A DNA stretch of 43,282 nt, taken from the NCBI GenBank assembly GCA_903944895.1, contig CAJATL010000337.1, positions 1-43,282 on the forward strand, read 5' to 3'. Positions 1-43,282 of the stretch are shown one piece after another. The first letter of the stretch is position 1. Each line of letters begins with the position of its first letter. This stretch comes from an uncultured Bacteroidota bacterium (GTDB taxonomy: Bacteria; Bacteroidota; Bacteroidia; Bacteroidales; 4484-276). The notes under the pieces are model-generated. The model saw only the letters and a program-made list of their open reading frames with translations. It searched no databases and was not told the origin of the DNA. Made by a program: the position numbers and the translations under genes.

Positions 1-3000
1 AAACCATTGTAGCTGTCGTTGGTCAGCGCATTGCCCACGTTGGCATTGCCCGTGTAACCGTTGATCGGACCGTAGCTGTCGTTGTTGGCTGCTATCGAGG
101 CTGCCGATACTTCAACCGTGATCAATGCATCATCACAATTTGTTGGATTTAAATCTTCACATATCTGGTAGGTGATATAATAAGTCCCTGCCGGAGTGGC
201 CGGATCAACGGTTACTTCACCTGTTGTGGTGTTCAAAGTCACGCCATCCAGCGGATCGAGAACTGCCGTGATGGTGACTTCAGCCGGATCGACCGGGTCG
301 CCGTTCAGCAGGTCGTTATCAAGAACATTTGAAACTGCTGTTCCGCCATTATAGCCATTAACCGGAGTTCCGCTGGCATCATCATCGTTTGCTGCAATCA
401 AAGCTGCCGATACTTCCACCGTTATCAAAGCATCATCACAATTTGTTGGATTCAGATCTTCACAGATCTGATAAGTGATATAATAAGTCCCTGCCGGAGT
501 GGCCGGATCTAAAGTTACTTCACCTGTTGTGATGTTCAAAGTCACGCCATCCAGTGGATCTAGAACTGCCGTGATGGTGACTTCAGCCGGATCGACCGGG
601 TCGCCGTTCAGCAGGTCGTTATCCAGAACATTTGAAACTGCTGTTCCGCCATCATAGCCATTAACCGGGGTACCGCTGGCATCATCATCGTTGGCTGCAA
701 TCGAAGCTGCCGATACTTCCACGGTTATCAATGCCTGGTCGCAGTTGGTGGGATTCAGGTTTTCACATATCTGGTAGGTGATATAATAAGTCCCTGCCGG
801 AGTGGCCGGATCTACAGTTACTTCACCTGTTGTGATGTTCAAGGTCACACCGTCGGCCGGGTCAAGCAATGCACTAATTGTAATTTCTATAGGAATAACT
901 GCAACACCGTTCAGCAGGTCGTTGTCCAGAACATTGTCAACAGCAATACCACCGTCATAGCCGTTAACCGGGGTGCCGCTGGCATCATCATCAACTGCCT
1001 CAATTGGTGGAGAAGCAACCTTAACTGTTACTAAAGCCTGATCGCAATTGGTTGGATTCAGTATTTCACAGATTTCATAAATGATAAAGTAGGTATTCGC
1101 CGGAGTTTTAGGATCTACGGTAACTTCACCTGTTGCGGTGTTCAAAGTCACGCCGTCGGCCTGGTCGAAAACCACTGAAACAGCAATTTCTGCAGGATTC
1201 ACCTGAAGGCCATTCAACAGGTCGTTATCCAGAACATTGTCAACTGCGATTCCACCGTCATAGCCGTTAACCGGGGTGCCGCTGGCATCATCGTCAACAG
1301 CAAGGATAGGTGCAGCTGAAACCACAACGGTTACTAAAGCATCATCACAATTTGTGGGATTCAGGATTTCACAGATTTCATAAATTATATAATAAGTATC
1401 TTCAGGAGTGCCTGGATCTACGGTTACTTGCCCTGTAATGGGATCCAGGGTTACGCCATCAAGCAGATCAACAACTACACTAAGTGTTACTTCTGCCGGA
1501 TTTACCAAAACACCGTTCAACAAGTCGTTATCCAACACATTGGAAATGGCTGTGCCGCCGACGTACCCGTTAATCGGAGTAGCGCTGGCATCATCATCGG
1601 TTGCAACAATCGGAGCAGCCGTAACTAACACGATAATTTGGGCCTGATCGCAGTTTGATGGGTTCAGGTTTTCACAGATCTGATAGATAATGTAATAGGT
1701 TCCTGCCTGAGTTGCAGGATCAACGGTTACTTCACCGGAAGAAGTATTCAAAGTCACACCGTCGGCCGGGTCGGTGACTGCACTGATGGTGACCTCAGTA
1801 GGAATAACCGGAATACCATTCAGCAGGTCGTTATCCAGAACATTATCAACAGCGGTGCCACCGATATATCCATTTACCGGAGTGCCGGTGGCATCATCGT
1901 CAACTGCAACAATGGGTGGACCTGAAACAACAACAGTAACCAGGGCCTGATCACAATTTGCAGGATTCAGATTTTCACAGATTTCATAGGTGATATAATA
2001 GGTTTCTGCCGGAGTTGCAGGAACTACGGTTACTTCGCCTGTAGAGGTATTCAAACTTACGCCATCGATAGGGTCAAGAATTGCACTGATGGTGACTTCG
2101 GCCGGATTGACCTGAATCCCGTTCAACAGGTCATTATCCAATACATTTGAAACGGCTGTACCCCCATCATGTCCGTTAACCGGAAAACCACTGGCATCAT
2201 CGTCTACAGCAACAATAGGTGCGGCTGAAACCACAACGGTAACTAAAGCATCATCACAATTTGTGGGATTCAGGATTTCACAGATTTCATAAATGATAAA
2301 ATAGGTGTCCTCAGGAGTGTCCGGATCGACGGTAACTTCACCTGTTGTGGGATTCAAAGTTACGCCATCAGGCAGGTCAACAACTACACTAAGCGCTACT
2401 TCTGCCGGATTTACCAAAACACCGTTCAGCAAATCGTTATCCAACACATTGGAAACAGCGGTGCCACCTATATAGCCGTTAACCGGAGTGCCGCTGGCAT
2501 CATCGTTAACTGCAACGATCGGTGCAGCCGAAACCTTAACTGTTACGATTGCCTGGTCACAATTTGTAGGATTCAGGTTTTCACAGATCTGATAAGTGAT
2601 ATAGTAGTTTCCTACAGGGGTTCCCGGATTAACGGTAACTTCCCCTGTCAGAAGATTCAAAGTCACGCCGTCGGCCGGGTCGCTGATTGCGGTAATCGTG
2701 ACTTCAGTCGGGATTACCGGATTACCGTTTAACTTATCATTATTTAGTACATTGGAAACGGCGGTTCCACCGATATATCCGTTAACCGGAGTGCCACTTG
2801 CATCATCGTCAACGGCAAGGATAGGTGCGGCTGAAACCACAACGGTTACTATAGCCTCATCACAGTTCGCGGGGTTCTGTATATCACAGATCTCGTAAGT
2901 GATGTTGTACGTTCCAGCCGGAGTTTTTGGATCGACGAAAACTTCTCCCGTTGATGTGTTTAATGTCACCCCATCAGGTGGATCATTAGACGCGGTAAGG

Positions 3001-4352
3001 GTCACTTGTGCCGGATCGACCGGAGTACTGTTCATCAAATCGTTGTCCAGAACATTGTCAACAGCAATACCTCCTTCATATCCGTTAACCGGAGAACCAT
3101 TGTCATTGATAGCATCAAGTCCCGATAAAACAAGAACTGTAGTTGATGCTATTGATGAATTGTTGGATAGATCAGGATCAGTTGTAGTACTTGAAACCGT
3201 TACTGTGTTAGTTAGATCCCCACTGTATGACTCATCAACTGTTGTAATAATTGTTAATACAGCATTGGCTCCTGAAGCAAGAATTCCGATATTCCAGTTT
3301 GGAGCCGTCCAGCTTCCCACTGAAGGATTGGTGCTGACAATGGTAATATTTGCAGGCAGGTTCTCGATAGTATTAACAGCCTGGGCTGATGATGTTCCAT
3401 TGTTGGTTACCGTGATTGTATAGGTTAAGTTTTGGCCAGCAAAAACCTGTTCAGGCGATGCAGATTTAACTATTTGTAAGTCGGCTTTTTCAGTAAGAGC
3501 TGCGCAACTTTGTGATTGAGCAATGTCACAATCGTTGATTTTGGCACCTGAAAAAAAGTTGAGATTGGGATCCAGGGTATTTGCACAGTAATAATTCAAG
3601 GTTGTAGAACCATTCATACTGCTAATAGTAATTTTTTGATTTGTATAAATTGAAAATACTGATCCATTCATTATGGAGCTAAAAAATTCAGCATTTCCGC
3701 TTTGAGAAAGAACTTTAACCCTAATATCAGTAACAGTGAGATAAGATGAGGAACTGATGGTAAAATTTCCTGTGCCGGATAAACCTGCAAATAAATAAGC
3801 ATTATCGAGAATCCCATAATTGGTGGATGATCCAACTCCTTCAAACAAAATATTCTGTTCTACACTCAGGCATACATCAATCATTAATAAATTGTTTACA
3901 TCGGTTTTTACAAGAAAATTTCCAGAAACATTTACTATGGCATCCTGCCAGTTAATGGTTCCCTTTTCGATTTGCATATTTCCGCCACTTCCAGGGGAAT
4001 AGCATTCATATGTGCCGTTATTTATAATGAAACTTGTACCGGCATCTTTTTGGTTCAGGCTTCTGGCTCCGCTGGCATTTCCCATTATAAGTTTACCACC
4101 GTTTTCAATTCTCAAGGTAGAATTACTTTGTAATTCAATGTCAGATACTGCTTGTGTTACAGTAAAATCATTGGTTATAATAACACTTTGAGTGCTGTTC
4201 AGAGTAGCTGGAGGAGCGCCCGATGCACCACCACTGACATTCCAGGTTGAGGAGTTATTCCAGTTACCATTGGTTTTACTTGTCCAGGTTTGTTGTCCAA
4301 TGACACTGACGATGACAAAAAATGTCGAAACGAATATTATTACTTTTTTCAT
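1..4352 (-). CDS. Giant secreted repeat adhesin, C-terminus beyond the left edge
   Basis: The frame is open from the ATG at 4352-4350 to the window edge, giving about 1450 residues with no stop. It begins with a signal peptide (MKKVIIFVSTFFVIVSVIGQ), followed by a beta-rich domain to about residue 285. This domain has G8/beta-helix-like character, with motifs such as VIITNDFTVTQ and LRIENGGKLIMGN. A DUF11 domain (about 290-405) follows, then ten 101-residue Ig/cadherin-like repeats from about residue 415. The first ~400 residues are closely related, also at DNA level, to the LruC protein at 8122-10467. The start codon sits in an ATGA overlap with the stop of the upstream gene, so translation may be coupled. 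By family it is a cell-surface or exported adhesin. The missing C-terminus would normally carry a sorting or anchoring domain. Whether it is a gliding or attachment factor cannot be told here. Confidence 0.9.
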   Translation of the reverse strand, partial: MKKVIIFVSTFFVIVSVIGQQTWTSKTNGNWNNSSTWNVSGGASGAPPATLNSTQSVIITNDFTVTQAVSDIELQSNSTLRIENGGKLIMGNASGARSLNQKDAGTSFIINNGTYECYSPGSGGNMQIEKGTINWQDAIVNVSGNFLVKTDVNNLLMIDVCLSVEQNILFEGVGSSTNYGILDNAYLFAGLSGTGNFTISSSSYLTVTDIRVKVLSQSGNAEFFSSIMNGSVFSIYTNQKITISSMNGSTTLNYYCANTLDPNLNFFSGAKINDCDIAQSQSCAALTEKADLQIVKSASPEQVFAGQNLTYTITVTNNGTSSAQAVNTIENLPANITIVSTNPSVGSWTAPNWNIGILASGANAVLTIITTVDESYSGDLTNTVTVSSTTTDPDLSNNSSIASTTVLVLSGLDAINDNGSPVNGYEGGIAVDNVLDNDLMNSTPVDPAQVTLTASNDPPDGVTLNTSTGEVFVDPKTPAGTYNITYEICDIQNPANCDEAIVTVVVSAAPILAVDDDASGTPVNGYIGGTAVSNVLNNDKLNGNPVIPTEVTITAISDPADGVTLNLLTGEVTVNPGTPVGNYYITYQICENLNPTNCDQAIVTVKVSAAPIVAVNDDASGTPVNGYIGGTAVSNVLDNDLLNGVLVNPAEVALSVVVDLPDGVTLNPTTGEVTVDPDTPEDTYFIIYEICEILNPTNCDDALVTVVVSAAPIVAVDDDASGFPVNGHDGGTAVSNVLDNDLLNGIQVNPAEVTISAILDPIDGVSLNTSTGEVTVVPATPAETYYITYEICENLNPANCDQALVTVVVSGPPIVAVDDDATGTPVNGYIGGTAVDNVLDNDLLNGIPVIPTEVTISAVTDPADGVTLNTSSGEVTVDPATQAGTYYIIYQICENLNPSNCDQAQIIVLVTAAPIVATDDDASATPINGYVGGTAISNVLDNDLLNGVLVNPAEVTLSVVVDLLDGVTLDPITGQVTVDPGTPEDTYYIIYEICEILNPTNCDDALVTVVVSAAPILAVDDDASGTPVNGYDGGIAVDNVLDNDLLNGLQVNPAEIAVSVVFDQADGVTLNTATGEVTVDPKTPANTYFIIYEICEILNPTNCDQALVTVKVASPPIEAVDDDASGTPVNGYDGGIAVDNVLDNDLLNGVAVIPIEITISALLDPADGVTLNITTGEVTVDPATPAGTYYITYQICENLNPTNCDQALITVEVSAASIAANDDDASGTPVNGYDGGTAVSNVLDNDLLNGDPVDPAEVTITAVLDPLDGVTLNITTGEVTLDPATPAGTYYITYQICEDLNPTNCDDALITVEVSAALIAANDDDASGTPVNGYNGGTAVSNVLDNDLLNGDPVDPAEVTITAVLDPLDGVTLNTTTGEVTVDPATPAGTYYITYQICEDLNPTNCDDALITVEVSAASIAANNDSYGPINGYTGNANVGNALTNDSYNG
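78..3107 (-). repeat. Ten tandem 303-bp (101-residue) in-frame repeats
   Basis: The conserved sub-motif at the TYYI-coding site recurs at 181, 484, 787, 1090, 1393, 1696, 1999, 2302, 2605 and 2908, a spacing of exactly 303 bp every time. Each unit reads roughly VDDDASGTPVNGYxGG, then VLDNDLLNG, then DGVTLNxxTGEVTVDPxTP, then YxICExLNPTNCD and ITVxVSAAPI. Each has two conserved cysteines (in ICE and NCD) that could form a disulfide within a beta-sandwich. The two most C-terminal units (181 and 484) are nearly identical in DNA, while the N-terminal unit (2908) is the most diverged. Below position ~80 the sequence changes to another, shorter unit type (NDSYGPINGYTGNANVGNA). Confidence 0.95.
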
Positions 4353-5950
4353 GACGATAATCTATTTAAATTGTTATAAAAAGATGTAAGACAATTGATT
4401 GTACCAGTTTTTTTGAATTCATATTGAGATCCAACTGAAGTCAAATCCAATATCATTTGCTGATCAGCATATTTTTCTTTACCTTTTTGTCGAATGTTGG
4501 AAAAGTAAGTTTCATGGATTATGGCTGGGCAGTAATCATATCCCTTAACCCGGGAAATACTTGCATCATCGGCTATAGCTTCAATCGGAACCTGAATTAT
4601 ATTTACCGTTTCCGATCGGTAGCTATACCTGCCACAATCATCGGTTACCAGTACTTTAATTATGCATGATGTTGGCACTGCTAACAGGGGAGCTGTAAAA
4701 GTCGTAGTAGCCCCGGTAGAATCGCTAAAAGAGCCGCCGGCCGAACTGGTCCACAGATAAGTTAACGGAGGTTTGCCATCAGATACAATTGCGTTAAGCA
4801 AAATGGTAGAGCCTGCCGGAATTGTTGAGGGAATATCGAAATTAACAATCATTTGCAGTTCATCACCTGCAAGAAGAATAAAATTAAAATATGCCCTCAT
4901 CGCAGCAATATTAGCTGGATCTGATTCTTCGTTGAGATCATGCCCCGCTTCGTACATAACCATCCCGTAATCACTGTTTCCATATGCGCGACCGTAAACA
5001 AGCACTGCTGCTTCATTAGGATTAGCCTGCGTGTGTGTTGGCTGATAAACAGCAACTTTTGTTGTTGGACGCCACGAACCAGTAGTTTTTATCGGAATAT
5101 AAATTTGTTCAGAACCATTCGTTGTGGCTCCATCAAGCTTACCCATGAATTGCATGATTGGGTCAGCATCACATGAAGGTCGATAGGTATAATTTCCTGA
5201 TCCATCGTCGTGCTTATTCCAGCGGATTAATCCGGTTGAACTCAGAAACGGCAAACCTACACCATCTGCAGATACCGGAGCTTCCAAAGCACTAGCTGCA
5301 TGACAACCCGACCAAAGGTATCCATTTTCATTTTTGATATAATTATCAAGAGCGGTTACCCAGCTATCAATCCAGTTCTGCGGATCAGCATGCGGGAGTA
5401 CATAAACATCATCACATCCTGAAAGCATGGTTGGATTACCTTTCAGGACATAGGAGGCTGCTGGAATTTCCGCATCAACGTAAAAAGTCTTAACAATATC
5501 ATCGTTCTGCGAGTCCAATATAGCTAGCGGCCAACTTGTCAAATGCGTAAAAACCGGAGCATCGAAACTGCTTGTTGTTGGACCGATTACAACGACACCT
5601 TTTGCTTTCCACGCATTAATTGCTGAGGTCACACCAGCATTTACATACTCTGCCGGAATGATAAAAGGACCTCCTTTGTAACTTGCCGAATTATAGCTGA
5701 AATCGATACCATCCTTTGATTTTGAAGGATTGATTACCCACCTCAATGCTACATTGTGGTCTTTGATAAGCGTATAAACCAAACCATAAGGTTTTAATCC
5801 TTTTGCAACACTCTGAGTTGCCTGTCCCATGTCGATAATGTAGGCGCCACTTGAAAAAGTTTCCATTGCCGCCCACATCCTGTTTGAAAAAACCAACAAG
5901 ATTAAAAGTGCAAGAAAAAGTCTCCAAAAAGTATTAAATATTGTTTTCAT
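4349..5950 (-). CDS. Secreted protein with PKD-like domain, C-terminus probably truncated
   Basis: The 533-residue product has an N-terminal signal/TM segment (about residues 8-27). A domain of about 330 residues follows that I cannot assign. It contains a GCHAAS motif (around residue 215) and YEAGHDL (around 335), which faintly recall a glutamine-amidotransferase-like fold; this is only a resemblance. Residues ~365-455 form a PKD-like beta-sandwich (PPLTYLWTSSAGG, then VTDDCGRYS). The last ~75 residues begin IEAIADDASISRVKGYDY, which aligns to the start of the 101-residue repeats next door (IEAVDDDASGTPVNGYDG), then turn into unrelated hydrophilic sequence. I infer that this gene once continued into repeats and was truncated. 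The stop TGA overlaps the ATG of the giant adhesin gene by four bases. No Shine-Dalgarno sequence or clear promoter is visible upstream. Confidence 0.8.
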   Translation of the reverse strand: MKTIFNTFWRLFLALLILLVFSNRMWAAMETFSSGAYIIDMGQATQSVAKGLKPYGLVYTLIKDHNVALRWVINPSKSKDGIDFSYNSASYKGGPFIIPAEYVNAGVTSAINAWKAKGVVVIGPTTSSFDAPVFTHLTSWPLAILDSQNDDIVKTFYVDAEIPAASYVLKGNPTMLSGCDDVYVLPHADPQNWIDSWVTALDNYIKNENGYLWSGCHAASALEAPVSADGVGLPFLSSTGLIRWNKHDDGSGNYTYRPSCDADPIMQFMGKLDGATTNGSEQIYIPIKTTGSWRPTTKVAVYQPTHTQANPNEAAVLVYGRAYGNSDYGMVMYEAGHDLNEESDPANIAAMRAYFNFILLAGDELQMIVNFDIPSTIPAGSTILLNAIVSDGKPPLTYLWTSSAGGSFSDSTGATTTFTAPLLAVPTSCIIKVLVTDDCGRYSYRSETVNIIQVPIEAIADDASISRVKGYDYCPAIIHETYFSNIRQKGKEKYADQQMILDLTSVGSQYEFKKTGTINCLTSFYNNLNRLSS

Positions 5951-7317
5951 AACTATTAATTTAGGTTTAACTGAAAAATTTTAAAAACGAATAATTTGAT
6001 TGATTGATAAATGACATAAAATCACTGACGTTTTTTGGTACCATGAATAATATGGTTTGAATTTAAGAAGTACGTTTTTTGACATAGAATCTTTGCTTCG
6101 TTCATGGGAAAACAGTACGAATACAAAAAAATAAAACATGAAATGTCTGGTTACCAATCAATCGGAAAGAGTTCTTCAATTTTGCATAGACCTGCAAGGA
6201 ATAGAAGATCGTTTTATAGTGGGAAGGAAAAACATGAATAACAAATTGACAAAATGGTGGTCAAATCGAAAAATCTGGAAGACCAAAGTACAATCCATCA
6301 AAACGACACATTGTTCTTTGTCAGTTTTTCATTGGCATCAGGGGTAAATCCAATACCAAATCCAACACACAGACTACTGCGCTATCAATGGGGCATAAAT
6401 CATACAATCGCAATTTGAGCAGACATCGGGCAGAAGTATTAATCTGATAATCTGGTCATATCAAGGCGTTGAGTAAAAAAAACCGGAACAAAAGTCAGGG
6501 AGAGTCACAACGATATAGTATTGTTTAAAATGTCATATCATAACGATTTTGCTGGTCTGCACTATTATTAAGATGATGGCCATTTAAGTATTCATTTCAA
6601 TGGTATTTTAAGTTAAATCTGAGGGGAAATACCCATCCGGGTTAACATGCCAGTTGAGCCTGAAAAGGCCCGTGCGGTATTAAGGTACCACTTTGGAACA
6701 AACCATGCATAAATACACAAAAAGAATGTTCATTCCTTAGTAGTTGCCGTCATCCCGAAGTTTAAAAATGTTGTCCGTTTTGAACGAATTAAAACTGTGA
6801 CCCCGGAATTCATTCCGTTTGAAGGCCCCTGGCAAAACGGCATCATCGGGAAATTTTTTGATCTCTATAATTTAGGTTTTTGTGAGTTAAAGTTTTTTAG
6901 ATTTTCATGAACCGGATAGCAATTTCTAATCGGTCCATCAGGATATATTACACAATTCATCGTTACAGTTCACAAGGTCAAAAAAACGCCTGATGAAGTA
7001 TCAAAAACTTCAATGACGATACATCCAATACCACTGAAATATTGATGAGCTTAAAAAATACCTTTTGAAGCCGGCGATATTTACTTTCTTCGCTTCAAAC
7101 GAAGCGGGTGATTTCTTTAGTTAGTGATTGAAAATATAGGTTGAATAGTTATTGAAATACGCTTAAATAGTGGCCGAGGTTGTTTTAGACACTCAAGACT
7201 TAATTGTACGTCAAAACCTGGTAATAAAAAATGTTTTCCTACCAAACAATTATTGATTGGTAACTGTTCTACAAATGTCAAAGAACTAATGTTTTGAATC
7301 TGATGAACAGAATTTTA
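5951..7317. other. Gene-poor 1.4-kb stretch, probably decayed DNA
   Basis: No convincing gene is present on either strand. A 69-codon plus-strand frame at 6138-6347 has an odd composition and no ribosome-binding site. A second broken plus-strand frame at 6647-6910 is listed separately. The stretch contains one copy of the palindrome CGGAATTCATTCCG (6804-6817), which also flanks the ATPase gene at 34-35 kb. The neighbours are a truncated gene on one side and a diverged gene duplicate on the other, which suggests a site of insertion or deletion and decay rather than a regulatory region. Confidence 0.5.
6647..6910 (+). pseudogene. Possible decayed reading frame with one internal stop
   Basis: Starting at ATG 6647 the frame reads 21 codons to a TAA at 6710. 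In the same frame it then stays open for another 65 codons to TGA 6908-6910. The residues are protein-like (for example FKNVVRFERIKTVTPEFIPF). It would be the only plus-strand gene in the window. I recognise no family, and a chance open frame is a fair alternative. Confidence 0.2.
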
Positions 7318-7743
7318 TTAAGGTGGATGTGCATCTAAAATGATTGGTTCTAATGAACTGTAAAAAGCGTCCGTCTGGTAATTGCACTTATGCAATTGCA
7401 ACGCCAGAAAATCTGCCTGATCCTGAGATTTTCGCAGCACATTTTCGTGAGCGGTTGGAGATGATATTTTTATGGGGCAGCACTGATCGATTGTTAAAAA
7501 TGTCTCCGGGCCTGATAACCTGAAAGCATTTAAAACCTCAATTAGCCTGATCACCGGTGTTAAAATTGCATACCTTATATCTGCAGTAGTTTTCCATTCA
7601 AATTCTGCATGCTCCCGAATATCCCGTCCCGAAGCATGTTTTGATTTGCGAAGGTTTAATGCTTCTTTATTAAATAAAGTAAAACCGGGAATAAAAGCCA
7701 GCGCTGTTACAACTGAAAAATGTATTTTAAATAATGCTTCCAT
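7318..7743 (-). pseudogene. Diverged copy of the small LruC-partner lipoprotein, lipobox lost
   Basis: The frame encodes 141 residues and aligns along its length with the 122-residue lipoprotein at 10525-10893. RDIREHAEFEWKTTAD pairs with HDIQVSDGFDWKTTRD, and LIEVLN pairs with IIEVAN. Downstream, a P-K-P-K-Q-L-L-YQ series of identities holds register at a constant offset of two residues. The hydrophobic N-terminus is kept, but the lipobox GFSGC of the intact copy has become GFTLF, so the lipidated cysteine is gone. The C-terminus runs 18 residues past where the paralogue stops. A TAnnTTTG promoter box is retained upstream (7790-7797). The open frame means it could still be expressed, but loss of the anchor and low conservation argue for a decaying duplicate. 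Confidence 0.6.
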
Positions 7744-7789
7744 TTCTGATGGTATCCATTTAAAACCAGATTTTACAAAATCGCACCAG

Positions 7790-7820
7790 CAAATATAGAC
7801 ACAAACAATGTGTTTTGCAA
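7790..7820 (-). promoter_or_regulatory. Bacteroidota-type promoter upstream of the diverged lipoprotein copy
   Basis: On the minus strand a TTG (7820-7818) is followed after 20 nt by TATATTTG (7797-7790), matching the TTTG/TAnnTTTG consensus known for the Bacteroidota primary sigma factor. The box ends 46 nt upstream of the ATG, nearly the same distance as in the intact paralogous cassette. Confidence 0.45.
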
Positions 7821-8025
7821 TAAAAAATTTGCAGGTACTTTAAATTAGAATCATTAGGGAGTCAATTTTAAGACTGGTGCAATTTTTTAAGTAAAATGAT
7901 GCGGGTGGAATTGCTACAAGACAATAAAAATCATTCAGTTTGTCAGGTTAAAATTGATGAGAACGACTGACAGCTTTTTAATGCATGCAGCTTTCAAATC
8001 AGCGCATGAATGGGTGTAACTGTCG

Positions 8026-8067
8026 CAAAACAAAAATGGATGGAGCAACTATTCACCCCATCCATTT
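8026..8067 (-). terminator. Intrinsic terminator after the LruC gene
   Basis: A 10-bp stem, AAATGGATGG paired with CCATCCATTT (8058-8067 with 8034-8043), has a 14-nt loop. On the minus strand it is followed by TTTTTGTTTTG. It lies about 55 nt beyond the LruC stop codon. Confidence 0.7.
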
Positions 8068-8121
8068 CCTTGTAACCAAAATATGATCAATGTTCCATCT
8101 GCTATTTTTACTTGTTCATCG

Positions 8122-10467
8122 CTATTTTTTCCCGGGTACCAGGTAAATCGATCCTTCGTTCCGATAACCGGGAAGATTTTTGTACCAGTCAGCATATAGT
8201 ACGCCTCCACTTTCGGCCCAAGCGCCAAACTTCAGGTACGCCCCAAGGATTTCCTGTTTTTCGATCGGATAATCGAAACTTTCATAAATGTTAATTCCCC
8301 AGGGCAGATTAGCTGAAGTCACATAAAACCTGCCTGTCGCAGGATTGGTATCGTCGTGAAGTGAACCAAACAAATTCGGGTCGGCAAGATCAGTCGGGGG
8401 AAAATAAGGCAGATGCACTTCGATGCCCCGTGTCTGGCTGACAATCAGAAAAGGATTAAAATTGCTGATGTCCAAAACATTGTTGTTGTATTTATCAGGC
8501 TCAAAAGCAATGCTTACTTCAATTGTAACCGGCGAAACATAAGGAGCGCCTGGTGATGTATTTATCCCCAAACCCGAACCGGGATGTTGTAAATGTTTAA
8601 AAGAATCATCAAAAACAATAATTGTTGGCTTCGATTGCCCTGCCTCAGTTCCGTTGGAATTGAGTGTAATGTAGCTTTCGGTAAGCTGATTACCGGTAAT
8701 TGTGAGGTCGTCCGGATCAATGGCCTCTGATAGCTGGAATCCAAATCCGTTATGAAGTGATGCGCCGATTGCTTTAATTACAAAAGTTGCATCAACCTGC
8801 ACGATGTTATTATTCAGATTCGTAAAAATCTCAAATTGATAATCAATTACGAGGTCATTAAAGTCATAATCGCCCCTGCTTGGCCAAAGATCTTCGAAGG
8901 CAAGAGTACCAAAACCCATGGCAGGATAAAGGTTGGAAATCCCGACAATAACATTTACTCCAATAGTTGCAACATCACACAAACCGAAGTCATCGCAAAC
9001 CTGATAATCAATAGTTACTGATCCAATAAAGCCAGTAACAGGCGCAAAGTTTACCTCACCCGTTGAAGGATTTACGGTAAATGTTCCCTGTGTGGTGGGA
9101 CTTGGCCCGGTGCCTGGAATAAAATTTACGGATGTCGGGATAATTGTTCCTGTTCCTGAAACATCGTTTGCCAGTATATTTATATCCACTGGCGTATTAA
9201 CTACCGTCAATGCATTGTCGTTGACGGCAACAGGACCAGTGGGCAAAATCACCGCAGTTGTGACAGTTGATGAGTTATTGGCAGCCACGGGATCAGGAGT
9301 AGTACTCGATACTGTCGCAGTATTATTCAGGACTCCACTAAACTGATCATCAGGTGCGACAACAAATGTTAATAATGCTGTTGCGCCTGATTCAAGTGTA
9401 CCAATGCTCCAGTTTGGAGAAGCCCAGGTACCTGTTGAAGGCATGATGTTGATAATCGAAATATTTGCCGGAAGGTTATCTGTAACTATTATACTCTGAG
9501 CCGGTGATGGTCCAATGTTGGTGACCGTGATCGAATAAGTAAGGTTTTGTCCAGCATAAACCGTTTCAGCCGAGGCCAGCTTTACCACTTCCAAATCAGC
9601 CTGATCGCTCAGCCCCGCACAACTTTGTGATTGAGCAATGCCACAATCGTTGATTTTGTTGCCTGAAAAAAAGTCAAGATTGGGGTCCAGGGTATTTGCA
9701 CAGTAATAATTAAGGGTTGCAGAACCATTCATACTGCTTACCGAAATCTTTTGATTTCCATAAATCGAAAACACTGATCCGTTTATTCTGGAGTTAAAAA
9801 ATTCAGCATTTCCGCTCTGAGAACCTACTTTAATTCTAATATCAGTAACTGTGAGATAAGATGACGAACTAACGGTAAAATTTCCTGTACCGGATAAACC
9901 GGCAAGCAAATAAACATTGTTGAGTGTCCCATAACTGGAGGATGATCCAGCCCCTTCAAACAACATATTCTGTGCGGTACTCAGACAAACATCCACCATC
10001 GAAATATTGTTTACATCTGTTTTAACAGTAAAATTGCCGGAAACATAAACCGTGGCATCCTGCCAGTTAATGAGGCCTTTCTCGATAAGCATATCACCTC
10101 CGCTCCCGGGCGAGTAACACTCGTAAGTACCGCTATTAATGAAAAATGAATTACCACTTGCTTGCATTGTTAATGTTCGTGCCGGATTGCTTGCATTTCC
10201 CATTTGCAATTTTCCTCCATTTTCGATTCGTAAAACGGCAGTATTATTTAAAACCAGGTTACTGGCTTGCGTAACGACAAAACCGTTGGTAATAATGACA
10301 CGTCTGTTGCTGGTTAAAGATGAAGATGGGGCACCTGTAGCTCCGCCACTGGTACTCCAGGTTGTAGCCGACGACCAAGCTCCGCTTGCTTTACTGGTCC
10401 AGGTTTGTTGCCCGATGACACTGGCCGCAAAAATAAAGGTCGATAAAAATATGATCAGTTTTTTCAT
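8122..10467 (-). CDS. Secreted DUF11/LruC-domain surface protein
   Basis: The 781-residue product has a signal peptide (MKKLIIFLSTFIFAASVIGQ). It then has the same beta-rich N-terminal domain as the giant adhesin (about 21-285) and a DUF11 domain (about 290-405, ADLEVVKLASAETVYAGQNL). A cadherin/Ig-like domain follows (about 412-508, with NDNALTVVNTPVDINILAND and a TIDYQVCDD end). The C-terminus is a LruC (DUF4842) domain (about 515-781) recognised by FEDLWPSRGDYDFNDLVIDY. In LruC proteins the acidic DYDFND motif is expected to bind calcium; that is family knowledge. The domain order suggests an exported surface protein. The gene is preceded by GAGGAGA as ribosome-binding site. It lies 57 bp downstream of the lipoprotein gene and so is probably one operon with it, ending at the hairpin near 8050. 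Confidence 0.92.
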   Translation of the reverse strand: MKKLIIFLSTFIFAASVIGQQTWTSKASGAWSSATTWSTSGGATGAPSSSLTSNRRVIITNGFVVTQASNLVLNNTAVLRIENGGKLQMGNASNPARTLTMQASGNSFFINSGTYECYSPGSGGDMLIEKGLINWQDATVYVSGNFTVKTDVNNISMVDVCLSTAQNMLFEGAGSSSSYGTLNNVYLLAGLSGTGNFTVSSSSYLTVTDIRIKVGSQSGNAEFFNSRINGSVFSIYGNQKISVSSMNGSATLNYYCANTLDPNLDFFSGNKINDCGIAQSQSCAGLSDQADLEVVKLASAETVYAGQNLTYSITVTNIGPSPAQSIIVTDNLPANISIINIMPSTGTWASPNWSIGTLESGATALLTFVVAPDDQFSGVLNNTATVSSTTPDPVAANNSSTVTTAVILPTGPVAVNDNALTVVNTPVDINILANDVSGTGTIIPTSVNFIPGTGPSPTTQGTFTVNPSTGEVNFAPVTGFIGSVTIDYQVCDDFGLCDVATIGVNVIVGISNLYPAMGFGTLAFEDLWPSRGDYDFNDLVIDYQFEIFTNLNNNIVQVDATFVIKAIGASLHNGFGFQLSEAIDPDDLTITGNQLTESYITLNSNGTEAGQSKPTIIVFDDSFKHLQHPGSGLGINTSPGAPYVSPVTIEVSIAFEPDKYNNNVLDISNFNPFLIVSQTRGIEVHLPYFPPTDLADPNLFGSLHDDTNPATGRFYVTSANLPWGINIYESFDYPIEKQEILGAYLKFGAWAESGGVLYADWYKNLPGYRNEGSIYLVPGKK

Positions 10468-10524
10468 TGTTGTCGTCTCCTCTTTAAGTAATATCTTTTC
10501 AGATTATGGATGAATAGCAAATGC

Positions 10525-10893
10525 TTAGTTGAATTGATATGAAAGAGTTTCGGAATCCAGTACTAGGCTCACTTCCTGACCTGAAAACTTCAGGGTTATC
10601 TGATCCTCCCAGGCCGGAACAGTTAACTTCATAAGCAAAGGCGTACCTGATGTCAGATAAGCTTTTTGATAAGCGATTCCCTCATCATTCGCCACTTCAA
10701 TAATGCCATCGGCATTCCCGGTCAGGGTTAGTTGAAGGTCCCTGGTGGTTTTCCAGTCAAATCCGTCACTCACCTGAATATCGTGTATGGTTTTGTCTTC
10801 CGGGTTACCCTGAGATAACTCTTTTCGACATCCGGAAAAACCGAGTAAAATTAATACTATCGAAAAAAAAGTAAGTTTAATACGCAAATTCAT
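10525..10893 (-). CDS. Small lipoprotein paired with the LruC protein
   Basis: The 122-residue product has a hydrophobic leader and lipobox (LLGFSGCRKEL, Cys22), so it should be an acylated envelope protein. The mature part holds the motif IHDIQVSDGFDWKTTRDL followed by a short beta-rich domain. As I know the family, LruC proteins of Bacteroidota often carry this F-x-W-K-T-T segment at their own N-terminus. Here it is a separate polypeptide encoded immediately upstream, so the two products probably act together at the surface. The start is well supported: AGGAGGA lies 3 nt upstream (10897-10903) and a promoter lies at 10946-10975. A diverged copy exists at 7318-7743. Confidence 0.85.
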   Translation of the reverse strand: MNLRIKLTFFSIVLILLGFSGCRKELSQGNPEDKTIHDIQVSDGFDWKTTRDLQLTLTGNADGIIEVANDEGIAYQKAYLTSGTPLLMKLTVPAWEDQITLKFSGQEVSLVLDSETLSYQFN

Positions 10894-10896
10894 TTT

Positions 10897-10903
10897 TCCT
10901 CCT
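10897..10903 (-). promoter_or_regulatory. Strong Shine-Dalgarno sequence of the lipoprotein gene
   Basis: AGGAGGA sits just upstream of the ATG at 10893. Such a full match is uncommon in Bacteroidota, where most genes in this window lack one, and suggests high translation of this cassette. Confidence 0.6.
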
Positions 10904-10945
10904 GCCGGGTCATTTTTTGATTAAATACACCTAACCCAATTTTCA

Positions 10946-10975
10946 CAAAATTAAAAATTACCAGGTTCATTACAA
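10946..10975 (-). promoter_or_regulatory. Promoter of the lipoprotein-LruC operon
   Basis: TTG (10975-10973), 19 nt, then TAATTTTG (10953-10946) on the minus strand matches the Bacteroidota -33/-7 consensus and spacing. It gives a leader of about 45 nt before the lipoprotein ATG. Confidence 0.5.
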
Positions 10976-11124
10976 CAGTAAATTTGTAAGTGTAGCAACC
11001 TGGGGTGTTTTTGTATCCAAATCAAGCGTAATTGAAAACATCGTTCAAACATAAATACAAAAAAAATGAGCTGACCTATCATCTCATTTTCGACAGGTGA
11101 TTTGAAATAAGATCTCAAATTTTA

Positions 11125-11199
11125 CTAAGCAAAAAGCTGATAAACCGGCATCATATCGAAAGGAACCATATTTTTATTTACGGTAATATCGGCTTTTAC
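11125..11199 (-). pseudogene. Internally deleted glyA remnant
   Basis: The minus strand reads [15 protein letters not shown] joined in frame to MMPVYQLFA and a TAG stop. In the intact glyA of this window (16617-17897) the same two pieces are residues 346-360 ([15 protein letters not shown]) and 417-425 (MMSVYPLFA). Here the intervening residues 361-416 (168 bp) are missing. DNA identity to both glyA pieces is around 90 percent by eye (for example ACGGTAATATCGGCTTT is shared exactly). The rest of glyA is absent on either side, so this is a non-functional scrap of a second glyA copy, in the same orientation as the intact gene and about 5.5 kb away. Confidence 0.85.
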
Positions 11200-11307
11200 A
11201 AAGAAAAGTAAATTTTTGGATTCTCATTCGCTTGAAAACCATGAGCTAAATTGGTTCTCTTATTAAAAAAGTTACCGGAAAATTTCATTTGTTGCCAGAG
11301 AAAAACT

Positions 11308-11347
11308 GAAACAAAAAACCCCCGGTCAATAATTAAATCAACCGGGG
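11308..11347 (-). terminator. Intrinsic terminator after the Omp28/GEVED gene
   Basis: On the minus strand ACCCCGGTT and its partner ACCGGGG (11341-11347 with 11320-11326) form a GC-rich stem with a 14-nt loop. The stem is followed by GGTTTTTTGTTT, a typical U-tract. It starts about 30 nt past the stop codon of the 923-codon gene. Confidence 0.85.
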
Positions 11348-11378
11348 TAAAAGCGTTTTCAAAATCAATCATGAACTA

Positions 11379-14150
11379 TTAGTGAACTACAGCTATTTTA
11401 GTATTAAACACTTTTTCGTTTTCAACAATTCTTACCATGTAAATTCCATTTTTAATATCTGTAAGATTAATGGTGGCATTATCAGATACATTTTCTCTCA
11501 TCAAAACAACCTTACCTGTTAAATCGCATACATAGAGGCTGGCGTTTTTAACATCTGCACAAATTGTAAATGCATCTTTGGCAGGATTCGGGAATAAACT
11601 AAATTCCATTTTTCCGGATTGATCAGAAATGCCGGTAATAAGTTCATCTTTGCAGGCATTTTCGATTCTACCTGTTGTGTTATCCATCAACATACCAACA
11701 ATTTCGATATTAGTTACATCCCATTCTTCAGGGATTGTAATCGAAAAATCATAGCTGTGGGTTTCACCAGCATAAACTGTTCCTGGCAAACTACCGGCTG
11801 CACCACTAAATCCACCAAGGATTGCCCGGGCTACATCCTGGTAAACCATATCTTCGGCCGGGACAGGGTTTGGAAGCAATTCAAAACCGCCCATCGGACC
11901 CTGGCCACCACCTGAATAATAATTAGCCTGGTTCCAGGCCTGTCCGGTTCCGGTAACATTATTTTCGACAAGAACTGCATTAAACCGGTAATCGGTTACT
12001 TGTGCTACAAAATCAGAAGTAAGAGTAAAAGTTAATGCTCTCGTAGTTTCATTGTATGATTTATTTTGGAGGATAATCCCGGCAGGGGGAACATGATTAA
12101 TTCTCTGGAGGAATGCTCCTTCAAAAGTAGATGGATCAGTAACAACAGTCCTGTCAACAAGTCCCATTGGATAAGAAAATTCAATTAACGGCCCTATTCC
12201 TTCATCATACTCAACTACTACCATGGGATCCCCATTATGAACTGCGATGCCAACCCAGGTTTCAGGATATTTCATATTCATCGAATCCATATAAACAATA
12301 CCCATTACACACCAGCCACACCATGTTCCTGTTCCTTCTTCACCAACTACCATTTTTGGCGGAGCATATTCAACAATATTGAAGGAAGTATTTAATATGT
12401 CGTTAGCCGGCACTTCATCACCGGTGAGTTGAGTTTTAACCTCCATATCGTAAATTCCAGGTTCAGCTGACCATGCATCGAACAAAACCTGGACTTCTTC
12501 ACCAAGGGCAAGATCAGACACGCTCTTGGTTGAAGTATAACCATTATCATTGATGGTGCAGGTCACCGGGAAGCTAACCGTTTGTAATCCATAATTCTTT
12601 ACAGTAGCTTTTGGAATAACATTCCCTTGCAGGATGAATGGCTCCATATCAATTGAAACTACCCCGGCATTGAGGTTGATTGAGGCGCCTGTCAAATTCA
12701 AAGTATAATCTTCCCATTCACCTGCCCAAAGATTAGCACATGGATCGGGAGATGAAGGTTGCAAAAAGCATGACCCAACACGCATGATGGTAGCACCAGG
12801 TAAACCATTTCCCGGGATTGTGACGGGGATTTCGTAAAAAACACCGCCCTCGGCCATTTCAAAATCGGTTACCACCAGTTCATCAGGTGTAAATTCAATA
12901 TCCTGATTTAAATCGATCCATATACTAACAAATTGACTCTGAAAACCTACGGCTACATTAGCAACATAATCAGAACCAATCTCAGCGGTTCCTTCCAGAT
13001 TTGTGAAAACACCATAGCCATTATCACTACAACCACTATTGTAGTTTTCAATTCCTGCAAAAGCAAAGTCAGTTATACCAGTTATAAAACCACCAGCAGA
13101 AAAGCAGTCTCCGGCAGGTACACAATACCAATTGGGATCTACAACCGGGAAAGCGTGTTCAATCTTGTCGTTATCCGGATTCTCATCACCCGGAAGTAAA
13201 GTGGTAACAGAGGCTGTATAGAAACCTATAACTGCAGTCCATGGATCAAAAGCAACGGTGGTTGGTTCACCAAAAGCAATGTTTGATACTGATTTCGTAG
13301 ATGAGAAAACAATGTTTGAACCTTCATAAATCTCAAGAATCACATCAAATGATACTATTTCAGACCCATAGTTGACGATCTGAGATGAATTATTTACAAC
13401 ATCTCCTCCATGGATGAGGTTTTCAAATCCGGAAATGGAAAGTGGTGCAACATCAAGAAAAGCCTGTTCACCAAGTGTCACATTATCAATATTCCATGCG
13501 TCTATCTGGTAGCTGTCATCTTCAAATTTAAAACAGAACTGGAAATTTGCTGAACCGATATCTGGTGTATTTACTATCAATACCTCAAATGCATTGTAGA
13601 TATCACCGGTCAGCCAATTTAATTCCCAAACCTGGTTCCAGGTTGCACCACCATCACTTGTTGTCTCCACGCTTACCCAAAATCCGGTATTAAACGCATA
13701 TGGATCGATAAAATTTAAAAACGACAAACTCAGTTGGGAATATCCGCTGGTATTAATAACAGGGGAAACCAATCTTGATGTTCCCAAAAAAGAAGGGCTC
13801 CAAACCATCGACACTTCAGGTACAGTTCCTCCCGCCTTGTTGGTTTGCACTATTTTCCAATTTTCTGATCCTTCTCCCATTACCGTCCAGGCATCCAATC
13901 CCGCCGAGAAATCTTCGTAAAACACTACCTCATCGATTGACTTATGCCACCCCTTAGGAGCATTATTTTTGGTGATCGTGGTTTGAGGGTTGTCACTGTC
14001 TCTTAAATTTACACTTTGTTGTGCCATTGAGCTGATAAAAATGGTAAAGCAAAAAGCAAATAAGCTTAGTTTAAGTAAATTTGTTTGCATAGCATTCAAT
14101 TTTAATTGTTTAGAAATTTGTTTATGATGAAATGTAATTTTTGACTTCAT
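11379..14150 (-). CDS. T9SS-secreted surface protein with GEVED and Omp28 domains
   Basis: The frame encodes 923 residues, but the likely start is M21 (ATG at 14090-14088), which opens a clean signal peptide (MQTNLLKLSLFAFCFTIFIS). The far start would add 20 charged residues and overlaps the upstream frame by ATGA. Domain order is as follows: a MAM/choice-of-anchor-like domain (~75-235); a CARDB-like domain (~235-330); GEVED (~340-490, ending AGEWEDYTLNLTG); a second CARDB-like domain (~500-595); an Omp28-related thioredoxin-like domain (~600-840) with TGTWCGWCVMG; and a type A T9SS sorting domain (~850-923, FPNPAKDAF to the end). The CxxC of the Omp28 part suggests a redox or disulfide role, but the family's function is not established. 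A good terminator follows. The TPR regulator upstream is a candidate controller. Confidence 0.9.
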   Translation of the reverse strand: MKSKITFHHKQISKQLKLNAMQTNLLKLSLFAFCFTIFISSMAQQSVNLRDSDNPQTTITKNNAPKGWHKSIDEVVFYEDFSAGLDAWTVMGEGSENWKIVQTNKAGGTVPEVSMVWSPSFLGTSRLVSPVINTSGYSQLSLSFLNFIDPYAFNTGFWVSVETTSDGGATWNQVWELNWLTGDIYNAFEVLIVNTPDIGSANFQFCFKFEDDSYQIDAWNIDNVTLGEQAFLDVAPLSISGFENLIHGGDVVNNSSQIVNYGSEIVSFDVILEIYEGSNIVFSSTKSVSNIAFGEPTTVAFDPWTAVIGFYTASVTTLLPGDENPDNDKIEHAFPVVDPNWYCVPAGDCFSAGGFITGITDFAFAGIENYNSGCSDNGYGVFTNLEGTAEIGSDYVANVAVGFQSQFVSIWIDLNQDIEFTPDELVVTDFEMAEGGVFYEIPVTIPGNGLPGATIMRVGSCFLQPSSPDPCANLWAGEWEDYTLNLTGASINLNAGVVSIDMEPFILQGNVIPKATVKNYGLQTVSFPVTCTINDNGYTSTKSVSDLALGEEVQVLFDAWSAEPGIYDMEVKTQLTGDEVPANDILNTSFNIVEYAPPKMVVGEEGTGTWCGWCVMGIVYMDSMNMKYPETWVGIAVHNGDPMVVVEYDEGIGPLIEFSYPMGLVDRTVVTDPSTFEGAFLQRINHVPPAGIILQNKSYNETTRALTFTLTSDFVAQVTDYRFNAVLVENNVTGTGQAWNQANYYSGGGQGPMGGFELLPNPVPAEDMVYQDVARAILGGFSGAAGSLPGTVYAGETHSYDFSITIPEEWDVTNIEIVGMLMDNTTGRIENACKDELITGISDQSGKMEFSLFPNPAKDAFTICADVKNASLYVCDLTGKVVLMRENVSDNATINLTDIKNGIYMVRIVENEKVFNTKIAVVH

Positions 14151-14383
14151 TTTTCGGTCTTTTTGGAAAATTTCACTTCTTCTGATTCGAGCATCTTTGA
14201 CCTGTTGTTTAATTCGGTTAGAACCTTTTTTAGGATTTGGCTCTGAATATTTGATCGTTCGATGATCTCATCTATTTTTGTGTTCGTTCCGGTTTCGGTT
14301 TTATTTTCGTCAGGTTCCATAAATGCACTTGTTAATCCGATGTGAAATGAAAAAATTAATTTCAACACAAAGGAAAACATCAA
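14147..14383 (-). CDS. Small hydrophilic coiled-coil protein, hypothetical
   Basis: The 78-codon frame lies directly upstream of the Omp28/GEVED gene and overlaps its longest possible start by ATGA. The first 21 residues are hydrophobic. From M22 the product is charged and helical (MEPDENKTETG, then IDEIIERSNIQSQILKKVLTELN), with heptad-like hydrophobic spacing. If the whole frame is used, it is a short exported or membrane-tethered coiled coil; if M22 is used, it is cytoplasmic. I recognise no family, and a spurious frame in a 5' leader is possible. Confidence 0.45.
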   Translation of the reverse strand: MMFSFVLKLIFSFHIGLTSAFMEPDENKTETGTNTKIDEIIERSNIQSQILKKVLTELNNRSKMLESEEVKFSKKTEK

Positions 14384-14396
14384 ATAATCAAAAAGC

Positions 14397-14446
14397 TAAT
14401 TTTTGAGGTAACATTAAGGCATCACCCCGATTTTTGAGGGTAACAA
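14397..14446. repeat. Pair of direct repeats, candidate operator
   Basis: ATTTTTGAGGTAACA (about 14399-14412) and ATTTTTGAGGGTAACA (14430-14445) are near-identical direct repeats spaced ~32 bp, three helical turns. They lie between the TPR/HTH regulator gene and the small ORF plus Omp28/GEVED gene. Position and spacing suit a binding site for a regulator; this is inference. Confidence 0.35.
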
Positions 14447-14492
14447 AAAGTGTACAGGATTGGTTAATTATTGTTAATCAGAGCTTTGAGGA

Positions 14493-16331
14493 TTATAGTT
14501 TAGTCAGGTAAGCAATGAGGTTCTCATCGCGGTCCAAACCAAGTTTTTTACGTAAACGGTAACGTGCCGTTTTAAGGCTTTCGGAAGACTGGTAAGTGAT
14601 GGCAGAGATTTCTTTCGAGGTCATGTTCAGGCGGAGGAAAGCACAAAGCCTGAGTTCATTGGGGGTAAGGTCAGGAAATTGTCGGCTGAGGCTGTTATAA
14701 AAGTCAACATGTACCTCCTGAAAACGAACCTCAAATTCCGTCCAGGTATCCTGGGTAATGCTTTTATCAAGCTCCGAAATAACATTATTTATTACCGTTT
14801 CATTATTATCTTTTTGCCCCTGATGTGTGTTTTTCAGTTTATCGGATATGGCCGAAATGAATTCATTCTTTTTGAGCAAATACATCACATTGGTAGTAAG
14901 CTCCTTATTCTTAAAATCCAGTTCTTTCGACAACTTTTCCCTTTCGAGCAAATTCATTTGTTGCTCGAGATTTTTCCTGCGCATCCGGTTATTCTGTAAA
15001 AAATACAGGAAGGCAATAATCAACAGTGAAGCAACTGCACTGATGATTGCCAGCAAATAGATGAGTTCGATACGATTGTGTTTTGCCAGGATAAGTTCAC
15101 TTTCGAGCTTTTGTTGTTTCCGCTCTTTGTCAAATTCGTATTGAAGCGTTAACTCCGTAATTTTTTGGTCATTTTTTATCCTTAATAAGCTATCATTAAG
15201 CACAGTGAAGTTTTTATAATAAAAATAGGCGCTGTCTTTATTTCCCTGTTGATGAAAAAGATCGGCCAGTTTTTGTGATACATAGGTTTCGGTTTCAATA
15301 TCTGACGACACTGTTGCATCAGATAATGAAAGATGATAAAATTTAATTGCTTTTGGAAAATCTTTGAGTTGGAAGTGGGTATCACCCTTATGCTTGTAAA
15401 TCGTTGCAAAAACATAGGAGCGGGATCCCCAAAAATCATCAAACAAACTATCTGCTGCACTTTCCGATTTTTCAAATAATTCGAGTGCATCTAATGTCCT
15501 GCCTTCCGAAAATGCGAGCCTACCCAGATTTGAATAGGTTTTGGTGAGCCCATAATAATTCGAAATCTGTTTTTCAATTTTGAGGGCCTTATTCAGATAT
15601 AAATAGGCACTGTCATTTTTCTTCAACTCAAAGTAAGTGTTTCCGATGTTATTTAACGTATTTCCAATAAAGTAAGGGTCCTTCAAATGCTCAAATAATT
15701 TGAGCGCTTTTGAATAATATTCAAGACTTTTACTATTATCTTCGAGATTAGCATAAATGATGGCAATGTTATTATAAAACCTGGGCAGGTAAAGGCTGTC
15801 GTTATGTTCTTCGGCGATTTGTAAACCTGTATAAAAAGCATCCTGAGCGCGGTACAGGTTGGTTTGCATGGAGTACACATTTCCCAGTCCCAGGTACAAG
15901 CCAATGACATCCCTTGGTTCAATTGTTTCATCTATCAGGTCTTTGGCACTTAAAAAGAATTTAAGAGCTTCGTCGAGATCATCCATTTTAAGTTTAATAC
16001 TTCCCAAAGCCATGTAATTTAGAAACTGGCCTTTGATGAAATTGTTCCTCAGAGAAACTTCAAGGCCATTCCATGCAAAATGCAGCGCCGAATCAACATT
16101 AAATGTCAAATATTGTCCGCCAAGTTTGGCACAAATCAGTGCTTTTTCATTTTCAGTGAGATCTTTCGACTTAAATAATTTCATTAAACTATCTGTCGGT
16201 TCCTGTGCGCTCATTGAAGCAATACTCGCAAAAAGTACCGTGATAAAGATGAGAATGCCTGAAATTAGCGGTTTCCCCCTAAAATGCTTATGAATAAAAG
16301 ATGTTGTACAGTTTTTCATTTTACAGATCAA
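14493..16331 (-). CDS. TPR transmembrane regulator with C-terminal LuxR-like HTH
   Basis: The 612-residue product begins with a signal/TM segment (about 23-42). Six or more tetratricopeptide repeats follow (about 60-380), with motifs such as NNIAIIYANLEDNSKSLEYY and NNIGNTYFELKKNDSAYLYL. A transmembrane helix (~425-445, IYLLAIISAVASLLIIAFLY) and a coiled coil (~450-480) come next. The C-terminus (~545-612) is a LuxR/GerE-type helix-turn-helix (LTPNELRLCAFLRLNMTSKE, then ARYRLRKKLGL). This layout is a known Bacteroidota family of one-component membrane regulators with a periplasmic TPR sensor. A start at M5 (16319) is also possible, since a TACATTTG box overlaps the first ATG (16329-16336). 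It probably regulates the surface-protein gene downstream. Confidence 0.9.
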   Translation of the reverse strand: MICKMKNCTTSFIHKHFRGKPLISGILIFITVLFASIASMSAQEPTDSLMKLFKSKDLTENEKALICAKLGGQYLTFNVDSALHFAWNGLEVSLRNNFIKGQFLNYMALGSIKLKMDDLDEALKFFLSAKDLIDETIEPRDVIGLYLGLGNVYSMQTNLYRAQDAFYTGLQIAEEHNDSLYLPRFYNNIAIIYANLEDNSKSLEYYSKALKLFEHLKDPYFIGNTLNNIGNTYFELKKNDSAYLYLNKALKIEKQISNYYGLTKTYSNLGRLAFSEGRTLDALELFEKSESAADSLFDDFWGSRSYVFATIYKHKGDTHFQLKDFPKAIKFYHLSLSDATVSSDIETETYVSQKLADLFHQQGNKDSAYFYYKNFTVLNDSLLRIKNDQKITELTLQYEFDKERKQQKLESELILAKHNRIELIYLLAIISAVASLLIIAFLYFLQNNRMRRKNLEQQMNLLEREKLSKELDFKNKELTTNVMYLLKKNEFISAISDKLKNTHQGQKDNNETVINNVISELDKSITQDTWTEFEVRFQEVHVDFYNSLSRQFPDLTPNELRLCAFLRLNMTSKEISAITYQSSESLKTARYRLRKKLGLDRDENLIAYLTKL

Positions 16332-16363
16332 ATGTACATTTTTTATTAAAAATGAAAGAGTCG

Positions 16364-16505
16364 AGTCTAAAAAGGAGCATTAAATTAATTAATGTGGCTA
16401 AAGCCCTGAATATGAATGACATCAATTGCCCCGCCCTTAAGGGCGGGGCAATTGAAAATCAAGTACTTACTGGGCTTTAGCCCAAAACCAACCTGTTTTT
16501 AGACT
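16364..16505. repeat. MITE-like palindromic element, copy 1
   Basis: This 142-bp element has nested symmetry. Its ends are AGTCTAAAAA and TTTTTAGACT (a perfect 10-bp inverted repeat). Inside these lie GGCTAAAGCCC (16396-16406) and GGGCTTTAGCCC (16472-16483). The centre is a perfect 32-bp palindrome (16423-16454) around CCGCCCTTAAGGGCGG. It encodes nothing. A second copy lies at about 35374-35524. It sits between glyA and the TPR regulator, where the central hairpin may also act as a transcription stop. Confidence 0.8.
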
Positions 16506-16616
16506 GGTCTCATGGAAGGAATTACTTCTATGCTTGTAATTGTGAAATTCAAGCATTAGAAATAAACCACCACCGAAAAAAAACATTCCGTTCTTTATCC
16601 GGAAAAATACTAACTG

Positions 16617-17897
16617 CTAATAAGCAAAAAGCGGATAAACCGACATCATCTGGTTTACTTCGGCTTTTACGCTTGCAATAAGACTTTCGTTTTCGAAGTC
16701 GTTAATTACACGATCTATCATATCAACAATAGCAGGCATTTTATCTTCTTTGATCCCACGGGTTGTAATTGCCGGAGTTCCGATGCGCAGCCCGGAAGTC
16801 TGGAAAGGATTGCGGCTGTCGAAAGGAACCATGTTTTTATTTACGGTAATATCGGCTTTAACAAGTGCATTTTCAACCTGACGTCCGCTGAGATTAGGGA
16901 ATTTTGAACGAAGGTCAATCAACATCAGATGGTTGTCGGTTCCACCGGAAATTACGTGGTAGCCTTTCTGCATGAATGCTTTTGCCATGATGGTAGCATT
17001 TCGCTTAACCTGAACAATGTATTCCATGTACTCGTCGGTGAGGGCTTCGCCATAAGCCACAGCTTTTGAAGCGATAACATGTTCGAGCGGGCCGCCCTGG
17101 ATTCCCGGGAAAACGGCTGAATTCAAAATCTGAGACATCATTTTTATTTCGCCTTTTGGGGTTTTGTCGCCCCAGGGATTTTCAAAATCTTCGCCCATCA
17201 AAATCATGCCGCCGCGCGGCCCGCGTAGGGTTTTGTGGGTTGTTGTGGTAACGATGTGGCAGTAAGGCAACGGGTCGTTGAGCAAACCGCGGGCGATGAG
17301 TCCGGCAGGATGTGCGATGTCGGCCATCAGGATGGCGTCAACGTCGTCGGCGATGTCGCGCATGCGCTGATAATCCCAGTCGCGCGAATAGGCCGAAGCT
17401 CCTGCAATAATCATTTTTGGCTTAACACGATGAGCCGTTTCTTCCATTTTATTATAATCAACAACACCGGTTTCCTTTTCGACTTCATAAGCCACGGGAT
17501 TGTACAAAATTCCTGAGGAGTTTACAGGGGAACCGTGCGAAAGGTGACCGCCATGCGACAGGTCGAGTCCCATAAAAGTATCGCCCGGATCGAGACAGGC
17601 AAGGAAAACGGCCATGTTAGCCTGTGCACCGGAGTGTGGCTGAACGTTGGCATATTCGGCGCTAAACAATTCCTTAGCACGGTCGATGGCCAGTTGTTCG
17701 GTCTCGTCAACCATTTCGCAGCCGCCATAATAGCGCTTTCCGGGGTAACCTTCGGCGTATTTGTTGGTCATCACCGAACCCATGGCTTCCAAAACCTGGT
17801 CGCTGACAAAATTTTCCGAAGCAATCAGCTCAATGCCGTGCATCTGGCGTTCTTTTTCCTTTTGGATAATGTCGAATACCTGTGTGTCTCTTTTCAT
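16617..17897 (-). CDS. glyA: Serine hydroxymethyltransferase
   Basis: This PLP enzyme interconverts serine and glycine with tetrahydrofolate/5,10-methylene-THF in the cytoplasm, feeding one-carbon metabolism. The 426-residue length is normal for the family. The N-terminal signature [11 protein letters not shown], the glycine-rich YPGKRYYGG, the DIAHPAGL segment and the PLP-lysine motif [15 protein letters not shown] (Lys near residue 222) are all present. The start at 17897 is preceded by a TAATTTTG box. It follows the TolC-like gene, about 105 bp downstream in the direction of transcription, but probably has its own promoter. A deleted remnant of a second copy is at 11125-11199. Confidence 0.98.
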
Positions 17898-17941
17898 GAT
17901 AAATATTTTATTCTTTATTAAAAATCTCTGGAATGAAGTGG

Positions 17942-17949
17942 CAAAATTA
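17942..17949 (-). promoter_or_regulatory. Candidate -7 box of glyA
   Basis: TAATTTTG on the minus strand fits TAnnTTTG and lies 45 nt upstream of the ATG. No TTG is seen at the expected -33 position, so support is moderate. Confidence 0.35.
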
Positions 17950-18002
17950 GAAATTTATTTTGATTGCCGGCTTTGGACCGGCTGTAAAAACAAGGGTTTT
18001 TG

Positions 18003-19484
18003 TTACCTCATTTTCTCAAAATCAATCGAAATTTCGCTGTCGGTTTTAAAGTCGTACATGGTAAGTTTACGAATCTGGAAATAATTGATCCAGTAGTTCT
18101 GAAGGCTGCGGATGTAGCTGATGCGGGAATTGTCCTTATCGCTAAGTGCCACATTCAGGTCGGTGATGCTGATTTTGCCAATCATGTAACGTTGTTTTGA
18201 AACATCAAAACCTTTTTGTGCAACCGTATCCGACTTGGCAGAAATGGCCAGTTGACGCTGCTGCAGTTTAAAATTCATCACCTCAAGATAAATGTTCTGA
18301 TCAAAATCGATACGCTCCTGCTCAACGGCAGTCCGCTGAATTTCGCGGTTCGATTCGGCAATTTTTATCCGTCCCTTTGCCAGCCCCCAGTCGAGGATCG
18401 GGACATGAATGCCAAGCGAAAGCTGTTGCTGGTCCTGGGGATTATGATAAACAGTGTTAAAATCTTCGCCTTGCTGGGTAAGGCCGTATTGCGCAAAAAG
18501 CGTGGCACTAAACCTGTTCTCGCGCTGCGCGCGGTTTACCTCGCGGTCCGACTCGAGCAAACGCCTTTCAAAACCAAGCGATTTCGAATTATTTACATTG
18601 GCAAATTCGATTGCTTTTTCGACAGGAATGTCAAAAAACCGAACGCCTTCAACCGGCGGAATCAACTCGATGGGTTGATTATCCTTCATGCGGAGGTACG
18701 ATTTCAGTTTAAACATCCTGTCTTCAAAATCAATTCCCAGGTTTTCGACTTCGGCTTCGGCGCGCAGCAATTGGAGTTCGAGTTGTAAAAGATCGTTTTC
18801 AGGAATTTTTCCCAAATTATACCGGCCAACGGCAATTTTATAAAGGGTGTCGTAATTGGCCATTTTTTGGAGGGCTATTTTTTTCTGAATTTGCGAAACC
18901 AACAAGTTGAAAAAATAGTTGGTTGCAGTTATCGAAATCTGCTCCACATCTTCAAGATAGCGGCGTTTGGCTTCTTTGTAAAGGATAGGATCGATCTTTT
19001 TTGACCATTTGTAGGGGTTAAAACTAAAAATATCCTGTGAATAACCAAGAATGAGCGGGTTTGAAAGATAAGCTGTTGGTGTTGAATCGACCAGGTAATC
19101 GATACGCTGAAGGCTGGATTTGAGATAAACCTGGCCGCCTGTTAAACCGACATTTTTACTCAGCGACATCTCAGCCGCGGTGTTGGCAAGGCTTCGTTCG
19201 ATAAAGATATCCGAACCATCATCCAGCGTAATTTTATCAATGGAGCGGCTGATATTGGGCATAACCGCATCGAAATTCAGTTTTGGCAGCAGCATCGCTT
19301 CCGAGGTACGGAATTCCCAAAAGCTCTTTAAAAACTGATTTTTTGCAGACAATGCGTCGGGCGACTGTGTCTGCGCAATTTCGATGATTTGCTCGAGCGT
19401 GTAGCTCCGCGGAAGCTCCTGCGAATTTGCACCGACTTGAATGATCAGTGAAATTAAAAACAGTAGGATGTATCTCAAATTCAT
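18003..19484 (-). CDS. TolC-family outer membrane efflux protein
   Basis: The 493-residue product has a signal peptide (to about residue 22, ending GANSQ). Two long helical outer-membrane-efflux (OEP) repeats follow (about 30-250 and 270-480), rich in heptad segments such as LGKIPENDLLQLELQLLRAEAEVENL. It should form the trimeric outer-membrane channel of a tripartite exporter with the adaptor and permease encoded just upstream. A 204-bp gap separates it from the permease gene. The gap holds a short AAACCCG/CGGGTTT hairpin (19518-19551) and simple AT repeats. Substrate is unknown. Confidence 0.92.
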   Translation of the reverse strand: MNLRYILLFLISLIIQVGANSQELPRSYTLEQIIEIAQTQSPDALSAKNQFLKSFWEFRTSEAMLLPKLNFDAVMPNISRSIDKITLDDGSDIFIERSLANTAAEMSLSKNVGLTGGQVYLKSSLQRIDYLVDSTPTAYLSNPLILGYSQDIFSFNPYKWSKKIDPILYKEAKRRYLEDVEQISITATNYFFNLLVSQIQKKIALQKMANYDTLYKIAVGRYNLGKIPENDLLQLELQLLRAEAEVENLGIDFEDRMFKLKSYLRMKDNQPIELIPPVEGVRFFDIPVEKAIEFANVNNSKSLGFERRLLESDREVNRAQRENRFSATLFAQYGLTQQGEDFNTVYHNPQDQQQLSLGIHVPILDWGLAKGRIKIAESNREIQRTAVEQERIDFDQNIYLEVMNFKLQQRQLAISAKSDTVAQKGFDVSKQRYMIGKISITDLNVALSDKDNSRISYIRSLQNYWINYFQIRKLTMYDFKTDSEISIDFEKMR

Positions 19485-19688
19485 GTTCTTTAAAGCTTTT
19501 AATAACCTGTTTTAGATAAACCCGAAAACATAAAAACAATTCTCCGGGTTTCTAATCAAATACGAAATTTCCTAAAATATGGGCTGATGCGATTTGAAAT
19601 TGTGACTTAACGTTGTGACTTAATTGAGATTTGAATTTTGAATTTTGAATTTTTCTTCTAAAAATAGCATCAAGTTAACAATTTGACT

Positions 19689-21065
19689 TTAATCATGCCT
19701 GAGCGATGTTACCGGGTCCTGCTGGGCAGCCTTTCGCGCAGGCATCAGTCCAAAAATAATTCCCACCGATGCCGAAACGCCAAAGGAAATAAAGATCGAC
19801 ATGCCCGAAATAATGGTAAGGATTCCGGTGGCCTCCATAATTACTCTGGCGAGGATAACTCCGAGGATAATCCCGATAAAACCACCGGTAATGCTGATGA
19901 TGGTAGCTTCGGAAACGAACTGAAAAATGATGTCGTTTTTGCGGGCACCGATGGCCATTCGGACGCCGATTTCGCGGATGCGCTCCATCACCGAGGCAAG
20001 CATAATATTCATGATTCCGATGCCACCAACAATGAGTGAAATGCTGGCAATGGCGCCAAGAACGATGTTAAAAATGTCTTTGGTGCGTTGTTCCTGTTTG
20101 AGCAACAACTCGGGTACTTTGATTTCGAAATCACTTTTCCCGTTATGACGGCGCACCAGCATCCGGTTTATAATTTCGGCGGTTTCGCTGAGTTTGTCGC
20201 TGCTTTTCATCTGGACAATAATTTTGTCGAGCTGGTTAGTTTGAGCTCCAACCTGGCCTGAGGATGAAGAAATCGCAAAATCACCAAAAACCATGAAATT
20301 GTCGTCACCTTCATTTCCCGAAGACTGCGAGCGGTCCATGTACCTGAGCAGCATGGTGCTGATGGGTGCAAAAACGGTGTTGTTAAATTCGCTGACACCG
20401 AGATTTTGGGATGCTTTTTCAGAAATCAGCCTGCTTTTTAAAACGCCAACCACAGTAAGCCAGATGCCACCGCATTTTATTTTTTTCCCGATAGGATTTT
20501 CCTTTTTAAAGAACTTTGCTTTGATGTCAGGGCCGATAATGCAAACCGGGCTGCCATTGGTGACCTGCTGTTCATTGAACATTTTGCCCTCTTCGAGTTC
20601 AAGGCTGAAAACACTGAAAAAATCGGGGGTAACCCCGGTAAACTGCGCCTGCCTCCGCTCGCCGTCTTTGATGACAAAGGTGGTATAAACGGCCTCAGGA
20701 CTGATGCGTTCGATCTCTGGAATAATGGCTTTAATGCTTTCAACATCCATCATCGTGAGGCCGGGCGAGTAGTCTTTCTGGCCTTCCTGCCCCTGCTCAC
20801 TTTCGCTGTCGGTGCTGCTTTGCGAAGAACCTTGCTGAAGTTCGGCCTTTGGCGTGATTACAATATTATTTACGCCAACCATCTTCATTTGCTCAAGGAT
20901 TTCCTGCTGGGCACCGTTTCCGATGGCCATCATCGAAATCACGGCTGCCACGCCAAAAATGATTCCAAGCGCGGTGAGGATAGACCTGAATTTATTAATG
21001 AAAACGGCGTCGAAAGCCGAATTCAGGTTATGGCCATATCTTTTGAACGGATGGAATTTAATCAT
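19689..21065 (-). CDS. MacB/FtsX-type ABC transporter permease
   Basis: The 458-residue product has one N-terminal transmembrane helix (about 27-50, SILTALGIIFGVAAVISMMA), a large periplasmic MacB_PCD domain, and three C-terminal helices of the FtsX domain (about 330-450). It ends LMPARKAAQQDPVTSLRHD, close to the usual PARKAAxxDPxxALR signature. The periplasmic domain has a low-complexity Ser/Glu/Gln stretch around residues 78-95. No nucleotide-binding domain is fused or encoded nearby, so the ATPase must come from elsewhere. The gene overlaps the adaptor gene by 8 bp, indicating one operon. By family it would drive efflux of a peptide, lipid or antibiotic-like substrate; which one cannot be told. 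Confidence 0.93.
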   Translation of the reverse strand: MIKFHPFKRYGHNLNSAFDAVFINKFRSILTALGIIFGVAAVISMMAIGNGAQQEILEQMKMVGVNNIVITPKAELQQGSSQSSTDSESEQGQEGQKDYSPGLTMMDVESIKAIIPEIERISPEAVYTTFVIKDGERRQAQFTGVTPDFFSVFSLELEEGKMFNEQQVTNGSPVCIIGPDIKAKFFKKENPIGKKIKCGGIWLTVVGVLKSRLISEKASQNLGVSEFNNTVFAPISTMLLRYMDRSQSSGNEGDDNFMVFGDFAISSSSGQVGAQTNQLDKIIVQMKSSDKLSETAEIINRMLVRRHNGKSDFEIKVPELLLKQEQRTKDIFNIVLGAIASISLIVGGIGIMNIMLASVMERIREIGVRMAIGARKNDIIFQFVSEATIISITGGFIGIILGVILARVIMEATGILTIISGMSIFISFGVSASVGIIFGLMPARKAAQQDPVTSLRHD

Positions 21066-22308
21066 CGATCCCCGAAATTTTCATGTCCTTTTCATTCTCT
21101 GGAATCGTGAGATACACAAAATCGTCGGGCTTGAGGCCTTTTAAAATGGTAATCTCGTTTTCGTTGCTTTCGCCGGTTAAAACTTCCTGTTTAATTACCG
21201 ACCTTCCGGAATCCAGATAGACGAATGAAGTAGAATCGGCATTATGCAAGGCTTCAAGCGGGATAAAAATACTCGAATCGATGATGGCCGTAACCACAGC
21301 ATTTTTAGTCGTCATTGCCGGACGAAGGATGGTGTCGTTGCCGATGACGTTGATAATTACCTCAAAAACCTTGGCATTTGAACCTTGCTTTTGCTCACCG
21401 ATATTGGCAACTTCGGTAACTTCGCCAGCATAGTTTCTTTCGGGAAAAGCATCCACGCCAATTTCGACGACCTGTCCTTTTTTAACTTTGCTGATATCAA
21501 TTTCGTTTACATAGGTTTTCACGATCATCTGACTGAGGTCGGGAAGCGTTGCAACCACCGGGTCCCAAGTCGAAATGGTTGATCCGGTCTGTCGTTTACT
21601 GCCGTTCCAGTTTCGCTGATAAATTACCATTCCCTTTTTTGGGGCAAACACCGTAAATTTTTGCAAAACCGAGAGCATTCTTTCCTTTTTACGCTCAGCC
21701 TGATCGAGGGTAGCGGCAACTTCCTGCATTTCGGCAGCAGCTTTTTGCACCTCAAGTTCATAATTTTCGACAGCCTGGCTGAAGGCTCTTCCAGCCTTTT
21801 CGAGGTTGATTTTTGCCTGGCGCTGGGTGGCTGGTGGCTCAAATTCTGATTGATCAACCGTAATCTGCATTTCTTCCATCCCAAATTTCAGGTTGACCAG
21901 TTCGTCCCTTTTACGCCGAAGATTTAAGGTAGTGTCGAGTGTGGTTTTGGTGTATTGCGAAGTAAGTTTGTCGAGTTCACTTTCGAGGTCCTTCAAACGG
22001 CTTTCGACTTCAGTCTTATCGAGAGAAGCCACAAAATCGCCTGAATCGACGATGGATCCTTCAGGAATCAACTTGTTAATTTTGATGTCGTTATATATTC
22101 CAAGTGGCCGGAGGTTTTCAGGGCCACGAATATCTTCTGAGCTTTTGGCTTCCAGCTCGCCGGTTGTTGTGACCACAATTTTAAACTGCCCGCTTTTAAC
22201 AGGGACTTTGATCATTTTCTGTGCGGTTCCTGATGAGCCGGTAAACTGCCACAGAATGACGACGAGTAAAATTACTGCACCGGCCAGGATCAGAATTTTT
22301 TTTCTCAT
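21058..22308 (-). CDS. HlyD/MacA-type periplasmic adaptor of the exporter
   Basis: The 416-residue membrane-fusion protein has an N-terminal anchor (about 5-22). A lipoyl/barrel-sandwich half (VKSGQFKIVVTTTGELEAKS) is followed by a coiled-coil hairpin (about 100-215). The second barrel half (FAPKKGMVIYQRN) and beta-barrel (VNEIDISKVKKGQVVEIGVDAFP) come next. It should link the FtsX-type permease to the TolC-like channel. It starts 4 bp after the MoxR gene stops and overlaps the permease by 8 bp, so the genes are likely translated from one message. Confidence 0.93.
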   Translation of the reverse strand: MRKKILILAGAVILLVVILWQFTGSSGTAQKMIKVPVKSGQFKIVVTTTGELEAKSSEDIRGPENLRPLGIYNDIKINKLIPEGSIVDSGDFVASLDKTEVESRLKDLESELDKLTSQYTKTTLDTTLNLRRKRDELVNLKFGMEEMQITVDQSEFEPPATQRQAKINLEKAGRAFSQAVENYELEVQKAAAEMQEVAATLDQAERKKERMLSVLQKFTVFAPKKGMVIYQRNWNGSKRQTGSTISTWDPVVATLPDLSQMIVKTYVNEIDISKVKKGQVVEIGVDAFPERNYAGEVTEVANIGEQKQGSNAKVFEVIINVIGNDTILRPAMTTKNAVVTAIIDSSIFIPLEALHNADSTSFVYLDSGRSVIKQEVLTGESNENEITILKGLKPDDFVYLTIPENEKDMKISGIDD

Positions 22309-22312
22309 AATT

Positions 22313-23278
22313 TTATTTCAGAAATTCGGCTATGATTTTTTCGATGGAGATTCCATTGGCTTCTGCCTTGTAATTTCTAACAATACGATGCCGAAGGATG
22401 GAAACAGCAACGCTTTTTACATCTTCGATATCCGGTGAATATTTTCCGTTGATGGCTGCATGACATTTTGCCCCGATGATGAGGTATTGCGAAGCACGCG
22501 GTCCTGCTCCCCAGGTGAGGTACTCGTTGGCCCACTGATGCGACTCGGGGCGGTTTGGACGAGTTTTAACCGCCAACTTTACAGCGTACTCGTAAACGTT
22601 TTCCGGCACAGGGATTTTCCTGATCAGATTCTGGAAATACAGGATTTCTTCGGCGCTGATAACAACCTGCGGCTTTGCCTCGTATGTACTCGTGGTATTT
22701 TTTACCACGTCGATTTCTTCTTTAAAGGAAGGATAATCGAGCCAGATGTTGAACATAAACCTGTCGAGCTGGGCTTCTGGCAGCGGATAAGTTCCTTCCT
22801 GTTCGATGGGATTTTGTGTTGCAAGCACAAAGAAAGGCTCGGTGAGTTTATAGTTTTGTCCGGCAACGGTGATGGCTTTTTCCTGCATGGCTTCGAGCAG
22901 TGCCGACTGGGTTTTGGGCGGAGTACGGTTAATTTCGTCGGCTAAGATAATGTTAGCAAAAATCGGCCCGCGGATAAATTTAAAATTCCGCGTCTGATCG
23001 AGTATCTCCGTTCCGACAATATCCGAAGGCATCAGGTCGGGCGTAAACTGGATGCGGCTGTACTCAAGCCCAAGAACCCTGGAAATGGTGTTTACCAAAA
23101 GGGTTTTGGCAAGGCCGGGAACACCCACCAGCAAAACATGTCCTTTACTGAAAATGGAAATAATAACATTTTTAACAACTTCATCCTGGCCAACAATTAC
23201 TTTGGCAATTTCATTCTGAAGTATTTTTATCTTTTTGCCAAATTCATCAATGGCTTCAACATCTGATTTGTATTGCAT
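22313..23278 (-). CDS. MoxR-family AAA+ ATPase
   Basis: The 321-residue ATPase has Walker A GVPGLAKTLL, Walker B ILADEINR and sensor 1 ATQNPIEQEGTYPLPEAQLD, the classic MoxR/AAA_3 pattern, followed by the AAA lid. The frame can be extended to 23311, but those extra codons come from the simple repeat AATAACAAATAAC. The ATG at 23278-23276 (MQYKSDVEAIDEF) is therefore the better start. MoxR proteins act as chaperones for maturation of complexes and usually sit before DUF58/VWA genes. Here the next gene, 4 bp away, is an export adaptor, which is unusual. Confidence 0.93.
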   Translation of the reverse strand: MQYKSDVEAIDEFGKKIKILQNEIAKVIVGQDEVVKNVIISIFSKGHVLLVGVPGLAKTLLVNTISRVLGLEYSRIQFTPDLMPSDIVGTEILDQTRNFKFIRGPIFANIILADEINRTPPKTQSALLEAMQEKAITVAGQNYKLTEPFFVLATQNPIEQEGTYPLPEAQLDRFMFNIWLDYPSFKEEIDVVKNTTSTYEAKPQVVISAEEILYFQNLIRKIPVPENVYEYAVKLAVKTRPNRPESHQWANEYLTWGAGPRASQYLIIGAKCHAAINGKYSPDIEDVKSVAVSILRHRIVRNYKAEANGISIEKIIAEFLK

Positions 23279-23285
23279 AACTTTA

Positions 23286-23467
23286 TTTAAATAACAAATA
23301 ACAAATAACAAAATTCAAATTGCACACAGCAAGGCGAAAAGCGAAAAAATTTCAAATCTCAAATAACAAGTTGGCAGTTGCCAGTTCGCAGTTGCCAGTC
23401 CTAAATCTGAAATCCTAAATCAAAAACCTGAAATCCTAAATCAACCATCTTCCTAACTGCCTAATTA
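23286..23467. repeat. Simple-repeat spacer
   Basis: The space between the MoxR and SurA-like genes is made of short degenerate repeats. These are three rounds of AATAACA (23292-23312), GGCAGTTGCCAGTTCGCAGTTGCCAGT-like doublets (about 23372-23400) and alternating CCTAAATC/TGAAATC units (about 23399-23445). Spacers of this style are common between Bacteroidota genes. It encodes nothing. Confidence 0.7.
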
Positions 23468-24814
23468 TTAATTCCACTTCTGCTGATATTCACAATCCTT
23501 GTAGTTATCGCTGATTTTAATGTAGGTATTTTTAGAGTTAGTGGCTATCCACTTTTTGATGGCTTCCTGTTTTTTCATCTGCAAGGCCCAGTTTTGAATC
23601 TGATCGTAATCTTCGCTGAGATTGGCGCGATGAGGTTGTGTTCGTTTATTCAACTTCAAAATCCGGTATGCCTGTTCGCCTTTCTCATCTTCCATCACAA
23701 CCGTTTGCGAAATTTCGCCCACAGCAATCTTATCAACCACAAAAAATACCTTTGGATCGAGCTGATCAACGGGCCAATCACCACTTCCGGTGTAAGGATT
23801 TATGAGAAGGCCATTATTATTTTTTGATGGGTCGGTCGAAAATTTCTTAACTGCATCTTCAAACGAAATCGAGTCTGCGCGGATGAGCAGTCCAATACTG
23901 TCGAGGAAAACTTTGGCTTCGGCAAGCGCCACAGGCGAAACTTTGGGCCGCAGCAAAATATGCCGCACCCTTACAAAATCACCTCTTCGTTCGATGGACT
24001 GAATGATGTGATAGCCTGCCTCGGTTTCGACAATGTCAGATATATCTCCTGGCTTTAACTTAAAAGCAACAGCTTCAAATTCGGCATACAATTCCCCGCG
24101 GCCGTGCAATCCAAGATCGCCTCCAAGCTTTGCTGAACCTGGATCTTCGGAATACAACCTGGCCATGGCTTCAAAACTTTCGCCATTAACAACCCTTTCG
24201 CGTAACTTTATCAACTTTTCTTTGACTTCAAATTTTTCGGCAGGGCTAATGGGTGGTTTCTTAACAATCTGTGAAACCTCAACAACCGATCCTACCAGCG
24301 GAATGCTGTCAACAGGAACACTTTTAAAAAAAGTCTTCACTTCGGAAGGCGTAACTTTGGTTTTTTCGGTGATATTTCCCTGCACTCTTTCGATTTTCAT
24401 CTGCTGCAAAATAACATCGCGCAGCTCTGACTTAAACTCAACAACTGATTTATCGTAAAATTTTTCGAGTTTTTCCTGCGTGCCAAACTGGTTAATGAAA
24501 TAGCGCATCCTGCGGTCGAGTTCCGAGTCAACCTGATCGGGTGTAACCTCAATACTGTCGAGTTCGGCCTGGTGCAGCATGAGTTTTTCGAACAGGAGGT
24601 TTTCGATAATCTGACATTTTGTTGTTGATTCGCTTCCGGTGATACCTCCCTGCATACGCATCTGAAGATATGAATTCTCGATGTCGGAAAGAAGGATGTA
24701 ATTCTTGCCGACAACAGCAACTACTTCGTCAATCATGGTGCCTCCCGTGGGTTGGGCTTCAGCATTAACGAAGCTAATAAAAAGTACAACGAATAATATG
24801 ATCAGTTTCTTCAT
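23468..24814 (-). CDS. SurA-like periplasmic chaperone / peptidyl-prolyl isomerase
   Basis: The 448-residue product has a signal peptide (1-20, ending VNAEA), a SurA N-terminal chaperone domain (~25-165) and two parvulin-type PpiC domains. The first (~175-275) has FEAMARLYSEDPGSAKLGGDLG and GYHIIQS. The second (~280-390) begins RVRHILLRPK and is less conserved. By family it assists folding of outer-membrane beta-barrels in the periplasm. It is third in a run of related genes, 15 bp after the lipoprotein gene, and the run follows guaB, an order I recognise from Bacteroidales genomes. Confidence 0.93.
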   Translation of the reverse strand: MKKLIILFVVLFISFVNAEAQPTGGTMIDEVVAVVGKNYILLSDIENSYLQMRMQGGITGSESTTKCQIIENLLFEKLMLHQAELDSIEVTPDQVDSELDRRMRYFINQFGTQEKLEKFYDKSVVEFKSELRDVILQQMKIERVQGNITEKTKVTPSEVKTFFKSVPVDSIPLVGSVVEVSQIVKKPPISPAEKFEVKEKLIKLRERVVNGESFEAMARLYSEDPGSAKLGGDLGLHGRGELYAEFEAVAFKLKPGDISDIVETEAGYHIIQSIERRGDFVRVRHILLRPKVSPVALAEAKVFLDSIGLLIRADSISFEDAVKKFSTDPSKNNNGLLINPYTGSGDWPVDQLDPKVFFVVDKIAVGEISQTVVMEDEKGEQAYRILKLNKRTQPHRANLSEDYDQIQNWALQMKKQEAIKKWIATNSKNTYIKISDNYKDCEYQQKWN

Positions 24815-24829
24815 GTAAAAATGTTCAGA

Positions 24830-25678
24830 TTAAAAATATTCAAATTCTTCTTTTTTCAAGGCTTCATCGTAAATTTTCTGGTGCATTTGCTTTATCAATG
24901 CCCTTTTACGCAAATTAAGAATGATCGACTTAATGTTATTGTATTCCTGCGAAAGCGGCGATAAGCTCTCGCTTAACCTGTAATCGAGGATATTTGCCAG
25001 ATAGGTGTAATCATCTTCGGATACCTGAATAAAACTGTTGTTTCGGAGAAAAGATTCCTGGTTGTAAACATCAAGCGGCAATCTATCCAAAAAGTCGTCA
25101 AAAGTAATCCAGTCATTATCAATAATCTGATAATCCTCGGCAAAGCGTGTGCAATTAAGTTCCAGTGAATCGCGATCGCTCTGTTCATCAGATTTTGCAT
25201 ACTGGATAATTTTACGAATTTTAGGTGAATCCGACTTGATTTTTACATAAACGGCCTGAACAACATTGTCCTTTAACTGGAAATTCTTCTGGTTTTTGTA
25301 GTAATACTCCTCAATTTCATGATTTTCGACCAATGTATCGAGGTTTTGATTGATAAGTTCAGTTTCATACTTGTAAACGATAAGCGAGTTTCGATAATCT
25401 CTTAATTGATCTTCGAAGTTTTTTTGCTCGCTTGTCAGATTTTTTTCGGCCTGATACAGCAGCAACTGGCCTTTAATCCAATTATCAACATAACTCCTCA
25501 CAAATAAAACACTGTCGGCAGCACTAGTGCCTTCCGGAATCAAACTTCCTAAATCGTTAACATACAAATAAGAATCATAGACTCTTGCAAGTACCTGTTC
25601 GGATCGGTTATAACCAGATTTACCGCAAGAGCCTATGATAAATATGAGAATTAAAAATGAAAATGTTGTTCTCTTCAA
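24830..25678 (-). CDS. SurA-N-like lipoprotein without parvulin domain
   Basis: The 282-residue product has a lipobox (FIIGSCGKSG, Cys18). The body is helical and resembles the N-terminal chaperone part of SurA/PpiD proteins, for example ARVYDSYLYVNDLGSLIPEG and VDNWIKGQLLLYQAEKNL. It lacks the catalytic parvulin signature. It is placed between two PPIase genes (12 and 15 bp gaps), so it is likely a membrane-anchored partner chaperone in the same pathway. I infer chaperone function from position and N-terminal similarity only. Confidence 0.8.
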   Translation of the reverse strand: MKRTTFSFLILIFIIGSCGKSGYNRSEQVLARVYDSYLYVNDLGSLIPEGTSAADSVLFVRSYVDNWIKGQLLLYQAEKNLTSEQKNFEDQLRDYRNSLIVYKYETELINQNLDTLVENHEIEEYYYKNQKNFQLKDNVVQAVYVKIKSDSPKIRKIIQYAKSDEQSDRDSLELNCTRFAEDYQIIDNDWITFDDFLDRLPLDVYNQESFLRNNSFIQVSEDDYTYLANILDYRLSESLSPLSQEYNNIKSIILNLRKRALIKQMHQKIYDEALKKEEFEYF

Positions 25679-25690
25679 ATCAAAGCCTGA

Positions 25691-27727
25691 CTATTTAATC
25701 TGCGATAAAACGTCCTGATTTACGGTGACAGTATAATTTGCCTTCAATTCTTTTATCCATCCCTGCTCAAGGAAATTCTGATAATCGGCAGTAATCAGCC
25801 CGCGGGCATCACTTAAAGTTTTTGGCTCCGGGCCTACCAATTCGTGGATAATTGCGAAACCAAATTTCCCGTCTTTGGTAGGAACAATTTTCGAAACGCC
25901 CTTTTTCCAGCTAATTTCATCAATGATGTCGTTATCGTTTTTAGGGAACTTTTTACTTACAACGGTAAGCTGAACCAGCGTATCAGCGGCAAGTTCTTCA
26001 CGGATCTGGTCGCCATCTTTACCTGCTTTAGCCAGTTTCATCGCTTTATCGGCGCCATCCTGGGTTGTGGAAGTAATCAAAGTAGCGTTTACGCGATCAC
26101 CCCACATATATTCGGCTTTGTGCAATTCGTAAAACTCTTTTAAACCAGTGGTATCTTTGATGGCTTTGCTCCAGACTTTCTGGTCGGTAAGTTCAAACAG
26201 GAGAATTCCATCACGATATTCGTTAACCAGCGATTTAAACTCAGGATGTTTTTGCTCAAGGCGGGCATCTTCGTAAGCAATGGCTTTTTCTTCGACAAAT
26301 TTATTAAAACTTTCGTCGATAAAAGCCTCGTAGGTTTCTTTGGTGCTGATGGTTTGGTGCTTGAAGATAAACTCGGCAAACTGTTGCTGGTCATACTTTT
26401 CGTCACCAAGTTTAAATATTTTGTCGCTAAGGCCATCAGCCTTGCTTTGTTCCCATTTACGATTGTAAATGCTGCTGTCCATCAGGCTGTAAAATGCCTG
26501 TTTGGCTTTTGGATATTCAACAAAATTATTTTCCTTTTTGATGCGGATAATGATCGATTCCTTGCTTTTGTTGGAGCGGGTATCTTTGGCTAAACTCTGT
26601 TTGAGATCAGCTTTTTCTTCATCAAAAGTTCCGATAGGTTTACGGTCGACCAATTTGATGATGTGCCAGCCATAAGAGGTAAGCACAGGTTTTGAAATAT
26701 CATTGATGTTTTTTAATTCGGCGATGCCGTCGATAAATTCAGGAACCATCCGGTTTGAACCAAACCATGGAAGCACACCTTTATTCATTGCTGAGCTTTT
26801 ATCGTCAGAAAACTTTGAAACCAGATCATCCCAATCGGCACCATTAACCAGGGCTTGATAAAGCGAATCTGTCTTCATTTCAATTCTTGCCGAATCCTCT
26901 TTGGTCGAATTGGCAGGCATCTGCAGGAATAAATGTGCAACCTGAACCTTGCCTAAAGCCGGGCGTTTACTTGTAACCAGAATCAAATGATAGCCAAAAT
27001 CTGTCCTGATTGGTTGTGAAACTTCGCCAACTTCCTGGTTAAAAGCAGCTTCTTCGAATGGATAAACCATGTCGAAAACCGAAAAATATCCGATATCTCC
27101 ACGATTTCCTTTCCGGGCGGGTTGAAATCCACGTGACGGCATATCGCGTGCCGAAGGATCTTCGGAAACCTCGGCTGCAACATCGTTAAAGTTTTCGCCT
27201 TTCATGATCCTGGCGCGTATTTCCTGAGTCTTTTTTAATGCAGCAAGCGTATCTGCTGGTGTCGAAAATTTCTCGACGCGGATGAGAATATGACTTACCC
27301 TGATGTCGATATTTTTACGATCATAGGCTTGCTGAAGCAATTCTTTGTTTACTTCTTCATCAACAAAATAAGGTTTTGCCAACTGGTCGCGGTAACCTTT
27401 TAATTCGTTAACAAACGAAGCGGCCGTATCCAGGCCCATATCTGTGGCTTCTCTGACCTTGAGCTTAAAATTGATGAAAAGGTCGAGATACTCCTCCAGG
27501 GATTTCTTATCCAGAACTTCACCGTTAACATTGTTTTTCTGGTAAACCGAAAGAAATTCGGTTTTAGAAATGTTTTCACCGGCAATATTGAGCAGAACCG
27601 GGTCGGTTTCATTTTGTGCTTTTGCTGTAAAAACAGGTGTTAACAGAATTAATGCTGTAATAGTCAGCAATAATCTGGCTTTCAAAATGGAAAAATGATT
27701 TTTTTTGAGAGAAAAAATTTGTGTCAT
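25691..27727 (-). CDS. PpiD/SurA-like peptidyl-prolyl isomerase with two parvulin domains
   Basis: The 678-residue product has an N-terminal signal segment (about 18-38, ending TAKAQ) and a SurA/PpiD chaperone region (~40-130). Parvulin domain 1 (~135-250) has VSHILIRVEK, DPSARDMPSRG and FGYHLILV. Parvulin domain 2 (~258-368) has VAHLFLQMPA and YGWHIIKLVDRKPIG. A long C-terminal part contains a further degenerate PpiC-like region. It acts in the periplasm on outer-membrane and secreted protein folding. First of the three chaperone genes, it lies 105 bp downstream of guaB. Confidence 0.93.
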   Translation of the reverse strand: MTQIFSLKKNHFSILKARLLLTITALILLTPVFTAKAQNETDPVLLNIAGENISKTEFLSVYQKNNVNGEVLDKKSLEEYLDLFINFKLKVREATDMGLDTAASFVNELKGYRDQLAKPYFVDEEVNKELLQQAYDRKNIDIRVSHILIRVEKFSTPADTLAALKKTQEIRARIMKGENFNDVAAEVSEDPSARDMPSRGFQPARKGNRGDIGYFSVFDMVYPFEEAAFNQEVGEVSQPIRTDFGYHLILVTSKRPALGKVQVAHLFLQMPANSTKEDSARIEMKTDSLYQALVNGADWDDLVSKFSDDKSSAMNKGVLPWFGSNRMVPEFIDGIAELKNINDISKPVLTSYGWHIIKLVDRKPIGTFDEEKADLKQSLAKDTRSNKSKESIIIRIKKENNFVEYPKAKQAFYSLMDSSIYNRKWEQSKADGLSDKIFKLGDEKYDQQQFAEFIFKHQTISTKETYEAFIDESFNKFVEEKAIAYEDARLEQKHPEFKSLVNEYRDGILLFELTDQKVWSKAIKDTTGLKEFYELHKAEYMWGDRVNATLITSTTQDGADKAMKLAKAGKDGDQIREELAADTLVQLTVVSKKFPKNDNDIIDEISWKKGVSKIVPTKDGKFGFAIIHELVGPEPKTLSDARGLITADYQNFLEQGWIKELKANYTVTVNQDVLSQIK

Positions 27728-27832
27728 TACTGTGAAAAATTAGTTTTCAGATGAAATTAAAAAACATGAACAACGTATTGTTTTACGAAAAATTGAGAAT
27801 TTTATTTTATTTTAACTATAAACATCAGGATA

Positions 27833-29305
27833 TTAATGCTTGCTGTAATTGGGTGCCTCATGGGTGATGGTGATATCGTGGGGGTGGCTTTCGATAACTC
27901 CGGCAGCAGTAATTTTAATAAATCTGGCTTTTTGAAGTTCGCTGATATTTTGTGAGCCTGTGTAACCCATTCCGGCTCTGAGCCCACCTACCATCTGATG
28001 AATAACTTCCGAAAGCGTTCCTTTGTAAGGAACTCGACCGACTATACCTTCGGGAACCAGTTTTTTTACATCTTCTTCCATATCCTGGAAATAGCGGTCT
28101 TTCGAACCCTGCTCCATGGCATCAATCGAGCCCATACCGCGGTAGGTTTTGTATTTTCTTCCTTCAAAAATGATGGTATCACCCGGAGATTCTTCTACAC
28201 CGGCAAACAGCGAACCGGCCATGATTGAGTGTGCGCCTGCCGCAATTGCTTTGGCAATATCGCCGGTGTAGCGGATTCCGCCGTCGGCAATAATCGGGAT
28301 ATTGGTGTCGCTGATGGCACGCGCCACATTGTAAACCGCGGTGAGTTGAGGAATTCCGATGCCGGCAATTATGCGCGTCGTACAAATCGACCCTGGTCCT
28401 ATTCCCACTTTAACTGCGTCGGCACCAGCCCTGACCAGGGCTTTGGCAGCTTCGCCGGTTCCGATATTTCCAACGACCAGTTGAAGATCGGGAAACATTT
28501 TTTTAATCCGCTTTATAGTTTCGATTACGCCGATGGAATGACCGTGGGCTGTGTCGATCACGATTGCATCAACCTGGTTGGCGACCAAGGCAGAAGCACG
28601 TTCGAAAACATCGCCCGAAACACCAACGGCAGCGGCAACCCTGAGGCGGCCTCTTTCGTCCTTGCAGGCGTTTGGCCTTGCCTTAATTTTGATAATATCC
28701 TTGTAAGTAATCAGCCCGATGAGTTTGTAATCCTTGTCGACAACAGGGAGCTTTTCGATTTTATATTGCTGAAGCGTCTCGGCAGCTTTTTCAAAATCTG
28801 TAAATTCAGTGGTGGTGATAAGGTTTTCATGGGTCATGATTTCAGCAACAGGGCGTTCCATGTTTCGCTCGAAGCGAAGGTCGCGGTTGGTAAGAATTCC
28901 CACCAATCGGTTTCCCCGGTCAACTACCGGAATACCACCAATGCCGTATTCCTTCATAATGCTGAGCGCATCGCGGACCTTGGCACTCTTGTCGAGTGTG
29001 ATGGGATCGAGAATCATCCCGTTTTCGGCGCGCTTTACTTTTTTAACTTCGTTGGCCTGTTTTTCGATGCTCATGTTTTTATGAAGAACACCAATACCAC
29101 CGTCCTGCGCCATGGCAATAGCAAGTTTGTGCTCGGTAACCGTGTCCATGGCAGCCGAAACAATCGGGATATTCATCCGGATGCCGGCGGTAAAAAACGT
29201 GTTGAGTTCGACTTCGCGGGGCAACACTTCGCTGTATGCAGGCAGCAGTAACACATCGTCGTAGGTCAGCCCTTCTTCGGTGAATTTATCCTGATTTATA
29301 GCCAT
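27833..29305 (-). CDS. guaB: Inosine-5'-monophosphate dehydrogenase
   Basis: This enzyme oxidises IMP to XMP with NAD+, the committed step of GMP synthesis in the cytoplasm. The 490-residue length is standard. [17 protein letters not shown] opens the TIM barrel. Two CBS domains (~95-215) interrupt it. The catalytic-cysteine loop [11 protein letters not shown] lies near residue 305, followed by the flap [12 protein letters not shown] and the YTGSQNI segment near the end. All key residues are present. The start at 29305 has a TACATTTG box 26 nt upstream. Confidence 0.98.
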
Positions 29306-29330
29306 TTATAACGGTTTTTTAATTTTGCGG

Positions 29331-29338
29331 CAAATGTA
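29331..29338 (-). promoter_or_regulatory. Candidate -7 box of guaB
   Basis: TACATTTG on the minus strand fits TAnnTTTG and lies 26 nt upstream of the guaB ATG. No clear -33 TTG is seen. Confidence 0.35.
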
Positions 29339-29432
29339 CAAAAATTGAGGATGATTGAAGGTGTTAAACCTCATTTTGTGGAATTTTGTTCAAATCCAAA
29401 ACATCAGTTTTCACCTGTATGAAGATTCAGAC

Positions 29433-30977
29433 CTATCTGATTACTGTTACAGTGCCCATCTTTTCGAGATTCTGGCCTTGTGGTGTCCGGTATTTTAGCT
29501 GGTAAACATAGCTGTCGGTTGGAACAATTTCGCCTTTAAACTTGCCATCCCAACCATCACCGGACGGATCTTCGGTTATGAAAATCAATTGACCCCATTT
29601 ATTAAAAATGGCAAGGCTGTAACCGTCAATGTCAATGAAGGCAAGCATAGGTTTAAATTTTTCATTCGGAGGGCGCCCGGGCGTAAATGCGTTGGGCAGA
29701 TTAGCGCGGGTTTCCTGTTTTATCTCGATTTCGTTGGAAATACTAAAGTCTTTAAACGTTTCAAATCCATTATCACCATCATTTTCGTAGGCAACGATGT
29801 AATAATTAAAAACACCTTCAGAAGTTGAAAAAGCTGAAACTTCATCTAAATAGGTTGTTTCTGATGGAAACAAGGGATTATCAATTCCATTGTCGGTGCC
29901 ATTGACTTTTCGGAATATCTTGTAAAAATCAATGCCGGAATTTCCAAAATCCCAGCCTTCGTAATGATTCCAGCTCAGGTCGTTTGCACTTCCGGTAATA
30001 CCCGGAATACCTGACAAATGTATTGTTCTGGCAGTATTTTCCGAAGCCCGTCTATCTACGCCACAACTGTCGCAAACCCTGATCTGATAATAATAACTTT
30101 GGGCATTAAAATCAGCGTCGGTATCAATAAATACAGTTGAAGGTTTGAAAGTGCCCGTCTGGATATTTTCGCCAATAGTATCAAAAGTCAGTCCGTCAGT
30201 TGACCTGAGAATTTTAAATTTTGAAATTGGGGCATCGTTCCCAACGGTCCACTCAAGTTTAACATGGTCGTTATTTTCCACCGTGGCATAGCGCAGGTAA
30301 ACCCAGTCGGGCTGCAAAGGCGCGTAGGATGTTATGGATTGTTTGCAGGAGGATGAAGATTTTGTTCCATCGCTGTTTACTGCCCTGATCATAAAAGTAT
30401 ATTCGACTCCAGGAGTGGGGTTTTCGTAAACAAAGCTTGTGGTAGTAGTTGATCCGACTTCTGTAAAAAGACCTGTTTCACCGGTTGTTGAAGCAAAAAC
30501 CTTGTATGCTCCAGGAGCTGGAGGCATGTTGATATAGCCTGTCCAACGTAGCGTAAAAGTATTGAGGCACTTATCCAATATTGGCTTTGATAAGAGAATG
30601 GTTTTGAGTGAATCAGTATTCTGAAGGATACTGCCATCACCAAAATCATTTATTGCCTGAACCGTGTATGTAAATGAACTATCACATGGATTTTTACTGT
30701 CATCGGTATAGTGGTCGTTATTAATTCCAATAATTGGCCCAAGGGTATCCTTGTAAGGAATATAATAATTTGATGTTTTTTCCCATCCACTGCGATGAAT
30801 CACATACCTGACCGTGATGCCGTCATTTTTAGGAATCCATGTTATGAACGCTTTATTATTGATAATGCTGATTGTATCAACTTCGACAGGAGTTGGTATT
30901 TGACCAAAAGAGAAATTTTCCTTACAACAAATAATCGCAATTACAAAAACAACAATCAATAATCTTTTCAGAATCAT
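29433..30977 (-). CDS. T9SS type B secreted fibronectin-like protein
   Basis: The 514-residue product has a signal peptide (about 1-26, ending FSFGQ) and several fibronectin type III-like segments (for example KAFITWIPKNDGITVRYVIH and HVKLEWTVGNDAPISKFKIL). Its C-terminal ~90 residues are the gliding-motility-associated type B sorting domain (LPNAFTPGRPPNEKFKP, FNKWGQLIF, DGWDGKFKG, YVYQLKY). Proteins of this class are exported by T9SS and attached to the cell surface. The gene starts 7 bp after the M16 homologue gene ends, so it is likely co-transcribed with the M16 pair. Confidence 0.9.
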   Translation of the reverse strand: MILKRLLIVVFVIAIICCKENFSFGQIPTPVEVDTISIINNKAFITWIPKNDGITVRYVIHRSGWEKTSNYYIPYKDTLGPIIGINNDHYTDDSKNPCDSSFTYTVQAINDFGDGSILQNTDSLKTILLSKPILDKCLNTFTLRWTGYINMPPAPGAYKVFASTTGETGLFTEVGSTTTTSFVYENPTPGVEYTFMIRAVNSDGTKSSSSCKQSITSYAPLQPDWVYLRYATVENNDHVKLEWTVGNDAPISKFKILRSTDGLTFDTIGENIQTGTFKPSTVFIDTDADFNAQSYYYQIRVCDSCGVDRRASENTARTIHLSGIPGITGSANDLSWNHYEGWDFGNSGIDFYKIFRKVNGTDNGIDNPLFPSETTYLDEVSAFSTSEGVFNYYIVAYENDGDNGFETFKDFSISNEIEIKQETRANLPNAFTPGRPPNEKFKPMLAFIDIDGYSLAIFNKWGQLIFITEDPSGDGWDGKFKGEIVPTDSYVYQLKYRTPQGQNLEKMGTVTVIR

Positions 30978-30984
30978 CTTACTC

Positions 30985-32277
30985 TTAATTTACCGGATTT
31001 CCAACCACCAGAGTGATCATCTGATCAGTCTGCAGGTATTTAACGGCAATTTCCTGAATATCTTTTATGGTGATGTTTTTAACGGTGTGTAAAAAAGTAT
31101 CGTAATAACGCATGTCCATGCCATAATCGAGGGTAGCCTTAAAAAGGTCGGCCAGGGCGAAAGGCCCGTCAGCACTGCGAAGGAAGGTACCCAGCAAATA
31201 GTTCTTTACCAGCGAAAGTTCTTCGGCTTTTACAGGTTCGGACTTAAGTTTTTCGATTTCGATAAAAATCTGTTCGATGGCTTTTTCGGTAACGTCGTTT
31301 CCTACTTCTGAACCGATAAAAAACATTCCGGCATGTTTAAACGACCCAAGGCCAGAGCCAATTCCGTAAGTGTAGCCTTTATCCTCGCGGATATTGGTCA
31401 TGAGCCGCGATCCAAAATAACCTCCCAGAATGGTGTTGACAACCATAAAAGGAAGAAAATCGGGGTGATGTTTGTTGATGGTCGCTTTTCCAATCCGCAG
31501 CGCCGATTGGAGTGCATCGCCTTTTTCGATAAAATGCTTTGGTATTCCCGAAGGTGTGTTTGTCAGATTTTCGATCACATGTTCTTCAAAAGTAACTTTA
31601 TGTTGCCCGAAATATCGGTTCAACAGCTTGATCAGGCCATTATTCACTTTTCCTGAAACAATGATTTTAAACCCCGCAGTTTTATAAAATCTGGTAAAAA
31701 ATTGATGCAGAACCTGTGAGTTAATATTTTCATAATCTCCAAGGACCATGGTTTTCCCGTAAGGGTGCTGCTCGCCATGAATCAAAGGCGAAAAATGCTG
31801 CTGCGCGATGAAACTTCCTTTCTCCATATTTACGAGATATTCCTGACGGAGTTTTTGTACCATGGTCTGGACTTCATGCTCAGGAAAAGTTGGCTGCAGC
31901 GCCACCTCAGCAAATACAGGCATAAGATTTTCGAGATGTTTGTTCAGGCTGTACAGCGAAATTTCGGCATCGTCGCGTGTGACCGAAGGTTTCAGGTAAG
32001 CCCCGTAAAAATCCACTATTTCGGCAATCGTTTTTGAGTCGAAACTTTCGGTTCCTTCGATGAGACATTTGCTCGTAAACTGCGCCTGCAGTGATTGATC
32101 CTGCAGCAGTGTACCGGCATCAAAAATCAGGTCAATTTTTACAATCTCCTGTGTGCCGGCATTGATGAGGTAAACCGGTATGCCGTTATCCAGCAAATAT
32201 TTTTCGGGTTCAACCAGACTCATCGTTTCGATGGCCTTTGATTGCGGATGTGTTTTTCTAAAATCCTGAGTCGTCAT
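30985..32277 (-). CDS. M16 peptidase-like protein lacking the zinc motif
   Basis: The 430-residue product has the two-lobed M16/insulinase fold. The N-terminal domain (~20-190) lacks HxxEH; the matching place reads FTSKCLIEGTESF. The C-terminal lobe keeps the usual GGYFGSRLMTNIREDKGYTYG motif. It is therefore probably the non-catalytic partner of the active M16 protein encoded upstream (32605-33846), like the paired alpha/beta subunits of mitochondrial processing peptidase and many bacterial pairs. No signal peptide is evident. Confidence 0.9.
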   Translation of the reverse strand: MTTQDFRKTHPQSKAIETMSLVEPEKYLLDNGIPVYLINAGTQEIVKIDLIFDAGTLLQDQSLQAQFTSKCLIEGTESFDSKTIAEIVDFYGAYLKPSVTRDDAEISLYSLNKHLENLMPVFAEVALQPTFPEHEVQTMVQKLRQEYLVNMEKGSFIAQQHFSPLIHGEQHPYGKTMVLGDYENINSQVLHQFFTRFYKTAGFKIIVSGKVNNGLIKLLNRYFGQHKVTFEEHVIENLTNTPSGIPKHFIEKGDALQSALRIGKATINKHHPDFLPFMVVNTILGGYFGSRLMTNIREDKGYTYGIGSGLGSFKHAGMFFIGSEVGNDVTEKAIEQIFIEIEKLKSEPVKAEELSLVKNYLLGTFLRSADGPFALADLFKATLDYGMDMRYYDTFLHTVKNITIKDIQEIAVKYLQTDQMITLVVGNPVN

Positions 32278-32604
32278 TTGTTAGTTTTTAAAGTACGATT
32301 TATGATGGAAAGGTGGAAGTATGTGACGATTCGACAATGTGGTAATTCGACGATTCGACAATGTGGTAATTCGACAATGAGCTAATCCGATAAAAGAATA
32401 TTGGAATGGTGGAATTGTGGATGACCAATCTTCCAAATTTCCATTCTTCCATCGTCGCCCCGATAGCTATCGGGTGTCGAATTAATTCATTTTTCCAATT
32501 TTTCATTCTTCTTCTCTTTTTCCATTGTCGAATCATCGAATTGTCGAATTTATTCATTCTTCCATTCTTCCATTGTCGAATTGTCGAATCGTCACATTGT
32601 CGAA
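32278..32604. repeat. Low-complexity spacer forming a long imperfect inverted repeat
   Basis: The space between the two M16 genes is built from variants of ATTCGACAATG on the left (about 32325-32380) and their reverse complement CATTGTCGAAT on the right (about 32522-32604). TTCCATTCTTCC-type repeats and a central CCCCGATAGCTATCGGG palindrome (32458-32474) lie between them. Folded, it could make a hairpin of roughly 300 nt. Open frames crossing it have repetitive, unnatural protein sequence, so I call no gene. Confidence 0.8.
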
Positions 32605-33846
32605 TTAAAGTTTTTGCGATTTGTAATAAAGCGTCGAGCAATTCTCTGGTCGCAGCACCTGCCTGGCTGTTTCGCGGATTTGTTCTGCGGTGACGGCCTG
32701 GTATTTTTTGCCTTCTTCGTTAACATCGGCGGCGTTGCCCATGAGTTCGGCAAAGGCAAGATTCATGGCTTTTTCGAGCACATTCATCTCCGAAAATTCA
32801 AGATTGGCCTCAATCTTATTTTTAACTTTTTGAAGTTCGCGCTCATCAATTTCATCGTTTTTCATTTTATCCAGCTCTTCAATGATGGCTGCATCGGCAT
32901 CCTCAAGTTTTACACCTTTTACGAGCTTTCCCGAAACAACAAATAATCCTTCATCGCTGCTGCCCAAAATATAGGCGTTCAGGTCGCTGAAGAGTTTTTT
33001 GTTTTTTACAAGTTCGTTGTAAAGTCGGGATGAATTTCCGTTGCTCAGAATATCCGACAATAAATCGGTCGGATGATAGGCAGCATCCATGCGGCCACAC
33101 ATGTGCCAGGCTTTGTAAATGGCATCAAGTGGCACATTGTTTTCGGTGACAAGCAACCTCGCTTCGGTTTGCGGCGGCTCTTTCGGAATGTTCCGCTGGT
33201 TTTCACCATCATTTTGGATGGGGCCAAACCATTTTTCGGCCAGAATCTTAATTTCGGCAGTTTCAACATTTCCGGCAACAACCAAAATTGCATTGTTGGG
33301 GTTGTAAAATTTCTTATAAAAAGCCTTCACATCGTCCATCACAGCATTCTGGATGTGCGAAATTTCTTTGCCGATGGTTGACCACTGATAAGGATGGACC
33401 TTGTAAGCCAGCGGCCTCAGCAGCAACCAGACATCGCCATAAGGCTGGTTAAGATGGGTTTGCCTGAACTCCTCCGTAACCACGTTGCGCTGCACATCGA
33501 GACTTTTCTCTGAAAAAGCCAGTTGAAACATCCTGTCGGATTCAAGCCAAAAGCCGGTTTCGATGTTTTGCACAGGAAGTGTGAGGTAATAATTGGTGAT
33601 GTCGTTGTTGGTGAAAGCGTTGTTTTCACCTCCGGCTTTTTCGAGCGGCTCATCATATTTAGGAATGTTCACCGAGCCACCAAACATGAGGTGCTCAAAA
33701 AGGTGTGCAAAGCCCGTTTTTGAATGGTCTTCGTCCCTGGCGCCCACATTGTAAAGCACGTTGATGGCCACAATTGGCGTTGATTCGTCGTGATGAACGA
33801 TTACGCGAAGACCATTTTTGAGGGTAAATTTTTCGAAATTGATCAT
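32605..33846 (-). CDS. M16 family zinc peptidase, catalytic
   Basis: The 413-residue product starts best at the ATG at 33846-33844 (MINFEKFTLKNGLRVIVHHD). A longer frame to 33897 adds 17 residues unlike the family. The inverted zinc motif HLFEH is at residues 48-52 (GFAHLFEHLMFGGS), and the third ligand is expected in NVVTEEFRQ about 75 residues on. The C-terminal lobe has SNGNSSRLYNELVKNKKLFS. It should cleave peptides, as a heterodimer with the zinc-less homologue encoded downstream. A CAAAAGTA box (TACTTTTG on the minus strand, 33951-33958) is a weak promoter candidate. Confidence 0.93.
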   Translation of the reverse strand: MINFEKFTLKNGLRVIVHHDESTPIVAINVLYNVGARDEDHSKTGFAHLFEHLMFGGSVNIPKYDEPLEKAGGENNAFTNNDITNYYLTLPVQNIETGFWLESDRMFQLAFSEKSLDVQRNVVTEEFRQTHLNQPYGDVWLLLRPLAYKVHPYQWSTIGKEISHIQNAVMDDVKAFYKKFYNPNNAILVVAGNVETAEIKILAEKWFGPIQNDGENQRNIPKEPPQTEARLLVTENNVPLDAIYKAWHMCGRMDAAYHPTDLLSDILSNGNSSRLYNELVKNKKLFSDLNAYILGSSDEGLFVVSGKLVKGVKLEDADAAIIEELDKMKNDEIDERELQKVKNKIEANLEFSEMNVLEKAMNLAFAELMGNAADVNEEGKKYQAVTAEQIRETARQVLRPENCSTLYYKSQKL

Positions 33847-34035
33847 ATAAAATTCTGACAAATAAATTATCGAAAGGAATATCTCCTTCGGTTGCAAACA
33901 AACAATTAAAAATGAATTTTGATGAAAATGAGTTCATTTTTTTGATGGGACAAAAGTAGTGTTTAATGCACTACCAGCTAAATTCAAAATATTGTCCTAA
34001 TCTATCTATCAGGAAATATGATGTTTATATAGAAA

Positions 34036-35277
34036 TCATGAATACTCGGAATTCATTCCGAATTTCCCAACAAATTGATTAGCATTTAAAACATGTATCA
34101 TTCTCCCGGCAATTTCAATTTGCTCATCCTGGTCTTTTGTTACGATAAAACCTTCGGTTAAGCCGAACTTTTCCATGGCTATCACCAGTCCTTTTTGCTC
34201 TCTTTCGCGGTTTTGTTCGGTCAGGTCATAGCAAACCTGGATGGCGTGCGAAATATTCAGGCCATCTTTAATAATAAAGTCACACTCACCGCCATTTTGC
34301 AAAAAGTAAATGTCCTTGCCCAGCCGTTTTAGTGTCATAAAAACAAAATTCTCGAAAAGCCGGCCGGTGTCGGGTGAATTTTTGAAGGAGATTTGCGTAA
34401 AAACGGGATCAACCAAATAAACTTTCTTTTTGTTGCCAATCAGTTTTTTAAGTGAAAAATCGTAGTTGGAAATCACATAAAGCAGGTTTGCATCCTGAAG
34501 ATAGGAAATGTACTGTTTTGCCGTCTTGTCGTCGAGATGTGCCACCGATTTAAGGGTGTTGTATGAAATCTCTTTTCCCATCTGCGAAAGCAGATAGTAA
34601 GAAATATTTTCCATGGCCAGCGTATTTTGAATTCCAAACCGGGGTATAACATCCTGGTAAAGAATGTTTTTATAATACATTTCGGCCAGTAGTTTTGGCG
34701 TGCCTTCGTTAAGCACAACTTCCGGAAATCCTCCCTCAGTCAAATATTTTTCGAGTTGGGTATCGGCTTCTTCTATCGAAAACGGAAACATCTGCAAAGG
34801 GATGGTCCTGCCTGAAAGCATTGTTGCGAGATCGGACGACAGCAACCTGGAATTTGAACCCGTCAGCACAATTTTGGCTTCATCACGTTCGTAAAGCGAT
34901 TTTATAAACACCTGCCAATCCGAAAAAAACTGAATCTCATCTAAAAAAATATAACACTTTATGTCGGGAGAAGTTCCTTGTTTAAAGATATCGTAAATGA
35001 GTTGAAGATTATTTACATCCTGCTTAAACTGGTTAAAATAAGGATGTTCCAGGTTCAGATAAAGGATATTTTCTTCGTTTGTCACGTTCAAAGCAGCCCT
35101 GACAAGCAACTTCATGAGGGTGGATTTCCCGCAGCGCCGAACCCCAACAATGGATAGAATGTGTTTTACAGCCAATAATTCCAGCGCTTTGGTTTGTGCA
35201 GTGCGATTTCTGAAAGTTCCCTTTTTGGCCAGGCTGATGTTTTCGGCAATGATGGTTTTTATTTCATCTTTTTCCAT
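34036..35277 (-). CDS. AAA_14/DUF4143 family ATPase
   Basis: The 413-residue product has an N-terminal P-loop ATPase with Walker A GVRRCGKSTLMK (~43-54), Walker B CYIFLDEIQFF (~107-117) and sensor IVLTGSNSRLLS. The C-terminal DUF4143 domain (~200-390) has FENFVFMTLKR and GGECDFII, a nuclease-like arrangement of acidic residues. These proteins are common, scattered and often horizontally acquired in Bacteroidota and archaea; their role is not established. The gene stands alone and is bracketed by inverted repeats (34041-34062 and 35309-35330), the left one lying inside its last codons. A TATTTTTG box (35302-35295) lies 18 nt upstream of the start. Confidence 0.93.
   Translation of the reverse strand: MEKDEIKTIIAENISLAKKGTFRNRTAQTKALELLAVKHILSIVGVRRCGKSTLMKLLVRAALNVTNEENILYLNLEHPYFNQFKQDVNNLQLIYDIFKQGTSPDIKCYIFLDEIQFFSDWQVFIKSLYERDEAKIVLTGSNSRLLSSDLATMLSGRTIPLQMFPFSIEEADTQLEKYLTEGGFPEVVLNEGTPKLLAEMYYKNILYQDVIPRFGIQNTLAMENISYYLLSQMGKEISYNTLKSVAHLDDKTAKQYISYLQDANLLYVISNYDFSLKKLIGNKKKVYLVDPVFTQISFKNSPDTGRLFENFVFMTLKRLGKDIYFLQNGGECDFIIKDGLNISHAIQVCYDLTEQNREREQKGLVIAMEKFGLTEGFIVTKDQDEQIEIAGRMIHVLNANQFVGKFGMNSEYS
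34041..34062 (+). repeat. Left inverted repeat of the ATPase gene
   Basis: On the minus strand this begins TTCGGAATGAATTCCGA and continues to TATT. It matches the plus-strand copy at 35309-35330 over 22 bp with one difference. It encodes the last residues (GMNSEY) of the ATPase and is itself palindromic (CGGAAT-ATTCCG). Confidence 0.75.
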
Positions 35278-35308
35278 GCTTAGAATGATTTCGACAAAAA
35301 TACAAATT

Positions 35309-35330
35309 TTCGGAATGAATTCCGAATATT
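35309..35330 (+). repeat. Right inverted repeat of the ATPase gene
   Basis: TTCGGAATGAATTCCGA plus ATATT is the inverted partner of 34041-34062. It lies where the -33 region of the ATPase promoter would be, so it might also serve as an operator. Confidence 0.75.
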
Positions 35331-35373
35331 TTGATAAATCATCTTATCACACCAAAAATAGGCAGCAAATAAT

Positions 35374-35524
35374 GAGACTGGGATAAAAAGGTGTCGAATA
35401 TGAAATTAAGTGGGCTAAAGCCCAAAATATCAAGGCATCAATTGCCCCGATCTTAAGGTCGGGGCAATTAAATACCAGCATGTTACCGGGCTTTAGCCCA
35501 AAATTAACAGTTTTAGACTGTACT
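35374..35524. repeat. MITE-like palindromic element, copy 2
   Basis: Same layout as the element at 16364-16505. GGGCTAAAGCCC (35412-35423) and GGGCTTTAGCCC (35488-35499) flank a 30-bp central palindrome (35440-35469, one mismatch), and the right end TTTTAGACT is shared. Its left end (ATGAGACTGGGATAAAAAGG) resembles the reverse complement of copy 1's right end, so the outer inverted repeats may extend to about 20 bp. It fills much of the 319-bp space between the ATPase gene and the secreted protein gene; nothing else is seen there. Confidence 0.75.
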
Positions 35525-35596
35525 CATTAATCTTTTACTGTTTTGAATGAACGGCAATTAAACGATGCGATCTCAACAGTTTTAAACCAGCCGCGA

Positions 35597-38500
35597 TTAT
35601 TGACTAAAAACAATTTTTTGGATAATTATCTTTCCGCTTTCCAACCGGATTTTACAAAAATAAATCCCCGATAAAAGCTGAGGAACTTCAATAACGATGG
35701 GTAAATCCTGAGAAACGACCGGATAATCGGCGATTTTTCGGCCATCCGGAGCAATCAAAGAAACCTGTTTTGCCCGGTTGTTGCCGGCAAGTTCGATATA
35801 AAACTGATTTTTAGCGGGGTTTGGATAAACCCTGACGGCGGTTTCATTTTCATCAATTCCGGCGGAGGTAGCCCACTGGTTTTTTAATTGTTCGATTTGC
35901 GAAACCGGAATTTCTTTATCCCAGAGTTTAACTTCATCCACGCTTCCGCGAAGGGCGTAAAGTGTTTCCACATCGTCCATCCGGCCAATGGTCAAGGGTT
36001 TGGTTGAAGATTGAATAGTTCCGGTGAAAGGTTTGAAGGTGTCAAGGGTTCCATCAACATACAATTCCATCGAATAGCCGGTATAAAGCGCAGTTACATG
36101 GTAATATCGGTTCAGCTCGATTGGCGAAGAACCATCAAGGTCCAAAACACCGGTATTTGTTTTTACCGTCCATCGAAACCGGCCTTCGGGTGTGATCGAA
36201 AGTTTGTACCGCTGCTGCCATGAACCATGGGAAATGATAAATCGTTCGGTGTTGAGTTGTTCGCATTTTACCCAGCAACTCACACTTATCGCATCGCCAA
36301 AGTTGAGGGCGCTGTTGTTTTCGGTAAAGATGATGTTTTGTCCAGCGGTAAATCGGTATGCCAGAGAGGGCATACCGCGGGCATCCTCTGTTTTTGATAC
36401 TCCGGAAACGGTGGCATGAAAATTATCAGCAACAGCATTCAAGTTATTGAAATCAAAAGAGTACCAGATGAGCGGGGTTTGTGCCGCGAAACTTGTATCT
36501 TTTACAAGTGCACCTGCCGTAACTGTTGTCGAAAGCAAGTCCTGGTTTGTCACCGTTAAGGTGATGGTTCCAACCTGCGGATTGCCAGGAGCCTGCCAGG
36601 TTACCGTATTCCCGGTATTTTGGTTTAAAACGCCTGAAGTTGCGCTCCACAAATATTGAAGGATTTCACCCTGCGCAGGAACTACCGAAGCCGTGAAAGT
36701 ATTATTCTCGTTAATTGCTGTGTATTTTGTTGCTGCATCAATTCCATTTACAACCGGAGGAACAGCAATGTGCGCCACAACCTGCAAATTAAGCGTGTCA
36801 ACGGCAATCTGGCCATTAAAACTGATTTTACATTTAAGCACCAATTGCTCAGGAAGCGAAGGTGCAATCAGTGTTGCCTGCGACTGGTTCTGGCCGGGAA
36901 CAAGGACATCATCCATGAACCACTCAAACTGCACATCATCACCCGGATTTACATTTCCAGGCTCACAATAAGCCGTAAACCCTGTACTTACCAGCAAAGG
37001 ATTTTTATCGGTCGAAAGCGCCTTAATACGCAGGTTTTCGGTATAATCGTACTGGTAATGATAATCGAGCACATCATCACCGGCATAAAGACGGCCATTG
37101 TAGTTTTCAGGAATCAGCCCCGACTGAAACAGCCTGATCAATCTTACCTCTCCTGCCGGGATTGAAAGTTGAAAAGAACCGGAAACACCAGTTTGTAAGA
37201 CGTTTTCAGTTAAAGATTCGTAAACCCCGAAATTGCCTTGCGGCAGATTAACCTGAACCTGTTTACTTTCCTGTGTCGGATTAAAATAGAGATACGAAAC
37301 GGGGGAATCGTCTCCGTAAAGGTCGGTTTTATTGAGGTCGATCTGAAGAATTTCGGGAATGTTGGTGGCTTTTACCACTGCTGCAAGATAGCCAACACCT
37401 GAGCCACTGTAAAGCGACAAATTGGTTGCCGCCCATCCACCTCCGATGGCGTCACCGGTGGCAAAAGGAGTTTTTCCCTGTAAAACTTCTTTCATCGCTT
37501 CGTGCGGAATGCAGGCCGTTGGGTCATAGGCCGAAGCCCAGGCATAAGAATCCTGATGATCCTGCGGAAGCGCGTTCCAATAAAACAACCTGCTGGCATT
37601 TGTCAAATTAAGAATCCATTTGGCGATGGCGCGGGCGTAACGTTTGTCATATTTGGGAAGTGGCGCCAACGCAGCAGCCTGGTGGAAGCCATTCATCACA
37701 AAAGCATAATCATCGCCTCCATCGTTGGCTTCACCGATCAATCCCGAAACATCATAACCTCCCCAGTTGCCAACAATAGCCCCCCAACCTCTGAGGTCGC
37801 CACGGTCGAAACACCAGTCGAGCAGTTTTTGCACTGGATAACTTGTTTCTTCAACAGCATTCATATGGGCAGCAACCAGCGTTCCGTAAGCTAATTGCAG
37901 TTCATACGATGGATTTGTCTCAAAACTTCCCAAAAAATCCATCGCTAACTGGGCGCCTTCGAGATATTTCCTACTCCCAGTTTCGAGATATGCATTGTAA
38001 AGCAGCCAGGCTATGCTTCCGGCGGCTTCGGGTTCCGGAACGCCACTGGTTAACGGAAGTCCGGTGTTAAGGTCAAATGCCCGGTAATTCATGTAAGGCG
38101 CCGTCCAGGGCGTTGTATTTCCTCCAAGCTGGTTTACACAATAAAGCCACCGGTCGGCAATGGTTGTAAACTGGCTGCTGAATTCCGGCGCAGCATTGGG
38201 GTACAACGCTTTTAACTGATAAAAATAAACGTTGGGCATCACATCGTACCACCAGTCGTCGCCGGAAGTTGTCGAATAACTGTTAAGATAGACATCCTGA
38301 CCATTTTTAAGATTAAAGAAATCTTTGCTCATGGCCACCCAATTCAGGCCGTTTTGGTTGCTTTTATCAATACCCGCAAATGATGCACCAACAATAGCAG
38401 GTAAAATATTGATGGCTTCGGCCTGGTTGAGATGATTTTCGGCGCCAACGTATGAATCGAGAAAAAGTGGAATATTATCAGGATAATTATACTCACCGGC

Positions 38501-38716
38501 AGTTCCAAGTCGCGAAAGAGGCAGGTATTGTCCTGATTTCTGAAGATCAAAAACGAAGTTGTCGTAATCCACGGTTACCACGTTCCAGTCTCTGATCTGA
38601 AGCGGCGTTGGCAAATCCGGCATAAGATCAATCCTTGAAATGCTTAATTGCCCCGGCTGCGCGAAAGATTGCAACAAAAAAATGCAAAACGAGATTAAAA
38701 GTAGAATTTGTTTCAT
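35597..38716 (-). CDS. Secreted T9SS protein with alpha/alpha-barrel-like, PKD-like and LamG domains
   Basis: The product is 1039 residues from the better start (ATG 38716-38714, MKQILLLISFCIFLLQSFAQ signal peptide); an in-frame extension to 38770 lacks signal character. The N-terminal ~500 residues are helical and Trp/Tyr-rich (DWWYDVMPNVYFYQLKALYP, then EPEAAGSIAWLLYNAYLETG), suggesting a six-hairpin glycosidase-like barrel. I cannot name the family. A short beta domain (~495-540), Ig/PKD-like domains (~570-750) and a LamG/concanavalin-like domain (~765-950) follow. The last ~75 residues are a T9SS type A sorting domain (VYPNPAKNQFYIELAG). As the last gene of the polysaccharide locus, it is likely a surface glycan hydrolase or binder. 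Confidence 0.85.
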   Translation of the reverse strand: MKQILLLISFCIFLLQSFAQPGQLSISRIDLMPDLPTPLQIRDWNVVTVDYDNFVFDLQKSGQYLPLSRLGTAGEYNYPDNIPLFLDSYVGAENHLNQAEAINILPAIVGASFAGIDKSNQNGLNWVAMSKDFFNLKNGQDVYLNSYSTTSGDDWWYDVMPNVYFYQLKALYPNAAPEFSSQFTTIADRWLYCVNQLGGNTTPWTAPYMNYRAFDLNTGLPLTSGVPEPEAAGSIAWLLYNAYLETGSRKYLEGAQLAMDFLGSFETNPSYELQLAYGTLVAAHMNAVEETSYPVQKLLDWCFDRGDLRGWGAIVGNWGGYDVSGLIGEANDGGDDYAFVMNGFHQAAALAPLPKYDKRYARAIAKWILNLTNASRLFYWNALPQDHQDSYAWASAYDPTACIPHEAMKEVLQGKTPFATGDAIGGGWAATNLSLYSGSGVGYLAAVVKATNIPEILQIDLNKTDLYGDDSPVSYLYFNPTQESKQVQVNLPQGNFGVYESLTENVLQTGVSGSFQLSIPAGEVRLIRLFQSGLIPENYNGRLYAGDDVLDYHYQYDYTENLRIKALSTDKNPLLVSTGFTAYCEPGNVNPGDDVQFEWFMDDVLVPGQNQSQATLIAPSLPEQLVLKCKISFNGQIAVDTLNLQVVAHIAVPPVVNGIDAATKYTAINENNTFTASVVPAQGEILQYLWSATSGVLNQNTGNTVTWQAPGNPQVGTITLTVTNQDLLSTTVTAGALVKDTSFAAQTPLIWYSFDFNNLNAVADNFHATVSGVSKTEDARGMPSLAYRFTAGQNIIFTENNSALNFGDAISVSCWVKCEQLNTERFIISHGSWQQRYKLSITPEGRFRWTVKTNTGVLDLDGSSPIELNRYYHVTALYTGYSMELYVDGTLDTFKPFTGTIQSSTKPLTIGRMDDVETLYALRGSVDEVKLWDKEIPVSQIEQLKNQWATSAGIDENETAVRVYPNPAKNQFYIELAGNNRAKQVSLIAPDGRKIADYPVVSQDLPIVIEVPQLLSGIYFCKIRLESGKIIIQKIVFSQ

Positions 38717-38798
38717 TTTAGAAAAGTTTTTAGAGAAGTCCGGAATTATCATAAATTCATTTTTAATCATTGTAACTAATTGATTTTATACCCAACAG

Positions 38799-38936
38799 CC
38801 CCGACAACTATCGGGGTAAAACCTGGTAGGTTTCCTCCTGATTCCAAACCTACTATTAACCTACCAGGTTTGCAAAACCTGTGAGGTTTCCTCTTAATTC
38901 CAAACCTCACAGGTCTATAAGACCTGGTAGGTTTTC
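38799..38936. repeat. Cluster of intergenic palindromes
   Basis: A CCCCGA/TCGGGG hairpin (38799-38816) is followed by two longer hairpins. Their arms are AACCTGGTAGGTT (38819-38871) and AACCTGTGAGGTT (about 38875-38914), and both share the spacer TTTCCTCyTrATTCCAAACCT. A single arm of the first type (38922-38936) follows. These palindromes belong to repeat types scattered widely in Bacteroidota genomes. They lie downstream of the glycosidase-like gene and may end or modulate its transcript. Confidence 0.75.
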
Positions 38937-38990
38937 ACCCATGTACTTATTTCATCAAAAAAAAGAACGATTACAAAACGGCCTCGCTGT

Positions 38991-41450
38991 TTATCGCTTT
39001 TGATAGTCGGGGTCCATTTCAGGTTTGCGAATTCCGGTGACTTCATCGGCCATTAGCACGAAGACATTCCAGCAAAGCCCCTTTGTAGATACCCACCAGG
39101 AATCGGTGCTTGTCCATTTGGTAGGGATGAATTCCTTGCTGAAAGGCCATTCCGGGTTCAGGTTGATCTCAGCCCAGATCCGGTTTTCCATGCGTTTTTC
39201 GGCTTTTTCCCAGCCATGCTTCAAACCGACAACGTAGGCGCAATATTCCGCCCGAAGCCAGCTTCCTCCGTTATAATAATAGCCGTCATTCTGACCATTG
39301 CTATAATTGGCTTCGCCGAATTTTTCGAAAGGCTGGTAATCACCCGACAGGTAGGCAAAACCAATACTATCGTTTGTAAGACGCACACAAATAGGAGCGG
39401 TGGTTCCTAATTCCGGGTGGGGCGAATCAGTCACTTTGTTAAGAATGGGGATCTGATCAAGGTGATTAATAACCATTTCATCCGTCAACATTGGCCTCTT
39501 GAAAAGCCAGAGCGAGAAAAACTCCGGCTCCAGATCGGTGAGCGTGATGATGTCAGGATATTTCCTGTCGAAAAGGAGATGTTTCCGTTGCGGGTCATAA
39601 AAATTCCGGTATTCCTGTTCTGCTTTTTCGATGTAGGCTTCCGATACATCAAATCCGAGTTCTTTTATTGTTCGCAGCGCGATGGCCAACATACCCTGGT
39701 TGACAGCAAGACGGTCGGTTTTTGGGTTAAAATCAACAATATCAACCTGGCTGAGTGAGAAGTGCGAACGGCAGATGCCGTCGTGTTGAGCGTCGAATTC
39801 ATTCAAAACATAGCCGACGGCTTTTTTTATCTTATCCTGTGGCAGACTGACCCCAAATCGGCGTTTGTTCAGCATCGCCCAGATCAGCCATTCGATGGTG
39901 GCTTCGTTGTCTTTGGCTTCGATGCTTCCCATGTACGGCGTAATAATGGTGCCAATTCCACCCTGTGGCGTTTGCGTTTTGCCCCATTGTTCCCAGATGG
40001 CAAGATTCAAACCCTTATTATAGGTGGCGACCGTGGAGAAAAACGAATCCCGGTTGTACATATCGGGCGAATAATTCATGTTTGGAACATTAAAAGGAGT
40101 CATGTCATGCACAGAGGTAATCCAGGTAAGCATGTTGAAATTGGCGTACAGCATTTTTTCGATTTGCGTTCCTTCGAAGCCTTTTCCTTCTGCCAGGCGG
40201 GTTTGCGCCGAAATCATAAATTCTTTGTGGTTTGTGTAAGGCTCAACAAAAATAAAGGTTGTTTTTTCGATGGATTTTCCCATCGGAAGCAGGTTGTAAG
40301 CTTCCTGTTTTGGCTGATGCTCAGTAAATTGAAAGTCTTTTATCTGCAACCAGGATTCCTTGCCCGATTGTGTGCCAATGAACATGGTTACCGAATCATT
40401 CCCGATATAGGGGATCAGGATACTGCCTTTAAAAAGCGTCCATTCCTGTTCGTTTGCAGGGAAATTATCGATGTATTTTACGCCTTCTTCGAGCTCGGTG
40501 GTTTTTACACCGTTGCGCACTCTGAAAAGCTTGAGTGCCAGCGGAGTGTTGCCTTTGCAGAGGAAAGTGATGGTGTAAATTTTCTGATCTTTAAATGGGG
40601 CGATCATTTCGATGCCTGCCCTGCCACCGGGATGACAGATCAGCGAAATCATGGTGTCATTTTTTAAAACTTCAACATTTCCGTCATTCTGATAATTGCT
40701 GCCTGCATCAACAATAGACGTGGTTCCTGCATCCAGATTGTACATTTCACCAAAGGTCTGACGGACATAATTGTTCTTCTGAGCCTGCTCTTCCGGCGTT
40801 GAAACGGAATATAATTCCGGGTCAGGAAGTAACCGCATGCCAACAAAACCGCCTCCCCTGCCACTGAAACGGCGGCGGGTAGTGCGTGTAAACTGGTTAA
40901 GGTAGCCGGCATCTGTTAAAAAACCAACTACAGTATTATCAGGAGTAACCCAACCTGCTGCGGGATACATCTCATGTACAAAACCTCCCGGAAAGTTATC
41001 GTGTTCGAAAGTTAAAAATTTGAGTGGCTTTTGTGGCGGGCGGGAGGATTCGTCTAAAATATAATACAAATCAGTCATTGATGGCTGAAAGAGTTGAACC
41101 GTCTTTTTCACCACGTTCTGGTTTACAATCTCATAAGTGACGTTTACAGATAAATTAGCATCAAATTCGGTTAAATATGAATTGCGGGTCAGATGGATTT
41201 GTTTATCATCCCCAGTCCAGGTTTCTCCTTTCCATGTCCCGATTTGTGCTGTTGTACTGCCATCGGTATTAAAAAACCGGATGGAGAACTCTTCGGTGTT
41301 GGTTACTAACAAACGGTTTCCGTCAAACAATTCCACACGAAAACCATCCAGGCTGTCACCAGCGACACGGAGGTTGAGCTTCTGGCTTTTAGCGGGTAAA
41401 CCAATACAAAAAACCACCAAAATAATCGAAACAAATCTAAATTTAACCAT
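38991..41450 (-). CDS. Six-hairpin glycosidase-like secreted protein
   Basis: The 819-residue product has a signal peptide (about 1-22, ending GLPAKSQ). A beta-sandwich N-terminal half (to ~400) precedes an alpha/alpha six-hairpin C-terminal half (~430-805). Motifs in the barrel include PDMYNRDSFFS, IEWLIWAMLNKRRFG, TLTDLEPEFFSLWLF and YYYNGGSWLRAEYCAYV. The NRDSFF and NGGSW patterns recall amylo-glucosidase, trehalase and rhamnosidase-type families, where the Asp/Glu in these loops are catalytic. I cannot choose the family or substrate by eye. No T9SS domain is present, so it is probably periplasmic. It lies between the LamG lipoprotein gene and the large T9SS protein gene of the same locus. 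Confidence 0.85.
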   Translation of the reverse strand: MVKFRFVSIILVVFCIGLPAKSQKLNLRVAGDSLDGFRVELFDGNRLLVTNTEEFSIRFFNTDGSTTAQIGTWKGETWTGDDKQIHLTRNSYLTEFDANLSVNVTYEIVNQNVVKKTVQLFQPSMTDLYYILDESSRPPQKPLKFLTFEHDNFPGGFVHEMYPAAGWVTPDNTVVGFLTDAGYLNQFTRTTRRRFSGRGGGFVGMRLLPDPELYSVSTPEEQAQKNNYVRQTFGEMYNLDAGTTSIVDAGSNYQNDGNVEVLKNDTMISLICHPGGRAGIEMIAPFKDQKIYTITFLCKGNTPLALKLFRVRNGVKTTELEEGVKYIDNFPANEQEWTLFKGSILIPYIGNDSVTMFIGTQSGKESWLQIKDFQFTEHQPKQEAYNLLPMGKSIEKTTFIFVEPYTNHKEFMISAQTRLAEGKGFEGTQIEKMLYANFNMLTWITSVHDMTPFNVPNMNYSPDMYNRDSFFSTVATYNKGLNLAIWEQWGKTQTPQGGIGTIITPYMGSIEAKDNEATIEWLIWAMLNKRRFGVSLPQDKIKKAVGYVLNEFDAQHDGICRSHFSLSQVDIVDFNPKTDRLAVNQGMLAIALRTIKELGFDVSEAYIEKAEQEYRNFYDPQRKHLLFDRKYPDIITLTDLEPEFFSLWLFKRPMLTDEMVINHLDQIPILNKVTDSPHPELGTTAPICVRLTNDSIGFAYLSGDYQPFEKFGEANYSNGQNDGYYYNGGSWLRAEYCAYVVGLKHGWEKAEKRMENRIWAEINLNPEWPFSKEFIPTKWTSTDSWWVSTKGLCWNVFVLMADEVTGIRKPEMDPDYQKR

Positions 41451-41487
41451 GATTACTTAAAGCTTGATGGAAACCCAAATCCTTCTA

Positions 41488-41527
41488 AAATTAATATTAC
41501 GGTGCGCTGCACCTCTGTAATTATTAC
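41488..41527. repeat. Short palindromic repeat
   Basis: GGTGCGCTGCACC forms a hairpin flanked by TAATATTAC and GTAATTATTA as imperfect outer arms. It has the look of a dispersed intergenic palindrome. Confidence 0.45.
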
Positions 41528-41639
41528 GTTGAGATTTTCTCTTAATCTGATGGTTGGCATTGCTTTTCATCAGCAACTATTCAGCCCCAATTTACAATTT
41601 GGGAAAATCAGAACATCATCCATTCTTAATAAAGAGGAA

Positions 41640-41681
41640 GGCTCAATTTCCTGCTGAAAATTCAGCAGGAAATATTGAGCC
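41640..41681 (-). terminator. Long hairpin after the LamG lipoprotein gene
   Basis: GGCTCAATTTCCTGCTGAA pairs with TTCAGCAGGAAATATTGAGCC, a stem of about 18 bp with a very short loop, 42 nt past the lipoprotein stop. The minus-strand tail TTCCTCTTTATT is only partly U-rich. It may terminate, or it may stabilise the upstream message while letting some transcription through to the glycosidase gene. Confidence 0.65.
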
Positions 41682-41722
41682 TATCCACATTTAACAAACT
41701 ATTAAAAAACCAAACCAACCAA

Positions 41723-42994
41723 TTACGGTTTTTCGTTATTGTAGAGTTTCGAAACCTGACCATCAGTGAGGGCTATGTTGTAAATTTTGAATTCATCCAT
41801 AGCGCCAACAAAATGATCCCAAGCATCAGGAGTTTCTGACCAGTTCCAGGTCCAGGCAGCTTTTGCTTCGGCATACGTGGTACACGAACCAACCAGGATA
41901 GGCAATAAAGTAGCATAAGGTGCTGGTGTTCCAGACAAATTAGGTTTGTCAACAGTTGTCCAATGCATTGTATTTACGCCATTAACATACATATCAAGTG
42001 TTTCGGCAACAAGATCCATACTTATGGCAATGTGTGTCCATTCGCCATTTGGAGCAGAGAAATCATGCTGGTTGTCAGCATCTGTCCATCCTGTTGATGT
42101 GTGAACTGTGTAAAATGGTTTGTTTTGTTCCTGAATCTGGAATTTCCAGGTATTCCAGTAATTGTAAGAAACGATATAGTTTCCTGGTCGGGTTGAGTCT
42201 GGTTTTACCCAAACAGCAACAGACATTTTGTTGATCAGGAAATCGGCAGCATTGTAACCATTAATTTCGAGGTGTGAGCCTCTGTTGAAATACATGGCTT
42301 TACCACTGATCCCATCAATAAAAGAAGGAATATGTGTGTCGGTTCCAAAAATTTCAGAAGGGCCAGGTGTTAAAATAGCCGTTAAAGTTTTACCTTCTGT
42401 AGTCAGTTCTGTTCCTGTGCCTTCGTCAAAACTTAAACCGATCAGCAATGCTGATGCTGGAATAATATCATATTCAGCAGCACTGAAAGTTTCGGTTGCC
42501 TGTGTTAATTGTACAATCAGGTTATTGACCTGTACCTGGGTAAGCAAAGTACCTGCAGCAGTTTTCACTGTTTGAACAGTTGTCTTGTAAGTGTCGATTG
42601 CTGATTGTGGATAATCAGCAGTAGTTGCAGCATTAGCAAGCGCATCAGCCTCGGTAATTAATGTGTTAAGCTGAACATAAGCAGCGGTACCATAAGAAGC
42701 AAGTGTGTCCATGGCCGTGTTTAACTGTGTAACCAGGTCATCAACTTGTCCCTGTGTGAGTGTAGCAACAGAAGCAGTTTTAACAGTCTGCAATGTTGCT
42801 TTGAATTCGTCAATTGCTGTTTGCGGATAAGCGGCAGTGGTTGCCGCATTTGCAATTACATCAGCCTCCGAAATTAATGCATTGAGAGCAGTTTTGTCGC
42901 CCTCATCTTCATCCTTTTTGCACGATCCAATAATCATGGCCGAGCTTACTAAAAGCATAAGCAGCAGCATGTGCAGTTTTCTTAGATTTTCCAT
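41723..42994 (-). CDS. Surface lipoprotein with two helical repeats and a LamG domain
   Basis: The 423-residue product has a lipobox (AMIIGSCKKDEDEGD, Cys25), and the acidic KKDEDEGD after it fits the known surface-export signal of Bacteroidota lipoproteins. Two tandem 72-residue repeats (about 37-108 and 109-175; LNALISEADVIANAATTAAY / LNTLITEADALANAATTADY) resemble FIVAR-type three-helix modules. A LamG/concanavalin-like domain fills ~185-420 (GISGKAMYFNRGSHLEI, WTHIAISMDLVAETLDMYVN). Located right after SusD, it occupies the place of a SusE/F-type surface glycan-binding protein. It should hold polysaccharide at the cell surface; the ligand is unknown. Confidence 0.88.
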   Translation of the reverse strand: MENLRKLHMLLLMLLVSSAMIIGSCKKDEDEGDKTALNALISEADVIANAATTAAYPQTAIDEFKATLQTVKTASVATLTQGQVDDLVTQLNTAMDTLASYGTAAYVQLNTLITEADALANAATTADYPQSAIDTYKTTVQTVKTAAGTLLTQVQVNNLIVQLTQATETFSAAEYDIIPASALLIGLSFDEGTGTELTTEGKTLTAILTPGPSEIFGTDTHIPSFIDGISGKAMYFNRGSHLEINGYNAADFLINKMSVAVWVKPDSTRPGNYIVSYNYWNTWKFQIQEQNKPFYTVHTSTGWTDADNQHDFSAPNGEWTHIAISMDLVAETLDMYVNGVNTMHWTTVDKPNLSGTPAPYATLLPILVGSCTTYAEAKAAWTWNWSETPDAWDHFVGAMDEFKIYNIALTDGQVSKLYNNEKP

Positions 42995-43202
42995 TTTCGT
43001 AAAGATTTGGTTTATTTAATTAATTATTTGTGCATGCACATGTTACATACGTTATTTTATTAGAAATCAGCAGGTCCATGTAAAACGCTCGTTACATCTT
43101 AATTATAAAAAGTATCCCCCTGCTGTTTGTCTTTCGTTTTTCTATTTCAAAATATTTAAATCCGTTCAATCAGCGTTATCCCTGTTCAATTTTTTTGATG
43201 TT

Positions 43203-43282
43203 TTATGGATTAATTGCCTGATTGGCATCAATTTCCGCCTGAGGTACCGGAAAATACCGCTTTGTCTCATAATTGAAATTGG
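43203..43282 (-). CDS. SusD/RagB family lipoprotein, C-terminal end only
   Basis: The minus strand at the window's right edge reads NFNYETKRYFPVPQAEIDANQAINP and a TAA stop (43205-43203). The RYFPVPQAEIDAN ending is the typical C-terminus of SusD-like proteins, which bind glycan at the surface with their SusC transporter. The rest, and presumably susC, lie beyond the window. The 208 bp between it and the lipoprotein gene hold nothing I can name. Confidence 0.85.
   Translation of the reverse strand, partial: NFNYETKRYFPVPQAEIDANQAINP

Follow-up and report, generated by a model that had tools for sequence, protein, structure and literature searches.

A contig-truncated array of predicted cadherin-like domains in a putative Bacteroidota surface protein and its apparent three-unit period

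The window analysed here is a stretch of 43,282 nucleotides that makes up an entire contig (C337) of a 7.17 Mb genome assembled in 424 contigs. An open reading frame for a large, putatively secreted surface protein lies on the reverse strand at positions 3–4352 (1450 aa) and is truncated, because it runs off the contig past base 1. The N-terminus of the protein was judged by eye to be a Sec-type signal peptide. Besides the repeat array, the domain search showed an unclassified N-terminal stretch of approximately 290 aa and a DUF11 domain (residues 291–403, positions 3144–3482, reverse strand, E = 8.7e-27) immediately ahead of the array, and it identified no known adhesive domain in the protein. 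A neighbouring gene of 781 aa (8122–10467, reverse strand) resembles the N-terminus of the array protein in its first 408 residues (68% identity), which are followed by a Big_9 domain and then a LruC/DUF4842 domain. The end of a 533-aa gene upstream was considered as a possible degenerate unit and rejected, as only 21 residues look like a unit start (E = 0.1). Among named relatives, the nearest are Bacteroidota assembled from metagenomes, and two of these carry the label Bacteroidales.

Tandem Repeats Finder reported a repeat at 103–3094 with a period of 303 bp, 9.9 copies, 75% matches, and 0% indels. The initial annotation had placed the array at 78–3107 and described it as ten units of 101 codons without any indel. 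The array is indeed located there, with a register shifted by 18 bp in the present analysis. Numbered in protein order, and all on the reverse strand, the units occupy 2823–3125 (unit 1), 2520–2822 (unit 2), 2217–2519 (unit 3), 1914–2216 (unit 4), 1611–1913 (unit 5), 1308–1610 (unit 6), 1005–1307 (unit 7), 702–1004 (unit 8), 399–701 (unit 9), and 96–398 (unit 10). From unit 1 through unit 10, successive NG(Y/H)xG motifs follow at exactly 303 bp. Nine of the ten units are free of gaps; alignment of unit 1, the most diverged, opens a gap of two codons in the first strand. An eleventh unit of another subtype is represented by its first 31 aa only (3–95, reverse strand) and is cut by the contig end, so that a count of ten does not give the copy number. 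The mean identity between units is approximately 73% at the DNA level. Adjacent units share on average 75% of their protein sequence, and 96% is reached by units 9 and 10 alone; the near-identity of this pair, as first described, also holds at the DNA level (93.1%).

Since the array is interrupted at the contig end, the break is attributable to assembly and not to biology. Both genomes available for the genus are broken inside the array. A second contig of the same genome, C158, supplies the second half of the unit whose first half closes the window. C158 itself opens within a unit, after which come one complete unit of 101 aa, a Big_9 domain, additional sequence, and, at the tail, a type A sorting domain of the type IX secretion system (T9SS; E = 4e-10). 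The half units at the window end and the C158 end have one full match each in the genome, and both halves were found by eye together in one unit in three relatives (L067, L068, and L077). The complete unit on C158 groups with units 9 and 10 (93% support). No overlap was found between the ends of C158 and the window, and the junction lies without sequence cover; a gap of roughly three codons would be expected there. C158 is very probably the rest of the gene, and the full protein would then have about 12 units and roughly 2470 aa.

A paralogue of 3642 aa is encoded on contig C398. It consists of sixteen 106-aa DUF7507 repeats followed by nine units of the window domain (101 aa each, the last 99 aa), its C-terminal region is 72% identical to that of C158, and it also has the T9SS type A sorting domain. 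If C158 is the continuation, the array protein is modular, with an N-terminus common to the neighbouring gene and an array and tail common to the paralogue. The units cluster mostly by gene in the tree, which suggests that the arrays may have been homogenised or re-amplified after the genes split.

The broken contigs also bear on how far the unit order can be trusted. Short-read metagenome assembly could have collapsed or chimerised similar units of one array or of several strains, and the order and sharing of units would then be partly artefactual. The gene is broken within the array at a contig end, as it is in the sister genome (G001, in which the contig stops within a unit) and at three further loci (L071, L077, and L078), and the division of the genome into 424 contigs points the same way. 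We nevertheless regard such an artefact as improbable: apart from units 9 and 10, the units differ at approximately 27% of sites, so most joins should be unambiguous with ordinary reads, and the reading frame stays open through the whole array.

The AlphaFold2 model of a single unit has seven strands and a pLDDT of 97.2 (96 for a tandem pair). Structure comparison gave Z scores of 8–9 to cadherin repeats and 8.1 to a long Rib domain over 85–95 residues, and the best Foldseek matches were Rib-Long (6s5w, E = 1.2e-5) and cadherin repeats. A sequence search of solved structures returned only a long Rib domain (E = 0.0014). The predicted fold is thus a seven-strand Ig-like sandwich, and the units are modelled as cadherin-like bacterial Ig domains. 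They resemble the tandem cadherin-like and Ig domains of the Big_9, Cadherin_4/5, and RibLong families in this sandwich, in their tandem arrangement of approximately 100-residue units, and in their conserved N-D motifs; however, single units score below the Pfam gathering thresholds. For Big_9 (PF17963), unit 10 reached 20.6 bits against a threshold of 23.6 and unit 3 had no match; for RibLong (PF18957), unit 3 reached 14.8 bits against 27, and the whole-protein sum of 43 bits contained no single passing stretch. The units also differ from these families in an invariant pair of cysteines on the last two strands (Cys80 and Cys88, C-x7-C, in 58 of 58 aligned units), which may form a disulfide.

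The initial annotation took the strict unit length as a sign of selection on geometry. Strong selection on spacing, as for a stalk of fixed pitch, would hold all units at exactly 101 aa, and units 2–10 of the window as well as seven of the eight steps in the paralogue have precisely this length. Elsewhere in the family, however, units measure anywhere between 94 and 122 aa, and different lengths often coexist in one protein. Uniform lengths occur mainly in arrays of close copies (mostly 100 aa in L096, 102 in L069, and 97 in L076), that is, strictness accompanies close copying. The selection reading is accordingly one to which we give little credence, and the equal length is ascribed to the shared ancestry of units kept in frame and in a single fold.

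A further proposal was a super-period of three units (909 bp) produced by duplication of three-repeat blocks. The shared variants on which it was based were all found: VIP(T/I)E in units 2, 5, and 8, PEDTY and VDLxDGVTL in units 3 and 6, and QVNPAE plus DQALVTV in units 4 and 7. A variant present in three of ten units, such as VIP(T/I)E, is spaced by three in 4 of the 120 possible placements. For all ten units, the mean DNA identity at lags 1, 2, 3, and 4 was 74.7%, 72.6%, 74.4%, and 71.0%, respectively. Permutation of the unit order gave no significant lag-3 excess (p = 0.15), and the mod-3 statistic was likewise not significant (p = 0.35). When unit 10 was left out because units 9 and 10 are a recent pair, the lag-3 excess became nominally significant (p = 0.017 for units 1–9 and 0.014 for units 1–8). 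The mod-3 excess disappeared on removal of units 6 and 10 (p = 0.44). In the paralogue, the period-three phase was not significant (p = 0.15) and the corresponding two-state I/N site was scattered with no clear period; the lag-3 excess was borderline when the paralogue was combined with the window array (p = 0.05).

Third codon positions separate the three pairs that a block duplication should have created together. Duplication of a block predicts equal age for the pairs 2/5, 3/6, and 4/7. Units 3 and 6 match at 76 of 101 third positions, and the pairs 2/5 and 4/7 at 55 and 54, against a background between units of 55 ± 5 (maximum 65). Pair 3/6 is clearly younger than the other two (Fisher p = 4e-4), and the latter, being at background, were not copied as one block with it. 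Trees were also constructed from the units. In the DNA tree, 3/6 (97%), 9/10 (100%), and 8-9-10 (78%) were supported, whereas the other groupings claimed earlier were absent: 4/7 was not recovered, and units 2, 5, and 8 formed no clade. Constrained trees with the claimed groupings were not rejected by the AU test (p = 0.13–0.32, with p = 0.13 when the three groups were enforced jointly), because 303 bp hold limited signal.

Copied tracts were sought by a log-odds scan, for which column-shuffled arrays gave a maximum score of 12.1. Two tracts stood out. One, of 265 bp (score 24.5), links units 3 and 6: the stretch at 2191–2455 on the reverse strand is 89.8% identical to its partner in unit 6 (1282–1546, reverse strand), offset by 909 bp along the gene. 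The other, of 440 bp (score 55.4, 92% identity), joins units 8.5–10 to 9.5–11. Unit-length tracts of high identity were confined to 3/6 and 9/10, and shorter copied patches occurred at lags 1, 2, and 5 as well. The copy between units 3 and 6 thus extends over 265 bp and not over the 909 bp of a three-repeat block. At lag 3, only this pair was strongly raised, and several consecutive pairs of equally raised identity at the same lag, as in a higher-order repeat, were not seen. A super-period is not established in the window array, and the lag-3 signal derives mainly from one 3/6 copy.

The strongest competitor is an old duplication of three units (2-3-4 to 5-6-7, then 8), which mutation and patchy gene conversion would have hidden except in 3/6 and, weakly, 5/8. 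Among units 2–8, lag 3 has the highest identity (77.8% DNA and 79.2% protein, p = 0.006–0.02), the protein tree joins units 2, 5, and 8 at 56% support, nearest neighbours in the paralogue lie a multiple of three units apart in six of nine cases, and multi-unit block duplication does occur in relatives. Against these observations stand the failure of the equal-age expectation at third codon positions, the dependence of the three-unit signal on unit 6, the absence of a significant period from the paralogue and from the ten window units, and the pair 4/7, which is at background with unit 7 closer to unit 3 than to unit 4. Taken together, we consider an old block duplication unlikely, although less so than the readings by assembly error or by selection on spacing.

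Two other parts of the first description were borne out. The 440-bp tract and the bootstrap value of 100 for units 9 and 10 support a recent single-unit duplication toward the C-terminus. Recombination among units is supported by the mosaic tracts and by a PHI-type test (p = 0.02–0.03). The nearest neighbour changes between thirds of a unit; unit 7, for instance, most resembles unit 8 over the first third and units 3/6 over the last, where unit 3 is nearest.

In our judgement, the likely explanation as a whole is an Ig stalk of approximately 12 units that grew mostly unit by unit and whose three-unit period is only apparent. The gene would encode a long protein of the cell surface, with T9SS as its probable export route and a rod-like middle part of approximately 12 cadherin-like Ig domains of 101 aa. 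Recombination among the units would have lengthened the array, usually by a single unit per event. To an older pool of units, approximately 72% identical in DNA, would have been added one copy of unit length involving units 3 and 6, the recent duplication behind units 9 and 10, and shorter patches of gene conversion. The period of three would then reflect the 3/6 copy together with a chance spacing of older shared variants. The lag-3 excess without unit 10 and the borderline value with the paralogue were counted against this explanation, as were the AU test on the claimed grouping, the unbridged junction with C158, and the negative search for a known adhesive domain.

The likeliest role of the array is that of a putative stalk in a secreted surface protein, which may be displayed at the surface and may be adhesive. 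Like the periscope proteins (Whelan et al., 2021, PMC8201768), the array would form a rod of repeated folded domains in which copies are swapped by recombination. In periscope proteins, the copy number differs from strain to strain and adjacent domains are highly identical, whereas such identity was found here for units 9 and 10 alone. Bacteroidota fibrillar adhesin-like proteins with a Por_Secre_tail (Monzon et al., 2021, PMC8286594) likewise combine a long repeated stalk with a type IX sorting tail, which the window protein would have via C158; they differ in that the search of the window protein showed no known adhesive domain. The window array is an ordinary example of an already known type.

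Arrays of domain repeats have been described to gain several domains in a single step, most commonly two, and seven in nebulin (Bjorklund et al., 2006, PMC1553488). This is the process proposed earlier for the window array, which does not show it convincingly, whereas its relatives do. We compared 53 loci carrying this domain; literature on such arrays in Bacteroidota was searched, and nothing specific was found. Duplication of multi-unit blocks is right for this domain family outside the window. The analysis corrects an attractive but weak claim of a super-period, traces the truncation of the array to the assembly, and indicates better cases. In Sphingobacterium faecale (L083), a clean six-unit block was observed, with units 2–7 and 8–13 at 78–91% identity (lag-6 p < 2e-4), and Sphingobacterium sp. 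SGG-5 (L085) is a weaker case, also at lag 6. In several Flavobacterium arrays, the period is two units (67–82% at lag 2 versus 50–68% at lag 1). The tests that give no convincing period in the window array thus have positive controls in these S. faecale and Flavobacterium arrays.

Sequence divergence between adjacent domains is believed to reduce misfolding, and periscope proteins depart from this rule (PMC8201768). The higher-order patterns of the Flavobacterium and Sphingobacterium relatives are pronounced and can be put to the test; they are relevant to a question posed by periscope proteins, namely how a stalk can recombine without its adjacent domains misfolding. Higher-order arrays, whether ABAB, AAB, or six-unit, may form a recurring architecture, in which unlike neighbours avoid misfolding and near-identical alternate units permit length change by recombination, with the window array as a stalk of the same kind lacking such order; we offer this only tentatively and think it somewhat doubtful. 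The alternating arrays are a better lead than the window array and deserve separate study. In four Flavobacterium arrays of ABAB order (L105, L106, L094, and L084), neighbouring core units share 37–39% protein identity while alternate units average 86–99%, and the A and B types are largely separate across species in the tree. In F. cupreum (L098), the best lag is three (p = 0.008), and the unit positions indicate that the order is probably AAB.

Two neighbouring genes of the window, at 8122-10467 and 3144-4352, have a 408-aa N-terminus in common (68% identity) and unlike C-terminal parts, a combination that suggests an exchange of modules. The gene at window 4349-5950 encodes 533 aa and has a 4-bp overlap with the array gene. 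The first part of its product is similar by eye to the N-terminal part of an array protein of 3091 aa encoded in another genome (locus L066), and the last 21 residues are similar to the start of a unit; the 533-aa gene may thus be a truncated relative.

A paralogue of 3642 aa is encoded on another contig of the same genome (locus L004, 458-11386); in it, nine units of the window-array domain come after sixteen DUF7507 repeats of 106 aa each. Within the window, the products of the genes at 35597-38770, 29433-30977 and 11379-14150, among which Por_Secre_tail, CHU_C and laminin-G-like domains were found, are probable additional substrates of type IX secretion.

In four Flavobacterium loci (L105, L106, L094 and L084), units of the window-array domain are in strict ABAB alternation, with identities of 37-39% between neighbours as opposed to 86-99% between units two apart. 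The self-similarity of the Flavobacterium cupreum array (L098) is highest at a lag of three units, and its order is apparently AAB. Units 2-13 of the Sphingobacterium faecale array (L083) represent a clean block duplication of six consecutive domains, with 78-91% identity for each unit pair. In a Bacteroidales metagenome contig (L071), units of 101 and 97 aa alternate in an array cut by the contig end.
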